Source: Variovorax sp.
GTDB taxonomy: Bacteria > Pseudomonadota > Gammaproteobacteria > Burkholderiales > Burkholderiaceae_C
DNA length: 64,000 bases
Reading direction: 5' to 3'
Assembly: GCA_017744935.1 (NCBI GenBank)
Contig: JAGIAI010000001.1
Span: forward strand, 124,001-188,000
Within the stretch, counting starts at the first letter, position 1, and each line of letters begins with the position of its first letter. A model generated the notes under the pieces. It did not search any database and had not been told where the DNA came from. It saw only the letters and a list, made by a program, of their open reading frames with translations. The position numbers and the translations under genes are program-made. Below, piece after piece: positions 1 through 64,000 of this stretch.

Positions 1-606
<606 letters not shown>

Positions 607-616
607 TCAAGCCCCC

Positions 617-1150
617 ATGAACACCCATCGAAAACCTCAAGTGTGCGTGCTTGGGAGCGCCGAGCCTGGTTCGCGAGCCTATGAACTCGCAGCCGAAGCC
701 GGCGAGGCCTTGGCCAGGCTCGGCGTCACGCTCGTCAGCGGTTGCGGAAGTCCCGCAACTAGGATTGCCGCGGAACGCGCCGTGCAGGCAGGCGGTCTGG
801 TTCTGAGCATCGTCTCTCCGGCCGAGATGCCTCCGCCGGATTGGCTGGCCACCGTGGTCTTGCCCTGCGGTATGGGTGACGCTCGAAACCTCCTGATGGC
901 CCTTGCCGGGGATGCGTGTGTTGTCATCGGTGGGCGCGCCGGGACCAAATCCGAAGTTCACCTTGCCTGGCTTCACAAGCGTCCATTGCTCCCGCTTGTC
1001 GGCTGCGGCGGTTGGTCCGACGAACTGCCGTCCAATCCGCCCGACGAGCGCGCAAACTCCCGCATCCTTCCCTGGAGCACGGTCGCAGAGCTGCAGGCGA
1101 ATTTGCGCACCCTCGGGCTCACCGCCGGTGCGGCCTCAATCACCGCATGA
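617..1150 (+). CDS. TIGR00725/LOG (SLOG) family protein
   Basis: Rossmann-like CVLGSAEPGS..., GCGSPATRIAAERAVQAGG, GMGDARNLLMALAGDACVVIGGRAGTKSEVHLAW. Confidence 0.75.
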   Translation: MNTHRKPQVCVLGSAEPGSRAYELAAEAGEALARLGVTLVSGCGSPATRIAAERAVQAGGLVLSIVSPAEMPPPDWLATVVLPCGMGDARNLLMALAGDACVVIGGRAGTKSEVHLAWLHKRPLLPLVGCGGWSDELPSNPPDERANSRILPWSTVAELQANLRTLGLTAGAASITA

Positions 1151-1578
1151 AGCAGGTCGTCATCACCGCCGCCACGCCCGAAGAACTTCGTTCTGGTGAG
1201 CTGGGACGCAAGCTGCGCCAATTCAACTATGGCTTCGTCGGCGAGTATCCCGAGCAGCAGTACATCCGCCTCAACGCCAGAGACGAGAGCGGCCGCGTGC
1301 TCGGCGGGCTGCGAGGCTTCGTGTTTCTCTACTGGCTCAACATCGAAGTGCTGTTTGTCGAAGCCGATATGCGTCGCTCGGGGTTAGGCAGTCGTCTTCT
1401 CGCTGAAGCCGAGCGCCAAGCCATCGAGTTGGGTGCGAAGCAAGCAAAGCTCGAAACCTTCGAATGGCAGGCGCCAGGGTTCTACCGGAAGCACGGCTAC
1501 GAAGAGTATTCGCGCATAGCCGACTACGCTCCCGGTTTCTACCTGGCGCTCATGAGGAAACCACTCAGTTCGGCGTAG
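1147..1578 (+). CDS. GNAT family N-acetyltransferase
   Basis: MKQVVITAATPEELRSGELGRKLRQFNYGFVGEY...DMRRSGLGSRLLAEAE...GFYRKHGYEE; ATG overlaps upstream stop (ATGA). Confidence 0.85.
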   Translation: MKQVVITAATPEELRSGELGRKLRQFNYGFVGEYPEQQYIRLNARDESGRVLGGLRGFVFLYWLNIEVLFVEADMRRSGLGSRLLAEAERQAIELGAKQAKLETFEWQAPGFYRKHGYEEYSRIADYAPGFYLALMRKPLSSA

Positions 1579-1984
1579 TTCCCTGCGGTACCGCCTTCTT
1601 GGCCGCCGCCTTGGCGTTCCGTGCTTCGACCCGCGCCTGCCCGGCGTTCGCAGACTTGCCACTCCCGACAGGATTGACTTCAGCATTGTTGGCCGAGTCG
1701 CCGGTCGGCGTCTTCACCATGCCTTGGGCCCGTGAGTCGAGGCGCTGCTGGGCCTTGTTGCCGGACTTTCCAGTCGCCAGCGGATTGACTTCAGTGTTGT
1801 TCGCCGAGTCGCCGGTTGGCGTCTTCACCATACCTTGGGGGCGCGCCTCGGCCTTCGATTCAGCGCGATTCTGCGGCTTGCTGTTTGTGACTGGTTGCTG
1901 CTCCGAAGAGGCTCCGGGTGGATTCTGCGCATAGGCGCCTGCCGCGAACAGGCTTGCAATTGCGATCGCGAGAAGTTTGCTCAT
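1565..1984 (-). CDS. Secreted hypothetical protein with internal 37-aa repeats
   Basis: Signal peptide MSKLLAIAIASLFAAGAYAQ; repeat unit (R/S)(P/A)QGMVKTPTGDSANN(T/A)EVNP...GKS. Confidence 0.7.
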   Translation of the reverse strand: MSKLLAIAIASLFAAGAYAQNPPGASSEQQPVTNSKPQNRAESKAEARPQGMVKTPTGDSANNTEVNPLATGKSGNKAQQRLDSRAQGMVKTPTGDSANNAEVNPVGSGKSANAGQARVEARNAKAAAKKAVPQGTTPN

Positions 1985-2090
1985 GTGAACTCCTTGAGGG
2001 GTTGAGGTGCGACCCCTCCTCAACGGCGGCAATTCTTCCGACGTTGACGCACCTCTGGTCGCGACTTGCCCGCGCGTCGGCAGTCTGCTC

Positions 2091-2447
2091 TCAGACCATC
2101 AGCGCGAGGCCCGGGGAACGCCGGCTGGCCCAGAGATTGACCAAAGCGTCGAGCTCCGTCTGAAAGATTCCGGTGGTGGTCTTTTTCGCATGTTCGCCCT
2201 CCCCGCCAACGATCCGTGACGCGTACCAATGTCCGTCGGCGAGCAGCAGATGGTGGCCCAGGCATTCGAGGCCATAGGGCGATCTTGAGCTGCGTGACAT
2301 TCGGCGCAGGAGCAGTCCCTTGGCTTTGCTGCCAGGCACGCCTACCAGGGAAACGAGCAGGTATTCCCCGTCGTCCTGGACGACTCGGTCACCGAGGTTC
2401 GGGTGGTCTGGGAGCTCGGGTTGCGCCGGGTGCTGAGGATTTGACAT
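2091..2447 (-). CDS. Hypothetical protein
   Basis: ORF MSNPQHPAQPELPDHPNLGDRVVQDDGEYLLVSLVG...; no family recognised. Confidence 0.5.
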   Translation of the reverse strand: MSNPQHPAQPELPDHPNLGDRVVQDDGEYLLVSLVGVPGSKAKGLLLRRMSRSSRSPYGLECLGHHLLLADGHWYASRIVGGEGEHAKKTTTGIFQTELDALVNLWASRRSPGLALMV

Positions 2448-2606
2448 GGCACCCTGAATAACGGCAGCCGGGCAGCGACCTTTAGTACTTCCAGGGGCAG
2501 AATCCGCATGCAATCGGGAACAGCCGTTCGACGTTGTCGCGGTCTACCACGTGGCAAACGGGCTCATCGAGCGCGTTTGGCTATTTCCCGCGGAATGAGG
2601 ACCGCG

Positions 2607-3173
2607 ATGACCATCGACATCGTCACCGAGCGTTTGCATCTTCGGCAGTGGAAGGATGCCGACCGTGAGCCGTACGCCGCCTTGAACATGGACCCGGCGG
2701 TCATGCGGTTCTTCCCCGGTCTTCAGTCCCGCGAGGGGAGCGACGGCGACATCGCGAGGTGGAGCGCCGAACTCGACGACCGGGGTTGGAGCAATTGGGC
2801 TGTGGAGACTCGCGAATCAGGGAAGTTCATCGGTTTCATTGGGCTGACCGTTCCCAGGCGCGCGTTGACGTTCATGCCATGTGTTGAACTCGGCTATCGC
2901 CTGGCCCGGGAGCATTGGGGCAAAGGATATGCCACGGAGGGCGCCAGGGCGGCGCTCGGCATTGGCTTCGACCGGCTGCAACTCCAAGAGATCGTTTCGT
3001 TCACGCCGATCGTCAATCTTCCTTCACGCTCCGTCATGGAGCGTATCGGGATGACCAATGCCGACGCAGACTTCGACTACCCGAATCCGGCGATGCCGGA
3101 CGGTAGCGAGCTGAAAAAGCACTGCTTGTATCGCCTCAGCCGCGAGAGGTGGCTTCGGAGTGGCTGCACCTGA
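2607..3173 (+). CDS. GNAT family N-acetyltransferase (RimJ/RimL type)
   Basis: MTIDIVTERLHLRQWKDADREPYAALN...ELGYRLAREHWGKGYATEGARAALGIGFDRL...SRSVMERIGM. Confidence 0.88.
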   Translation: MTIDIVTERLHLRQWKDADREPYAALNMDPAVMRFFPGLQSREGSDGDIARWSAELDDRGWSNWAVETRESGKFIGFIGLTVPRRALTFMPCVELGYRLAREHWGKGYATEGARAALGIGFDRLQLQEIVSFTPIVNLPSRSVMERIGMTNADADFDYPNPAMPDGSELKKHCLYRLSRERWLRSGCT

Positions 3174-3323
3174 TGTGGCTTCCCGGTTCGCAGCCAGAAT
3201 AAATGCCGCGCATCTTGATCTGGCTGGACGATGATTCCCCGAGAGAGTAGGGTTCAGGCCCATCGAAACAAGGAGCCCTTCGTGCGAACCACGCAGCAAA
3301 CAAGCACTACCCTGCCGAACGAC

Positions 3324-3671
3324 ATGGCGGACGTTGTGAGAGGCAAGGCGCAACGCGTTCTTTGCTCATTCGTTGGCGCGTTTGCCATCTGGACGCTGGC
3401 GGCTTGCCAACATACGACGCCGAGTGCGTCGATCGGTGTCGGCAACCCCTATCCAGTCAGCAACTACGTCTGCGATGGGACACGCTTGGCGGTGCGCTTG
3501 ATGGGTGAGAAAGCCTCGGTCTCCGTTGATGGAGCGGCCGCGGTCGATCTTCCCGCGATGGGAAACGCAGGAACTACGTTTTCGAACGGACGCCAAACGC
3601 TGCTCATCGAGCAAGGTCGCACATCGTGGGCCGTTGGACGCGCCATGCCGGTTGCGTGCACCGGCGGCTAG
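3324..3671 (+). CDS. MliC-like lipoprotein
   Basis: Lipobox-type N-terminus FVGAFAIWTLAACQ; MliC-like pattern NYVCDGTRLAVRLMGEKASVSVDG...TLLIEQGRTSWAVGRAMPVACTG. Confidence 0.55.
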   Translation: MADVVRGKAQRVLCSFVGAFAIWTLAACQHTTPSASIGVGNPYPVSNYVCDGTRLAVRLMGEKASVSVDGAAAVDLPAMGNAGTTFSNGRQTLLIEQGRTSWAVGRAMPVACTGG

Positions 3672-3771
3672 ATTGAACTGCGCGCCGATGCGGACAAACG
3701 ATTGCGCCATTTCATCGTTTGATCGTGCAGGCGAATCTGGAACGGGCAGTCGGAGCAATGAAGGTTTGAGC

Positions 3772-4284
3772 ATGCGTCCTCTCGGGACTGACCTTCCATC
3801 ACTTGCAGTTCTCGCGGAACGCGTGGGTGCCTCCTTGCGCAGGCGGGAAGAGTCAGTCGCAGTCGTTGAATCTTCTGCTGGAGGGCTCGTGTCCGCATCG
3901 CTTCTTGCAATACCCGGCGCCTCTGCCTTCTACCTCGGAGGTGCCGTTGTCTATTCGAGGCGAGCTGGTCGGGCGCTTCTAGGACTGACCGCCGCCGACC
4001 TCGCGGGCATGCGTGGTGAAACCGAGCCCTATGCCCTGCTTGTCGCCGGGCGGATGCGCGATAGTCACCGCGCAACTTGGGGGCTCAGCGAGAGTGGCGC
4101 TTCAGGCCCTTCTGCCAGTCCGTATGGAGACCCACCGGGTCGGGTGTGCCTCGCGGTCTTCGGCGCAACGTCTGTGGCTAGAACCATCGAAACAGGGGAT
4201 GTCGATCGGGCCACAAACATGGACATGTTTGCGCGGCACCTGCTTCACCTTTTTGACGAGGTGCTGCGAGCACGTCCCGAATAG
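3772..4284 (+). CDS. CinA family protein (C-terminal amidohydrolase domain)
   Basis: ESVAVVESSAGGLVSASLLAIPGASAFYLGGAVVYSRRAGRALLGL...WGLSESGASGP. Confidence 0.85.
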   Translation: MRPLGTDLPSLAVLAERVGASLRRREESVAVVESSAGGLVSASLLAIPGASAFYLGGAVVYSRRAGRALLGLTAADLAGMRGETEPYALLVAGRMRDSHRATWGLSESGASGPSASPYGDPPGRVCLAVFGATSVARTIETGDVDRATNMDMFARHLLHLFDEVLRARPE

Positions 4285-4642
4285 GTAGCGAACGTTCTCG
4301 GCGATGGCGCGCCCTTGCGATCATTCAGGGATGCGGCTCCGTTGATGGCGTGATCTGGAAGCGGCGGCGCCCGCAATCGCGGCCAAAGCCGCTATAGCCG
4401 CGCTCATTGCCGCCATCCAAAAGGATGGGAAAACGAGTTCGGGCAACGTTGGGCCGCTCGAGCCCAGAGCGGACGGTCGCCTCGGCAGCTCAATTCAGTC
4501 GCGAGCGAAGCTTCCGAGCCAAAAGTCGAAAATCTGCTCTTCGCGCGGCCGAGTTTGCGGAGTCCAAGGTCAGTTGAGCGCCTCAATGGCGGCGCTTGAC
4601 GTAAGGACGTCTTGAAACTGGTTGCAGCGCTCCTCACGATAG

Positions 4643-4912
4643 ATGGCGTCAAGTAAAAGTCTGGAAATACTCAAAATGATGGATTGGGTCCCTATAGTCT
4701 TCATTACGTTCAAGGTTCTCGTGTTCGTCACTGGCATGTTCTTCGCCATCAAGTGGCACTACGAGAAAGGCAAGAAGGGGAAGGAGAAGCAGAGCGCGGT
4801 GCTGCGCGCGGGCGGCAAAGTGGCCGCAGTCTTCGTTCTATTGCTTCTGGGCCTCTCGCTCCTCACCTTCGGCCTTAGCAGGATGCTCGGTTTGGACTTG
4901 ACCTTCCCATGA
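4643..4912 (+). CDS. Small membrane protein, hypothetical (2 predicted TM)
   Basis: 89 aa with two hydrophobic segments (VPIVFITFKVLVFVTGMFFAI; VAAVFVLLLLGLSLLTFGL). Confidence 0.5.
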   Translation: MASSKSLEILKMMDWVPIVFITFKVLVFVTGMFFAIKWHYEKGKKGKEKQSAVLRAGGKVAAVFVLLLLGLSLLTFGLSRMLGLDLTFP

Positions 4913-5199
4913 TCAGTTCGCGCAGACCTACGAGCGCTTCGCGCCCAGGAGCGGTCATTCAGCTCGCACAAAGCAATGCCCGCTTGGTGCATGAGCCCCG
5001 CTCCGGTGGCCGAAGACAGCCAGAAGCAGCCATCCGTCATGCCGTCCGCAAGGTGAGCCAAAGCCCGATCAGGACCGCACCAACTCCGATGCCGAAGGTC
5101 GGCCCAGGTTGATCGCCGAACATCGCCGCTGAGGATGCCCCTACGCCGCCGCCCAAGCCCTGCTGAAGCGCATCCTTGGCCTGCCTCACCGCAGGCAGG

Positions 5200-5532
5200 T
5201 CATCCGCGTTCCTCGCTGTTCAAGGCCGCACGCAGTGCCTCCACCGCAACGGCCACCACAAGGCCGGTCAGGACGATTCCGCCAACGCCGAGCAGCATGG
5301 CCAGCACGCGGGCGAGTCCGGACTTGGGCACGAGGTCGCCATAGCCGACCGTCAGCCCGGTGACGAACGAGAAGTAGAGGCCGTCGGTCAGCGGCCACCC
5401 TTCCAACTTCGCGACGAGCAGTCCGACCAGCGGCATCAACACCAGCAGGCCCGAGAGCGCGGGAAAGACAATGGTCAGCCCCCGCCAAAGCTCGCGAAAG
5501 AACCGGCGCCGGATGATCCTGGATGCGTTCAT
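5200..5532 (-). CDS. Two-TM potassium channel family protein (Ion_trans_2-like)
   Basis: Selectivity-filter-like TGLTVGYGDLVPKS between two hydrophobic segments. Confidence 0.85.
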   Translation of the reverse strand: MNASRIIRRRFFRELWRGLTIVFPALSGLLVLMPLVGLLVAKLEGWPLTDGLYFSFVTGLTVGYGDLVPKSGLARVLAMLLGVGGIVLTGLVVAVAVEALRAALNSEERG

Positions 5533-6569
5533 TTGGTACTCGCGCGATGAATGTCAGGTCGAGAGACGGGCCGAGACGCGCGGCTTCTCCAGCGCTCCAG
5601 AACCCACACGGTGGCCGAAGCGTAGAGCGCCACGCCCACGAAAAGGCAGACGCGCATGACGGAACCTTTGAGAACGCTCTTGCCGCTGGCGCTGTCTTCG
5701 ATCGCGGGGCCGAGCAGGATCAGCGCAGTCACCAGCGCATTGGCCCAAAACGAAGGGCCGAAGCGCGTGCGGCGCACGCCGAAAATGGCCGAGCCCGCCC
5801 ACAGTGCCGCGGCCATGAGCCACAGCACCAGCATCCAGAGGCTCGGCCACAGCGATAGCCCCATCCACACCACCATGCCGAGGAAGGAACCCATGAGGGT
5901 CGAGCCCACGAGTTCGCGGCTGGCTGCGCCCGCCTGGGCCTCGCCGGCCTGTTGCGCCAGCGTCGCGGTCTTCATGACCGCAGCGAGATAGAACGAAGGG
6001 TTGGTCAGGGCCAGCACGAACACCGGCATGACGATGATCGTCCCGCGCAGCGCGATCCAGTTGGCAGAAGCCGCGCCAGCACGCGGCGCAGGCGCCCTCG
6101 CCTGTTGCGGCGGATCTGGAAAGAGCGCATTGGACAGACCGCTCACCAGCGTACCCACGCCGAGACCGACGGCGAGCGTGACGCTGAGCACTGCGATCAA
6201 CGACTGCTCCGCCACGCCGGCCACGGGCATCATCGCGAAGGAGATCACCAACAAGGTGGTAACGGGACCACCCCGGATCTGCCCTGCGAAGAACACCGCA
6301 TAGAGCACCGCGGCCGTCAGCAACACGCCGGCCACCGCGTAGTGCTCGAGCAGCGGAACCATCACGACGCCCGCCGCCACCAGCCCCGCGAGGATCAGCG
6401 CCACGACGATGCCCTTCACCAGCGGCATCGGCGGCCCGGGCTTGCACAGCACCAGCACTGCCATCACGCAGACCACGAAAGGCAGCTTCGCCGCGAACCC
6501 GTAGGCGAGCCCCGTGGCGAGACCCAGTCCGATGGTCAGCCGCAGGCTTGCCTTGTCGCCGCGTGTCAT
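5529..6569 (-). CDS. DUF2955 domain membrane protein (FUSC/AaeB-like efflux component)
   Basis: MTRGDKASLRLTIGLGLATGLAYGFAAKLPFVVCVMAVLVL...; many TM segments; next to HlyD and OMF genes. Confidence 0.75.
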   Translation of the reverse strand: MTRGDKASLRLTIGLGLATGLAYGFAAKLPFVVCVMAVLVLCKPGPPMPLVKGIVVALILAGLVAAGVVMVPLLEHYAVAGVLLTAAVLYAVFFAGQIRGGPVTTLLVISFAMMPVAGVAEQSLIAVLSVTLAVGLGVGTLVSGLSNALFPDPPQQARAPAPRAGAASANWIALRGTIIVMPVFVLALTNPSFYLAAVMKTATLAQQAGEAQAGAASRELVGSTLMGSFLGMVVWMGLSLWPSLWMLVLWLMAAALWAGSAIFGVRRTRFGPSFWANALVTALILLGPAIEDSASGKSVLKGSVMRVCLFVGVALYASATVWVLERWRSRASRPVSRPDIHRASTK

Positions 6570-6582
6570 GGGCGGTGCCTGC

Positions 6583-7719
6583 TCAATAGAGGTACGACAG
6601 CCAGCTCACGACGCGCATGTAGAACGCGCCGAGGGCATTCATCACCGGATGGTCGCCGGTGTAGACGAGCACCTCGGCCTGGCCGCCCACCTGGACGCCG
6701 CGCAGGCGATCGGTTTCTGACGGGTCGAACTCCACCACCACCGGAAAGCGCTGGGCCTGCCGCAGCCAGTCGCGGTTGTTCTCCACCGTGGGCAGTGCGC
6801 CGGGCGAACCCTGCTTGCCGCTGCTCACGCCGCGGCCCACGCTGCGCACGCGTCCCTTGAGCACCTGCCCGGGCAGCAGGTCGAGTGCGATGACGGCTTC
6901 ATTGCCGGGCTGGATGTTGCCGAGGTTGTTCTCCGTCATCTCGGCGCTGATCCAGAGGTCGTGCATTGCAATCAGCGTCAGCAGCGGCGCGCCGGGTTGC
7001 GCGAAGAGGCCGACGTCGGTGGTCAGGTCGGTGACCCTGCCGCGCGCGGGCGCGACGACGTTGGCGCGTGCCAGGTCGAGTTGGGCTTTCTCCATCGCGG
7101 CCCGCGCGCTTTGCAGTTGCGCGTTGTCGTCGCCGGTGCCGCCGGCGGCTTCCTGTGCCTTGCGCAGGTCGGCCTCCGCGCGCTTGGCCTGGCTGCGCGC
7201 CTGGTCGCGCGTGGACTGCGCGATCTCCAGGCGTCGCACGGAGATGGCGCCCGCGTCTTCGTCGTGCAGTCGCTCCTGCCGGCTGGCATCGCGCTCGGCC
7301 ATCTCGCGGCCAGCCTGTGCGGCACTCAATGCAGCGCGTGCTGCATCCACGGCGGCAACCGAGCCCTGCACGGAGCGCCGCACGGATTCGTAGTCGGCCT
7401 GCGAACGACGAAGCGCAATGCGGAAGGGCTCGGGGTCGATTTCGAGCAAGGGCTGTCCCGGCTGCACCTCGTCGTTGTCGCGCACATGCACCGCAAGCAC
7501 CTTGCCTGCGACCTCCGCCGCCACCGGCACCACGAAAGCCTGCACGCGCGCCTGGGAGGTGCTGGGCGTGAGACGGTCGCCGACGAAGTAGATGACCAGG
7601 CTGCCGACGATGAGCACGATCAGCACCAGCGCGGCGATGCGCGTGCCGGTACCAGCCTTCGGCGTTGGCGCTTCGGGCACATCGGAGGCAGGCGGTGGGG
7701 TCGCTGTTTGCTGGCTCAT
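6583..7719 (-). CDS. HlyD/EmrA family periplasmic adaptor subunit
   Basis: N-terminal TM, RVQAFVVPVAAEVAGKVLAVHVRDNDEVQPGQPLLEIDP, coiled coil, VVAPARGRVTDL. Confidence 0.9.
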   Translation of the reverse strand: MSQQTATPPPASDVPEAPTPKAGTGTRIAALVLIVLIVGSLVIYFVGDRLTPSTSQARVQAFVVPVAAEVAGKVLAVHVRDNDEVQPGQPLLEIDPEPFRIALRRSQADYESVRRSVQGSVAAVDAARAALSAAQAGREMAERDASRQERLHDEDAGAISVRRLEIAQSTRDQARSQAKRAEADLRKAQEAAGGTGDDNAQLQSARAAMEKAQLDLARANVVAPARGRVTDLTTDVGLFAQPGAPLLTLIAMHDLWISAEMTENNLGNIQPGNEAVIALDLLPGQVLKGRVRSVGRGVSSGKQGSPGALPTVENNRDWLRQAQRFPVVVEFDPSETDRLRGVQVGGQAEVLVYTGDHPVMNALGAFYMRVVSWLSYLY

Positions 7720-9278
7720 GGGGTTTCGCTCCGTTGCCGCGAAAGCGGCTCTGCCCCGGGGGGCGGCAGGGGATCGTCCAGAAGTGGCGTCCAGTCGCTG
7801 CGCAGCGTCATCGCGCGGCGCGTGTCGTCATCGATCGGCAGCGGGCGATCGCGGCCGGCCTGCCAGCCGCCACCGAGGGCCTTGTAGAGATCGACGAGGC
7901 TTTGCACCACGCTGCCTTGCGTGCTCACGAGCTGCTCCTGCTGGCTGAAGAGCGTGCGTTGCGAATCGAGCACGCGCTGGAAGTCGACCAGCCCTTCCCG
8001 GTACTGGATCGTCGCGATGTCGAGCGAGCGGCGCGCGGCCTGCACCGCGCCTTGAAGGAGATCGATCTGCGCACGATTGCTCGCGAAGCCGACGGCGGCA
8101 TCGTCCATCTCGCGCGCGGCGGTCAGCACCGTGTTCTGGTACTGCTCCTGCAGTTCGCGGAAGCGCGCGTCCTGCACCAGCACCTGGTTCTTGAGATTGC
8201 CGTGATCGAACACGTTCCACACCAGCGCCGGGCCGATTGCCCAGCTTGCGGTGTTCGACGAACCCGCGAGCGAAGTCGCCGAGAGGCCGAGCGTGCCGCC
8301 GAGTGCGATCGAGGGATAGAGCGCCGCCTCGCTCACGCCGATCAGCGCCGACTGCGCTGCGAGCTGCATCTCGGCCGTGCGCACATCAGGGCGCCGCCGC
8401 AGCAGGTCGGCGGGCACATCGACGATCAGCCCGAGTTCCGCACGCGGGATGCGGCCCTGCCCTGCCTGCATCTCCCGCAGCGGGCCCGGCGGTCGGCCGA
8501 GCAGCACGGCAAGTGCGTTCTGCGTCTGGCGCAAGATGCCTTCGAACTCGGGGATGGTCGCGAGCGTGCCGAGATACAGCGAACGCGCCTGCTGCACATC
8601 GAGCTCGGACTCGTTGCCGCTCTTGAACAGCCGTTCGGTGATCTGGAGGCTGCGTTTCTGGATCTCGGCGTTCTCGTGCGCGATGCGAAGGCGCAGCTCG
8701 GTCGTGCGGATGCTGCCGTACAGGCTGGCCGCCTGCGCCGCGACCAGCACCTGCACATCGTCGTACTGCGCAATGCTCGCGAAATAGGCCGCGTCGGCCG
8801 ACTCGATGCCGCGCCGGTATTTGCCCCAGAAGTCGATCTCCCAGGCGATGTTGAAGCCCGCGCTGGCGCTCCAGAAGGCGGTGCTCGTGCCGCGCGACTG
8901 GCGCTGGCCCGCGCGCGCCGCATTGGCGTTGACCTGCTGCACCTGCGGATAGAGGCCGCTGCCCGCGATGCCGAGCTGCGCGCGCGACTCGAGGATGCGC
9001 ATCGCCGCAAGTCGCACACTCGGATTGCGGCGATGGGCCTCGGCCACGAGATCGTCGAGCACAGGGTCGCCGAAGCTGCGCCACCAGTCGTCGTCCACCG
9101 GCCTCGCGCGTGGCAAGGCATCGGTAGACAACGTGCGCGCGGCCTCGCCGGACCAGTCCTTCGCCCAGGGCACCGTGGGCCGGGCGAAGTCCGGCCCGAG
9201 CATGGTGCAGCCGCCCAGCGCCAGGCACGCGGACCAAACCAGGGTCGCAACAGGCCAACGCTGGGTCGCGGCCGGCAT
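7716..9278 (-). CDS. Efflux transporter outer membrane factor lipoprotein (NodT family)
   Basis: Lipobox CLALGGCTMLGPDFARP; DDWWRSFGDPVLDDLVAEA; LLGRPPG; GVQAARRSLDIATIQYREGLVDFQRVLDSQRTL. Confidence 0.92.
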   Translation of the reverse strand: MPAATQRWPVATLVWSACLALGGCTMLGPDFARPTVPWAKDWSGEAARTLSTDALPRARPVDDDWWRSFGDPVLDDLVAEAHRRNPSVRLAAMRILESRAQLGIAGSGLYPQVQQVNANAARAGQRQSRGTSTAFWSASAGFNIAWEIDFWGKYRRGIESADAAYFASIAQYDDVQVLVAAQAASLYGSIRTTELRLRIAHENAEIQKRSLQITERLFKSGNESELDVQQARSLYLGTLATIPEFEGILRQTQNALAVLLGRPPGPLREMQAGQGRIPRAELGLIVDVPADLLRRRPDVRTAEMQLAAQSALIGVSEAALYPSIALGGTLGLSATSLAGSSNTASWAIGPALVWNVFDHGNLKNQVLVQDARFRELQEQYQNTVLTAAREMDDAAVGFASNRAQIDLLQGAVQAARRSLDIATIQYREGLVDFQRVLDSQRTLFSQQEQLVSTQGSVVQSLVDLYKALGGGWQAGRDRPLPIDDDTRRAMTLRSDWTPLLDDPLPPPGAEPLSRQRSETP

Positions 9279-9282
9279 GCCT

Positions 9283-10380
9283 TCAGTCGGCCGGCGCCGG
9301 ACTCGCCGCAACCCAGCCCATGAAGATCTGGTAGCCGAGCGCGAGCAAGGTGGCGCCGACGAACATGCCGAGGATGCCTGCCGTCGCCATGCCGCCGAGC
9401 GCGCCGATCAGGATCACAGGCATCGGCGCGTCGACGCCGCGGCCGAGCATCAGCGGCTTGAGCACGTTGTCGGCCATGCCCGCGACCAGCAGCAGCACGG
9501 TGTAGGCGATGCCGGCGGTGGTGCTTTGGTCGCCGCGCGTCCAGAGCCAGATGATCGCGGGCAGACTCACGATGATCGCCGGCACCTGCGCGATGCCGAG
9601 CACCAGCACGATCACCGAAAGCACCCCCGCCCACGGAATGCCCGCAATCAGCAGGCACACCCCGACGATGATGGCCTGGATGAAGGCCACGCCGATCACG
9701 CCCTGCGCCACCGCGCGGACCGTCGCCGTCGAAAGCTTTGCGAACTCGACGCCGCGCGCGGGCCCGATGATGCGCACGAAGATCGCGTGCATGGCCCGGC
9801 TGCCGGCCTCGCCGAAGGCCATCACGATGCCCGCGACGATGATCGCCGCGAGGAACATCAGCATCGCTCCGCCGATGCCCGCGACCGCGCCGAGCGCAGT
9901 GCGCGCAAGGTTGCCGATCTTCGGCTGCATGCTCTGCACCAGCGCCGGCAGATCGTCGTGAGCCTGCGTCCAGATCGTGAAGACTTTCTTGCCGACGATC
10001 GGCCATTGCGCAACGCTCTCGCGCGGCGCCGGCAGTTGCAGCGAGTTGTTCTGCACGTTGGCGATCAGTTGCCGCACCGAATCGCCCACGGAGCTCAGGA
10101 GCACCGCGGTCGGGACGATGATCAGCACGATGCCCGCGAGCACCAGCACGGTCGCCGCGAGCCCCTGCCGGCCGCCCATGCGCCGCGCAAGCGACTGCTG
10201 CGCCGGATAGAGCGTGATCGCGAGGATCAGCGACCACGCGATCAGCGTCAGGAATGGCGAGAAGACGCGATAGCACAGCAACGCGAGCACGACCACGAGG
10301 CCGGCGCGAATCAGCACGTCCATCAGGGCGGACGCGCCGCGAGAGACGAGTTCGTCGTTGGTTCCGTCAGGCATCTGCAT
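9283..10380 (-). CDS. AI-2E family transporter
   Basis: Polytopic protein with FLTLIAWSLILAITLYPAQQSL...VLKPLMLGRGVDAPMPVILIGALGGMATAGILGMFVGATLLALGYQ. Confidence 0.88.
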   Translation of the reverse strand: MQMPDGTNDELVSRGASALMDVLIRAGLVVVLALLCYRVFSPFLTLIAWSLILAITLYPAQQSLARRMGGRQGLAATVLVLAGIVLIIVPTAVLLSSVGDSVRQLIANVQNNSLQLPAPRESVAQWPIVGKKVFTIWTQAHDDLPALVQSMQPKIGNLARTALGAVAGIGGAMLMFLAAIIVAGIVMAFGEAGSRAMHAIFVRIIGPARGVEFAKLSTATVRAVAQGVIGVAFIQAIIVGVCLLIAGIPWAGVLSVIVLVLGIAQVPAIIVSLPAIIWLWTRGDQSTTAGIAYTVLLLVAGMADNVLKPLMLGRGVDAPMPVILIGALGGMATAGILGMFVGATLLALGYQIFMGWVAASPAPAD

Positions 10381-10398
10381 GCTCGTCTCCCCTTGGCA

Positions 10399-11040
10399 TC
10401 AACCGCCCAGCGCGATGATGACGGCCTGGATGCCGGCCCCGAGTGCCGCCATCACGAATGCCGCGCGCCATGGCCTCAGGCCGGCGTAGCGGCCCCATTC
10501 ATGGCCGCACAGGAACATCATCGCGATCCCGATGGCTGCCGACACGCGCATCGCGGGGCGCACTTCGGTAAAGAAGAAGAACGGCAGCACCGGCGGAAAG
10601 GTCGATGCGAAGACCAGCAGGAAGACGCCGATGCCGCCCACCAGATCCTGCCGCGTCAGTTCGGCAACCGGTGCCACGTTCGCAGGCTGCGCCACCATCC
10701 ACTGCCGCGTGCGTTCGAGATCGGAAGGCCCGAGCGCACTTGCGAGCGGACCCAGCTCCTGTGCGATGAGGCCGTGGGCCGGTTCGGGCCCGCCTCCCGC
10801 GATCACCTCGCGCCAGAGCCGCGCCTGCCGCGCCCGGGTGACGAGGTTGCGCAGCACATACATCACGGCATCGACGAAACCCCAGGCGAGATTGCAGCCG
10901 ATCGCCGCGATGAGCATCTCACGCACCTCTTTCTCGCCGGCGGTGGCCACGCTCAAGGTCCCCGTGAAGCTCAGGACCATGAACAGGCCGAAGAGGATCT
11001 CGGAATTGCGGTCGATCGGATCGAGAACACGAGTGCCCAT
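10399..11040 (-). CDS. VIT1/CCC1-like membrane protein
   Basis: RNSEILFGLFMVLSFTGTLSVAT...CNLAWGFVDAVMYVL; C-terminal TM cluster. Confidence 0.55.
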   Translation of the reverse strand: MGTRVLDPIDRNSEILFGLFMVLSFTGTLSVATAGEKEVREMLIAAIGCNLAWGFVDAVMYVLRNLVTRARQARLWREVIAGGGPEPAHGLIAQELGPLASALGPSDLERTRQWMVAQPANVAPVAELTRQDLVGGIGVFLLVFASTFPPVLPFFFFTEVRPAMRVSAAIGIAMMFLCGHEWGRYAGLRPWRAAFVMAALGAGIQAVIIALGG

Positions 11041-11091
11041 CTGAACTCCTCCCCTATGTTGGCGGGGGCGGCATCCTGCCGCCACCTCGAC

Positions 11092-12030
11092 CTATCTGGC
11101 AAGCACGATGCCGGACGCCGCCGAAGATACAGTGGTTCCCGCCTCGCCCGCAATGATTCTTTCCAGGTCCCCGAGCGCGCCGATCGCGGCGGTCTTCCCC
11201 GTCGCCTTCGCGAACCGGCAGGCCGCAGCCACCTTCGGCCCCATCGAGCCTGCGGGAAAGGTCATGGCCGAAAGCGAGTCCGGCGTCGCGCGGCGAATGG
11301 CGCGCTGCGTCGGCTTGCCCCAGTCGACATACACCGCGTCGGCATCGGTGAGCATCACGTACAGATCGGCCTTGAGTTCGCGCGCCAGCAACTCCGTGGC
11401 GAAGTCCTTGTCAATCACGCACTCCACGCCGCCGAGCTTGCGGTGAGCGCCCGCTTCATAGGCCGCGGGAATGCCGCCACCACCGGCCGCGATGACGATG
11501 GTGTTGTGCTCCAGCAGCCACTTGATCGGCCGCAGCTCAAAGATGCGCTTCGGCTCCGGCGAGGCCACCACGCGCCGCCATTTGTCCCCGTCCTGCTTGA
11601 AGACCCAGGACTTCTCGGCCGCGAGCCGATCGGCAACTTCCTTGGCGTAGACGGGGCCGATGAACTTGGTCGGGTTCGCGAAGGCCGGGTCCTTCGGGTC
11701 GACCTCGATCATCGTCAGGAGCGTCGCGAAGGGCCGCTCGAACGGCAGCAGGTTGCCCAGTTCCTGCTCGATCATGTAGCCGATCATCCCTTCGGTCTCC
11801 GCATCGAGCACATCGAGCGGATAGGTCTCCACGTCGGCGTAGGCCGCGCCCTGAAGCGCGAGCAGGCCCACCTGCGGGCCATTGCCATGGCCGACCACCA
11901 TGTCGTGCTGGCGCGCGACCGGCGCGAGCGCCCTGGCAGCGATGCGGATGTTCTCGCGTTGGTTCTCCGAGGTCATGGGCTGACCGCGTCGCAGCAGCGC
12001 ATTTCCGCCGAGCGCGGTGACGATGAGCAT
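11092..12030 (-). CDS. arcC: Carbamate kinase
   Basis: [17 protein letters not shown]...[16 protein letters not shown]...GGGGIPA...[15 protein letters not shown]...[10 protein letters not shown]. Confidence 0.96.
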
Positions 12031-12032
12031 GG

Positions 12033-13037
12033 TCAGTCTCCCATCGTCGCCACCAGGATGGCCTTGATCGTATGCATGCGGTTCTCGGCCTGCTCGAAGG
12101 CGATGTTGTATTCGGACTCGAACACCTCGTCGGTCACTTCGAGGCCGTTCTTGATGCCGTAGGTGTCGGCGATCTGCTTGCCGAGCACGGTCTCGCTGTC
12201 GTGGAACGCTGGCAGGCAGTGCATCAGCTTGACGTGCGGGTTGCCGCTGGCCTTCATCAGCTCAGAGTTGACCTGGTAGGCCTTCAGCAGGTCGATGCGC
12301 TCCTTCCAGACTTCCTTGGGCTCGCCCATCGACACCCAGACATCGGTGTGAATGAAGTCCACGCCCTTGACCGCCGCCTTCGGATCGTCGGTGACGGTGA
12401 GCTTGCCGCCGTAGCGCTTCTCCAGGTCGCGTGCAATGTTCAGGAATTCGTCGGCCGGCCAGAGCGACTTGGGCCCGCAAATGCGTACATCCATGCCCAT
12501 GAGGCAGCCCACGATCATCAATGAATGGCCCATGTTGTTGCGGGTGTCACCCATGAAGGCGTACTTGATCTCGTGGATCGGCCGGTCGCTGTACTCGCGC
12601 ATGGTCATCACGTCGGCGAGCATCTGCGTCGGGTGATATTCGTCCGTGAGCCCATTGAAGACCGGCACGCCCGCGTACTTCGCGAGCGTTTCCACACCAT
12701 GCTGGCTCGATCCGCGGTATTCGATCGCGTCATACATGCGGCCCAGTACGCGCGCAGTGTCCTTGAATGACTCCTTGTGGCCGATCTGCGAGCCCGCCGG
12801 GTCCAGGTAGGTCACATGCGCGCCCTGATCGTGGCAGGCCACTTCGAACGAGCAGCGCGTGCGCGTGGAAGTCTTCTCGAAGATCAGGCAGATCTGTTTG
12901 CCCAGCAGATGGCGCTGCTCGGTGCGCGCGTACTTGGCACGCTTGAGGTCGCGCGCCAGGTCGAGCAGGTAGCGGAACTCGCGCTGGGTGTAGTCCTGCA
13001 CGGTCAGCAGGGAGCGGTTGCGCAGATTGAAGCTCAT
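12033..13037 (-). CDS. arcB: Ornithine carbamoyltransferase (catabolic, ADI-linked)
   Basis: [20 protein letters not shown]...[14 protein letters not shown]...[11 protein letters not shown]; between arcA and arcC. Confidence 0.95.
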
Positions 13038-13054
13038 TTGAGTCTCCTGAAAGA

Positions 13055-14278
13055 TCAATACGCCGGGTCACGGGAGATCGGGCAGGTCATGCAATGACCA
13101 CCTCCTCGTCCGCGGCCGAGTTCCGCGCCACGCACGGTGATGACTTCGATCCCCGCCTTGCGCAGCAACGTGTTGGTGTGCGTGTTGCGGTCATAGGCCA
13201 CGACCACGCCGGGTTCGAGCGCGACGACGTTGTTGCCGTCGTCCCATTGCTCGCGCTGGGCCTGCCAGGCGTTGCCGCCGGTGTCGACCACGCGCATCTT
13301 CGGGATGCCCAGGGCCTCCTTGACGACATCGAACATGTGGCCTTTGTCCGCGCGGATGTCGAGCGTGTCGCCCTCCCCTGGCCGCACGCTGTAGCAGCGC
13401 ACCTGGTCGGACACCTCGCGGAATGCGGTGACGACTTCGCGGTCGCAGAAACTGAACACCGTATCCAGGTGCATCGCCGCGCGACTCTTGGGCATCAGGC
13501 AGCCGATCACGCGCTCGGCAGCCTTGTTCGCGAACAGTTGCTGCGCGACCTGGAACACCGCCTGTCGCGTCGTGCGTTCACCCATGCCGATCAGCACCAC
13601 GCCTTTTCCGATCGGCATCACATCGCCGCCTTCCATGGTCGATGCGCCGTATGGCTCGTCGGAATCGCCCCACCAGATCTTGAAATCCGCACCCTTGAAC
13701 CGCGGATTGAACTTGTAGACAGCGCGTTGAAGCAGCGTCTCGGGTTTGCGCGCGGGCCAGTACATCGGGTTGCAAGTCACGCCGTTGTAGATCCAGCACG
13801 ACGGGTCGCGCTGGAACAGGGTGTTCGGGATCGGCGGCAGCAGAAAGTCGGTGCCGCCCATGGCCTCTTCGAGCAGCGTCGACCATTCGCTCTTGGGCAC
13901 ATCGAGCACCGCTATGCCGCCGATCAGGTGCTCCGCAAGCTTTTCGGCCGGCATCTCGTCGAGCCACGCGCGCAGTTGCGATACGCCGAGCCCCACGTCG
14001 TTGAGAGTGATACGCCTGTCGAGCACCCATGCGCGGCCCTCGGAGTCCTTCAGCGCCTCGGCCAGCATGTCGTGCAGGTCGATGACCTCCACGCCGCGCT
14101 CGCGCATCTTGAGCACGAAGTCGTAGTGGTCCTTCTGCGCTTCCTGCACCCACAGGACGTCGTCGAACAGCAGTTCCTGCGCGTTCCCAGGTGTCAGGCG
14201 CTGGTGGGCGAGTCCGGGCCGACAGACCATGACGGTCCTGAGCTTGCCGACTTCGCTGTGTACTCCGAGCTTTTGCAT
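13055..14278 (-). CDS. arcA: Arginine deiminase
   Basis: [30 protein letters not shown]...[18 protein letters not shown]...[11 protein letters not shown]...[18 protein letters not shown]. Confidence 0.97.
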
Positions 14279-14298
14279 GATGAGTCTCCTTGTATGGG

Positions 14299-15204
14299 CT
14301 ATTCGGGCAAGGCCATGAGCTCGAAGAATTCGAGCGTCTCGCGATCCGGCTCCTTCAAATAGGTTCGGTAGATGGTGGGTAGATCGGGGGAGCGATAGAT
14401 GCGGCTCAAAGCCCGGTCCACCACGAGGCGGAACTCGTCGTCGTTGCGACGCACTGCAAACGCCATCAGTTCACGACGGAAGAGGCGATCGAGAACCACG
14501 AGGTTCGACTTTGACGCGTTGCGCCCAACCGCATCAAGCAACAGCGGACGTCCGTCGAAGAAGGCGTCGACTCGCCGATCGACCACAGCCTGCACACCTT
14601 CGGACGTGTCCGCAACGGAGACGACGTCGATTGCAATGCGACGCTGCGCAAGGCGGTCGACGAGCGCCCTTTCGACCACGGTTCCCTTGACCACCGCGAG
14701 CGAGCGCCGCTCCGGCGCACTGGTCCCGCGCCAGATCACTGCCTGGGGCGGCTCCTGCCCGGTCAGCACCTGGACCAGGCGCACCGGCGCATCCGAGCGG
14801 ATGACCGCGTTGACCCCGACGAACCCCACCGGGATCGAGAAGCTGACCTGCGCGCGGCGCTCCAGCGTGGGGACCGCGCCGCACAACATGTCGATCTTGC
14901 CGTCCGCCACTGCGCGGAAGCGGTCCTCCATCGAGACCTGAACGAGTTCGATGTTGAGCGCCGGCAGTTTCAGTTCCTGCTTCGCCGCATCGCCGACCTT
15001 CGTGCACAGCGCGATCGCGTAGCCGGTGACCTTGCCTGTCTCGTCCTTCTGCGTGAGCGACGAGCCGTCGGAGACATAGCCGACGACGAACTTGCCCGAT
15101 TCGCGCAGCTTGTCGAGCGTGCCCGCAGCCAACGCGGCGCCGGCATTGAGCAGTACCGCGCCGATGACCACGTGGAAGATATTCCGGGGTTTGAGGTATC
15201 GCAT
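14299..15204 (-). CDS. Amino-acid-type periplasmic solute-binding protein (orphan in this cluster)
   Basis: Signal peptide; [45 protein letters not shown], typical SBP_bac_3. Confidence 0.85.
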
Positions 15205-15218
15205 GGTCTTCCCTCCCC

Positions 15219-16547
15219 TTATGCAGCGCGAGCGCTTGCGATCCTGGCGGCAAAGCGCGGCGCGATGAAGCCGTAGATGATGAAACCGATCGCCATCACC
15301 AGCATGCCGCCGAGCACGGCGTCCTTGCCCGAGGCATAGAGCGCGTACACCGAATACAGCATTGCGATCACGGCAATGATCGCGTTGCGCCTGTAGATTC
15401 CAGGCTCGACGCCTGCATTGCGCATGATCACGAACAGCGCCGAGAGCGAGATGATGTAAGGCACCACGTTCGTCACCACCGCGAGATTCACGAGTGCGGC
15501 GAACTGCTTGCTGAGGTCTGGCGAGATCGTCGACAGCGCCATCACCGACTGCACCACACCCATGATCACCATGCCTGCGATCGGCGCACCCGCCGCGCTC
15601 GCCTTGCCGAAGATCGCCGGGAACATCTGGGTGTCGGCCGCATCCTTGGCGGTCTGCGCGAGCGTGAACTGCCAACCCAGCAGCGAGCCGACGCAAGCCA
15701 TCGCCGCCAGCGCCATGACGGTCTGACCGACCGCCGGGCTGAACATCTGCGTGTACGCGAGGCCGAACGGGCCGGTCGACTTGGCCAGATCGGCATTCGG
15801 CACGATGCCCTGGATCACCGTGGTCGAGAGGATGTAGATCACCGCCGCGCCCAGCGTTCCGAACATGCAGGCAAGCGGCACATCACGCTTGGGGTTCTCC
15901 ACCGCCGAGGCGTTCTGCGAGGCAGACTCCATGCCGAGAAAGGCCCACAGGGTCAGGGAGATGCTGGAACCCATGCCCTCTCCGATGCTCAGGCCCTTCG
16001 GATTCCACGCCGCCGAGAAGGTCTGGCTGCTGAACCAGAACCACCCCGCGATCGAGATGAAACCCACCGGCAGGATCACGCCCCACACCGTGATGGACCC
16101 GATGCGGCCGGTGAGCTTGGGCCCGCCGAAGTTCGCGACCGTGGTGATCCAAAGCAGCGCGACGACACCGATGCAGGTCGAGATCGCCGAAGACGTCAGG
16201 ACCGGAAAGAACGCCGCAAGGTAGCCCAGCGCGGAACTCGCCACCGCCACGTTCGCAATCGCGAGCGAGAGGAAGTAGAGAAAGAAGACGTTGAAGTAGC
16301 CGTCTTTCCCGTAAGCGTCCTCGGCATACGCCGCCATGCCGCCCGAGCGCTGGTTGAACACCCCCGCCTGCGCGAAGCTATAGGCAATCGCGAGCGAGCC
16401 GAGCGCCGTCACGATCCACGAGAGCAGCGAAATCGCGCCGACCTGCGCCATGTTGGCGGGCAGCATGATGATCCCGGAACCCATCATGTTGACCGTCACG
16501 ATGAAGGTCAACTGCATTACGCCCATCTTCTTTTCCTGAACGGCCAT
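15219..16547 (-). CDS. potE: Putrescine-ornithine antiporter-like APC transporter
   Basis: MGVMQLTFIVTVNMMGSGIIMLPANMAQVGAISLLSWIVTALGSLAIAYSFAQAG; adjacent to Orn/Lys/Arg decarboxylase genes. Confidence 0.85.
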   Translation of the reverse strand: MAVQEKKMGVMQLTFIVTVNMMGSGIIMLPANMAQVGAISLLSWIVTALGSLAIAYSFAQAGVFNQRSGGMAAYAEDAYGKDGYFNVFFLYFLSLAIANVAVASSALGYLAAFFPVLTSSAISTCIGVVALLWITTVANFGGPKLTGRIGSITVWGVILPVGFISIAGWFWFSSQTFSAAWNPKGLSIGEGMGSSISLTLWAFLGMESASQNASAVENPKRDVPLACMFGTLGAAVIYILSTTVIQGIVPNADLAKSTGPFGLAYTQMFSPAVGQTVMALAAMACVGSLLGWQFTLAQTAKDAADTQMFPAIFGKASAAGAPIAGMVIMGVVQSVMALSTISPDLSKQFAALVNLAVVTNVVPYIISLSALFVIMRNAGVEPGIYRRNAIIAVIAMLYSVYALYASGKDAVLGGMLVMAIGFIIYGFIAPRFAARIASARAA

Positions 16548-16599
16548 CGTCGTCTCCTTGGTTTGCTATCCGCGGGGTCCGCTCCACCTCCGTGCTGCG

Positions 16600-18975
16600 C
16601 TACTCGCGCACCACGTAGGTGTGGAAGCGGATGCGCCCGTCGGTTCCTCGCTCCTGGTACACACCCTGCACTTCGTAGTTGAAGCCCGGGAATCGGCTGA
16701 ACGACTCCTCGAACGCGCAGAAGTAGTCGCGCATCGGCTTCGCGCGTTCGTCCCAGCGCTCGCCCGGCGCCACGATGCCGATGCCCGGCGGATAGATCAG
16801 CGCCAGGGTTGCGGAAATGCGCCCTTGCGCTTCGGCGAGTGGCACGTAGTCCACCTCGTTGCCGACCAGCGCGCGGTAGGCGTCCTGCGGCAGCATCGCA
16901 AGCTCGGGAAAGCTGTCGGCGCGGAAGCACCGGCCCTGCAGGCCCTTGATGTTCGCGTCGCGGTAGAACGCATGCATCTCGTTGCAGACCTGGCGCAGCG
17001 TGTAGCCCGCGTAGCGCTCGGCATTCGCGGCGTGGAGTGACGGCAGCACGTCCTGCAGCATCGCGTCCTCGTCCCACAGGTTCTTGAATTTCACCAGCTT
17101 GGCGATCAGGCTGTTGAGCTTGCTTTCATCCTCCGCCGGCGTCATCAGGAAGAGGATGCTGTTGAGGTCGCACTTCTCCGGCACGATGCGCTGCTCGCGC
17201 AGGTAGTTCGCCACGACGGTTGCAGGCACGCCGAAGTCGAGGTATTCGCCAGTCGCCCGATCGATGCCCGGCGTCAGCAGCATCAGCTTGTTCGGGTCGA
17301 CCATGGCGTAGCCGTTCACATAGCCGGAATAGCCGTGCCAGCGTGATGCCGGGTCGAAATTCCAGCACTGCTGCTCGCGCTTGATGACGTCGGTGGCAAG
17401 GCTCTCCCACGGCACGTCGCTCACATCGCCAATGAAAGGCGAGCCCTTGATGGTCACGCGGTCCGGCACGAAAGGATCGAAGAACCACTGCTCTTGCGCA
17501 TTGCGCCCGGTCTGCGAAAAGTGCCGGCCGAACTCGCGCAGCTTCTTGCGGGTCTCGATGCCGAGTTCGATGCAGCGGTCCCACAGCATCTCGCCGGCCT
17601 TGCCTTCGTGCACCTTTGCGTTGACGTCGAGCGACGCGAACAGCGGATAGAACGGCGATGTCGAGGCATTCATCAGGAACGACTCATTGAAGCGCTGATG
17701 ATTGACGTAGCGCTGCTGCCCGATGAGGTGATCGTCGCGTTTGTGGATCTGGCTGGCCTGCGAGAAGCCCGCGCCCTGCTTGTGCACCGATTGCGTCGAG
17801 AACAGCCCGGGCGCATTCGCATCCAGCTCGCCCAGCCGCATCGGGCTGTGGTCGTTGAACAGGGGGTGGAAGGCGTTGTAGCCGATCCATGCCTCGTCCC
17901 ACAGCACGTAGTCGCACAGGTGGCCTATGCGCTCCAGCACCTTGCGCACGTTGTAGACCGTTCCGTCGTAGGTCGCGAGCTGGATGCAGGCCAGGCGGAA
18001 CGGGCGCGGCTGATCGGCGCGCGCCTTGTCTTCGACCAGCGGATGCAGGCGAATGCGCTCGCGCAGCGAAGCCTCGTCCCATGCGTCCCAATCGACGGCA
18101 CCGATCATCCCGAAGGAGTTGCGCGCGGTCGGCAGGAACACCGGCACGGCGCCCGCCTGCACCAACGCGCCCTGATGCACCGACTTGTGGTTGTTGCGAT
18201 CGAACAGCACGAGATCGCCGCGGCGAAGCAGCGCATTCGCGACGATCTTGTTCGATGTGCTCGTGCCGTTGAGCACGAAGTAGGTCCGGTCCGCGCCGAA
18301 CACCTGTGCTGCATGTCGCTGGGCCTCGTCGGCCGCGCCTTCATGGATCAGCAGGTCGCCGAGTTCGACATCCGCGTTGCACAGGTCGTTGCGAAAGATG
18401 CTTTCGCCGAAGTGCTTGAAGAAGAGCTGCCCGGCGGGCGACTTGCGATAGAACTGCCCGCCTTGATGCCCTGGGCAGTCGAAGGCGATGGTCGCCTTGC
18501 CGTCGTAAGCCATCAGCTTGCCGAAGAACGGCGGCAACAGCGACATGCCGTACTTCACCAGGCTCGCGCCGATCTGCTTGGCGTAGAACTCGGGCGACTG
18601 CTGGCCGAGATAGACATAGCCTTCGACTTCACCGAGACCCGCCACCACGGGCACGTCGGAGATGCGCCGCGAATCCGCGAGGATCCACACCGGCGTGCGG
18701 AAGCCCACGCCGCGCAACTCACGCATCAGCGTGCGCGCCTTCTCCAGCATGTCGCCGTCGACCCAGAGGATGTAGGCGCCGACGCTCGCGTCTTCGGCGA
18801 GGTCGCGCTGGTAGACGCCCGACACCTCGAGTTCGAGGCCGGTCGCGGCGATGCGGGCCAGCAAGTCCCTTGTCTGCAGGTTGTCGGGGTCGACGATGGC
18901 GACGACCTTCAGGTACTTGTGCAGGGGGATCGGAATCGCCTGCGGTTGCAGCGAATAGTTGGCGTAGCGGTTCAT
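16600..18975 (-). CDS. Orn/Lys/Arg decarboxylase, ornithine decarboxylase (SpeC/SpeF)-like
   Basis: Wing domain, AFDCPGHQGGQFYRKSPAG, QSVHKQGAGFSQASQIHKRDDHLIGQQRYVNHQRFNESFLMNASTSPFYPLFASLDVNAKVHEG. Confidence 0.93.
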   Translation of the reverse strand: MNRYANYSLQPQAIPIPLHKYLKVVAIVDPDNLQTRDLLARIAATGLELEVSGVYQRDLAEDASVGAYILWVDGDMLEKARTLMRELRGVGFRTPVWILADSRRISDVPVVAGLGEVEGYVYLGQQSPEFYAKQIGASLVKYGMSLLPPFFGKLMAYDGKATIAFDCPGHQGGQFYRKSPAGQLFFKHFGESIFRNDLCNADVELGDLLIHEGAADEAQRHAAQVFGADRTYFVLNGTSTSNKIVANALLRRGDLVLFDRNNHKSVHQGALVQAGAVPVFLPTARNSFGMIGAVDWDAWDEASLRERIRLHPLVEDKARADQPRPFRLACIQLATYDGTVYNVRKVLERIGHLCDYVLWDEAWIGYNAFHPLFNDHSPMRLGELDANAPGLFSTQSVHKQGAGFSQASQIHKRDDHLIGQQRYVNHQRFNESFLMNASTSPFYPLFASLDVNAKVHEGKAGEMLWDRCIELGIETRKKLREFGRHFSQTGRNAQEQWFFDPFVPDRVTIKGSPFIGDVSDVPWESLATDVIKREQQCWNFDPASRWHGYSGYVNGYAMVDPNKLMLLTPGIDRATGEYLDFGVPATVVANYLREQRIVPEKCDLNSILFLMTPAEDESKLNSLIAKLVKFKNLWDEDAMLQDVLPSLHAANAERYAGYTLRQVCNEMHAFYRDANIKGLQGRCFRADSFPELAMLPQDAYRALVGNEVDYVPLAEAQGRISATLALIYPPGIGIVAPGERWDERAKPMRDYFCAFEESFSRFPGFNYEVQGVYQERGTDGRIRFHTYVVRE

Positions 18976-18979
18976 GAAG

Positions 18980-21244
18980 TCACCCCTCCTTCACGCAATC
19001 GACCAGCCAGTGCCTCCCTCCATTGCGGTCGATCTCGAACCGGAGCCCGTGGATGTCCGCTTCGAAGCCCGGGAACCGGTCGTCCGCATCGCGCGCAAAC
19101 TTCAGGTACTCGACGATCGAATCGGTGCTGAATCGCTCGCCGGGCATGATGAGCGGAATGCCCGGCGGATATGGCACCAGCATCACCGCCGCGATGCGGC
19201 CCTTGAGCGCCTCGATCGGCACCGGCTCCACGCGCCCATGCACCAGCCGGTCGTACGCCTCGGCGGGGATCATCGCGGGCTCCGGCAGCTCGGTGTACAT
19301 CGCGTTCATTGCACGCGCGGTGTCGTTGTCGCGATAGCAGCCGTGCAGCGCCTCGCAGAGCTCGCGCAGGCCCATGCCCTTGTAGGTAGCGCCACCCGCC
19401 GCGTGCACGCTGGGCAGCACGCGCGACAGTGGTGCGTTGTTGTCGTAGTCGGTCTTGAAGTCCACCAGCGCATCGACCATCGTGGTCCATTTGCCGCGCG
19501 TGATGCCGAGCGAAAACAGGATCAGGAAGCTGTAGAGGCCGGTCTTCTCGACCACGAGGCCGCGCTCCCAAAGGTACTTGGTCACGATCGATGCCGGAAT
19601 GCCGCTCTTGCCCAGCTTTCCACCCGCACCCAACCCAGGCGTGAGCAGCGTGACCTTGATCGGGTCGAGCATCACGTAGTCGCTCGCCACCTTGCCGAAG
19701 CCGTGCCATTCGGCATTCGGCGCGAGCACCCAGTCGGCAGTCTTCGGCGGCTTCTTCAGGTCGAGCTTTTCGGGCTGCCAGACCTGGAACCACCAGTCGC
19801 GCTTGCCCAATCCCTCGCCCACCGAAGAAAGTGCATGGCGGAAGTTCATCGCTTCGTCGTGCGTCTCCTGCACGATGGAGCGGCCGGCCGCTCCTTCCAT
19901 CATCGCGGCGCTGACATCGAGCGACGCGATGATTCCGTAGTGAGGCGAGGTCGACCCGTGCATCATCAAGGCGTCGTTGAAGCGCGTCGTGTCGATCTTG
20001 CGCTTGTCGGACTCCTGGATGTGGATCATCGACGCCTGCGAGAACGCGGCGAGCAGCTTGTGCGTGGACTGCGTCGCGAAGACCAGCGTGTGGTCCGCAC
20101 GCGGATGGCCGCGCGGCACGCCCATCGCATGGCGGCCCGAATAGAACTCGTGGAAGGCCGCGTAGGCATACCATGCCTCGTCGAAATGCAAGGCGTCGAC
20201 CTGGTCGGTGACCTTCGCCTTGATCATCTCGGCGTTGTAGCAAAGGCCGTCATAGGTGGAATTGGTGACCACCGCGATGCGCACCTGCCCTTTGTGCCCG
20301 CGTGCGATCGGGCTCGCCGCGATGCGCTTGCGCATGGCCTCGGGCGTGAACTGGTCGAGGCTGATCGGGCCGATGATCCCGTAGTCGTTGCGCGAAGGCG
20401 TGAAGTAGACCGGCGTCGCGCCGGTCATGATCAGCGAGTGCAGCAGCGACTTGTGGCAGTTGCGGTCCACAGCCACGAGGTCACCGCGCCCCGCCATCGA
20501 ATGCCAGACGATCTTGTTGGCGGTCGACGTCCCGTTGGTGACGAAGTAGGTGTGGTCCGCGCCGAACACGCTGGCGGCATAGGCCTCGGCCTCATTGACC
20601 GGCCCCGTGTGATCGAGCAGCGAGCCGAGTTCGGGCACCGAGACCGAGAGATCGGAGCGCAGCGTGTTCTCGCCGAAGAATTCGTGCAGCGCGAAGCCCA
20701 CTGGCGACTTGGTGAAGCCGATGCCGCCCGCATGTCCCGGCGTGTGCCATGAATAGGCCGAGCGTTCCGCGTGGGTCACCAGCGCCTTGAAGAATGGGGG
20801 CAGCAGGTTCTCCAGGTACTCCGTTGCGGCGCGCATGATCTGCCGCGCAAGGAAAGGCACCGTGTCCTCGTAGAGATAGATGATGCTGTGCAGATGGCGC
20901 AGCGCCTCGACCACGGCCGCACTGCCCTTCTCCAGTGCGGCCGATTCGCCGAGCGCGATGATCGGCAACAGCGGCGCGCGTTCGTGCACCTTGTGCATCT
21001 CGTCGATCAGGCGCTTGAGCAGGTCCGCATCGCCGCGCGCCGGCTCCGCACTAAGAACGATCGCGGACAGTCCCCTGTGCGCACCGGCGACGATGCCGGC
21101 ATCCGACTGGTGCGCGACCGCGATCGTCTTCCAGCCATGACGCTCGAGCTCGTCCTGGATCTGACGGATGCGCACGCCGGCGACCGAGGGCGCACCGACG
21201 TCCCGATGCGCGATGAGGATCGGGAAGCTGGACTGGAACTGCAT
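18980..21244 (-). CDS. Orn/Lys/Arg decarboxylase, lysine/arginine decarboxylase (LdcC/AdiA)-like
   Basis: SAYSWHTPGHAGGIGFTKSPVG, ATQSTHKLLAAFSQASMIHIQ, MMHGSTSPHYGIIASLDVSAAMMEG. Confidence 0.93.
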   Translation of the reverse strand: MQFQSSFPILIAHRDVGAPSVAGVRIRQIQDELERHGWKTIAVAHQSDAGIVAGAHRGLSAIVLSAEPARGDADLLKRLIDEMHKVHERAPLLPIIALGESAALEKGSAAVVEALRHLHSIIYLYEDTVPFLARQIMRAATEYLENLLPPFFKALVTHAERSAYSWHTPGHAGGIGFTKSPVGFALHEFFGENTLRSDLSVSVPELGSLLDHTGPVNEAEAYAASVFGADHTYFVTNGTSTANKIVWHSMAGRGDLVAVDRNCHKSLLHSLIMTGATPVYFTPSRNDYGIIGPISLDQFTPEAMRKRIAASPIARGHKGQVRIAVVTNSTYDGLCYNAEMIKAKVTDQVDALHFDEAWYAYAAFHEFYSGRHAMGVPRGHPRADHTLVFATQSTHKLLAAFSQASMIHIQESDKRKIDTTRFNDALMMHGSTSPHYGIIASLDVSAAMMEGAAGRSIVQETHDEAMNFRHALSSVGEGLGKRDWWFQVWQPEKLDLKKPPKTADWVLAPNAEWHGFGKVASDYVMLDPIKVTLLTPGLGAGGKLGKSGIPASIVTKYLWERGLVVEKTGLYSFLILFSLGITRGKWTTMVDALVDFKTDYDNNAPLSRVLPSVHAAGGATYKGMGLRELCEALHGCYRDNDTARAMNAMYTELPEPAMIPAEAYDRLVHGRVEPVPIEALKGRIAAVMLVPYPPGIPLIMPGERFSTDSIVEYLKFARDADDRFPGFEADIHGLRFEIDRNGGRHWLVDCVKEG

Positions 21245-21271
21245 GGTCTTCGGCTCCCTGTGTTCCTGCCG

Positions 21272-22651
21272 CTAGAAGGTGACCTTGGTCGAGAACTGCA
21301 GGCGCGAGTCCGGTTCCGATCCGCCGTCCTTGTTCTCTCGTCGGCCCCAGATGTATTCGAGGCCGGTCGTGATGTTCTTCTGCAGGTTGTAGAGCAGGTT
21401 GGCCGATGCGTAGCTGCCCTTGCGGAAGGCGCTGCCGAGCTGGCCGTCGGTGTTGCTCTGCCGATGCTCGCTGTAGCCGATCGCGCTGGTCCACTGCGCG
21501 TTCCACGCGTGGTTGTAATAGAGCAGCCAGGCGGTCGACGGCACGGTCTCGGCGCGCAGGAAGGCATTCGGTGCAAGGTCCACGCCGCCGTCGTTCGCAT
21601 AGCTCGCGATGGCCTTGCCGTAGGCCGCCTGCCAGGTCAGCGAATCCTTGCCACCGAGGAACTTGAAGGCGCCCGAGAGGTTCAGCCCGTAGCCGGTCTG
21701 ATGGCCCGAGGGGTTACCGCCCGGCGTGTTCACGAACTGGTAGCCCACCTGCCGCACCATGCCGGCCGCGCGCACATGGCCCCAGTCGCGATCGAGCCGG
21801 AACGACGCGATCGCATCCGGCGTGCGGTTCCAGGGCTGCACGCCGACACCGAAGGCCGGGTCGACTTCCGTGAGCTTGCCGGTGTCGAGCGCCGAGTTCG
21901 GCGCCTCGAGCGACAGCGCGACCTTCATGCCATCGCGATCCAGCGGGGTGTAGCGCAACTGCGGATTGCGCAGGAACATCATGCCGCTCGGTCCCCAGTA
22001 GTCGATCGTGTTCGGGAACACGTCGATGTCCATGAAGTTCGAGTAGTACTGCCCGACGCCGATCGCGCCGAGTTCGCCCCACACGTTCAGCCAGTGGACG
22101 TGGGTGCCACCGTCTGTGCCGAAGAGGTCGAAGCTCACGTCGGTCTTGATCTGGCCGTAGGTGGTCGGGATGAAGCTCTTGAAGCCGAGGCTCGACTGCC
22201 TCACGCTGAAGGTGGTCGCACCGTCCTTGCCGCAGCCCGGATCGCCCGGGCAGTTGACCGGGATCTGCGAAGGCCTGAGCGTCGCACTCCACTGCGGGTT
22301 CATGCGCTTGGCGTCATAGATCGCGTCGAGCATCACCTGCCCGTAGAACTCGACGCGCGCCTTGTCCGCGTCCGGCGCGTTCTCGTCGGGCAGCGAGCGC
22401 GGCGCGACCACCACGGCGCCGACCGGTGCACCCGCCGGTGCCGCTGCTGCGGCCGCGGGCTGCGCCGCTTGCGCAGGCTGGGCCTTCTGCTGCCGCTCCA
22501 GCGTTTCGACACGCCGCTGCATGTCCTCGATCGTCTTCAGGGCTTGCTGAAGCTGGGCCTTCAGTTCATCGACCTGCGGGTCGGCTGCGTGGGCCATGGG
22601 CAAGGCCTGCACGCTACCGACGACCGCCAGAGTCCAGAGCGATTTCCTCAT
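21272..22651 (-). CDS. DcaP-like outer-membrane porin
   Basis: Signal peptide, coiled-coil VDELKAQLQQALKTIEDMQRRVETLERQQ, Ala/Pro linker, beta-rich body ending SRLQFSTKVTF. Confidence 0.8.
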   Translation of the reverse strand: MRKSLWTLAVVGSVQALPMAHAADPQVDELKAQLQQALKTIEDMQRRVETLERQQKAQPAQAAQPAAAAAAPAGAPVGAVVVAPRSLPDENAPDADKARVEFYGQVMLDAIYDAKRMNPQWSATLRPSQIPVNCPGDPGCGKDGATTFSVRQSSLGFKSFIPTTYGQIKTDVSFDLFGTDGGTHVHWLNVWGELGAIGVGQYYSNFMDIDVFPNTIDYWGPSGMMFLRNPQLRYTPLDRDGMKVALSLEAPNSALDTGKLTEVDPAFGVGVQPWNRTPDAIASFRLDRDWGHVRAAGMVRQVGYQFVNTPGGNPSGHQTGYGLNLSGAFKFLGGKDSLTWQAAYGKAIASYANDGGVDLAPNAFLRAETVPSTAWLLYYNHAWNAQWTSAIGYSEHRQSNTDGQLGSAFRKGSYASANLLYNLQKNITTGLEYIWGRRENKDGGSEPDSRLQFSTKVTF

Positions 22652-22732
22652 GACACCCCCTTCAATGTGGAGTTGACAGTTCGCAGTCGACCAGTGTTCG
22701 TCGGCTTGCGATGATAGGAATCGCTACTCAAC

Positions 22733-22774
22733 AGTCATTAGCACGGCAGGACAATTTGTTGGCGCATTGGGACA
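22733..22774 (-). promoter_or_regulatory. Candidate AraC-type ArgR/OruR operator: two direct half-sites with 21-bp period
   Basis: Minus strand TGTCCC-N8-AA-N5-TGTCCT-N8-AA-N5, between regulator gene and porin start. Confidence 0.6.
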
Positions 22775-22830
22775 GAGCGGCCTGTTTTGCACACCAAGTG
22801 CTTCGCGCTCCGGCCGCGACGGCAGCAACA

Positions 22831-23910
22831 TCAGTCGTTGTGCACCGCGTCATGGGCACGGCCGAGGCCGCGCACCGCCATCCACTCCGAAGCCGTCATG
22901 CCGAAATGCCCGCGGAACCAGCGCGAGAACTCGGCGCCCGAGGCAAACCCGAGCAGTTGCGCGACCTCGTAGCAAGTGCGCACGCCGCCGGTGAGGTAGG
23001 ACTGCGCGAGTTCGGCGCGAACGCTTTCGATCACCGTCGACACGCTGTCTCCGGTGACCGACAGCTGGCGATTCAGCGTGCGCCGGTGCGTGCCCAGGTG
23101 CTTCGCGATGCGCTCGACCGAGCAGGTTCCGCTGGGAATGAGCACGCGGGCAACCTGCCGGACACGATCGAGCGGTTCGTCCTTCGATTCGGTGAGCTGC
23201 CGGTCCAGCCATCGCTTGAGCGCATGGCCTAGCTCGGGATCGGCCTGAGGGATCGGCCTGTCGAGATCGCGGCTGCGGCAGACGATGGCGTTGAAGGGAT
23301 GCAGGAAGTCGACATGCGCACCCAGCACCCGCTTGTGGACGTCCAGGCTGCGCGGCCGCCCATGGCCGAAGCAGATGCTGACCGGATCGAAGTCGTCGTG
23401 CGTCAATGCACGCAGCGTGCCCAAGGTAATGCCGGCTGCCATCTCGATCCCCTGGCGCGACGTGCCGTGCTTCTGCAACCTGAGCTGCAGGAAGACCATC
23501 GTGAACTGGCCCATGTCGTCCATCCACAGGCGAAGGCCACCGTTCTGCACGCACATGTAGCGGGCCAGCGATTCGAGCGCGGCGCGCAACGTCGGCTCCT
23601 CGCGCAGCACCGCGGCGAGAACGCCGAGGTTGCTGATCCGGCGCGTCTCCGCAAGCAGCAGCCCGAAGGCCTCCTGGCCCGATTCGCGCGCCGACTCCTC
23701 CAGCAGCGTGGCCACCGAATCGACGCTGATCAGCGTGTCTTTGTCGGAGAGCATCGCGGGCGGCAGGCCAGCCGCCTTCATCATGCGAACAGGATCGAGG
23801 CCGACCGAACGGGCCAGCGCGTCGTAGCCCGTCAGGGTCGCGCCCCGCGTCAGGTGGCCCGTCGCCTGCGACTTCTCGTCGCGAAGCTCGAGCGCATCAA
23901 GGCGACGCAT
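22831..23910 (-). CDS. AraC family regulator with arabinose-binding-type N-terminal domain (OruR-like)
   Basis: Arabinose_bd-like N-terminus; C-terminal HTH SVERIAKHLGTHRRTLNRQL...YEVAQLLGFASGAEFSRWFRGHFGMTASEW. Confidence 0.88.
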   Translation of the reverse strand: MRRLDALELRDEKSQATGHLTRGATLTGYDALARSVGLDPVRMMKAAGLPPAMLSDKDTLISVDSVATLLEESARESGQEAFGLLLAETRRISNLGVLAAVLREEPTLRAALESLARYMCVQNGGLRLWMDDMGQFTMVFLQLRLQKHGTSRQGIEMAAGITLGTLRALTHDDFDPVSICFGHGRPRSLDVHKRVLGAHVDFLHPFNAIVCRSRDLDRPIPQADPELGHALKRWLDRQLTESKDEPLDRVRQVARVLIPSGTCSVERIAKHLGTHRRTLNRQLSVTGDSVSTVIESVRAELAQSYLTGGVRTCYEVAQLLGFASGAEFSRWFRGHFGMTASEWMAVRGLGRAHDAVHND

Positions 23911-24207
23911 GATGCGCGCCGCTCGCGCGAATCGCCGAGGACTGCGATGCGGGCGCGCTCGATGAGACGCGCTTGGTCGAAGCGTTCATGGTGCCTCCAT
24001 CCGTTTGCTCGACATCCGGAGCGCCTGCTGCGGCGCAGCGGAAGTTCGGCTTGCATCGGCTCGCCTCCGGTCACATGCCCGGTCGGCGGCCTGTCTGTCG
24101 TCTCGGATCCCACCCGGCGTTGGATGGTTTCCGGCCCTTGCGATTATTGACAAGCGTTTCGTTGGTGAACATCGCACTTTCGGAGGATGCGGTGCACGCG
24201 CCCCGGA

Positions 24208-25734
24208 TCAACGGCGTCCCCCGCCGCCGCGTCCGCCGCCTCCACCTCCGCCGCCGCGCCCGCCACCCGAGAAGCCGCCACCGCCCCTGCCGCCGCCGCT
24301 GAAGCCACTGGAATGGCCGCCACTGAATCCGCCCGAGCGACTTGCGCCGGTTGGCTGCGGCCGACTGACGTTCGCCTGGCCGCCGCCGCGTCCGCCGCCG
24401 TAGTTGGACATCGATTGCCGGCTCGACGCGCCGCGATCGACCTGCTGCCGCGTCTGCGCCGTGCCGCCGCCTGCACCCCTGAATGCGTTGTCGGTGGACG
24501 GCCGGTTCTGCACCTGCTGCAGCCCCTGGCTTCGGGTGCCTCCACCGAACTGCCCGCCCCGATCCCCACCCGCGAACTGCGAGCCGCGATCGCCCGCCCG
24601 TGTCTGGCCCGCGGCCCTGTCGCCCGCACGCAGGCCGGCCTGATCGCCAGCGCGACCGCCACGATCGAAATTGCCCGCCGCCTGCTGGGCACGCTCGCGC
24701 GTCGCCGGATCATTGCGCAGGTTCTGCCGTCCCTGCGCCGGGTCCATGCCGCGCTGCTGGAGCGCGGATTGCGCGCGCTGACGTTCCGCGTTGCGCGCCG
24801 CGTTGTCGCGGCCGCGGAAATCGGCGCGGTTCTCGGCACCCGGCACATTGCGGCCGAACTGCTGCTGGCTGCGCTGGTCGCGGTACGGCGTGCCGCGGCG
24901 GTTGGCCGCGTTGTGCTGCCAGTTGCTCTGGTTCGCTCCGATCTGCCGGTTGGTGTTGATGCTGTTGTAGCGGTTGGTGTTGATGTTCACGTTGCCGCCG
25001 CCCCAGTTGCAATTGCCCCAGAGCGCACCCACCGCCGCCACGCCGACGCCAAACGCAATGCCGGTCGCGAGCGCCGCGCCCGGGTACCAGCCCGGATACC
25101 ACGCGCCATACCCCACCGGCGGGTAGTAGTAAGGCGGGTACGCCGGATAGGGCCAGGTGCCGTACACCACCGACGGATCGTAGGTCGGCACGTAGACCAC
25201 CTCGGGATTCGTCGGCTCGATGCGGATCACGCTCTGCTGCGTCTGCGGCTCCTGCTCGACGATCACATGCTGCTGCTCGTTGCTCTTGAGACTGCCCTGT
25301 ACCTGCGCCTTGCCGCGCAGGCGCTGGGCGGAATCGAGCACGTCCTTCGACGACGCGAGGAAGGCATCGCCGAGGTTCTGCACCCAGTCCGGCTGCTCGC
25401 CCATCATCTGGATCACCTGCGGGAAAGCGACGAGCGACTGCACGCTCGGGTCCCACGGCATGCTCTGCACCGCCCTGACCGCGGCGTCGCCGCTCTGGTC
25501 AGCGTGTGACCTGGACCATTTCGCTGCGTCCGCCACGTCGGCCGGATAGGTCGACGCCATCAGCACCTGCGAGAGCAACGAATCGGGATAGAGCGCGATC
25601 GGCGCCATCATCTGGTCGATCTGCTCCTGGCTGAACGACGCAGAGGTCGATTGCTGCGCCACTGCCACCGCCGGAAGGCACAGGCAGAAAAGCGCGAAGA
25701 AGAAGCCTGCGAGCCGATGGACCGAAAGACGCAT
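24208..25734 (-). CDS. DUF3300 domain secreted protein with Gly-rich C-terminus
   Basis: Signal peptide; FSQEQIDQMMAPIALYPDSLLSQVLMASTYPADV...; VYVPTYDPSVVYG; C-terminal (G)nR low complexity. Confidence 0.9.
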   Translation of the reverse strand: MRLSVHRLAGFFFALFCLCLPAVAVAQQSTSASFSQEQIDQMMAPIALYPDSLLSQVLMASTYPADVADAAKWSRSHADQSGDAAVRAVQSMPWDPSVQSLVAFPQVIQMMGEQPDWVQNLGDAFLASSKDVLDSAQRLRGKAQVQGSLKSNEQQHVIVEQEPQTQQSVIRIEPTNPEVVYVPTYDPSVVYGTWPYPAYPPYYYPPVGYGAWYPGWYPGAALATGIAFGVGVAAVGALWGNCNWGGGNVNINTNRYNSINTNRQIGANQSNWQHNAANRRGTPYRDQRSQQQFGRNVPGAENRADFRGRDNAARNAERQRAQSALQQRGMDPAQGRQNLRNDPATRERAQQAAGNFDRGGRAGDQAGLRAGDRAAGQTRAGDRGSQFAGGDRGGQFGGGTRSQGLQQVQNRPSTDNAFRGAGGGTAQTRQQVDRGASSRQSMSNYGGGRGGGQANVSRPQPTGASRSGGFSGGHSSGFSGGGRGGGGFSGGGRGGGGGGGGRGGGGRR

Positions 25735-25800
25735 GGCGCTCTCCTGACGGGATCGGGCACGCATGCTCGCGCGCCTCGGGCGCCAGCGCAAGGGCCTGCG

Positions 25801-26781
25801 TCAATCCCTCGCCTGAAGCCAGTGCACGCTGAAGAGCCGATCCGGATCGGTCCACACCGCGGCGGGCCGGAAGCCTGCCTCGATCGCCAGCGCACGCAAG
25901 CTGTCGACGGTGAACTTGAACGAGTTCTCGGTGTGGATCGTCTCGCCTTCCTCGAAACCGAAGCGCTGCCCGTCAAGCGTGACGTGCTGCGCGCGACGGC
26001 TCACGAGGTGCATCTCGATGCGCTGCAGCGGCGCGTTGTAGAACGCCGCGTGCGTGAAGCCGCCCGGCTCGAAGTCGGTGCCGAGCTCGCGATTGGCGCG
26101 CTTCAGCAGATTGAGATTGAAGGCCGCCGTCACCCCCTGGGCGTCGTTGTACGCGGCGTGCAGCAAGGCCGGATCCTTGACGAGATCGACCCCCAGCAAC
26201 AGCCCGCCGCCGCGCAGCAGCCGGCACGCGAGCTGGAGAAAGGCCAGCGCCTCTTCGGGACTGAAGTTGCCCAGCGTCGAACCCGGGAAGAAGCCGACGC
26301 GCTGCCCCGCGCCCTTCTCTCGCGAAGGCAGCACCAGCGGCATGGTGTAGTCAGCCACCATCGGCTGCACCGAGAGCCGCGGGTAGTCGGTGCGAAGGCG
26401 GGCGGCAGCCGCTTCGAGGTGTTCGCCGGAAATGTCGATGGGCACATAGCGGCGGGGCGATTCGAGCGCATCGAGGAGCAGTCGCACCTTGGTGAGCGAG
26501 CCCGCGCCGAATTCGACGATCTCCGCGTCGGGCCCGATCTGAGCAGCGATCTCGGGCGCGCATTCGGTGAGGATGCGCACCTCGGTGCGCGTGGGGTAGT
26601 ACTCGGGCAGCTCGCAGATGCGGTCGAACAGCGCCGAGCCCGCGGCGTCGTAGAAGAACTTCGGCGAGATGCTGCGCTGTGGCTGGCTCAGCCCCGCATG
26701 CAGCTCGCGTGCGAAGTCGGACAGTGGCGCCGCGCGCTGCGCCGCACGAAAGGCGTGGACGTTGAATGCATGTGTGCGCAT
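25801..26781 (-). CDS. egtD: L-histidine N(alpha)-methyltransferase
   Basis: SPKFFYDAAGSALFDRICELPEYYPTRTEVRIL...VEFGAGSLTKVRLLLDAL...FFPGSTLGNFSPEEA. Confidence 0.95.
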   Translation of the reverse strand: MRTHAFNVHAFRAAQRAAPLSDFARELHAGLSQPQRSISPKFFYDAAGSALFDRICELPEYYPTRTEVRILTECAPEIAAQIGPDAEIVEFGAGSLTKVRLLLDALESPRRYVPIDISGEHLEAAAARLRTDYPRLSVQPMVADYTMPLVLPSREKGAGQRVGFFPGSTLGNFSPEEALAFLQLACRLLRGGGLLLGVDLVKDPALLHAAYNDAQGVTAAFNLNLLKRANRELGTDFEPGGFTHAAFYNAPLQRIEMHLVSRRAQHVTLDGQRFGFEEGETIHTENSFKFTVDSLRALAIEAGFRPAAVWTDPDRLFSVHWLQARD

Positions 26782-28028
26782 CAGAGATCCTTCGCGAGCC
26801 GCAGCCCCGAGAACTGCCAGCGTGCCGCCGGCGGGAAGAAGTTGCGGTAGCTCGCCCGCGCATGCCCTTCAGGCGTCGCGACGCTGCTGCCGCGCAGCAC
26901 GATCTGGCCAACCATGAACTTGCCGTTGTATTCGGCCGCGACGCCCGCCAGCGGACGGAAGCCTGGGTACGGGTCGTAGGAGGAGCGCGTCCATTGCCAC
27001 ACATGGCCGTGCATCTGGGAGATGCCGGATGCGTCGTGCGCTGCTTCCCATTCGAATTCGGTGGGCAGGCGCGCGCCGGCCCATTCCGCATAGGCCGCGG
27101 CTTCGTAGAAGCTCAGTTGCGCAACAGGTGCTTCGGGCTCCATGGGCCGCACGCCATGCAGGCCGAACACTTGCCAGCCGCCTGCCGCACCGTGGTGCGC
27201 GAGCCGTGGATCGTCGGGCGCGAGCCAGTACGCCGGGCATCGCCAGCCCTGCGCCTGCACTGTGGCCCAGCCGTCGGACAGCCACAGGTCCGGACGCTGG
27301 TAGCCGCCGTCGGCGATGAACTGCGCGTATTCGCCGCAGTTCACGAGGCGATCCGCAATCGCGTGGGGATGCAGCAAGGTCGCATGGCGCGGGGTTTCGT
27401 TATCGAAGGCAAAGCCGGGGCCAGCGTGGCCCGCTTCCATGACGCCGCCGTGACGCTCGATCCATTGCATCGGCGGCGCGACCGATGCAAGACGCAGCGC
27501 CGGCCCCGACGCCGGCCGATACGCCGGCAACACCGGATTACAAGACAGCGCATGCAGGATGTCGGTGAGGATCAGCTCCTGGTGCTGCTGCTCATGATTC
27601 AAGCCCAGCGTGACGATCGGTTCGATCGCCGGCCAGTCGCCTTCGCCCACGTCGCCGAGCAATGCGAGCACCGCTTCGTCCACATGCTGGCGATAGGCGA
27701 GCACTTCGTCGAGTGAAGGCCGCGTGAGCAGTCCGCGCTGCGGCCTCGGATGACGCGGACCCAGCGCCTCGTAGTAGGAATTGAAGAGATACGGAAACCG
27801 CTCGTCGAACAACCGGTAACCACTGGCGTGCGACTGGAGCAACACCGTCTCGAAGAACCACGTGGTGTGCGCCAGGTGCCACTTGGTGGGGCTGGCATCG
27901 GGCATGGACTGGATGCACTGGTCTTCGGCCGAAAGGGGCGCTGCCAGCTCGAGGGAGTGGGCGCGCACCGCCCGGAAACGCTCGCGCAGTTCCTCCGCCG
28001 CGGGCGCGGCCGGCCGGATCAGGTTCAT
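26781..28028 (-). CDS. egtB: Ergothioneine biosynthesis protein EgtB
   Basis: DinB_2 region DASPTKWHLAHTTWFFETVLL; FGE-sulfatase domain LPTEFEWEAA...GHVWQWTRSSYDPYPGF; 1-bp overlap with egtD. Confidence 0.95.
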   Translation of the reverse strand: MNLIRPAAPAAEELRERFRAVRAHSLELAAPLSAEDQCIQSMPDASPTKWHLAHTTWFFETVLLQSHASGYRLFDERFPYLFNSYYEALGPRHPRPQRGLLTRPSLDEVLAYRQHVDEAVLALLGDVGEGDWPAIEPIVTLGLNHEQQHQELILTDILHALSCNPVLPAYRPASGPALRLASVAPPMQWIERHGGVMEAGHAGPGFAFDNETPRHATLLHPHAIADRLVNCGEYAQFIADGGYQRPDLWLSDGWATVQAQGWRCPAYWLAPDDPRLAHHGAAGGWQVFGLHGVRPMEPEAPVAQLSFYEAAAYAEWAGARLPTEFEWEAAHDASGISQMHGHVWQWTRSSYDPYPGFRPLAGVAAEYNGKFMVGQIVLRGSSVATPEGHARASYRNFFPPAARWQFSGLRLAKDL

Positions 28029-28198
28029 GGGGACTCCAGTATTGGTTGGTGGTTTTTTAGCCCATGCACACAACGGGACGCCGTAGGACAAGGCCCCGCC
28101 CGTTGACGGACAGGGCGACCGGAACGCCGGCGCGGCGGAACGTGGCACTGTGTCACAAGTCGCTGGAGGCTGCCATGACCCTGCGTATCATCCGGCGA

Positions 28199-29566
28199 AT
28201 GAGCACGCCCACCTCTTCCGGCCGCCCGCATATCGTCATCGTCGGCTGCGGTTTCGGCGGCCTCGAAGCGGCGCGCAAGCTGCAGAGCGCCGATGTCGAT
28301 GTCACGGTCATCGACAAGACCAACCACCACCTCTTCCAGCCCCTTCTCTACCAAGTGGCGACCGCCGGACTCGCGGCGCCGGCCATTGCAGCGCCTGTGC
28401 GGGTGCTGTTCCGGGGTCGCTCCAACATCACCACGCTGCTCGGCGAAGTCTCGGCCATCGACCCGAAGGCGCAGCAGGTGCAACTGGCCGACGGCACCCT
28501 GATCTCGTGGGACCACCTGATCGTCGCTGCCGGTGCAACGCACAGCTATTTCGGCAACGACCAGTGGGCAGAGGCCGCGCCCGGCCTCAAGACGCTGGCG
28601 GATGCCTTCGAGATCCGCCGGCGGGTGCTGCTGAGCTTCGAGCAGGCGGAGGTCGAGACCGATCCGGCCCGGCGCCGCGCGCTGCTGACCTTCGCGGTGA
28701 TCGGCGGCGGCCCGACCGGTGTCGAGATGGCGGGCACGCTGGCGGAGATCGCGCGGCATACGCTGTCCGGCGAATTCCGGCGCATCGATCCTGCGAGCGC
28801 TGAAGTGCTGCTGATCGAAGGCGGCCCGCGGGTGCTTCAGGCCATGCCCGAATCGCTCAGCCAGCGCGCGCTGGAGCAGTTGCAGAAGCTCGGCGTGCAG
28901 GTGCGGCTGAATGCGCGGGTCACCAACGTCGAAGCCCACGGTCTGCAGGTCGAATCGCCCTTCAGCGACGGCGGGGCCGGCGTCGGCACGCACCACATTC
29001 CGTGCAACTGCGTGGTGTGGGCAGCCGGCGTTGCCGCATCGCCGCTGGGAAAGATGCTGGCGGGTGTCACCGGCGCCGAGACCGACCGCGCCGGCCGCGT
29101 GAAGGTGCTGCCTGACCTCAGCCTGCCGGGCTATCCGAACATCAGCGTCGTGGGCGATCTCGCGGCCGCCACGAGCCACAGGCCGGGTCACGACCCCAAG
29201 CCGGTTCCCGGCGTGTCACCCGGCGCCAAGCAGATGGGCCGCGCCGCCGCCGCCAACATCCTGCGCCGCATCGCGGGCCACGCGACCGAACCCTTCCGTT
29301 ACCGCGACTACGGCAACCTGGCGACCATCGGCCGCAACTCGGCAGTGGTGGACCTGGAAACGCCCTTCGGCCATCTGCGCTTCTCGGGCAAGTCGGCGTG
29401 GCTGTTCTGGCTGTTCGCGCACGTCTACTTCCTGATCGGCTTCCGCAATCGCTTCGTGGTGCTGATGGACTGGGCCAGTGCCTACTGGAGCTTCCAGCGC
29501 TACGCGCGCGTGGTGGCTGATGCCACAGCAGTCACGGCAGCCCCCGCAAAAGAGAAGCAACCATGA
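28199..29566 (+). CDS. NAD(P)/FAD-dependent oxidoreductase (type II NADH dehydrogenase-like)
   Basis: PHIVIVGCGFGGLEAARKLQ...TNHHLFQPLLYQVATAGL...VIGGGPTGVEMAGTLAEI...RYRDYGNLATIGRNSAVVD. Confidence 0.93.
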   Translation: MSTPTSSGRPHIVIVGCGFGGLEAARKLQSADVDVTVIDKTNHHLFQPLLYQVATAGLAAPAIAAPVRVLFRGRSNITTLLGEVSAIDPKAQQVQLADGTLISWDHLIVAAGATHSYFGNDQWAEAAPGLKTLADAFEIRRRVLLSFEQAEVETDPARRRALLTFAVIGGGPTGVEMAGTLAEIARHTLSGEFRRIDPASAEVLLIEGGPRVLQAMPESLSQRALEQLQKLGVQVRLNARVTNVEAHGLQVESPFSDGGAGVGTHHIPCNCVVWAAGVAASPLGKMLAGVTGAETDRAGRVKVLPDLSLPGYPNISVVGDLAAATSHRPGHDPKPVPGVSPGAKQMGRAAAANILRRIAGHATEPFRYRDYGNLATIGRNSAVVDLETPFGHLRFSGKSAWLFWLFAHVYFLIGFRNRFVVLMDWASAYWSFQRYARVVADATAVTAAPAKEKQP

Positions 29567-30009
29567 ACAACGCAGCGCCCGCACCCAGCCCGGAGGCTTT
29601 CACGACGCGCCTCGTCGGCCATGCGCCGTCGAAGGTGCTGCGCGCAATCACCGATCCGACGCACCTCGCCCGCTGGTGGGGCCCTGCGGGCTTCACCAAC
29701 AGCTTCCGCGAAATCGATGTGCGGCCCGGCGGCGACTGGCGCTTCACGATGCACGGGCCGGACGGCAGGGACTATCCGAACGAGAGCGAGTTCATCGAGG
29801 TCGGGCCGGAGCGGGTTGTCATCCGGCACCTCTCCGGTCACCGGTTCACGCTCACGATTTCGCTCGATGGTCAAGGCACCGGTACGCGAATCGGCTGGCG
29901 CCAGGTCTTCGACGAGGCGGAGGAATGCGAACGCGTTCGCCCCTTCATCGAACCGGCCAACGAACAGAACCTCGACCGCCTTGAAGCCGAATTGGCCGCC
30001 ATGCCCTGA
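29563..30009 (+). CDS. SRPBCC/AHSA1 domain protein
   Basis: APSKVLRAITDPTHLARWWGPAGFTNSFREIDVRPGGDWRFTMHGPDG. Confidence 0.92.
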   Translation: MNNAAPAPSPEAFTTRLVGHAPSKVLRAITDPTHLARWWGPAGFTNSFREIDVRPGGDWRFTMHGPDGRDYPNESEFIEVGPERVVIRHLSGHRFTLTISLDGQGTGTRIGWRQVFDEAEECERVRPFIEPANEQNLDRLEAELAAMP

Positions 30010-30501
30010 ATGCCTATGTCACGCATCGAAAGCAAGCTCCAATCCCTCGGCCTCGTGCTGCCGCCGCAACTCGCCATGCCGCCCGGCGTAGTGCTGCCGT
30101 TTCCCTGGGTGCGCGTCGTCGGCCGGCGCGCGCTGATCTCGGGCCACGGGCCGCAGGCAAGTGACGGCAGCATCCCGCAGCCGCGCGGCAAGGTGGGCCG
30201 CGAGCTCACGGTGGAACAGGGCTACGAGGCCGCGCGGCTCACCGCCCTGGGCATCCTCGCGAGCCTGCAGCGCGCCATCGGCGACCTGGACCGCATCACC
30301 GCCTGGGTGCGGGTGTTCGGCATGGTGAACGTGGCGCCAGGCTTCAACCGCACGCCCGCGGTCATCAATGGCTTCTCGGACCTGATCCTGCAGCTCTACG
30401 GCCCCGATGCCGGCGCGCACGCACGCAGCGCCATCGGCGTGGCCGAACTGCCATTCGACATTCCTGTAGAGATCGAGGGCGAGGTCGAACTCGCGGCCTA
30501 G
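30010..30501 (+). CDS. RidA (YjgF) family protein
   Basis: MPMSRIESKLQSLGLVLPP...ALISGHGPQ...GKVGRELTVEQGYEAARLTALGILASLQRAIGDLDRI. Confidence 0.9.
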   Translation: MPMSRIESKLQSLGLVLPPQLAMPPGVVLPFPWVRVVGRRALISGHGPQASDGSIPQPRGKVGRELTVEQGYEAARLTALGILASLQRAIGDLDRITAWVRVFGMVNVAPGFNRTPAVINGFSDLILQLYGPDAGAHARSAIGVAELPFDIPVEIEGEVELAA

Positions 30502-31709
30502 ATCACTCCGAGGTCCTTCGGCGCCACGCCGTCGAACACGCGGCCGAGCTGCGCGGGCGAAAGCCCGTACATGCGCTTGAACAGGCCACCGAACACCGTC
30601 CGGTATTCGTTGAGCACCGGGTAGTCGCGGTTCTGGAAGAGGCTCTCCTGCGTGACCGCCACCTGCTCCCCGACCACTCGCCCCCCGGCCTGCGCCGAAA
30701 GCCCACCGCCGAGCACCCAGTAGACCGTGCCGTGGCCATGGTCGGTGCCACGATTGCCGTTCTCCCGGAAGGTGCGGCCGAATTCGCTGATGACCACCAC
30801 GACGGTATTGCGCCAGCTGTCGGGACCCATCTCCGCGGCAAAGCCTGAAAGCCCCCGTCCCAGTTCGTCGAGCCGGTTCGCGAGATAGCCGGTCGCACCG
30901 CCCTGCCCCACGTGTGTGTCCCAACCGCCGATGTCGACGAAGGCCAGATCGAAGCGCTCGCGCATGAGGCGAGCCATGCGGCGCGCGACCAGTTCGAAGC
31001 CCTTGGCGCTCATCGCATCGCGACTCGCGGCGTCCATCTCGGACTGCATCGACCGCATCACGTCGTCACGCACCTGAAAGCCCTCCGCTACCGGCTGTGC
31101 AAGCGATGTGCTGCGATACATGGACTGGATCACCTGGCTCTGCCGCTCGTCGATACCGGGGCGCCCGACGCCGGCGAGCGCCATGTTGGCCGCCTTCGCA
31201 TCGCCGCGCAGCATGATCGGCAGCTGGTTCGTGAAGGCGATCGGCGACACGTCGACGCGCGGCCCCGCGACCAGCACCGTCGCAAGCCGGTTGAGGAAGC
31301 CCGACCGGTAGTCGCGCCGCTTGTCGAGCGCCTGACCGAGTTCGATCGAGTCCTGCGTCTCGAAGTGGCTGCGGGTGAGATCGTCCGTGCCCGCGAAAGC
31401 GATGAAGGCGGCCTGCCGCTGCTGGAGCAGGGGCATCACGCTCGGCGCAAGCACGGGGTGCAGGCCCCACGACCCGTCGAGCGCGAGCGCGCCGTCCGGT
31501 GCACCGGGGCGCGCGATCGCGATATTCGGCCGCGCGGCGTAGTAGAAGTCGCTCGACGTGGGAACGAGCACATTCGCGCAGTCATACGCGCCGCGCAGGA
31601 AGACGACGAGCAGCTTCGAACCCCCGGCGGCCTGCGCGGCGACGAGGTGGCCGGACACGCCGGAAGCGGCGGTCGCGCCAAGGAGCCGGAGTACATCGCG
31701 TCGTTGCAT
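30498..31709 (-). CDS. DUF1501 domain protein with Tat-like signal
   Basis: MQRRDVLRLLGATAASG; FLRGAYDCANVLVP; GRTFRENGNRGTDHGHGTVYWVLGG; strong SD AAGGAGG before ATG. Confidence 0.92.
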   Translation of the reverse strand: MQRRDVLRLLGATAASGVSGHLVAAQAAGGSKLLVVFLRGAYDCANVLVPTSSDFYYAARPNIAIARPGAPDGALALDGSWGLHPVLAPSVMPLLQQRQAAFIAFAGTDDLTRSHFETQDSIELGQALDKRRDYRSGFLNRLATVLVAGPRVDVSPIAFTNQLPIMLRGDAKAANMALAGVGRPGIDERQSQVIQSMYRSTSLAQPVAEGFQVRDDVMRSMQSEMDAASRDAMSAKGFELVARRMARLMRERFDLAFVDIGGWDTHVGQGGATGYLANRLDELGRGLSGFAAEMGPDSWRNTVVVVISEFGRTFRENGNRGTDHGHGTVYWVLGGGLSAQAGGRVVGEQVAVTQESLFQNRDYPVLNEYRTVFGGLFKRMYGLSPAQLGRVFDGVAPKDLGVI

Positions 31710-31720
31710 GAGAGCCTCCT

Positions 31721-33283
31721 TCAACGGTGCATCCGCTCGGGCGACGCGAGCAGGAAGGTGTTCCAGTCCTGCGGAGACTTCGCCTGCGCGAGCGCCTCGC
31801 GCGTGTCGGCGCTCATCGATGGCAGGCTCACACGCACGACAGGCGAATCGGGCAGCGCGGGCGGCGCCGGACGCTCGCCCGCGACGCCATCGTCGTGGCG
31901 GTACAGCACGCCGCCGTTCGTCCCGATGGCGCGGGCGATCTCGAAGCGGGTGGTCATCTGCCCTCCGCTGGCCCAGGCTTCCTGCGTCATCGGATAGCCA
32001 TCGGGCGTCTCATGACCGTAGAGCGGCTCGCCCATGCGGCTCATCCACTGGAGCATCGGATTCACGTTGGTGACGATGCGGCCATCGTCCGCGAGGCGGA
32101 CGCTGGCGATCACGTAGTGCACCGGGTCCCGGAACTTGCGACCGAGCGAGGCGGCAAACTCACGCGACTCGAACATCGTCTGCAGCGTCGCGGCAATGTC
32201 GCCGTCGGACTTGCGGAAGGTGTCGGCCATGCGACCCACCAGCGCGGGCGATGGATCGTCCGCCACGAAGTACACCGCGAGCTTGCGCGAGATGAACCGC
32301 GCGGTCGCCGGTGCGCGCGCCAGCCGGTCGAGCGCCTCATCCACCTCGGCGAGGCCGCGCTGTGTCATCGCTTGGCCCAGCAGGGTCTTCGGACCGTAGT
32401 CGTGGCGGTTCGGATTGAAGACGAACAGGCCCTGCTCTACATAGTCGCCTCGCAGGTCCGGCTGCATGCGGGGCGGCGGCGCATCGGGCCCGCGCACGCG
32501 GATTCCCACGCCCGTGAGCACCCGGGCCAACTCCTGCACGTCCGCCTGCGAATAGCCACTGCCGACGCCCAGGGTGTGAAGCTCCATCAGCTCGCGCGCG
32601 TAGTTCTCGTTGACCCGCTCGGCTGCGTTCTGCGCGTTGTCGAGGTACAGCAGCATCGCGGGGTGATGCAGCGTGGCGCCGAGTAAATCTCGGAACTTGC
32701 CCAGCGCGTGCGGACGGATCGCAGTCTGCTCATAGTCGCCGACCAGCGCGCGCAGGTTGGCCTTGCGTGCGTTCACGTTGAAGTGGTTCATCCAGAACCA
32801 CGTCATCTGCTCTTCGAGCTGGTTCGGCGAGTAGAGCGCACGCAGCACGAAGCGCTGCTGCGCCTCGCGGGTCAGGCGGGTCAGGTCCTGCTGGAGGGTC
32901 TTCCTCGCCTCTTTCTTCTGTTCCTCGTCAGCCACGTCGTTCATGGCGCGGCGCTGCGCACGCAGTTCCGTGACGATGGTCTCCACGGGCGTCCGCGAAA
33001 TGGTCATCGTGTCGATCTGCGACTGCGCCGCAGACGGCAGCGCGGCGGGCCGCGGATGCAACTGCCCGCGCAGCCATTCGGGCAGGCCGAGGCGCTTCAG
33101 GTCCTGTGCGCTGGAAGCGTCGGCCCCCCACGTGACCCGGTCGAGCCAGTGAAGCTGAGTGGCTTCGTCAGTTGCGGCGACCTTCGGGAGCGATCCCTGG
33201 GCGGCCGATGCGGTGCACGCGACGAACAGCAGCGACGAAGCCAGCAGGAGTCCGGGCACCGCAGAGCGACATGGGGTTCTCAT
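31721..33283 (-). CDS. DUF1800 domain protein
   Basis: LHWLDRVTWGAD...LRALYSPNQLEEQMTWFWMNHFNV...NYARELMELHTLGVGSGYSQADVQELARVLTG. Confidence 0.93.
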   Translation of the reverse strand: MRTPCRSAVPGLLLASSLLFVACTASAAQGSLPKVAATDEATQLHWLDRVTWGADASSAQDLKRLGLPEWLRGQLHPRPAALPSAAQSQIDTMTISRTPVETIVTELRAQRRAMNDVADEEQKKEARKTLQQDLTRLTREAQQRFVLRALYSPNQLEEQMTWFWMNHFNVNARKANLRALVGDYEQTAIRPHALGKFRDLLGATLHHPAMLLYLDNAQNAAERVNENYARELMELHTLGVGSGYSQADVQELARVLTGVGIRVRGPDAPPPRMQPDLRGDYVEQGLFVFNPNRHDYGPKTLLGQAMTQRGLAEVDEALDRLARAPATARFISRKLAVYFVADDPSPALVGRMADTFRKSDGDIAATLQTMFESREFAASLGRKFRDPVHYVIASVRLADDGRIVTNVNPMLQWMSRMGEPLYGHETPDGYPMTQEAWASGGQMTTRFEIARAIGTNGGVLYRHDDGVAGERPAPPALPDSPVVRVSLPSMSADTREALAQAKSPQDWNTFLLASPERMHR

Positions 33284-33380
33284 CGGGTCTTCCTCGCCCC
33301 GGAGCACCGCCGGGACTGCCCCACTCAACCGGCCAGCGCCTGCGCCGGTTGACGGTCTTTACACGAAGGTCAGGCGCCGC

Positions 33381-34055
33381 TCAGGCCACCGCCACGCTCG
33401 GTGGCGCAGCGCCGGCGATCTGTCGCAGCGCGCGCTCGAACACCTCGACCGGCTGACCGCCCGAGATCAGGTGCTTGTTGTCGATGATGATGGCCGGCAC
33501 CGAATGAATGCCCGCTTCGGTGTAGAGCCGTTCACGCGCGCGGGTCTCGGCGGCGAATTCGTTGCTCTCGAGGATCTCGCGGGCACGCTGCGGATCGAGC
33601 CCCGATTCGGTCGCAAGGCGCACCAGTACCTCATGGTCCGAGGGGTTTTCGCCATCGGTGTGGCAGGCCTTGAGCAGCGCCTTCTTCAGCGCGACCTGCT
33701 TGGCGACATCCTCGCGCTCGGCCCAATGCAGCAGCCGGTGCGCGTCGAAGGTGTTGTAGACCCGCGAGCGACCTTCGCGACGGAACTCGAAGCCGACCGA
33801 AGCGCCGCGGGCGCGAATGGCTTCGCGGGCCTGCGCCTGCTGCTCGCGCGTGCTGCCGTACTTCTCGTTGAGGTGCTCGAAGGCGTCCTGGCCTTCGGAT
33901 GGCATGGCCGGATTCAGCTCGAAAGGCTGGAAGCGAAGCTCGGCAGTGATGTCCGGCGCGAGATTCTTCAGTGCGGCTTCGAGCGAGCCAAGGCCGACGG
34001 CGCACCAGGGGCACGACACGTCGGATACGAAATCGATGTGGAGTCGGGTAGGCAT
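33381..34055 (-). CDS. DsbA family oxidoreductase (FrnE-like)
   Basis: LHIDFVSDVSCPWCAVGLGSLEAAL...AGIHSVPAIIIDNKHLISGGQPVEVFERAL. Confidence 0.92.
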   Translation of the reverse strand: MPTRLHIDFVSDVSCPWCAVGLGSLEAALKNLAPDITAELRFQPFELNPAMPSEGQDAFEHLNEKYGSTREQQAQAREAIRARGASVGFEFRREGRSRVYNTFDAHRLLHWAEREDVAKQVALKKALLKACHTDGENPSDHEVLVRLATESGLDPQRAREILESNEFAAETRARERLYTEAGIHSVPAIIIDNKHLISGGQPVEVFERALRQIAGAAPPSVAVA

Positions 34056-34124
34056 GACCCGCATCATGGGGCCGGATGCGTCACTTTCAACCCGTGCGCG
34101 CCCGATCACCCCACGCGCGCCATG

Positions 34125-35063
34125 TCATCGCGGCTCCGCCAGCTTGCGCCCGAGCTGCGCCACCAGCGCGCGCAGCCACCGGTGCGCGGCTGAATGGTGC
34201 ACCCTGTCGTGCCATAGCTGGTAGAAGCGCATGCGCGGGAAGCCCTCCGGCGCCCGGAGCACCGCGAGCGGCAGCAGCCCCGCGTGGTATTCGGCAAAGT
34301 GGCGCGCCGTGGTGAAGATCAGCTCCGTGCTCGCCGCGATCGACGGCGCCAGCCCGAAGTAAGGCACCTGCATGCGCGCATCACGTGCCAGGCGGCGCTC
34401 GCCCAGGTAGGTTTCGACGACGCCGCGCTGGCCCATCGCGTAGGGCACCGGCACGACATGCCCGGCCGCGAGGTAGTCCGCCTCGTCGACCTGCGTCGCG
34501 CCTTCCTGCGCCAGCGGATGATCTTTCGCCATCACGCAGACCAGTTCGTCCTCCAGCAGCAGCGAGATGTGCAGATGCTCCGGCGGCGAAGGCCAGTTGC
34601 CGATGACGAGGTCGAGTTCGTCGTCGGCCAGCGCGCGTTCGAAGTCGAAGGTGGGGCCGAGTGCTCGCAGCTCGATGCGGCAACGCGGGGCTTCGAGGCT
34701 CACATGCTGCGCGAGCCGCGCGATCCACGACGGCGCGATGTAGTCGGGCGACGCGATGCGAAAGCGCTGCTCCGCATTCGCGGCGACGAAGGTTTCCGGC
34801 TCGACCAGCAGCGCCTCGATCTCGCCGAGCGCGCGCCGCGCCTGGACCGCGAGGCCGGCAGCACGTGCGGTGGGCACCATGGTCGTGCCATCTCGCACCA
34901 GCAGTGCGTCGCCGAAGATCTCGCGCAGCCGTTTGAGGGAGCCGCTCACCGCGGGCTGTGTCTGCCGCAGGCGTGCCGCGGCGCGCGAGACGCTGCGCTC
35001 CTCCACCAAGGTCGCGAGCACGCGCAGCAGGTGTCCGTCGAGCAGATCGGCGCCACGTTGCAT
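34125..35063 (-). CDS. LysR family transcriptional regulator
   Basis: HLLRVLATLVEERSVSRAAARLRQTQPAVSGSLKRLREIFGDALLVRDG. Confidence 0.95.
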   Translation of the reverse strand: MQRGADLLDGHLLRVLATLVEERSVSRAAARLRQTQPAVSGSLKRLREIFGDALLVRDGTTMVPTARAAGLAVQARRALGEIEALLVEPETFVAANAEQRFRIASPDYIAPSWIARLAQHVSLEAPRCRIELRALGPTFDFERALADDELDLVIGNWPSPPEHLHISLLLEDELVCVMAKDHPLAQEGATQVDEADYLAAGHVVPVPYAMGQRGVVETYLGERRLARDARMQVPYFGLAPSIAASTELIFTTARHFAEYHAGLLPLAVLRAPEGFPRMRFYQLWHDRVHHSAAHRWLRALVAQLGRKLAEPR

Positions 35064-35220
35064 GGTGTTTTTCTGGTGTTAACCCTAGTCCTATCACTAT
35101 GCCCGATGCAGTCTATAGCGATTCACATGCCGCGCCGGTATCGACAGCGCGGGGGCTCGGCTGGCCCAATCCAACCACCCTTTCGATGACACCCTCGTGA
35201 ACCGCCAAGGAGTTTGTTGC

Positions 35221-36558
35221 ATGGCCACCCTGGAAGTCCCTCAAACAGCCGTCGCGCCCAATGCGCCAACGGCCAGCGCGCTCGATGCGGCCTACAGCCG
35301 CATCACGTGGCGCATCATCCCGTTCATCTTCGTGCTCTGGGTCCTGGCCTGGGTCGACCGCGTCAACGTCGGCTTCGTCAAGCTCACGATGCTCGACGAG
35401 CTCGGCTGGAGCGAAGCGATCTACGGCCTCGGCGCCGGCATCTTCTTCCTCGGTTACTTCTTCTTCGAGGTGCCCTCGAACCTGCTGCTGCAGAAGATCG
35501 GCGCGAAGAAGACCATCATGCGCATCACGATCGGCTGGGGCATCGTCTGCATCGCGACGATGTTCGTGAAGACGGCCGGGATGTTCTACTTCCTGCGCTT
35601 CCTGATGGGGGTGTTCGAAGCGGGCTTCTATCCCGGGATCATCCTGTACCTCACCTACTGGTACCCGAGCGAACGTCGCGCGAAGGCCTTCGGCATGTTC
35701 ATGTCGGCCTCGGCCATCGCGGGCGTGATCGGCGGCCCGCTGGCCGGCACGATCATGAACAACATGCACGGCGTGAACGGCTGGTCGGGCTGGCAGTGGG
35801 TGTTCCTGATCGAAGGCGTGCCTTCGGTGATCGCGGGTCTCGTGACCTGGTTCTACCTGACCGACCGCCCCGAACAGGCCAAGTGGCTCACCGCCGAACA
35901 GCGCCGCCTCGTGCATGAAGACATGGCGCGCGACGCCAAGGCGCTCGGCCATCGCGAAGAAAGCCTGCTTGCTTCGCTGAAGGACAGCCGCATGTGGCTG
36001 TTGATCCTGATCTTCTTCTGCATCATCGCGGCCAACTCCTCATTGACTTTCTTCGGCCCCTCGGTGGTCAAGGAAGTCGGCTTCACCAATCCCGCGACGG
36101 TCGGCTGGATCATGGCCTTCTCGTACCTCTGTGGCGCAGTCGGCATGATCTACAACGGCCTGCATTCGGACCGTCACCAGGAAAGCCGCCTGCATTGCGC
36201 CTTCGCGGCAGCGCTCGGTGCAGCCGGCCTTGCGCTGACAGCACTCTTCATGAAGCAGAGCCCGATGCTCGCGTTGGCGGCACAGACGCTCGCCATCGTC
36301 GGCACGATGAGCGCGATCCCCGTCTTCTGGCAGATGCCCGGCCGCTTCCTCGCCGGTGCGGCAGCCGCGGGCGGCGTGGCGCTGATCAATTCGATCGCCA
36401 ACCTGGCTGGCTTCGGAGCACCATCCATGCTCGGCGCAATCAAGACGTCGACCGGACTGCTTTCGCCGGGCCTTTTCATCGTGGCGGGGATCGAAATCCT
36501 CGCGACAGTGCTGATCATTGCCTTCATCCCCCGCTTCACGAAGAAGGCGGTGAAGTGA
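35221..36558 (+). CDS. MFS transporter (anion:cation symporter type)
   Basis: WRIIPFIFVLWVLAWVDRVNVGFVKLTMLDELGWSEAIYGLGAGIFFLGYFFFEVPSNLLLQKIGAKK. Confidence 0.94.
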   Translation: MATLEVPQTAVAPNAPTASALDAAYSRITWRIIPFIFVLWVLAWVDRVNVGFVKLTMLDELGWSEAIYGLGAGIFFLGYFFFEVPSNLLLQKIGAKKTIMRITIGWGIVCIATMFVKTAGMFYFLRFLMGVFEAGFYPGIILYLTYWYPSERRAKAFGMFMSASAIAGVIGGPLAGTIMNNMHGVNGWSGWQWVFLIEGVPSVIAGLVTWFYLTDRPEQAKWLTAEQRRLVHEDMARDAKALGHREESLLASLKDSRMWLLILIFFCIIAANSSLTFFGPSVVKEVGFTNPATVGWIMAFSYLCGAVGMIYNGLHSDRHQESRLHCAFAAALGAAGLALTALFMKQSPMLALAAQTLAIVGTMSAIPVFWQMPGRFLAGAAAAGGVALINSIANLAGFGAPSMLGAIKTSTGLLSPGLFIVAGIEILATVLIIAFIPRFTKKAVK

Positions 36559-37097
36559 TGAGCGCCGTACTTTCCACTCCAGAAGTTCCTGCGGCGCTCA
36601 CGCTGGCCGACATCAACCAGCTCGACCGCGTGCGCTTCGTCGCCGCGCTGGGCGGGGTGTTCGAGCATTCGCCGTGGGTCGCGACCGAAGCGTGGGCCGA
36701 ACGGCCCTTCGCGAGCATCGACCACCTGCATCGCACGATGATCGGCGTGGTGCGATCGACCTCCCGCGAGGTGCGGATCGACTTCCTGCGCATGCACCCC
36801 GAGCTCGCCGGCAAGGAAGCGCAGGCCGGCACGATGACGGACCACTCGACCGCCGAGCAGGCCGGCCTCAATGCGCTGACACGCGACGAGCTCCTGACCC
36901 TGCGCCGACTCAACGCCGAGTACGCGGCGAAGCACGGCTTCCCTTTCATCATCGCGGTGCTCAAGAACACACGATCGCAGATCTTCGACGCACTGCGCAC
37001 GCGCATCCAGCGCGATACGGACACCGAGCTCGATGCCGCGATCGAGCAGATCTCGATCATCACCCGCCTGCGCCTCGGCAGGCTCCTGGCCCACTGA
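36558..37097 (+). CDS. uraD: 2-oxo-4-hydroxy-4-carboxy-5-ureidoimidazoline decarboxylase
   Basis: LADINQLDRVRFVAALGGVFEHSPWVATEAWAERPF...HPELAGK...LRRLNAEYAAKHGFPFIIAV. Confidence 0.92.
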   Translation: MSAVLSTPEVPAALTLADINQLDRVRFVAALGGVFEHSPWVATEAWAERPFASIDHLHRTMIGVVRSTSREVRIDFLRMHPELAGKEAQAGTMTDHSTAEQAGLNALTRDELLTLRRLNAEYAAKHGFPFIIAVLKNTRSQIFDALRTRIQRDTDTELDAAIEQISIITRLRLGRLLAH

Positions 37098-37119
37098 ACG
37101 GAACGCTGGAGCGACAACC

Positions 37120-37608
37120 ATGACTTCGCCCACCCTCACCCGCCGCGCATTTCTGCCTGCGGGGCTCGCACTCGGCAGCATCGCCGCCGGCAGCGCGGTT
37201 GCACAGAATGCACCGGCCGCACTCACCACCGCGCCGGTATCGCAGCTCAACCTGAGCCCGCGCCTCACGATGCATGCGATCGACACGCACAACGGCTCGC
37301 CCGGTGCGGGCATGAAAGTGCAGCTCTCGAAATACGACGGCGACGATCTGCGCGTCTTGCGCCGCTTCGAGACGAACAAGGGCGGCCGCACGGATGAGCC
37401 GTTGCTGGTCGACGCGACCTATCAGCCGGGCCGCTACGAGTTGCTGCTGATGTTCGAGGACTACTTCGCCGCACGCGGCACGCAGTTGCCGAAGCCGAAC
37501 TTCCTCTCGCAAGTGCCGGTGCGCTTCCGCATCACCAACCCGGCGGAACGCATCCACCTCGCGATCCTGTTCACCCCCTGGGGCTACTCGTATTACCGCG
37601 GCAGCTAA
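37120..37608 (+). CDS. Hydroxyisourate hydrolase/transthyretin-like protein with Tat-like signal
   Basis: N-terminus TRRAFLPAGLALGSIAAGSAVAQ; C-terminus PWGYSYYRGS; RHPG-like GSPGAGM. Confidence 0.88.
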   Translation: MTSPTLTRRAFLPAGLALGSIAAGSAVAQNAPAALTTAPVSQLNLSPRLTMHAIDTHNGSPGAGMKVQLSKYDGDDLRVLRRFETNKGGRTDEPLLVDATYQPGRYELLLMFEDYFAARGTQLPKPNFLSQVPVRFRITNPAERIHLAILFTPWGYSYYRGS

Positions 37609-37641
37609 GCCGGCAGATCACACGCATCAAGGAGACAAGAC

Positions 37642-37995
37642 ATGGCCGGCATTTCAACCCATGTACTCAACAGCGGCACCGGGCGCCCCGGCGCGGGCAT
37701 GCGCATCGATTTCTCGGTGCGCGACGGCGACGGCTGGAAGCTGGTGAAGACCGTCACCACCAACGCCGACGGCCGCACCGACCAGCCAGTGCTCGCACCC
37801 GATGCCGCAAAGGTCGGACAGTACGAGCTGCTGTTCCACGTGGGCGACTATTTCCGCAAGCAACCCGGCGGCGAAAGCGATCCGCCTTTCCTCGACACGG
37901 TGCCGGTGCGATTCGCGATCTTCGATACCCAGCAGCACTACCACGTGCCGATGCTGTGCACCCCGTGGAGCTGCTCGACCTATCGCGGCAGCTAG
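37642..37995 (+). CDS. uraH: Hydroxyisourate hydrolase (cytoplasmic)
   Basis: MAGISTHVLNSGTGRPGAGM...GRTDQPVL...HYHVPMLCTPWSCSTYRGS. Confidence 0.93.
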   Translation: MAGISTHVLNSGTGRPGAGMRIDFSVRDGDGWKLVKTVTTNADGRTDQPVLAPDAAKVGQYELLFHVGDYFRKQPGGESDPPFLDTVPVRFAIFDTQQHYHVPMLCTPWSCSTYRGS

Positions 37996-37999
37996 GGCT

Positions 38000-38764
38000 T
38001 CAGAGGCTGCGCCAGAAATCCACCAGCAGCTGACTGAATTCCACCGGACGCTCCACCGCTGTCAGGTGCGCTGCGTCGATGGTTGCCAGGCGCGAACCCG
38101 GAATCGCCGCCGCCATGGCTTCGGACATGGCTGGCGGCGTCGCTTCGTCGCGCTTGCCGGCGATGACCAGCGTCGGCACGGCGATGGAGCGATTGCTCTC
38201 GCGGAAATCGATCGCCGCTACCGCATGGCAACTCGCGATGTAGCTAGCGGCATCGTTGGCAACGAGTGTTTCGGTGAGCTTGCGGGCGGCTTCGGCGCCT
38301 TCCGGTGTCGAGGCGTATTCAGGCGTGAGCCAGCGCCCCACCGCGCCGGGCGCGATCGCGGCGACGCCCTGAGCCTGCACGGTCTCGACGCGCGTGCGCC
38401 ACGGCGCCTGGTCGGGATAGTGCGATGACGAATTCGCGATCACCACACTCCTGAGCAGTTGCGGATGCTTCGGTGCCAGCGCCTGCGCGGTCATGCCGCC
38501 CATCGAGAGCCCGACGAAATGCACGGGTTCGCCACCCGTCTCGCGCACGATGAGTTCCGCGACATCGTCGGCCAGCGTCTGCATCGTGAGCGGACCCGCC
38601 ACCACTTCGGACTTGCCGTGATTGCGATGGTCGTAGCGCAGCACCGTGTGCGCGCGGGCAAGTTGCTCGGCCACGCCGTCCCACATGTGCAAGTCGCAGC
38701 CCAGTGCGTGGCTCAGCACGACGATCGGGCCGTTGCCTTCGCGGAGGACATTCAGATGGGTCAT
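38000..38764 (-). CDS. pcaD: 3-oxoadipate enol-lactonase-like alpha/beta hydrolase
   Basis: VVLSHALGCDLHMWDGVAEQLARAHTVLRYDHRNHGKSEVV...VHFVGLSMGGMTAQALA; next to pcaC and pcaB. Confidence 0.9.
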   Translation of the reverse strand: MTHLNVLREGNGPIVVLSHALGCDLHMWDGVAEQLARAHTVLRYDHRNHGKSEVVAGPLTMQTLADDVAELIVRETGGEPVHFVGLSMGGMTAQALAPKHPQLLRSVVIANSSSHYPDQAPWRTRVETVQAQGVAAIAPGAVGRWLTPEYASTPEGAEAARKLTETLVANDAASYIASCHAVAAIDFRESNRSIAVPTLVIAGKRDEATPPAMSEAMAAAIPGSRLATIDAAHLTAVERPVEFSQLLVDFWRSL

Positions 38765-39186
38765 GCGAGCAGGCCCTTTTCGCGCAGGATGCCCGTGGCA
38801 ATGCCGAAGGCGTGATTGGCAGCCGGCACGCCGCAGTAGATGGCGGCCATCATGATCACCTCCTTGATCTCCTCGGGCGAAAGGCGCGAGTCCGACGGGC
38901 CGTCGAGCGCCGCACGCACATGTAGCGCGAACTCGTCGTAGGCGTGGATGCCGAGCAGCATCGACAGCACCATGAAGCGGCGCGTCTTGTCGCCCAGTGC
39001 AGGGCGGCCCCAGATGTCATTCCAGGCGTGACGGGTGATGAGTTCCTGGAACTCGCTGTTGAAGGCGTTACGGTTGGCGAGCGATTTGTCGACCCAGGCA
39101 TCGCCCAGCACACGGCGGCGATTGAGAAGGCCGCTTTCGTACGAGTTATTGGATTCGTCCTGGGGCGGCGTCGGAGCGGAAGTCAT
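38761..39186 (-). CDS. pcaC: 4-carboxymuconolactone decarboxylase
   Basis: NRRRVLGDAWVDKSLANRNAFNSEFQELITRHAWNDIWGRPALGDKTRRFMVLSMLLG. Confidence 0.92.
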   Translation of the reverse strand: MTSAPTPPQDESNNSYESGLLNRRRVLGDAWVDKSLANRNAFNSEFQELITRHAWNDIWGRPALGDKTRRFMVLSMLLGIHAYDEFALHVRAALDGPSDSRLSPEEIKEVIMMAAIYCGVPAANHAFGIATGILREKGLLA

Positions 39187-40394
39187 TTGGCCAGTCGGGG
39201 TGGATTGAGTTGGGCTTGCAGCACCAGCGCCTGTGCCAGGGCCATTTCGCCTGCGGGCACGGCGAGCGCCGGATCGAACCATTCGTCGGCGGCATCGCGC
39301 GGAAGCTCGGCGCGCAGGCGGTCGATATTGGACCGCATCCGCGCCGCGTCCACCTGAAGCCCCGGCAATGCCCCTGCGAGCGCACGCACGCTGCCGTGCG
39401 CCGACATCAGCAATTGCGGCCATTCCCCAAGCTCGGCCTGCCAGGCGCCAAGGGCGCGCTCATGTTCCTGCGGCATCGTCTGGAGCAGCGCGGCGATGCG
39501 CTGCGGCGCGCGTTCGGCAGCGGCAAGGGCGACCATCGACGCCACCGGGTTTCGCTTGTGCGGCATCGCCGACGAACCGCCGCGGCCGGGTTCGTTCGGC
39601 TCGGTCAGTTCGCCGACCTCGTACTGGGCCATCAAGGAGATGTCCTTCGCGATCTTGCCGAGGCTGCCGACCATGATGCCGAGCTCGCAGCCCAGCGCAA
39701 TCCACTCGTCGCGCTGCGTGTGCCAAGTCGCGCCCGGGTCGCCGAGCCCCAGTGCTTCGGCCATGCGCCGCCGCACCTGCGGGCCCTGCCCCTTCATCTG
39801 CGCGAGCGTTCCCACCGCGCCGCCGAGCTGCACGTTCAGGGCGTTACGCGCGGCTTGCGCAATGCGATCGCGACTGCGCACCAGTGGCGCGGCCCATCCG
39901 ACGCACTTGAGACCAAAGCTCGTGACCGAAGCCGGCTGCATCAGCGTGCGCGCCAGGATCGGCGTGGTCGCGTGCTGTTCGGCATGCCGGAGCAACGTCT
40001 GCGCAGCCTTGGCGAGATCGGCCTGGACCAGCGACACTGCTTCGCGCGTGACAAGCGCCATGGCGCTGTCGATCACGTCCTGGCTGGTGCTGCCGAAATG
40101 CACGTATGGCACCGCGTGGGCGTTGAAGAGGCCCACCGCCTCTTTCAGGCTCTTCACGAGCGGGATGGCAATGCTGCCGGCCCGGCCGCTTTCGCGCACG
40201 ATCTTCGCGACATCGAAGAGCTCGACCTTGCAGCTGCCGACGATCGAATGCGCGGCCGATTCGGGGATGAGCCCGACCTGCGCCTGCGCGCGCGCCAGTG
40301 CGGCCTCGAAACGCAACATCGCATCGACGAAGTTGTGGTCGCTGAAGGCCGCCAGCGTTTCGGAACTCGAGAGGAATCCTTCGAAGACGCTCAT
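39183..40394 (-). CDS. pcaB: 3-carboxy-cis,cis-muconate cycloisomerase
   Basis: Fumarase/aspartase superfamily signature GGSSAMPHKRNPVASM; VHFGSTSQDVIDSAMAL. Confidence 0.92.
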   Translation of the reverse strand: MSVFEGFLSSSETLAAFSDHNFVDAMLRFEAALARAQAQVGLIPESAAHSIVGSCKVELFDVAKIVRESGRAGSIAIPLVKSLKEAVGLFNAHAVPYVHFGSTSQDVIDSAMALVTREAVSLVQADLAKAAQTLLRHAEQHATTPILARTLMQPASVTSFGLKCVGWAAPLVRSRDRIAQAARNALNVQLGGAVGTLAQMKGQGPQVRRRMAEALGLGDPGATWHTQRDEWIALGCELGIMVGSLGKIAKDISLMAQYEVGELTEPNEPGRGGSSAMPHKRNPVASMVALAAAERAPQRIAALLQTMPQEHERALGAWQAELGEWPQLLMSAHGSVRALAGALPGLQVDAARMRSNIDRLRAELPRDAADEWFDPALAVPAGEMALAQALVLQAQLNPPRLAK

Positions 40395-40406
40395 GGCGCT
40401 CGGTGT

Positions 40407-41240
40407 TCAGTAAGCCAGGGTGGCGACGGCGCGCAGTTCCTCGGCCGTGGCGCTGCCGTAGCCGAAGAATTCGAGATAGGCCGGGATCATCTCGAAGAGC
40501 ATGTCGGTCCCGACCTGCACGGAGCAGCCCTTTTCCCTGGCGGCGCGCAGGAGCGGTGTGTATTCGCTCTTCATCACCACCTCACCGACGAAAGTGGTCG
40601 GCGCGATGCGGTCGATGTCGAAAGGCAGCGGATCGCCTTCCTTCATGCCGAGCGGCGTGGCGTTGACCACGAGATCGAAACCGGCGGGATCTTTGGAACC
40701 GGTGGTGACCTTGAGCTTCGGGTAGTGCGTGCGCAGCCGCTCCGCAAGCGCGTCGGCGGATGCATCGTTCATGTCGAACAGCGCCATTTCCGCGACATTG
40801 GCCGCCGCAAGCGAGGCCGCGATGGCCGATCCGACACCGCCGCTGCCCGACACCAGCACGCGCGTGCCATCGAGCGACCGGCCCTTGCGTTGCACGCCGC
40901 GCACGAAGCCGGCGCCGTCGAATTGGTCGCCAATCAGCCTGCCGTCGGGCCGCTTGAGTACCGCGTTGCAGGCGCCCGCAATCTTCGCGGTCGGCGTGGT
41001 CTCGTCGACCAGCGACATCGTCGTGATCTTGTGCGGCATGGTCACGAGCGCGCCGCGGAGGTTGGTGAACTTGAAGACCGACGCAAACGCCTCCGGATAG
41101 TCCTCGGGCTTCACACCCATCGGGATGACCACGGCGTCGATGCCCTGCTTGTCGAACCAGGGGTTGTAGATCATGGGAGCCTTGAAGCTCTCCGTCGGAT
41201 AGCCCAGGTGGGCGATGAGGGTCGTCTTGCCGGAAATCAT
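40407..41240 (-). CDS. Shikimate/quinate dehydrogenase family protein (paralog 1)
   Basis: LIAHLGYPTESFKAPMIYNPWF...LVTMPHKITT...LVSGSGGVGSAIAASLAAANV...VVNATPLGMKEGDPLP. Confidence 0.9.
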   Translation of the reverse strand: MISGKTTLIAHLGYPTESFKAPMIYNPWFDKQGIDAVVIPMGVKPEDYPEAFASVFKFTNLRGALVTMPHKITTMSLVDETTPTAKIAGACNAVLKRPDGRLIGDQFDGAGFVRGVQRKGRSLDGTRVLVSGSGGVGSAIAASLAAANVAEMALFDMNDASADALAERLRTHYPKLKVTTGSKDPAGFDLVVNATPLGMKEGDPLPFDIDRIAPTTFVGEVVMKSEYTPLLRAAREKGCSVQVGTDMLFEMIPAYLEFFGYGSATAEELRAVATLAY

Positions 41241-41261
41241 TGCAGTTGTCCTATGGATGAA

Positions 41262-42017
41262 TCAGGCGGTCGCCGCTGCCGCCGCATGGGCGCCGCCGAG
41301 GAAAAGCCGTTCGATGTTCGGGTCGGCCAGCAGTTCGTCGGCCCGCTTGTGCAGCACGAGGCGGCCCGATTCGAGGGCGATTGCCTCGTCCGCCATGCGT
41401 AGCGCGCTCTTCACGTTCTGCTCGACCATCAGCACCGTGGTGCCCCCGTCGGCCAGCCGGCGCAGCAACTTGAAGACGTCCTGAACCACGATCGGCGACA
41501 AGCCGATGGAAGGCTCGTCGATCAGGATCACCTTGGGCCGGAGCAGCAGCGCGCGGCCGACTTCGAGCTGCTTCTGCTCGCCGCCCGAAAGCGACGCCGC
41601 GGCGCTGTGCATGCGCTCCCTGACGCGCGGGAAGAACTTCAGCACCTCGGGGATGCGCTCGTGCGTGGTCTTCATGCCCAGCGTGATACCGCCGAGCTCG
41701 AGGTTCTCGAAGGCGGTGAGCTGGCCGAACAGGTTGCGCCCCTGCGGGACGAAGGCGACCCCATGCTTTACCAGCAGGTCGCGCGCACTGGCACCGGTGA
41801 TGTCCTGCCCGTCGAGGCGGATCGCGCCCTGTCGCACCTTGAGCAGGCCGAACATCGTCTTCAACACCGTGGACTTGCCCGCGCCGTTGGGCCCGAGCAG
41901 CAGCGTGATCCTGCCGCGCTTCGCCTTGAACGACAGGTTGTTGAGGATCATGAAATCCTTGTAGCCCGCGACGACGTTGTCGAATTCGATGCAGGTGTCG
42001 TTGTTCATCGCGCTCAT
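41262..42017 (-). CDS. livF: Branched-chain amino acid-type ABC transporter ATP-binding protein (LivF-like)
   Basis: LLLGPNGAGKSTVLKTMFGLL...LSGGEQKQLEVGRALLLRPKVILIDEPSIGLSP. Confidence 0.93.
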   Translation of the reverse strand: MSAMNNDTCIEFDNVVAGYKDFMILNNLSFKAKRGRITLLLGPNGAGKSTVLKTMFGLLKVRQGAIRLDGQDITGASARDLLVKHGVAFVPQGRNLFGQLTAFENLELGGITLGMKTTHERIPEVLKFFPRVRERMHSAAASLSGGEQKQLEVGRALLLRPKVILIDEPSIGLSPIVVQDVFKLLRRLADGGTTVLMVEQNVKSALRMADEAIALESGRLVLHKRADELLADPNIERLFLGGAHAAAAATA

Positions 42018-42018
42018 C

Positions 42019-42765
42019 TCAGTTTCCAAGGTAGGCATCGAGGACCTGCTTGTTGGCGCGAATCTCCGCCGGCGTGCCGACAGCCATCACCTTGCCTTCG
42101 ACCATCACCATGATCCGGTGGCACAGGTCCATCACGAAGTCCATGTTGTGCTCGATCACGACGAAGCTGCCACGACGCGAGCGGTTGAGGTCCTTCAGCA
42201 GCGACGAGAGGCCGCTCACGAGGCTCGGGTTCACGCCGGCGCAGGGCTCGTCGAGCAGCACGAGATCCGGGTCGCTCATGAAGGCCATCCCGATATCCAC
42301 CAGCTTCTGCTGCCCGTAGGACAGCGTGCCGGCCTTCTTGTCGGCAACGTGGCGGATGCGGAACTGGTCGATCAGCGCATCGGCCTTGGGACCGAGGCCG
42401 GAATCGCCGGGCGCGAACATGCGACTCCACATCGTGCCCTGATGCTCCTGCGCCGCGACGATGAGGTTCTCGCGCACGGTCATCTTTCCGAAGACCTGCA
42501 GGGTCTGGAACGTGCGGCCGACGCCGCGCCGGTTGAGCTCCAATGGTCCGAGCTTGGTGACGTCATCGCCGTTGAGTTCGATGCGTCCGGCATCAGGCGT
42601 GATCTGACCGAGCATGCAGTTGAACAGCGTGGTCTTGCCGGAGCCGTTGGGGCCGATCACCCCGAAGATCTCGCCGGGCCGGACCTCGAAGCTCACGCCG
42701 CTGACGGCCTGGATCGCGCCGTAGGACTTGCGGAGATCGGTCACGCGCAGGACAGGCGCACTCAT
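42019..42765 (-). CDS. livG: Branched-chain amino acid-type ABC transporter ATP-binding protein (LivG-like)
   Basis: VIGPNGSGKTTLFNCMLGQITPDAG...GVGRTFQTLQVF...LLDEPCAGVNPSL. Confidence 0.93.
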   Translation of the reverse strand: MSAPVLRVTDLRKSYGAIQAVSGVSFEVRPGEIFGVIGPNGSGKTTLFNCMLGQITPDAGRIELNGDDVTKLGPLELNRRGVGRTFQTLQVFGKMTVRENLIVAAQEHQGTMWSRMFAPGDSGLGPKADALIDQFRIRHVADKKAGTLSYGQQKLVDIGMAFMSDPDLVLLDEPCAGVNPSLVSGLSSLLKDLNRSRRGSFVVIEHNMDFVMDLCHRIMVMVEGKVMAVGTPAEIRANKQVLDAYLGN

Positions 42766-43757
42766 TGGACCACCCCCACCTTCTGCGCCATGGCAGCGCG
42801 AGCCAGCGATGCTTCGCGCGATTCGCGGCGCGCTCTGATGCGATCGGGGAGCGACAGCAAGCCGTCAGGCAGCCACACCATCAGCAGCACGACGGCCGCG
42901 CCGAACAACGGCAGGTACCAGTCGGAAACGCCCGGCACGTCGCGCAGCCATTCCGGCAGCACCACGCCGACCGCGGCACCCAGCACGGGCCCCCAGAAGT
43001 AGCCGGGCCCGCCGACCACGACCATGAGGTACATCATGATCGAGGCCGCCACGGTGAACGGGGCCGGCTCGATGAACTGCACCAGCGAAGCGAACAAGCC
43101 GCCCGCCACACCCGCGTAGGCGGCGCCGATGGCGAAGCTCAACAGCGTGTAGCCGCGCACGCTGATGCCCAGGCTCTCCGCGCGGATCGGGTTGTCGCGA
43201 AGCGCGGTGAAGGCCTTGCCCCACGGCGAACGGAGCAGGCCCCATAGCGCAATCGCGAGCAGCACCGCGACTGCCAGCACCAGGTAGTAGTACGGCCGGT
43301 TGCCCTCCAGCGAGAGGCCGAAGAGCGACGGACGCGCCACGTTGTTGATGCCGAAGGTGCCGCCTGTGAGCCACTCTTCGTTGCGCATCACAAGCCAGAT
43401 CGCGGTGTTGAAGCCCAGCGTCGCAAAGGCGAGGTAGATGGTCTGCACCCGCAACGCCGGGAAGCCGAGCACCAGCCCAACCGCGAAGCACAACACTGCA
43501 GCAAGCGGCAACCCGAGCCAGAAGCTGAAGCCCGCCTTGAGCATCAGCGCCACGGTGTAAGCGCCGATGCCGAGAAAGGCTGCATGGCCGAGCGACTTCT
43601 GCCCCGCATAGCCGACCGTGAGGTTGAGCCCCATCGTCGCGATGATGAAGATCAGCCAGTAGCTCAGCAGGTACACGCCGTAGTTCTTGAGGAACTGCGG
43701 CGCGATGAGCATTGCGGCCAGCGCGGCGGCGATGAAGAGCGCATTGAGCTTTTTCAT
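42762..43757 (-). CDS. livM: Branched-chain amino acid-type ABC permease (LivM-like)
   Basis: GLNLTVGYAGQKSLGHAAFLGIGAYTVAL...SPWGKAFTALRDNPIRAESLGI. Confidence 0.93.
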   Translation of the reverse strand: MKKLNALFIAAALAAMLIAPQFLKNYGVYLLSYWLIFIIATMGLNLTVGYAGQKSLGHAAFLGIGAYTVALMLKAGFSFWLGLPLAAVLCFAVGLVLGFPALRVQTIYLAFATLGFNTAIWLVMRNEEWLTGGTFGINNVARPSLFGLSLEGNRPYYYLVLAVAVLLAIALWGLLRSPWGKAFTALRDNPIRAESLGISVRGYTLLSFAIGAAYAGVAGGLFASLVQFIEPAPFTVAASIMMYLMVVVGGPGYFWGPVLGAAVGVVLPEWLRDVPGVSDWYLPLFGAAVVLLMVWLPDGLLSLPDRIRARRESREASLARAAMAQKVGVVQ

Positions 43758-44629
43758 ACCTTCCGCTCCTCTTTCTTTCCGAGGAGGCCTTGCGGCTTGA
43801 ACAGGATCACGACCATGAAGATCACCAATGCCACCGCGTCCTTGTAGGCCGGCGAGATGTAGGCGGCCGCGAGGTTCTCGGCCACCCCGACGATCAGGCC
43901 GCCCACCAGCGCGCCGCGCGAGTTGTTGAAGCCGCCAATGATGGCCGCGAAGAACGCCTTGCTGCCGAGGCTTTCGCCCATGTCGAACTTGGCGAGGTAG
44001 GTCGGCGTGATCAGCAAGGCTGCCGCCACCGCGAGCGCGGCGTTGATCGCGAAGGTATAGAACACCATGCGAGGCACGTTGATGCCCAGCACGCTGGCGC
44101 TTTCGGTGTTCTGCGCCACGGCCTGCATCGCGCGGCCGGTCACGGTCTTTGCAAGGAAGGCCTGCGTCGCCAGCACGATTGCCACGGCGAGCGCGAACGT
44201 GCCGAGGTCGGCCATGGTGATCGTCACGCCGGCGACGTTGAAGAGCTTGTCCGGGAACAGGCTCGGAAAGGGCTGCGCCTCGGCGCTGTAGGCCGCGCGC
44301 ACGCCGTTGCGCATCGCAATCGACAGGCCGATGCTGGCGACCACGATCGGCATCATTCCGTACTTGAGGAGCGGATCCACCACGCCACGCTTGAAAGCCC
44401 AGCCGAGCACTACCACCGCCACCGCGATGGTGAGCACGAAGCCCACCGCCAGCGGCGCCCCGAAGGACATGAACGCCAGCATGGCGAAGGCCGGCAGCAT
44501 CACGAACTCGCCCTGGGCGAAGTTGATGGTGCCGCTGGCCTGCCAGAGCAGCGTGAAACCGAGCGCCGCCAGCGCGTAGATCGAGCCGGTGGCGAGCCCG
44601 GAGAAGAAGAGCTGCAGGAAGTCGGTCAC
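43754..44629 (-). CDS. livH: Branched-chain amino acid-type ABC permease (LivH-like)
   Basis: LFFSGLATGSIYALAALGFTLLWQASGTINFAQGEFVML...RAMQAVAQNTESASVLGI. Confidence 0.93.
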   Translation of the reverse strand: MTDFLQLFFSGLATGSIYALAALGFTLLWQASGTINFAQGEFVMLPAFAMLAFMSFGAPLAVGFVLTIAVAVVVLGWAFKRGVVDPLLKYGMMPIVVASIGLSIAMRNGVRAAYSAEAQPFPSLFPDKLFNVAGVTITMADLGTFALAVAIVLATQAFLAKTVTGRAMQAVAQNTESASVLGINVPRMVFYTFAINAALAVAAALLITPTYLAKFDMGESLGSKAFFAAIIGGFNNSRGALVGGLIVGVAENLAAAYISPAYKDAVALVIFMVVILFKPQGLLGKKEERKV

Positions 44630-45789
44630 TGCTTCTTGCCCAGTGCAGGCAGGATCTCCTTCACTTCCTGCTTGCCGTTCTTCACCTCGACGATGAAGCT
44701 CTCGCGGTCGAGGTCGCCCTTCTCGTCGATGGTCACATCCATCAGCACGCCCGGCTCCTTCGCCACCGGGATCGTCAACCCGTGAAGCGCCTTCGCGATC
44801 GCGATGCGGTCGAGCTTGCCGGCCTTCTCGACGCCGGCCTTGAACATGTAGACGCTGGTGTAGCCCTTGATGCCGTTGTGGTCGGGGATGTACTTGTATT
44901 CCTTCTCGAACTTCGCGCGGAAAGCGCGCATGGTCGGGATCGGCGCGTCGACCGTGAGGCCCACATGCGCCAGGATGCCGTTGGCGGAGTCACCGGCGAG
45001 TTCGATCACCTTCTGGCTCGGCAACACCGTCTCGCCGAGGATCGGCTTGCTCCAGCCCTGCTTGCGCAGTTCGCGCAGCGCACGCGCCGACTCTTCCTCG
45101 TTGGTGTAGACGAACACCGCATCCGGATTGCTCTGCTTGGCCTTGAGCACCGGCGCCGACCAGTCGACCTGGCCCGGCTCGGTCGAGATGTCGGCCACGA
45201 TCTTGATGCCGTTCGCTTCGGCGGACTTCATGAACGCATCGCGCCCGCCCTTGCCGAAGTCGTTGTTGACGAAGATCACCGCGATGGTCTTGGCCTTGAG
45301 GTTCGCGGCCACGTAACGCGCGAGCTTGGGCATCGCGTTGACCTGCGAGAAGCTCGTGCGGAAGACGAAGGGGTTGCCCTGCGCGGTGATCGCGGTCGCC
45401 TCGGCGCCGGTGAAGTTCGGCGTCTCGCCGCGACGCGTCTCCGCCATGCTGACGATCATCGAGCCCGAGAAACCCGGACCGAAGACGGCGACCACGCCGT
45501 TGTCGACCGCCTTGGCGGCCATCGCCTTCGCGACGCCGGGGTTCGACTGCGTATCGCTAATCGCGCTTTCGATCTTCTTGCCGAGGATGCCGCCCGACGC
45601 GTTGATTTCCTTGATCGCAAGCTCGACGCCATTCCTGAAGTTCGTGCCCGCCGTGGCGCCCGTGCCTGACAGCTCCTGGATGTTGGCCACCTTGATGGTG
45701 TCCTGGGCGAAGGCGCCGCTGGCGCAAGCGGCCAGCGCGCACGCTGCTGCCAGACGCATCGCGAATCGGCGGGGTTGAAGAATGGTCAT
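44626..45789 (-). CDS. ABC transporter substrate-binding protein (LivK-like)
   Basis: Signal peptide; DTIKVANIQELSGTGATAGTNFRNGVELAIKEINASGGILGKKIE. Confidence 0.93.
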   Translation of the reverse strand: MTILQPRRFAMRLAAACALAACASGAFAQDTIKVANIQELSGTGATAGTNFRNGVELAIKEINASGGILGKKIESAISDTQSNPGVAKAMAAKAVDNGVVAVFGPGFSGSMIVSMAETRRGETPNFTGAEATAITAQGNPFVFRTSFSQVNAMPKLARYVAANLKAKTIAVIFVNNDFGKGGRDAFMKSAEANGIKIVADISTEPGQVDWSAPVLKAKQSNPDAVFVYTNEEESARALRELRKQGWSKPILGETVLPSQKVIELAGDSANGILAHVGLTVDAPIPTMRAFRAKFEKEYKYIPDHNGIKGYTSVYMFKAGVEKAGKLDRIAIAKALHGLTIPVAKEPGVLMDVTIDEKGDLDRESFIVEVKNGKQEVKEILPALGKKQ

Positions 45790-45841
45790 CGGAAGTCTCC
45801 TCTTTGGTGGTTGATGGTTTGTGGTGATTCTTATGGGTGGC

Positions 45842-46723
45842 TCAGTGCTGGGGCACGCGGGCTGGCTCGCCGCCCGCCACATGCGACTCACTGAGCCAGC
45901 GCGCGCTCTTCATCGCGCGCTGTCCGACCACCATCGGGTCGGAGTTGACATAGTCGTCGTTGAACACCTCGAAGGTGTAGTGGCCGCGATAGCCCTTGTC
46001 TTCCAGGAGCTGCACGAGGTCGCGCACGTCGTGCAGGCCCTCGCCCGGGAACAGGCGCTGGTGGCGTGCAAGCTCGATCATGTCGGACTGGCGGTCGCTG
46101 TATTCGAAGAAGTAGTCGGCCAGCTGCACGAGGAAGATCTTTTCCACCGGCACTTCGGCAAGCTGCTTGAGCGTCTCAGGCGTGTCGTCGCCGTGCACCG
46201 ACATATGGAAGAAGTCGAGGTTGAGGCCCACGTTCTCGCGGTCGCAGCGACGCACGATGTCCCACGCCTGGTGCCAGCGGTTGGTGTGCCGACCCCACGA
46301 AAGCGCCTCGTAGCAGATACGGATGCCCAGCGGCGTCGCGAGCGTGGCGAGCGTGCGCAGGTCTTCCGCCGCGCGGTCAGGGTCGTCGATCGCGAGCGGC
46401 GAAGTCGTCGAGCAGCACAGCAGCAGATCGGTGCCGACCAGCGCCATCTGGCGAAGCTGCTCGCGCGCCATTTCGAGCCGGTGCGGCCGCATCGCATCGG
46501 GCGCGCATTCGAAGTCGCGGAGTGGCTGGAAGTCGGTGACCTTGAGGCCGCTCTGTTTCACGAGCTCTGCGGCCTTCTCGACGCCAGCGGGATGGTTGAT
46601 GAGGTCGCGCGCCCAGAGCTCGACGCCGGAGAAGCCAGCCGCCTTCATGCATTCCAGCTTGTGGCCGAGCTCGCCCCCCATGGTGACGGTGTTGAAGCCG
46701 AAACGGTCGAGGGCGATCGCCAT
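45842..46723 (-). CDS. Sugar phosphate isomerase/epimerase; probable 3-dehydroshikimate dehydratase
   Basis: TIM-barrel AP_endonuc_2-like FSGVELWARDLINHP...NVGLNLDFFHM...GHYTFEVFNDDY; located beside AroE paralog. Confidence 0.75.
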   Translation of the reverse strand: MAIALDRFGFNTVTMGGELGHKLECMKAAGFSGVELWARDLINHPAGVEKAAELVKQSGLKVTDFQPLRDFECAPDAMRPHRLEMAREQLRQMALVGTDLLLCCSTTSPLAIDDPDRAAEDLRTLATLATPLGIRICYEALSWGRHTNRWHQAWDIVRRCDRENVGLNLDFFHMSVHGDDTPETLKQLAEVPVEKIFLVQLADYFFEYSDRQSDMIELARHQRLFPGEGLHDVRDLVQLLEDKGYRGHYTFEVFNDDYVNSDPMVVGQRAMKSARWLSESHVAGGEPARVPQH

Positions 46724-46732
46724 GGAAGTCTT

Positions 46733-47656
46733 TCAGGCCACGCTGGCCGAGTGATAGCGCAGAGGCGTATGGATCTCGTCGGCCATGGAAGCCGGATAGA
46801 TCAGCTCGCGCAGGAAATTGGCGTCGTGGCGCACCGCGTTGGCGGCGTCCTTGTGGCCGAAGAAATCGAGGTAGTGCGGCATCTGCTGGATCAGCATCTC
46901 GAAGCCGGCCTGCGCATTGAGGCCGCGCTCGCGCGCCGCACGAACGATGGGTGTGGGCTGGCCGCGCAGGAGGATGTCGAACAGCGCGGCATGCGAATCC
47001 ATGCGGGCGACGTCCACGGGCAGCGGGTCCTCGGGCTTGAGGCCGAGCGATGTGGCGTTGATGACGAGGTCGTAGCCCGCGGGATCGTTGCTGTCCACCG
47101 CCACGGTGGTCGCATCGAAGAAGGCGTCGAGCTTGGCGGCGACACCGGCCGCCTTGCCGGCGGCGAGGTCGTAGAAGGCGATGTGCTCGGCGCCATTGAC
47201 CGTGCCGCCTTCAGCCAGGGCGACGCCGATGGCTGCAGCGCTCACGCCCGCGCCGAGGATCAGCACGCGCTTGCCGCGGAAGGGGATGTTGTAGCGGTCG
47301 AGCGCGCCGATCAGGCCCTCGCCATCGAAAAGATCGCCTTCGAGCTCGCCGTTCTCGATCCGGCGCACCACATTGGCAGAACCAGCGACCCGGCCGAAGA
47401 GGCCGCAACCGTCGAGCAGGTCCACCAGCGACGGCTTGTGCGGAGGAGCGATCACCATGCCGCGCACGTTCCGGGCGAGAAAAGCTGCCTTGACGAAGAC
47501 CGCGAGGTCGCGCCGCCCTACTTGCACCGGCGCCATCACCGCATCGATGCCACAGCGCTCGAATACCGCATTGAACATCCGCGGCAGGCGCACGTTCGTG
47601 ACCGGGTCGCCCGGAAGGAGGTAGAGGGAAGTGCTGCCGACGATGGAAGGGAACAT
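46733..47656 (-). CDS. Shikimate/quinate dehydrogenase family protein (paralog 2)
   Basis: MFPSIVGSTSLYLLPGDPVTNVRLPRMFNAVFERCGIDAVMAPV...VIAPPHKPSLVDLL...LILGAGVSAAAIGVALA...VINATSLGLKPEDPLP. Confidence 0.88.
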   Translation of the reverse strand: MFPSIVGSTSLYLLPGDPVTNVRLPRMFNAVFERCGIDAVMAPVQVGRRDLAVFVKAAFLARNVRGMVIAPPHKPSLVDLLDGCGLFGRVAGSANVVRRIENGELEGDLFDGEGLIGALDRYNIPFRGKRVLILGAGVSAAAIGVALAEGGTVNGAEHIAFYDLAAGKAAGVAAKLDAFFDATTVAVDSNDPAGYDLVINATSLGLKPEDPLPVDVARMDSHAALFDILLRGQPTPIVRAARERGLNAQAGFEMLIQQMPHYLDFFGHKDAANAVRHDANFLRELIYPASMADEIHTPLRYHSASVA

Positions 47657-47677
47657 ACGGGTGTCTCTCTTCAAGTT

Positions 47678-47689
47678 GTTCGACTATCG
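47678..47689 (-). promoter_or_regulatory. Candidate PcaR-like IclR half-site before AroE paralog 2
   Basis: Minus strand CGATAGTCGAAC, 11/12 match to CGATAATCGAAC found before the MHS transporter. Confidence 0.45.
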
Positions 47690-47764
47690 ACCGAATCACC
47701 GAGGAGGCGCCGCTAATGTAGCGGCCGATGTGAACCGAACGTAGCCAGAGGATGTGTGAAAAAC

Positions 47765-47798
47765 CGATTATCGAACTACACTGATCGATCATCGAACG
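47765..47798 (+). promoter_or_regulatory. Candidate IclR operator: direct repeats CGATTATCGAAC / CGATCATCGAAC, 21-bp period
   Basis: CGATTATCGAACtacactgatCGATCATCGAACG immediately upstream of the IclR-family gene. Confidence 0.6.
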
Positions 47799-47824
47799 AT
47801 TTCAGGGTTTGTCCCAGAAACACC

Positions 47825-48610
47825 ATGGATAACGACAACGCCCCCGCACCGAGCGGCCTCGACAAGCGCGACTGGATCGCGGGTCTCGAGCGCGGCGTTT
47901 CCATCATCGAAGCCTTCGACGACGCGCACCAGCGCATGACCGCGAGCGAGGCCGGCCAGCGCACGGGCATGACGCGCACCGCGGCGCGGCGCTACCTGCT
48001 CACCCTGCAACACATGGGCTATGTGGCCAGCGACGGCAAACTCTTCTGGCTCACGCCGCGCGTGCTCCGCCTCGGACAGTCGTACCTGGAATCCGCGCGC
48101 CTGCCGCGCATCGTGCAGCCCTTCCTGCAGCGGGTCGCGGCCGGCACGCACGAGATCGCCTACCTCAGCGTGATGGATGGCGACGAGGTGGTCTACATCG
48201 CGCGCAACGGTCCGAACCGGAGCATGAGCACCGGCTACGTGCTGGGCGCGCGAGTCCCGGCGCAGGTGACGGCGTCGGGCATGCTGATGCTGGCCATGCG
48301 CAGCGACGAGGAGTTGAGCGCATGGCTCGAAACGCACGAACTGGCGGTGTTCACTTCGCACACCATTTCGAGCAAGGAACGCATGAAGCTGGAGTTGGCG
48401 CGCATCCGGGCACAGGGGTGGGCGCTGTCGGAGCAGCAACTGGATCTGAATTCACGCGGCATCGCCGTGCCGCTGCGGGATCGTCACGGGGAACTGGTCG
48501 GCGCGCTGAACATCACGATGCCCATAGGCCATGAAAGCAGCGAGGACGCGGTCACCCGCGTCCTCCCTGTGCTACGCGAAACCGCGCAGGCTATGCGGAA
48601 TCTGATCTGA
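47825..48610 (+). CDS. IclR family transcriptional regulator (PcaR/PobR-like)
   Basis: IAGLERGVSIIEAFDDAHQRMTASEAGQRTGMTRTAARRYLLTLQHMGYV. Confidence 0.95.
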   Translation: MDNDNAPAPSGLDKRDWIAGLERGVSIIEAFDDAHQRMTASEAGQRTGMTRTAARRYLLTLQHMGYVASDGKLFWLTPRVLRLGQSYLESARLPRIVQPFLQRVAAGTHEIAYLSVMDGDEVVYIARNGPNRSMSTGYVLGARVPAQVTASGMLMLAMRSDEELSAWLETHELAVFTSHTISSKERMKLELARIRAQGWALSEQQLDLNSRGIAVPLRDRHGELVGALNITMPIGHESSEDAVTRVLPVLRETAQAMRNLI

Positions 48611-48617
48611 CCGAGCG

Positions 48618-50024
48618 TCAGGCAACCGCCTTGGTCAAGGAAGCCTCAGCGAGCGTCTGGGCGCGCAGACGGTCGTATTCATCCTTCGGAACGGGCACTG
48701 CATTCGGCTTGCCCAGATCGTTGAGGTGGATGCGATAGGTTTCGCGGGCGCTCATCACGGCGATGGCGGCGATGGCGGTGATGCCGAGGGTCAGCGCACC
48801 GATGATCATCGGAATGTTGGCCGCTCCGGGAGGGGCGACGGCAACAAACAGCGCCGGCAGCATCGCAGTCGCGGCGGTGCCAAGGTTCTGCGAGATGGCC
48901 ATGGCCGAGCAGCGGGTGCGGGTCGGGAACAGTTCCGGGTAGAAGCTCGGGAAGACCGCGTTGTAGCCCTGGTAGACGATGCCCCACATCAGCAGCGACA
49001 TGACGATCGCCAGCGGCACGTTGTGGATGCTGATCGCATAGAGGTAGCCGAAGGACAGCAGGCCGGCGCCGAGAGAGCCGAGCACGATCGGCGGCTTGCG
49101 GCCGACCTTGTCCGAGAGGTTGCCGACCATCGGGATGACGACCACCGCGATGACGTTGCCGAGTACCGGGATCCACAGGTAGATGTCCTTCTGGAACCCG
49201 ATGCCATAGGCCGGCTGCACCGCGTACGCCGCACCGAAGACGGTGGCAACGACCGGGATCACGTTCATCAGCGAGGCGCAGACCACGCGGATCATGTCCC
49301 TCCAGCTCTGCGTGAAGGCCTCGATGACGGGGGCCTTCGGTGCAGCTTGGCCCTCACCGATTTCCTCGGTGAACGCAGGCGTCTCGTCGACTTCACGGCG
49401 GATGATGTAGCCAGCCACGATCACGACGAAGCTCAGAAGGAAGGGAATGCGCCAGCCCCAGCTCAGGAAGGCCTCGTCGGGCATGTAGTGCGCAAGTGGC
49501 AGGAACACGGCGGCGGCAAGGATCTGGCCAGCCTGCACGCCCTGCAGCGTGAAGGAGGCGAAGAAGCCGCGTCGGCCGAATGGCGCGTGCTCGAGAATCA
49601 TCGAGCTCGCGCCCGAGATTTCGCCGGCCACCGCGAAGCCCTGGATCAGCCGCAGGAGCACCAGCAGCGCCGGCGCCAGCAGACCGACCTGGTCATAGGT
49701 CGGCAGCAGACCGACCGCGATGGTCGAGAAGCCCATGAGGAACATGCAGATCAGGAGCATGTGCTTGCGGCCCTTGGTGTCGCCCCAGTGGCCGAGCACA
49801 AACGCGCCGATGGGTCGCGCGACATAGCCGACGCCGTAGGTTGCCAGCGACGCCACGATGGCGATCGTCGGATTGCCCTTCGGGAAGAAGATCTGGGGAA
49901 AGATCAGCGACGCGGCAGTCGCGTAGATGAAGAAGTCGTAGTACTCCAATGCCGAGCCGATCCAGCCGCTGGCGGCCGCCTTCTTGGATTGGTGTCGGCC
50001 TTTCGGTTCCGAGGGGTTGCTCAT
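48618..50024 (-). CDS. MFS transporter, MHS family (shikimate/aromatic acid transporter-like)
   Basis: ASGWIGSALEYYDFFIYATAASLIFPQIFFP...GFAVAGEISGASSMILEHAPFGRRGFFASFTLQGVQAG. Confidence 0.92.
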   Translation of the reverse strand: MSNPSEPKGRHQSKKAAASGWIGSALEYYDFFIYATAASLIFPQIFFPKGNPTIAIVASLATYGVGYVARPIGAFVLGHWGDTKGRKHMLLICMFLMGFSTIAVGLLPTYDQVGLLAPALLVLLRLIQGFAVAGEISGASSMILEHAPFGRRGFFASFTLQGVQAGQILAAAVFLPLAHYMPDEAFLSWGWRIPFLLSFVVIVAGYIIRREVDETPAFTEEIGEGQAAPKAPVIEAFTQSWRDMIRVVCASLMNVIPVVATVFGAAYAVQPAYGIGFQKDIYLWIPVLGNVIAVVVIPMVGNLSDKVGRKPPIVLGSLGAGLLSFGYLYAISIHNVPLAIVMSLLMWGIVYQGYNAVFPSFYPELFPTRTRCSAMAISQNLGTAATAMLPALFVAVAPPGAANIPMIIGALTLGITAIAAIAVMSARETYRIHLNDLGKPNAVPVPKDEYDRLRAQTLAEASLTKAVA

Positions 50025-50170
50025 GTGTCTCTCCGGATGGTGGTTCGATGGGCGGCGGACCAGGGACGGCGTCCGGCCGGCTTCGTTCGGCTATCGCGCA
50101 GCTCGCGGTGCGCAAGGCGAATGTAGAGCGCAGCCCCTGAGCGGGCCCAGCGAAATCTGGCGCCTCAGAT

Positions 50171-50204
50171 CAATGATCGTACTGGCACGATCGATAATCG
50201 AACG
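50171..50204 (-). promoter_or_regulatory. Candidate IclR operator before MHS transporter: direct repeats, 21-bp period
   Basis: CAATGATCGTACtggcacgatCGATAATCGAACG on + strand; same geometry as 47765-47798. Confidence 0.55.
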
Positions 50205-50240
50205 GTCTGGGGGTTTCCCCTGAATCTTGCCCGCTCAGCC

Positions 50241-51350
50241 TCAGAGGAACGAAGCCTGCGGCGATTGCGCCCCTGCCGCCTGGGCAGTCGCCACATCGCC
50301 GCACTGCGCGCGATTGCGCAAGGCATGCTCGATGACCACCAGCGCCAGCATCGCCTCGGCGATCGGCGTCGCGCGGATGCCCACGCACGGATCGTGACGC
50401 CCCTTGGTGACGACCTCGACCGGCTGGTTGTTCACGTCGATCGACTGGCGCGGGCTGATGATCGAGCTGGTCGGCTTGATCGCGATGCTCACATCGAGGT
50501 CCTGCCCCGTCGTGATGCCGCCGAGCACGCCGCCCGCGTTGTTGGTCTCGAAGCCCGAGGGCGTGATCGAATCGCCGTGCGTGGTGCCGCGCTGCGCGAC
50601 GCTTGCGAATCCGGCGCCGATCTCGACGCCCTTGACCGCATTGATACCCATCATGGCCCAGGCAATGTCGGCATCCATCTTGTCGAAGAGCGGTTCGCCA
50701 AGGCCCACAGGCACGTTCGACGCGGTCACGCGGACGCGTGCGCCGCACGAATCGCCTGCCTTGCGCAGCGAATCCATGTACGCCTCAAGGTGCGACACAT
50801 CGGCGATCGGTGCGAAGAAGGGGTTGTTCGGCACGTGCTCCCAGCTCTCGAAGGGAATCGCGATCTCGCCGATCTGCGACATGCAACCCCGGAAGACGGT
50901 GCCGTACTTCTCGAAGAGCCACTTCTTGGCGACCGCGCCGGCGGCAACCATCGGCGCCGTGAGCCGTGCCGACGAACGCCCGCCGCCGCGCGGATCGCGG
51001 ATGCCGTATTTCTTCCAGTAGGTGAAGTCGGCATGGCCAGGCCGGAACTGCTGCGCGATCTGCCCGTAGTCCTTGCTGCGCTGGTCGGTGTTCTGGATCA
51101 GCAGCGCGATGGGCGTGCCGGTCGTCTTGCCCTCGTAAACGCCACTCAGGATCTGCACGGTGTCGGGCTCGTTGCGCTGGGTGACGTGGCGGCTGGTGCC
51201 GGGGCGGCGGCGGTCGAGATCGCCCTGGATGTCGGCTTCGCTGAGAGCCATGCCGGGCGGGCAGCCGTCGATCACGCATCCGATCGCGGGGCCATGGGAT
51301 TCACCGAAGTTGGTGACTGCGAAAAGGGTGCCGAAGGAATTGCCGCTCAT
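50241..51350 (-). CDS. aroC: Chorismate synthase
   Basis: [34 protein letters not shown]...[34 protein letters not shown]...[11 protein letters not shown]. Confidence 0.98.
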
Positions 51351-51450
51351 GGCGCGGATTATCCCAGCGTCGGCGCCCCGCGACGGGGCGAGCCCACAGG
51401 AACGCTTTATGCATGCTGCAACGCAGCATCCCCTCTTCAAAGGAACGCTC

Positions 51451-51870
51451 ATGCTGGATCGCACCGACACGAAGTTCTCCCACACCAAGCCGGCGGATAC
51501 CGAGTACGTCTCGGGCGGCCTGCGTGACTTCTTCCTCTACCGCGATCTAGGCATCGCGGAAGCCACCCATGGCAAGGTGATCGCGCATCTGGTGAAGGCC
51601 AACATGGCACCTGAAGAGGGCACCGGCTGGCACCGCCACGAGGCGGACTTCCAGATCGTGATCATGGTGAAGGGGTGGGCCCGCTTCATGTACGAGGACA
51701 AGGAAACCCTGGTCGAGGCCGGCGACGTGGTACATCAGCGCCCGGGCATCCGCCACTACCTCTTCGACTACTCCCCCGACATGGAGTACCTCGAGATCGT
51801 CTCACCGGCCGACTTCAAGAGCGTGGACGTCGATCCGGTGTGCGAGGTGCCGAAGCCAACGCCCTGGTGA
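51451..51870 (+). CDS. Cupin domain protein
   Basis: [52 protein letters not shown]. Confidence 0.88.
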
Positions 51871-51872
51871 GT

Positions 51873-51890
51873 TTTCAGTATTTCCTGAAC
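51873..51890. promoter_or_regulatory. Candidate operator palindrome upstream of GbsR/MarR regulator
   Basis: TTTCAGTATTTCCTGAAC; imperfect copy of the perfect palindrome at 58934-58951. Confidence 0.6.
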
Positions 51891-51919
51891 GTGCAGCATT
51901 TCGGCGTGAGAATCGCCGG

Positions 51920-52489
51920 ATGCCTGCATCGACCCTCCCGCCGCTCAGCCGTCAGTTCGTCGCCCACTTTGGAGAAATGGGCAGCAAATGGGGGATCAAC
52001 AGGACAGTCGGACAGATCTACGCGCTGATCTTCATTTCAGAACGCGCGCTCAACGCCGACGAGATCGCCGAGTTGCTGGAGTTCTCCCGCTCGAACGTGA
52101 GCATGGGCCTCAAGGAACTCCAGGCGTGGCGCCTGGTGCACCTGCGTCACCAGCCGGGCGACCGGCGCGAGTACTTCGAGGCGCCGTCCGATGTGTGGGA
52201 GATCTTCCGCGTGCTCGCGGAGGAACGCCGCCGCCGCGAGGTCGAGCCCACGCTGTCGATGCTGCGTAATGCGATGCTCGAAGAGCCTTCCACCGACGAA
52301 GAACGCCACGCCCAGCAGCGAATGCGCGAGATGCACGACCTCATCGATCGCCTCATGAAGTGGTTCGACGAGGTGCAACGCCTCGCGCCCGAGACTGCGA
52401 TGCAGCTCATGGGCATGGGCGCGACCGTGACGAAGGTGCTCGGCCTCAAAGACCGCCTGACCGGCTCCGCCCGAAAGAAGGCGCCCTAG
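51920..52489 (+). CDS. GbsR/MarR family transcriptional regulator
   Basis: GEMGSKWGINRTVGQIYALIFISERALNADEIAELLEFSRSNVSMGLKELQAWRLVHLRHQPGDRREYF. Confidence 0.92.
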   Translation: MPASTLPPLSRQFVAHFGEMGSKWGINRTVGQIYALIFISERALNADEIAELLEFSRSNVSMGLKELQAWRLVHLRHQPGDRREYFEAPSDVWEIFRVLAEERRRREVEPTLSMLRNAMLEEPSTDEERHAQQRMREMHDLIDRLMKWFDEVQRLAPETAMQLMGMGATVTKVLGLKDRLTGSARKKAP

Positions 52490-52507
52490 CCAAGCCGGGA
52501 ACGCCGC

Positions 52508-52588
52508 GGAACCGGCTCCGCCGGGCCGCTGGTGTTGCCCCCTCGAAGGGGGTGCAGAGCCACACGAAGTGGGCGAGGCTGGGGGTGG
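52508..52588. repeat. Candidate intergenic REP-like element/bidirectional terminator with CCCCCTCGAAGGGGG hairpin
   Basis: GGAACCGGCTCCGCCGGGCCGCTGGTGTTGCCCCCTCGAAGGGGGTGCAGAGCCACACGAAGTGGGCGAGGCTGGGGGTGG between convergent genes. Confidence 0.5.
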
Positions 52589-52590
52589 GG

Positions 52591-52713
52591 CTAAGGCCTG
52601 TCCAGCTTGTCGTGGCGAGTGGCGTCGTCATCCATCAGCTCGTACCACATCGCATTGAGCACGGCGAAAGTCGCTGCCAGCGGCAGCCCCAGGATCCAGG
52701 CGAAGTACCACAT
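52591..52713 (-). CDS. cydX: Cytochrome bd-I oxidase small subunit CydX (YbgT family), 40 aa
   Basis: MWYFAWILGLPLAATFAVLNAMWYELMDDDATRHDKLDRP*; directly downstream of cydB; absent from supplied ORF track (too short). Confidence 0.93.
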   Translation of the reverse strand: MWYFAWILGLPLAATFAVLNAMWYELMDDDATRHDKLDRP

Positions 52714-52745
52714 GGAATTTGTTCCTTCTTGATTCTTGGGTGTGA

Positions 52746-53900
52746 TCAGTAGGCGTGCCCGCGTTCTTCGCGGATCGCATCGCGGTCGACCTTGCCGCGC
52801 AGCACGTGGTAAATCCAGCTCGTGTAGGCCACGATGAGCGGAATGAAGATCGCAGTCACCACCAGCATGATGAACAGCGTCAGGTGGCTCGACGACGAGT
52901 CGAACGCGGTGAGGCTTGCCCGTGGTTCAAGCGAGGACGGCAGGATGAACGGGAACATCGACACACCGACGCTCAGGATGATCCCGGCGATGCTCAGCGC
53001 GCTGGCAAGCAGCGTGAGCATCTCCGCCCGCATGCGGAACCCGAGTAGCGCCACCAATGCGCCAGCGATGCCCAGGCCCGGAACGACGTACAGCACCGGA
53101 TAGGCCGCGTAGTTGGTGAACCACGCGCTCGCATGGACCTCGACTGTCTTGAGCAGCGGATTCGAGGGACCATCCGGCGGCAGCGAACTCGTCACGCGAT
53201 AACCGTCGACGAACTTCCACAACAGCGCGCCGGCGATGGCGTAGAGCACCACGGTCAGCACCGCCGCGATGCTTCCATAGCCGCGAACGCGCTGGGCGAC
53301 CGGGCCGTCGGTCTTTAACTGCAGCCAGGCGGCGCCATGCATCGCGAGCATCGCCACCGACACCAGGCCACACAGAAGTGCGAACGGATTGAGCAGGCCG
53401 AAGAAGGTCCCTTCATAGAAGATGTGCATGTCGGCCCCGAAACGGAACGGCACGCCCTGAAGCACATTGCCCATCGCCACGCCGAAGATCAGCGAAGGCA
53501 CGAAGCCGGCGATGGAAAGAACCGCGTCCCAGCGCCCGCGCCATGCCGCATCGTCGCGCTTGCTCCTGAACTTGAAGGCGACCGGCCGCAGGATCAGCGG
53601 CACCAATATCGCGAACATCGCAATGTAGAAGCCGGAGAACGACACTGCATAGAGCTGCGGCCACGCCGCGAAGATCGCGCCACCGCCGAGGATCAGCCAG
53701 ACCTGGTTGCCCTCCCAAACGGGCCCCACGCTGTTAATGATCACGCGGCGCTCCAGGTCGTTGCGTCCCGCGAAAGGCAGCAGCATGCCGGTGCCGAGGT
53801 CGAAGCCATCCATGACGGCGAAGCCAACCAGCAGCACGCCGAGCAGCAGCCACCAGACGACACGAAGGAATTCGTAGGAAAGAAGTGTGTGCAGAATCAT
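52746..53900 (-). CDS. cydB: Cytochrome d ubiquinol oxidase subunit II
   Basis: LRVVWWLLLGVLLVGFAVMDGFDLGTGMLLPF...INSVGPVWEGNQVWLILGGGAIFAAWP. Confidence 0.98.
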   Translation of the reverse strand: MILHTLLSYEFLRVVWWLLLGVLLVGFAVMDGFDLGTGMLLPFAGRNDLERRVIINSVGPVWEGNQVWLILGGGAIFAAWPQLYAVSFSGFYIAMFAILVPLILRPVAFKFRSKRDDAAWRGRWDAVLSIAGFVPSLIFGVAMGNVLQGVPFRFGADMHIFYEGTFFGLLNPFALLCGLVSVAMLAMHGAAWLQLKTDGPVAQRVRGYGSIAAVLTVVLYAIAGALLWKFVDGYRVTSSLPPDGPSNPLLKTVEVHASAWFTNYAAYPVLYVVPGLGIAGALVALLGFRMRAEMLTLLASALSIAGIILSVGVSMFPFILPSSLEPRASLTAFDSSSSHLTLFIMLVVTAIFIPLIVAYTSWIYHVLRGKVDRDAIREERGHAY

Positions 53901-53916
53901 GTTCGTCCTCCCGGGG

Positions 53917-55518
53917 TCATTCGGCGGCCAGCGATGAACGCGGCATCACGGCGGCCGCTTCGGGGTCGGTTCCGGGGCGACGCGGCGTCCAGTGCTCGAT
54001 CGGCCCCTTGCGGATCGCGCCCAGCATCAGCTTCATCTCGATGATGAAGAGCACCGTGTAGATCAGCGTGAAGACGACGATCGTCCCCAACACAGTGGCT
54101 GCGCCGAGGTTCGACACCGCCACCGCGGTGGGCAGCACGCCTTCGATCACCCACGGCTGACGACCGACCTCGGCGACGATCCAGCCCAGTTCCGCAGCAA
54201 TCCAAGGCAACGGAATCGCGAACACCGCCACCTTGAGCAGCCATGGGTATGCATCGAGCTTGCGCATCGCGGAGAGCACGAAGAAGGTCGCGGTCAGCAC
54301 GATGAAGAACATGCCAAGGCCGACCATGAGACGGAAGGACCAGTAGAGCTGCCACACCGGCGGGATGGTGTCGAGCGCGGCCTGTGCGACCTGCTCCGGC
54401 GTCGCCTTGCGCGGATCGTCGACATAGCGCTTGAGCAGCAGCGCGTAGCCGAGCGCATGGCCGTTTTCCTCGAAGATCGCCTTGGCCGATTCGGGTACGG
54501 CATCCGTGCTGCCCGCCTCGCGGATTTTCTGCAGCGCGTCGTAGGCCGAGATACCTAAGCGGATGTTGAGCTCCGCGCGATGCACCAGCTCGTCGATGCC
54601 GGGGATCTCCGTGGTCAGCGAGCGCGTGCCGATCAGGCCCAGCAGCCATGGGATGTGGACCGCAAAGTGCGTCTCGCGCGTGCGCTGGTCGGGAAAGCCG
54701 AAGGCGGTGAACGCGGCCGGCGCGGGCTCGGTCTTCCACATCGCCTCGAGCGCGGCGACCTTCATCTTCTGGTGCTCCGTGGAGAGGTAGCCGGATTCGT
54801 CGCCGAGCAACACCACCGACAGCGAAGCCGCGAGGCCGAACGACGCAGCGACCGTCATCGAGCGCTTTGCCAGTTGCAGATGTCGGCCCTTGAGCACATA
54901 CCAGGCCGACACGCCGAGCACGAAGATCGAGGCCACCACGTAGCCCGCCGACACCGTGTGCACGAACTTGGCCTGCGCGACCGGGTTGGTCAGCACCGCG
55001 AAGAAGTCGGTCACTTCCATGCGCATCGTCTGCGGATTGAACGACGCCCCGACCGGGTTCTGCATCCAGCCGTTCGCAATCAGGATCCACAGCGCGGAGA
55101 AGTTCGAACCGATCGCGACCAGCCACGCGACGATCAGGTGCGCGACCTTGGACAAACGGTCCCAGCCGAAGAAGAACAGGCCGACGAAGCTCGCTTCGAG
55201 GAAGAAGGCCATCAGCCCTTCGATCGCGAGCGGTGCGCCGAAGACATCGCCCACGTAGTGGCTGTAGTAACTCCAGTTCATGCCGAACTGGAACTCCATG
55301 ACGATGCCGGTCGCCACGCCCATTGCGAAGTTGATGCCGAAGAGCAGTCCCCAGAACTTCGTCATGTCGCGCCAGATGGGGCGACCGGTCATCACGTAGA
55401 CCGTCTCCATGATCGCAACGATCACGGACAGACCGATGGTCAATGGCACGAAGAGAAAGTGATACAGCGCCGTCAAGGCAAACTGCAATCGTGAAAGAGC
55501 GACGATGTCGAGGTCCAT
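53917..55518 (-). CDS. cydA: Cytochrome ubiquinol oxidase subunit I
   Basis: LSRLQFALTALYHFLFVPLTIGLSVIVAIMETVYV...FGINFAMGVATGIVMEFQFGMNWSYYSHYVGDVFGAPLAIEGL. Confidence 0.98.
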   Translation of the reverse strand: MDLDIVALSRLQFALTALYHFLFVPLTIGLSVIVAIMETVYVMTGRPIWRDMTKFWGLLFGINFAMGVATGIVMEFQFGMNWSYYSHYVGDVFGAPLAIEGLMAFFLEASFVGLFFFGWDRLSKVAHLIVAWLVAIGSNFSALWILIANGWMQNPVGASFNPQTMRMEVTDFFAVLTNPVAQAKFVHTVSAGYVVASIFVLGVSAWYVLKGRHLQLAKRSMTVAASFGLAASLSVVLLGDESGYLSTEHQKMKVAALEAMWKTEPAPAAFTAFGFPDQRTRETHFAVHIPWLLGLIGTRSLTTEIPGIDELVHRAELNIRLGISAYDALQKIREAGSTDAVPESAKAIFEENGHALGYALLLKRYVDDPRKATPEQVAQAALDTIPPVWQLYWSFRLMVGLGMFFIVLTATFFVLSAMRKLDAYPWLLKVAVFAIPLPWIAAELGWIVAEVGRQPWVIEGVLPTAVAVSNLGAATVLGTIVVFTLIYTVLFIIEMKLMLGAIRKGPIEHWTPRRPGTDPEAAAVMPRSSLAAE

Positions 55519-55552
55519 GGGGTTCCTTTCGTGTTCTTGCGAATCCTTGAAC

Positions 55553-57241
55553 TCAGTCGGGCCGTAGCGCGCTCAGCGCCGCGTCGAATGCCGGCATGCC
55601 GCGCGCGAGGTCGGCCGTGATGCGGCCCTGCTGCATGCAGATCAATCGATCCGCGAGCGCGGCCTCGCGTCGCAGGTGGGTCGCGATCAGGAGCGCGCGG
55701 CCCTTGGCCTGGCCGTGAAGGCGCTGCAGTACGTCGTGCGCGGTCGCAGTGTCCAGTGCTTCCGTTGGTTCGTCCAGCAGCCAGATGGGTACGTCGCGCA
55801 GCAACAGCCGGGCCAGCGCGAGGCGGCGCGACTGGCCGCCCGAGAGTCCGAGACCCCCTTCGCCGAGCCGGGTGTCGAGGCCGTCGCGCATCTCGCGCAC
55901 GTCTTTCGCGAGGCCTGCGGCCCATAGCGCGGCGAGGAGGCGCGCGTCGTTCGCGGCAGGGTCGGCGAGGCGCAGGTTGTCGCGCAGGCTGTCCTGAAAG
56001 AGTTCGGTGCGCTGGGTCAGAAGGCTATGGGCTTGTGCGTGCACCTCACCCATTCGGGGCGTGAGGTCGCCCGTGATGACGGCAAGCAGCGTCGACTTTC
56101 CGGCGCCCGACGGACCGATGATCGCGACGCGCTCGCCGGGCGCGAGGGCGAGCGAGACGCCATCGAGCGCGAGTGTGCGGCTGCCGTGATGCGCCGCATG
56201 CACGCCCCGCAGCCGAAGGGCTGCTTCGTCGTCGCGGACCGGAAGCCGCGCTTCCAGATCGGGCATCGCCATGCGCGGCGCGAGCCGCCGTCCGGCCAGC
56301 CACGCCCGCCCGGCTTCGAGCGCTCCGCGACGCAAGGCGGCGAAGGGCTCCATCGCGGTAAGCGCGATGAGCAAGGCCAGCGCCGCACCGGGCGCACCGA
56401 TGGCCCCCTCGCCCGCCAGCCAACCCACGGCGAGCAGCACCCCGACCAGCGTCAGCGTCCCCGCGATGCCGTAGGCCGCCCCGGCACCGGTTTCGAGCTG
56501 GTTGAGCCTCATGTCGGCTTGCGCGAGATGGCGATCGGCCGCGGCCAGCGATTCGCGCTGCGAGTCGATCCTGCCCGCCATGACCAGTTCGGTCTGGCCC
56601 GCCACAAGGTCCACCGCGCGGGCGCGCAGTGCCTCCATTGCCTGCGCCCGACGGACCGCGGCAGGACGTGCACGCGCCGCGGTCACGACGGCGATTCCCC
56701 ACCCTGCCGCGAGCAACCACAGGGCCAGCACGATGCCCATCCATGCGCTCATCGCACCGAGGACCACGCCTGCAAGCATCGCCGCCGCGAGTGCGGCCCC
56801 CGCGGGCACCAGCATGCGCAGGTAGAACGCTTCGAGCGCATCGATGTCCGCGGTCAGCCGAAACAGGAGGCGCGACGGTCGCGCCAGCAGTTGACGGGCG
56901 GCGCCTGGTTGCGCCCATCCATGAAACAGGCGTTCGCGCAGCGCAGCCAGCACACCGAAGGTTGCGTCGTGCGTCACGAGCCGTTCGCCGTAGCGCGAAG
57001 CCGTCCGGCCCAGCGCCAGAAGGCGAATGCCCGCCGAGGGCATGAACACATCGAAGCGGATCGCGGTCGCCGCGTTCAACCCGGCCAGCGCGGTGGCGGT
57101 GATGAACCAACCCGAGAGCCCAAGTAGAGCCATGCCCATCAGCACGGTCAATGCAGCGAGTGAGGCACCCAGCACGAGTTGCTTCGGCTGCCCGGTGACG
57201 AACGGCACCAGGACCGGTCGAAGATCGCGCCAGAGCTTCAT
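55553..57241 (-). CDS. cydC: Thiol reductant ABC exporter subunit CydC
   Basis: LLGLSGWFITATALAGLNAATAIRFDVFMPSAGIRLLALGRTASRYGERLVTHDATF...GPSGAGKSTLL...LSGGQSRRLALARLLL. Confidence 0.94.
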   Translation of the reverse strand: MKLWRDLRPVLVPFVTGQPKQLVLGASLAALTVLMGMALLGLSGWFITATALAGLNAATAIRFDVFMPSAGIRLLALGRTASRYGERLVTHDATFGVLAALRERLFHGWAQPGAARQLLARPSRLLFRLTADIDALEAFYLRMLVPAGAALAAAMLAGVVLGAMSAWMGIVLALWLLAAGWGIAVVTAARARPAAVRRAQAMEALRARAVDLVAGQTELVMAGRIDSQRESLAAADRHLAQADMRLNQLETGAGAAYGIAGTLTLVGVLLAVGWLAGEGAIGAPGAALALLIALTAMEPFAALRRGALEAGRAWLAGRRLAPRMAMPDLEARLPVRDDEAALRLRGVHAAHHGSRTLALDGVSLALAPGERVAIIGPSGAGKSTLLAVITGDLTPRMGEVHAQAHSLLTQRTELFQDSLRDNLRLADPAANDARLLAALWAAGLAKDVREMRDGLDTRLGEGGLGLSGGQSRRLALARLLLRDVPIWLLDEPTEALDTATAHDVLQRLHGQAKGRALLIATHLRREAALADRLICMQQGRITADLARGMPAFDAALSALRPD

Positions 57242-58920
57242 GCGGCCTCCTGACGTGGAGCGGCATCGAGGCGGATCGTGCGGTGCATGCGCGCGGCCAG
57301 GATCGGATCGTGCGTCGCGGCGATGAGGGTCTTGCCGCGCGCGAGTTCGATCAGTGCGTCGGCGACACGCTCAGCGGTCTGAGTGTCGAGGTGCGCTGTC
57401 GGCTCGTCCACCAGCAGCAAATCAGCATGCGCGTGCACGGCAACGCGAGCAAGCGCCAGTCGCACCGCCTCTCCACCGGAAAGACCACTGCCGCCTTCGC
57501 CGAGCGACATGCCCGGATGCGCCTGCGCCACGTCCTCGAGCACGGCGAACTGCATGGCGGCTTCGACGTCCTTCGTCCGTACACCAGTGCGCCCCAGCGC
57601 CACATTGGCATGCACCGAACCAGCGAACACATGCGGCTTCTGCCCCATCCATGCGATGCGCGTGCGCAAAGCGGCCGCCGTGTCGTCGTTCAACAGCGTT
57701 CCGCCAATCGCGATCTCGCCATGCTGGGGCCGCACCAGTCCGGCGACGAGGCTCAGCAACGCGGTCTTGCCCGAGCCGCTTGGGCCCATCAACGCGACAT
57801 GTTCGCCTGCGGCGACACGCAGGTCGTAGCGATCGAACAGAACTTCGCCGCCCGGCTGCGCGTAGTGCAGGTCGTGGATCCGCAGCGTCGGAGGGGTGGA
57901 GGCGACCCTCGGCTGCACCGACGGAGAAACCGCCGAGCCAGGCAGGGGCGCACCTGCGGCCGAGAGCTCATCGAGCGAACGCAGAGCGGCCTCGCCCGCG
58001 GCCCGGTCGTGCCACACGGCAGACAGATCGCGCAACGGCTCGAAGAACGCAGGCGCGAGCAGGAGGACGAACATTCCTTCGCCCAACGTCAATCGCCGAC
58101 CCCATGTGCCGAACTCGAACGTGCCAAGCAGATGGAAGCCCACGTAGGCCGCGACCATCGCAACGCCCAGCGCCGAGAACAGCTCGAGCACCGCGGACGA
58201 GAGAAAGGCGATGCGCAACACTGCCATCGTGCGCACGCGCAGGTTCTGGGCGGCTTCGCCGAGGCGCTTCGCGGTGGCATCGACTGCATCGAGTGCACGC
58301 AGGGTCGCGAGGCCGCGGAGACGATCCAGCAGGAACGCGTTCATGCCGCCCATCTCCAGCATCTGCGCTTCGCTCGCGGCCTTTGCGCGCCAGCCGACGA
58401 TGGCCATGAAGATGGGGATCAGCGGAGCAGCGATCAGCAGGATCAGCGCAGCGAGCCACGACTGGATCGCGACTGCGATGACGATCACGACAGGCACGAC
58501 CATGGCACGCCACCGGGCCGGCCCGTAGCGCACGAGATAGGGCACCACCGCCTCGGCCTGCTCGGCGATCACGCTGGCCGCGAGGCCCGAGGCCGGGCGG
58601 CTGCGGTCGATCGGCGAGCGCGCGGAGAGCGCCGCAGCCACGTCCGCACGCAGCGAGGTAAGCACGGTGCGCGCTGCCGCATAGACCCGACGCGAACCCC
58701 AGGCCTCGCACGCGGCCCGCAACAGGCCCAAGAGCAGGATGCCGCCCGCCGGCACGACGACTGCGACGAATCCGGCGCCTTGACCCAGGCGCTGCACCGC
58801 CCATGCCAGCAATGCCGCCTGCGGCAGCCAGAACAGCGCGGCCATGCCTTGAATCAGCTTCCCGACCCGATCGGTGTCGAAGGAACGCAAGCCGGCGGTT
58901 GGCGGTACAGGGGAGTTCAC
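57238..58920 (-). CDS. cydD: Thiol reductant ABC exporter subunit CydD
   Basis: ABC exporter TMD (APLIPIFMAIVGWRAKAASEAQ...LDRLRGLATLRAL) and NBD (GPSGSGKTALL...LSGGEAVRLALARV); upstream of cydC. Confidence 0.94.
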   Translation of the reverse strand: MNSPVPPTAGLRSFDTDRVGKLIQGMAALFWLPQAALLAWAVQRLGQGAGFVAVVVPAGGILLLGLLRAACEAWGSRRVYAAARTVLTSLRADVAAALSARSPIDRSRPASGLAASVIAEQAEAVVPYLVRYGPARWRAMVVPVVIVIAVAIQSWLAALILLIAAPLIPIFMAIVGWRAKAASEAQMLEMGGMNAFLLDRLRGLATLRALDAVDATAKRLGEAAQNLRVRTMAVLRIAFLSSAVLELFSALGVAMVAAYVGFHLLGTFEFGTWGRRLTLGEGMFVLLLAPAFFEPLRDLSAVWHDRAAGEAALRSLDELSAAGAPLPGSAVSPSVQPRVASTPPTLRIHDLHYAQPGGEVLFDRYDLRVAAGEHVALMGPSGSGKTALLSLVAGLVRPQHGEIAIGGTLLNDDTAAALRTRIAWMGQKPHVFAGSVHANVALGRTGVRTKDVEAAMQFAVLEDVAQAHPGMSLGEGGSGLSGGEAVRLALARVAVHAHADLLLVDEPTAHLDTQTAERVADALIELARGKTLIAATHDPILAARMHRTIRLDAAPRQEAA

Positions 58921-58933
58921 AAGTCTTTTGAAA

Positions 58934-58951
58934 TTTCAGTATTTACTGAAA
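58934..58951. promoter_or_regulatory. Perfect palindrome TTTCAGTA-TT-TACTGAAA just upstream of cydD
   Basis: Two 8-bp inverted arms; imperfect copy precedes the GbsR/MarR regulator. Confidence 0.7.
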
Positions 58952-59072
58952 ACTCAGCAATCATAAGAGAAGTCACGCTGCGGCGCCCATCTTGAAGCCA
59001 AACTCGGCATGCAGGATGACAAATCCCCATGACGCAACAGCTAAGCTAGGCGCCATCGACGGAGAAAAACGA

Positions 59073-60176
59073 ATGAAGATCCTTTCCATCACGCCCACAT
59101 ACTTCCCCGAAGTGGGCGGGATCGAGTCCGTGGTTCGAGAGTTGGCGACCCGCATTTCCGCCCATGGCATGCAGGTGGATGTGGCCTATGTGTCGCCGAA
59201 ACACACTGCCTTTTCCGTCAGCCGCATGGACGGCGTAGATGTCTATTGCATCCCTGTGTCAGGCAACCGGCTCGTGGGCTATGCGCGCGGCTTCGGCGAA
59301 CTCGCATCCGGCTACGACCTGCTGCACGTGCACGATCCACAACTCATGATGCTCACAGGCAACGTACTGCTGCAGTGCCGTCGCATCCCCGCGATCCTCA
59401 GCACAAACGGCGGATTCCGCCATACACGACAGCACAGCGGCTTCAAGTGGATGCACGAGCAGTTCCTGATGCGGCCGCTGCTCAAGCACTACCGGCGTGT
59501 GCTCGCCATCAGCGAATCAGACGCAACCTACTTCGCGCACTATTCGAAGCGGGTCCACAAGGCCGAACTCGGCATCGCCTACGAGAAATTCCTGAACGGC
59601 CGCACCACCGGCAAGCCCGACCCGACGCGATGGATCTACTGGGGCCGCTGGTCACGCAACAAGCGCATCGACGCAGTGATCGACACCGTCGCCCTCGCGC
59701 GGGACAACGGCATTGCTATCGACCTGCTCATCGCGGGCCCGGACTTCGACAATCTCGGCGAGGGCTTCAAGGCCAAGATCGAGGCGCTTCGGCTGGGCGA
59801 TTCGGTGCGCCTGCACCCGTACATCGAGGACGACCGCCTGATGGCAGAACTGCGGCAGCGCACCGTCTTCATCACCGGCACCGAGTACGAGGGCTTCGGC
59901 GTCGGCATCCTCGAAGCGATGGCTGCCGGAAAGATCGTGGTCTGCCGCGACATGCCACCGATCAATGGCTTCGTGGACCCCGGGGTCGACGGCTTCTTCC
60001 TCAACTACGACGGCGGCGCGAAAGACCTCGAGGTGCTGCGCCGGATTGCATCACTTGACGAAGCCCAATGCCGAGCCATGGCCGAGGCCGCGCAATCGAG
60101 CTCCAAGCGCTATGACTGGGAATCTGTCGCCCAGCGGTTCACCGAGCACTACGCCAGCGCGCTGGGCCGCGCCTAG
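59073..60176 (+). CDS. Glycosyltransferase family 4 protein
   Basis: MKILSITPTYFPEVGGIESVVRELATRISAHGMQVDV...GTEYEGFGVGILEAMAAGKIVVCRDMPPINGFVDPGVDGF. Confidence 0.93.
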   Translation: MKILSITPTYFPEVGGIESVVRELATRISAHGMQVDVAYVSPKHTAFSVSRMDGVDVYCIPVSGNRLVGYARGFGELASGYDLLHVHDPQLMMLTGNVLLQCRRIPAILSTNGGFRHTRQHSGFKWMHEQFLMRPLLKHYRRVLAISESDATYFAHYSKRVHKAELGIAYEKFLNGRTTGKPDPTRWIYWGRWSRNKRIDAVIDTVALARDNGIAIDLLIAGPDFDNLGEGFKAKIEALRLGDSVRLHPYIEDDRLMAELRQRTVFITGTEYEGFGVGILEAMAAGKIVVCRDMPPINGFVDPGVDGFFLNYDGGAKDLEVLRRIASLDEAQCRAMAEAAQSSSKRYDWESVAQRFTEHYASALGRA

Positions 60177-61351
60177 GCAGAGATCAGCGAAACGAGCGCA
60201 CCGCAGACCAGCAGGCCTGCAAACAAACCGAGCACCCCGCGCCAGGTCGCTGGTCGCGATTCGACGAAGCGATAGAGCACAACAGCGGCCCCGATCGACA
60301 GCGCAACGGTCGCAACCAGACCACCCATGCCGATCCACGGCGTGACGCGCATGAAATGACTCACCACTGCGCTCACGAGCAGCAGCACCGGGAAGTGGAT
60401 GAGGAACAGCGAATACGAGATGCGCCCCAACCGCACCAGCGGCTCGCCGGCCGCTGGCCACGCCGACGGCTTGAGGCCGTCGAAGTGCTGGATGATCGCC
60501 ACCGCCAGCGCGGTGATCCATGCGGTCGCGATCCGGCTGCGCCAGTCGAGTGCCAACGCCGCGGCCCCAAGGAGCGCGAGCAGCACCACCGCGAAGCCCC
60601 AAGTCCTGCGTCGGGACACGCGCCCCATCCAGAAGACGAACATGCCGAGGCCATACGAGCCGAAGAAATACAGCGCGGTCGTATCGAGTTCCGCGTGCCG
60701 GTTGAACACCGCCAGCGACGAAACCACGAGCAGGAACACGAATCCGGCCGTCAGCCAGCGCGAGGTCTCGGGTCGCATGGCCCAGCGACGCTGAAGCACT
60801 TCGGACAGACCGATCGCGGCCAATGCCAGCACGAAGAGCTGGAAGTCGATCGCCACGTACCACACGCCGGTGGACAGCGCCTCGAAGCCCAGCAGGTCCT
60901 GCAGCAGCAGTCCGTGGGCGATCAGTTGCGCCATCACCGGTGGCCCGGGCACCACCTCGTCGTCCAGCCAGGGCCGCACGAGCGCGGCCACGATCACGCT
61001 GAAGGTCAGCGCTGCCAGATACGGCATCACGAGCCGGCCGTATCGCTGGAAGATCCTGACCAGCGGCCGGTCGATGCGAAGTGTTCCGTCGGGCGCGAGG
61101 CTGCCGGCGGCGAGAAAGCCGGCCAGCACCAGGAACACCTGCACCGCCAGCCGCCCGTATTGAGACAGCCAGTCAAACACGCCTGGCGCCAGTGAAGCCG
61201 CGCCTTCAGGCAGCGGGCCGTAGCGAGAAAGGTGATGGCCGACGATCAGCAGGCACGCGAGTCCCTTCACCGCATCCAGCAGCGGCATGCGACTCGCGGC
61301 GGGCTTCGCCGCTGGCGCGGCGCGGTCCATCACCCGGGATTCAGAGTGCAA
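60173..61351 (-). CDS. Acyltransferase 3 family protein
   Basis: LDAVKGLACLLIVGHHLSRYG...LAVQVFLVLAGFLAAGSL; about 10 TM segments; start could be 61330. Confidence 0.9.
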   Translation of the reverse strand: MHSESRVMDRAAPAAKPAASRMPLLDAVKGLACLLIVGHHLSRYGPLPEGAASLAPGVFDWLSQYGRLAVQVFLVLAGFLAAGSLAPDGTLRIDRPLVRIFQRYGRLVMPYLAALTFSVIVAALVRPWLDDEVVPGPPVMAQLIAHGLLLQDLLGFEALSTGVWYVAIDFQLFVLALAAIGLSEVLQRRWAMRPETSRWLTAGFVFLLVVSSLAVFNRHAELDTTALYFFGSYGLGMFVFWMGRVSRRRTWGFAVVLLALLGAAALALDWRSRIATAWITALAVAIIQHFDGLKPSAWPAAGEPLVRLGRISYSLFLIHFPVLLLVSAVVSHFMRVTPWIGMGGLVATVALSIGAAVVLYRFVESRPATWRGVLGLFAGLLVCGALVSLISA

Positions 61352-62300
61352 GACGGCTGCGCGCTTCCTGGTACTCGCGCTTGAGTTTTTCGACGAAGCT
61401 CGCGGCGGTGCCGACTTCCGTCACGGCGCCGATGCCTTGCCCCGAGCCCCAGATGTCCTTCCAGGCCTTCTTGGCGCTTTCGCCGCCGCCGAAGTTCATC
61501 GTCTTGAGGTCGCCCTGCGGCAGATTGGCCGGATCCATGCCCGCGGCGACGATGCTGGGCGCGAGGTAATTGCCATGCACGCCCGTGAACAGGTTCGAGT
61601 AGACGATATCGTCCGACGTGCCTTCGACGATGGCCTGTTTGTATTCGGCGCTCGCGCGCGCTTCCTCGGTCGCGATGAACGCGGTGCCGATGTAGGCGAA
61701 GTCCGCTCCCATGGCCTGCGCGGCCAGCACGGCCGCGCCGTTGGCGATGGAGCCCGACAGCGCGAGCGGGCCATCGAACCACTGGCGGATCTCCTGCACC
61801 AGCGCGAACGGGCTCTTGATGCCCGCGTGGCCGCCGGCACCGGCGGCGACCGCGATCAGGCCGTCGGCGCCCTTCTCGATTGCCTTCCTCGCGAAGGCGT
61901 TGTTGATGATGTCGTGCATCGTCACGCCGCCGTAGCTGTGCACCGCGTCGTTGACATCAGTGCGCGCGCCCAGCGACGTGATGACGATCGGCACCTTGTA
62001 CTTCACGACCAGTTCCATGTCGTGCTCGAGGCGGTCGTTGCTCTTGTGCACGATCTGGTTGATGGCGAACGGCGCCGCCGGCTTGTCCGGGTTGGACTTG
62101 TTGTAGGCCGCGAGTTCTTCGGTGATCTCCGCGAGCCAGTCTTCGAGCTGCGACGCAGGACGCGCGTTGAGCGCGGGCATCGAACCCACCACACCGGCCT
62201 TGCACTGGGCAATCACGAGCTTGGGGTTGCTGATGATGAACAACGGCGAACCGATGATCGGCAATGGCAGGTTGGCGAGCACGGGCGGCAGCTTGGACAT
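61341..62300 (-). CDS. Nitronate monooxygenase family (2-nitropropane dioxygenase-like)
   Basis: PIIGSPLFIISNPKLVIAQCKAGVVGSMPALNARP...GADGLIAVAAGAGGHAG...LSGSIANGAAVLAAQAMGADFAYIGTAFIATEEA. Confidence 0.94.
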   Translation of the reverse strand: MSKLPPVLANLPLPIIGSPLFIISNPKLVIAQCKAGVVGSMPALNARPASQLEDWLAEITEELAAYNKSNPDKPAAPFAINQIVHKSNDRLEHDMELVVKYKVPIVITSLGARTDVNDAVHSYGGVTMHDIINNAFARKAIEKGADGLIAVAAGAGGHAGIKSPFALVQEIRQWFDGPLALSGSIANGAAVLAAQAMGADFAYIGTAFIATEEARASAEYKQAIVEGTSDDIVYSNLFTGVHGNYLAPSIVAAGMDPANLPQGDLKTMNFGGGESAKKAWKDIWGSGQGIGAVTEVGTAASFVEKLKREYQEARSRLAL

Positions 62301-62392
62301 GGTGTCTCCGAAAAAATAATGAAACGGCAGAGTCGGATTTATAGAAGGAGGCGCGTGCCGCAACGGTCCGTTGCGCGACACGCGCCAGCGCG

Positions 62393-64000
62393 TCAGAACG
62401 CTTCGAGCGCCAGGGCGGTCACGCTTTCCGCGCCGTCGACGATGCTGTCGCGCATGCCGGGCGCCTTGTTCAGGATGTGCTCCGCATAGAAGCGTGCCGT
62501 CGCGATCTTCGCCTTCATGAAAGGCACGTCGGTGCCGGCCTTGACGAGGTCTTCGGCCACCAGGAGCGAGCGCGCCAACTGCCATCCCGCCACCAGATTG
62601 CCCGCGAGCATCAGGTACGGCACGCTGCCTGCGAACACCGCGTTGGGCGATGCCTTGGTCTGCCCGGCGACGAAGTCGATCACATCGACGAAGGCCTGCC
62701 GCGCTGCCGTCAGGCGTTTAGCCACGGCCTTCGCGTCGGCGCTGTCGCGCTTCGCGAGTTCGGCTTCGGTCTTCTCGATCTGCGCGGCGATCGCCTTCCC
62801 GACTTGCCCGCCGTCACGCGCGGTCTTGCGGCCAACGAGGTCGTTCGCCTGGATCGCCGTCGTGCCTTCGTAGATCGTCAGGATCTTGGCATCGCGCAGG
62901 TACTGCGCCGCGCCGGTTTCCTCGATGAAGCCCATGCCGCCATGCACCTGCACGCCGAGCGAGGCCACCTCCAAGCTCATCTCGGTGCTGTAGCCCTTGA
63001 CCAGCGGCACGAGGAATTCATAGAAAGCCTGGTTCTGCTTGCGCGTGTCCACATCGGGATGATGGTGCGCCGCGTCGTAAGCCGCAGCAGCCGTCATCGC
63101 CATGGCGCGGCAGCCCTCGGTGTAGGCGCGCATCGTCATCAGCATGCGCTTGATGTCCGGGTGGTGGATGATCGCCGCGCTCGCGTTGATCGAGCCATCG
63201 ACCGGGCGGCTCTGCACGCGTTCCTTCGCGTAGGCCACTGCGTGCTGATACGCACGCTCGGCAATCGCAATGCCCTGCATGCCCACTGCATAGCGGGCCG
63301 AGTTCATCATGATGAACATGTACTCGAGGCCACGGTTCTCTTCGCCGACCAGATAGCCGATGGCGCCGCCATGGTCACCGTACTGCAGCACTGCGGTCGG
63401 CGAGGCCTTGATGCCGAGCTTGTGCTCGATGCTCACGCAATGCACGTCGTTGCGCGCGCCGAGCGAGCCATCCTTGTTTACGAGGAACTTCGGCACCACG
63501 AAGAGGCTGATGCCCTTCACGCCTTCGGGCGCGCCGCTCACGCGGGCCAGCACGAGGTGGACGATGTTCTCGGCCATGTCGTGCTCGCCGTAGGTGATGA
63601 AGATCTTCGTGCCGAAGACTTTGTAGGTGCCGTCAGGCTGCGGCTCCGCGCGGCTGCGCACCAACGCGAGATCGCTGCCGGCCTGCGGCTCGGTGAGGTT
63701 CATCGTGCCGGTCCAGTGGCCGCTCACCAGTTTTTCGAGATAGGTCGCCTTGAGTTCGTCCGATCCCGCCGTCAGGAGTGCCTCGGTCGCACCATCGGTC
63801 AGCAGCGGGCACAGCGCGAAGCTCATGTTGGCCGAGTTGAGCATTTCGACGCAGGCCGCACCGATCGTCTTGGGCAGGCCCTGACCTGCGAAGTCCGTGG
63901 GATGCTGCAGGCCTTGCCAGCCGCCGGCCACGTACTGCGCAAAGGCTTCCTTGAAGCCGGGCGTGGTCGTGACCTTGCCGTCCTTGAACGACGAAGGATT
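62393..64000 (-). CDS. Acyl-CoA dehydrogenase, partial (runs off right edge)
   Basis: LTEPQAGSDLALVRSRAEPQPDGTYKVFGTKIFITYGEHDM...VQVHGGMGFIEETGAAQYLRDAKILTIYEGTTAIQ; frame stays open to 64000. Confidence 0.94.
   Translation of the reverse strand, partial: NPSSFKDGKVTTTPGFKEAFAQYVAGGWQGLQHPTDFAGQGLPKTIGAACVEMLNSANMSFALCPLLTDGATEALLTAGSDELKATYLEKLVSGHWTGTMNLTEPQAGSDLALVRSRAEPQPDGTYKVFGTKIFITYGEHDMAENIVHLVLARVSGAPEGVKGISLFVVPKFLVNKDGSLGARNDVHCVSIEHKLGIKASPTAVLQYGDHGGAIGYLVGEENRGLEYMFIMMNSARYAVGMQGIAIAERAYQHAVAYAKERVQSRPVDGSINASAAIIHHPDIKRMLMTMRAYTEGCRAMAMTAAAAYDAAHHHPDVDTRKQNQAFYEFLVPLVKGYSTEMSLEVASLGVQVHGGMGFIEETGAAQYLRDAKILTIYEGTTAIQANDLVGRKTARDGGQVGKAIAAQIEKTEAELAKRDSADAKAVAKRLTAARQAFVDVIDFVAGQTKASPNAVFAGSVPYLMLAGNLVAGWQLARSLLVAEDLVKAGTDVPFMKAKIATARFYAEHILNKAPGMRDSIVDGAESVTALALEAF

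Follow-up and report, generated by a model that had tools for sequence, protein, structure and literature searches.

The tandem repeat upstream of a porin gene in the window (the whole 64-kb stretch of Variovorax sp. DNA analysed here) is predicted to be a real and conserved operator of a known kind. It is very probably the class-II AraC/XylS-type operator of the adjacent PF12625 activator, from which a porin-led operon would be driven. The sequences themselves supply the site, its conservation, a fixed -10 register and its recurrence beside related regulators.

A conserved tandem repeat between regulator and porin

The minus-strand repeat described in the first-pass annotation was found to be exact on re-reading: from 22774 to 22733 it runs TGTCCCAATGCGCCAACAAAT and then TGTCCTGCCGTGCTAATGACT, with a period of 21 bp (Table 1). 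Both flanking genes lie on the minus strand, which places the repeat after the regulator gene and before the porin in the direction of transcription. The two genes are co-directional, with the regulator upstream, while related loci are usually divergent. The window contains the pattern TGTC-N10-AA-N5-TGTC-N10-AA once, and none of 100 dinucleotide-preserving shuffles contains it. Across the 6.0-Mb genome it has two exact occurrences, against about 0.1 expected at 66% GC, and if one mismatch is permitted there are 25 matches versus 8 for a reversed control pattern. The other exact copy (C85:76542-76578) points at a flavin monooxygenase gene and has a further PF12625 AraC regulator on its other side, so that searching the genome without bias for the first-pass motif led to a second regulator of the same domain type.

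Table 1. Features of the operator region and of the downstream gene run in the window.
Feature	Position	Strand	Remark
AraC-family activator (predicted), PF12625 + HTH_18	22831..23910	minus	first recognition helix THRRTLNRQL
Distal half-site TGTCCCAATGCGCCAACAAAT	22754..22774	minus	sequence read directly; TGTCCCAA and AACAAAT invariant in five orthologues
Proximal half-site TGTCCTGCCGTGCTAATGACT	22733..22753	minus	overlaps predicted -35; 21-bp period common to sites beside related regulators
-35-like hexamer ATGACT	22733..22738	minus	part of sole promoter-like match in 22600-22900
-10 hexamer TATCAT	22711..22716	minus	58 bases after first T of operator
Porin, DcaP-like, PF19577	21272..22651	minus	first gene after operator
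Orn/Lys/Arg decarboxylase, AdiA/LdcC-like	18980..21244	minus	below all equivalog cut-offs
Ornithine decarboxylase, SpeF-like	16600..18975	minus	NF010092 above cut-off
Putrescine-ornithine antiporter, PotE-like	15219..16547	minus	NF007938 above cut-off
Solute-binding protein family 3	14299..15696 (listed ORF)	minus	true start near 15207
Arginine deiminase ArcA	13055..14278	minus	profile match
Ornithine carbamoyltransferase ArcB	12033..13058	minus	profile match
Carbamate kinase ArcC	11092..12030	minus	profile match

Orthologues of the regulator are present in Variovorax sp. Sphag1AA (L049, 91%), Variovorax sp. YR216 (L050, 86%) and two further genomes of the genus (L140, 81%; L141, 78%), and the tandem site before the porin is kept in all four. 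The first-pass annotation had staked its reading on conservation of the TGTC and AA positions in orthologous promoters, and these are retained: among five sequences including the window, 28 of 37 columns are invariant in the site versus 3 of 68 upstream (36/42 versus 2/59 in a comparison of three sequences).

The adjacent regulator

The regulator belongs to the PF12625 (OruR/QhpR/GliR-like) subfamily of AraC/XylS proteins, with an N-terminal PF12625 (Arabinose_bd) match of 134 bits and a C-terminal HTH_18 match of 52.5 bits. PF12625 and HTH domains were the only ones returned by the domain search, a DJ-1-like domain being absent. The best NCBIfam models, QhpR (157.7 bits against a cut-off of 250 for NF049968) and GliR (115 bits), both score below their equivalog cut-offs. 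QhpR and GliR share the domain layout of the window protein, as does OruR, a PF12625-type AraC regulator. The ChIP motif of GliR, YYGGCGHTDTYSGMC, differs from the window operator, and an OruR operator was not found in the literature searched.

At least eight further PF12625 proteins are encoded in the host genome. Three 68%-identical paralogues with the same first recognition helix (L142, L143 and L144) have no such operator nearby; L143 also holds a short fragment of one more regulator copy. Beside a 56% relative (L145), TGTCCC tandem sites occur on both sides of the gene, at 5383 (-) and 6620 (+), one before a hydrolase and the other before dioxygenase-like genes.

Promoter geometry and a possible mechanism

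Between 22600 and 22900 a single promoter-like match was found, ATGACT-16-TATCAT, which lies on the correct strand for the porin; its -35-like hexamer is weak. The -10 hexamer keeps its position in the window and the four orthologues (TATCAT, TATCAT, TATGAT, TAAGAT and TAAGAT). Sites beside related regulators show the same register: among 18 independent sibling sites, a set from which the window site and its orthologues were left out, the -10 lies at offset 59 in 14 and at 58 in 4, with a mean score at the shared offset of 1.35 versus -5.6 (sd 1.3) for the background. This offset also suits the window and its orthologues, TATCAT occupying the place of the 14. The site thus has in its sequence the marks of a class-II AraC/XylS operator, namely two direct repeats about 21 bp apart, the proximal one at the -35, and a fixed -10.

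Such a layout is known from XylS/Pm and CphR, where two head-to-tail half-sites are followed by a fixed -10, the proximal half-site lies at -35, and every monomer uses two helix-turn-helix units to read a single repeat (PMC5481539, PMC6205950). Like the window site, these operators consist of a box A and a box B in two head-to-tail repeats with a 21-bp or similar period, and the CphR repeats at -69..-55 and -49..-35 match its geometry; unlike it, their boxes read TGCA-N6-GGNTA and their effectors are aromatic. The XylS and CphR regulators are not known to be of the PF12625 type.

The layout matches XylS/Pm and CphR, and a model with one activator monomer per repeat seems applicable here; regulator binding, activation, transcript length and ligand are inferences. 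Two monomers would bind head to tail on the repeat, the first helix-turn-helix of each reading TGTCC and the second the AA-side box. The proximal monomer would abut or overlap the -35 region and, when bound by ligand, recruit RNA polymerase to the -10 hexamer. The porin and the co-directional genes behind it (the decarboxylases, the antiporter, arcABC and beyond) would then be switched on from that promoter. A cationic amino acid, or some product of one, is the probable ligand.

The gene run behind the porin

That the porin-led run holds arginine and ornithine genes is borne out by the profile matches of the SpeF-like, PotE-like and arcABC products. The ORF listed for the solute-binding protein extends into the antiporter gene, and its true start was therefore placed near 15207. 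Elsewhere, the genome has a second arcA (59% identical); at 11092-21244 the ornithine decarboxylase/PotE pair is joined with a second arginine deiminase pathway in one gene run. Of 100 other genomes searched from the genus, only 5 have a close relative (over 75%) of the ornithine decarboxylase.

This module follows the regulator, site and porin in the window, L050, L140 and L141, that is, in four of the five orthologous loci. In Sphag1AA (L049), about 10.2 kb from the first decarboxylase to arcC are absent at 12607-12641, and the regulator, site, porin and flanking genes remain. Conversely, in locus L147 the porin and the complete arginine module are present, but regulator and site are both missing. 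Module and regulator are therefore separable. L147 also carries three TTGACG-N3-CTCAA palindromes, at 16612-16625 (-), 16664-16677 (+) and 17897-17910 (+), where 0.08 were expected for the pattern searched. One of them is just upstream of the porin, and Anr/FNR-like control is possible there. In the window, neither the porin nor the arc promoter has a good Anr/FNR box, and matches within the operon were discounted, having two mismatches each and lying inside genes.

The same site type beside related regulators

In the protein tree, the window regulator and all regulators with TGTCCC sites fall in one clade of 41 rows (98/96), which share ancestry and are not fully independent. Beside 41 related regulators TGTC-N17-TGTC has 25 matches in 21 loci, versus 0-7 (typically about 2) for TGTC pairs at other gaps from 4 to 40, and with relaxed criteria a related repeat is seen next to most clade members. 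After strand correction, nearly all sibling sites lie between the regulator and a divergent neighbour and point into the neighbour; L038 is co-directional like the window. A matrix built from the 18 independent sites (L029 and L030, whose repeats read TGTCAA, were omitted) ranks the window site first among about 128,000 positions, with a score of 9.7; the siblings score 25-47 except for L040 at 9.2. An AraC-type tandem operator fitting the adjacent regulator, the central proposal of the first-pass annotation, is thus upheld as a sequence prediction by conservation and by spacing-specific enrichment beside related regulators. Counting against it are the score of the window site, well below those of most siblings, the weak -35-like hexamer, the three 68%-identical paralogues that lack the operator, and the co-directional position of the regulator gene.

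The first recognition helix reads DRRT in 17 of 17 regulators with TGTCCC sites and HRRT in the window protein, and VCRT relatives have TGGC-type distal boxes (Fisher p ~0.001 for helix against distal box, ignoring shared ancestry and on hand-counted rows). For PF12625 at large (47 loci), TGTC-N17-TGTC shows only a modest excess (5 versus 1.9), and the operator code is therefore not universal in this family. The genes at the sibling sites, named by reading their sequences, encode BKACE (DUF849), Bug/TctC-type receptors, porins, an acyl-CoA dehydrogenase, a carboxymuconolactone-decarboxylase-like protein and a monooxygenase (BVMO); no arginine genes are among the targets beside sibling sites, those of L145 included. 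Text searches of the literature (TGTCCCGAAA with AraC; OruR operators; BKACE/AraC) returned no description of the motif.

Comparison with ArgR and alternative explanations

The published ArgR box reads TGTCGC-N6-G-N-AA, repeated with a 5-bp spacer (PMC10963909). CdhR, GbdR, SouR and ArgR have similar half-sites with the same 21-bp period, and the N-terminal domain of CdhR and GbdR is DJ-1/PfpI-like (PMC5806209). The likeness to the Pseudomonas ARG box drawn by the first-pass annotation stands for the tandem TGTC and AA, the 5-bp spacer, the 21-bp period and the association with arginine genes. It breaks down within the half-sites, where base 5 is C and not G and the internal G is replaced by C in both, and neither conforms to TGTCGC-N6-G-N-AA. 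ArgR has a DJ-1/PfpI-like (GATase-1-like) N-terminal domain, whereas that of the window regulator is PF12625. Unlike ArgR, the window motif gives no sign of a genome-wide regulon, the second of its two exact genomic sites lying beside a different regulator. The window site appears to resemble the ARG box in architecture only. Reading the match as evidence for an ArgR-type system, or for arginine, finds no support, given the PF12625 regulator, the non-ArgR bases and the same operator type at non-arginine genes. The operator alone does not make arginine the signal, because the same site type adjoins related regulators of quite different genes; arginine or ornithine as the effector is plausible from the gene context in four of five orthologous loci.

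A true ArgR-like circuit, in which the adjacent regulator responds to arginine or ornithine by activating the whole porin-decarboxylase-arcABC run, shares the operator model preferred here and differs by naming the ligand and the regulon. We give it slightly less than an even chance. The ornithine decarboxylase, PotE and arcABC genes, their place behind regulator, site and porin in the window, L050, L140 and L141, and the ARG box spacing of the repeat all argue for it, and they have to be set against the regulator subfamily, the C at base 5, the sibling sites serving BKACE, Bug, porin, acyl-CoA dehydrogenase and BVMO genes, and the separation of module from regulator and site in L049 and L147.

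Binding of the site in trans by another regulator, for instance a GATase-1-type ArgR homologue or another PF12625 paralogue, is improbable. The similar half-sites and common period of CdhR, GbdR, SouR and ArgR (PMC5806209) and the number of PF12625 proteins in the genome would allow it, but the regulator next to the site carries the RRT helix that accompanies TGTC boxes, the two stay together in all five orthologues, and the 56% relative L145 likewise adjoins two such sites. Chance similarity without function would account for most of the 25 one-mismatch genomic matches, probably; for the window site it is hardly credible in view of the footprint conservation, the fixed -10 register and the spacing-specific enrichment beside homologues.

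Implications for the PF12625 AraC subfamily

The operator reading favoured here may extend to a wider proposal, which we regard as evenly balanced: a Burkholderiales clade of PF12625 AraC regulators would have a common, apparently undescribed code, (TGTCCC-N8-AA-N5) twice with a -10 58 bases after the first T. Its distal box would track the first recognition helix (D/H-R-R-T with TGTC; V-C-R-T and similar with TGGC), and genes and ligands would vary freely. In the window lineage the code would be coupled to an ornithine-decarboxylase and arginine-deiminase module that is elsewhere found without it. The motif points well to a clade-wide code but poorly to the ligand; when operators match across AraC subfamilies, what is revealed is binding architecture, not the ligand. 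Genomes with the regulator but no module, or the reverse, offer natural experiments in how control of an arginine/ornithine module was gained or lost. For a large and little-studied AraC subfamily the finding provides a testable regulator-operator-promoter unit, and a motif with fixed promoter spacing may allow target prediction beside many such regulators.
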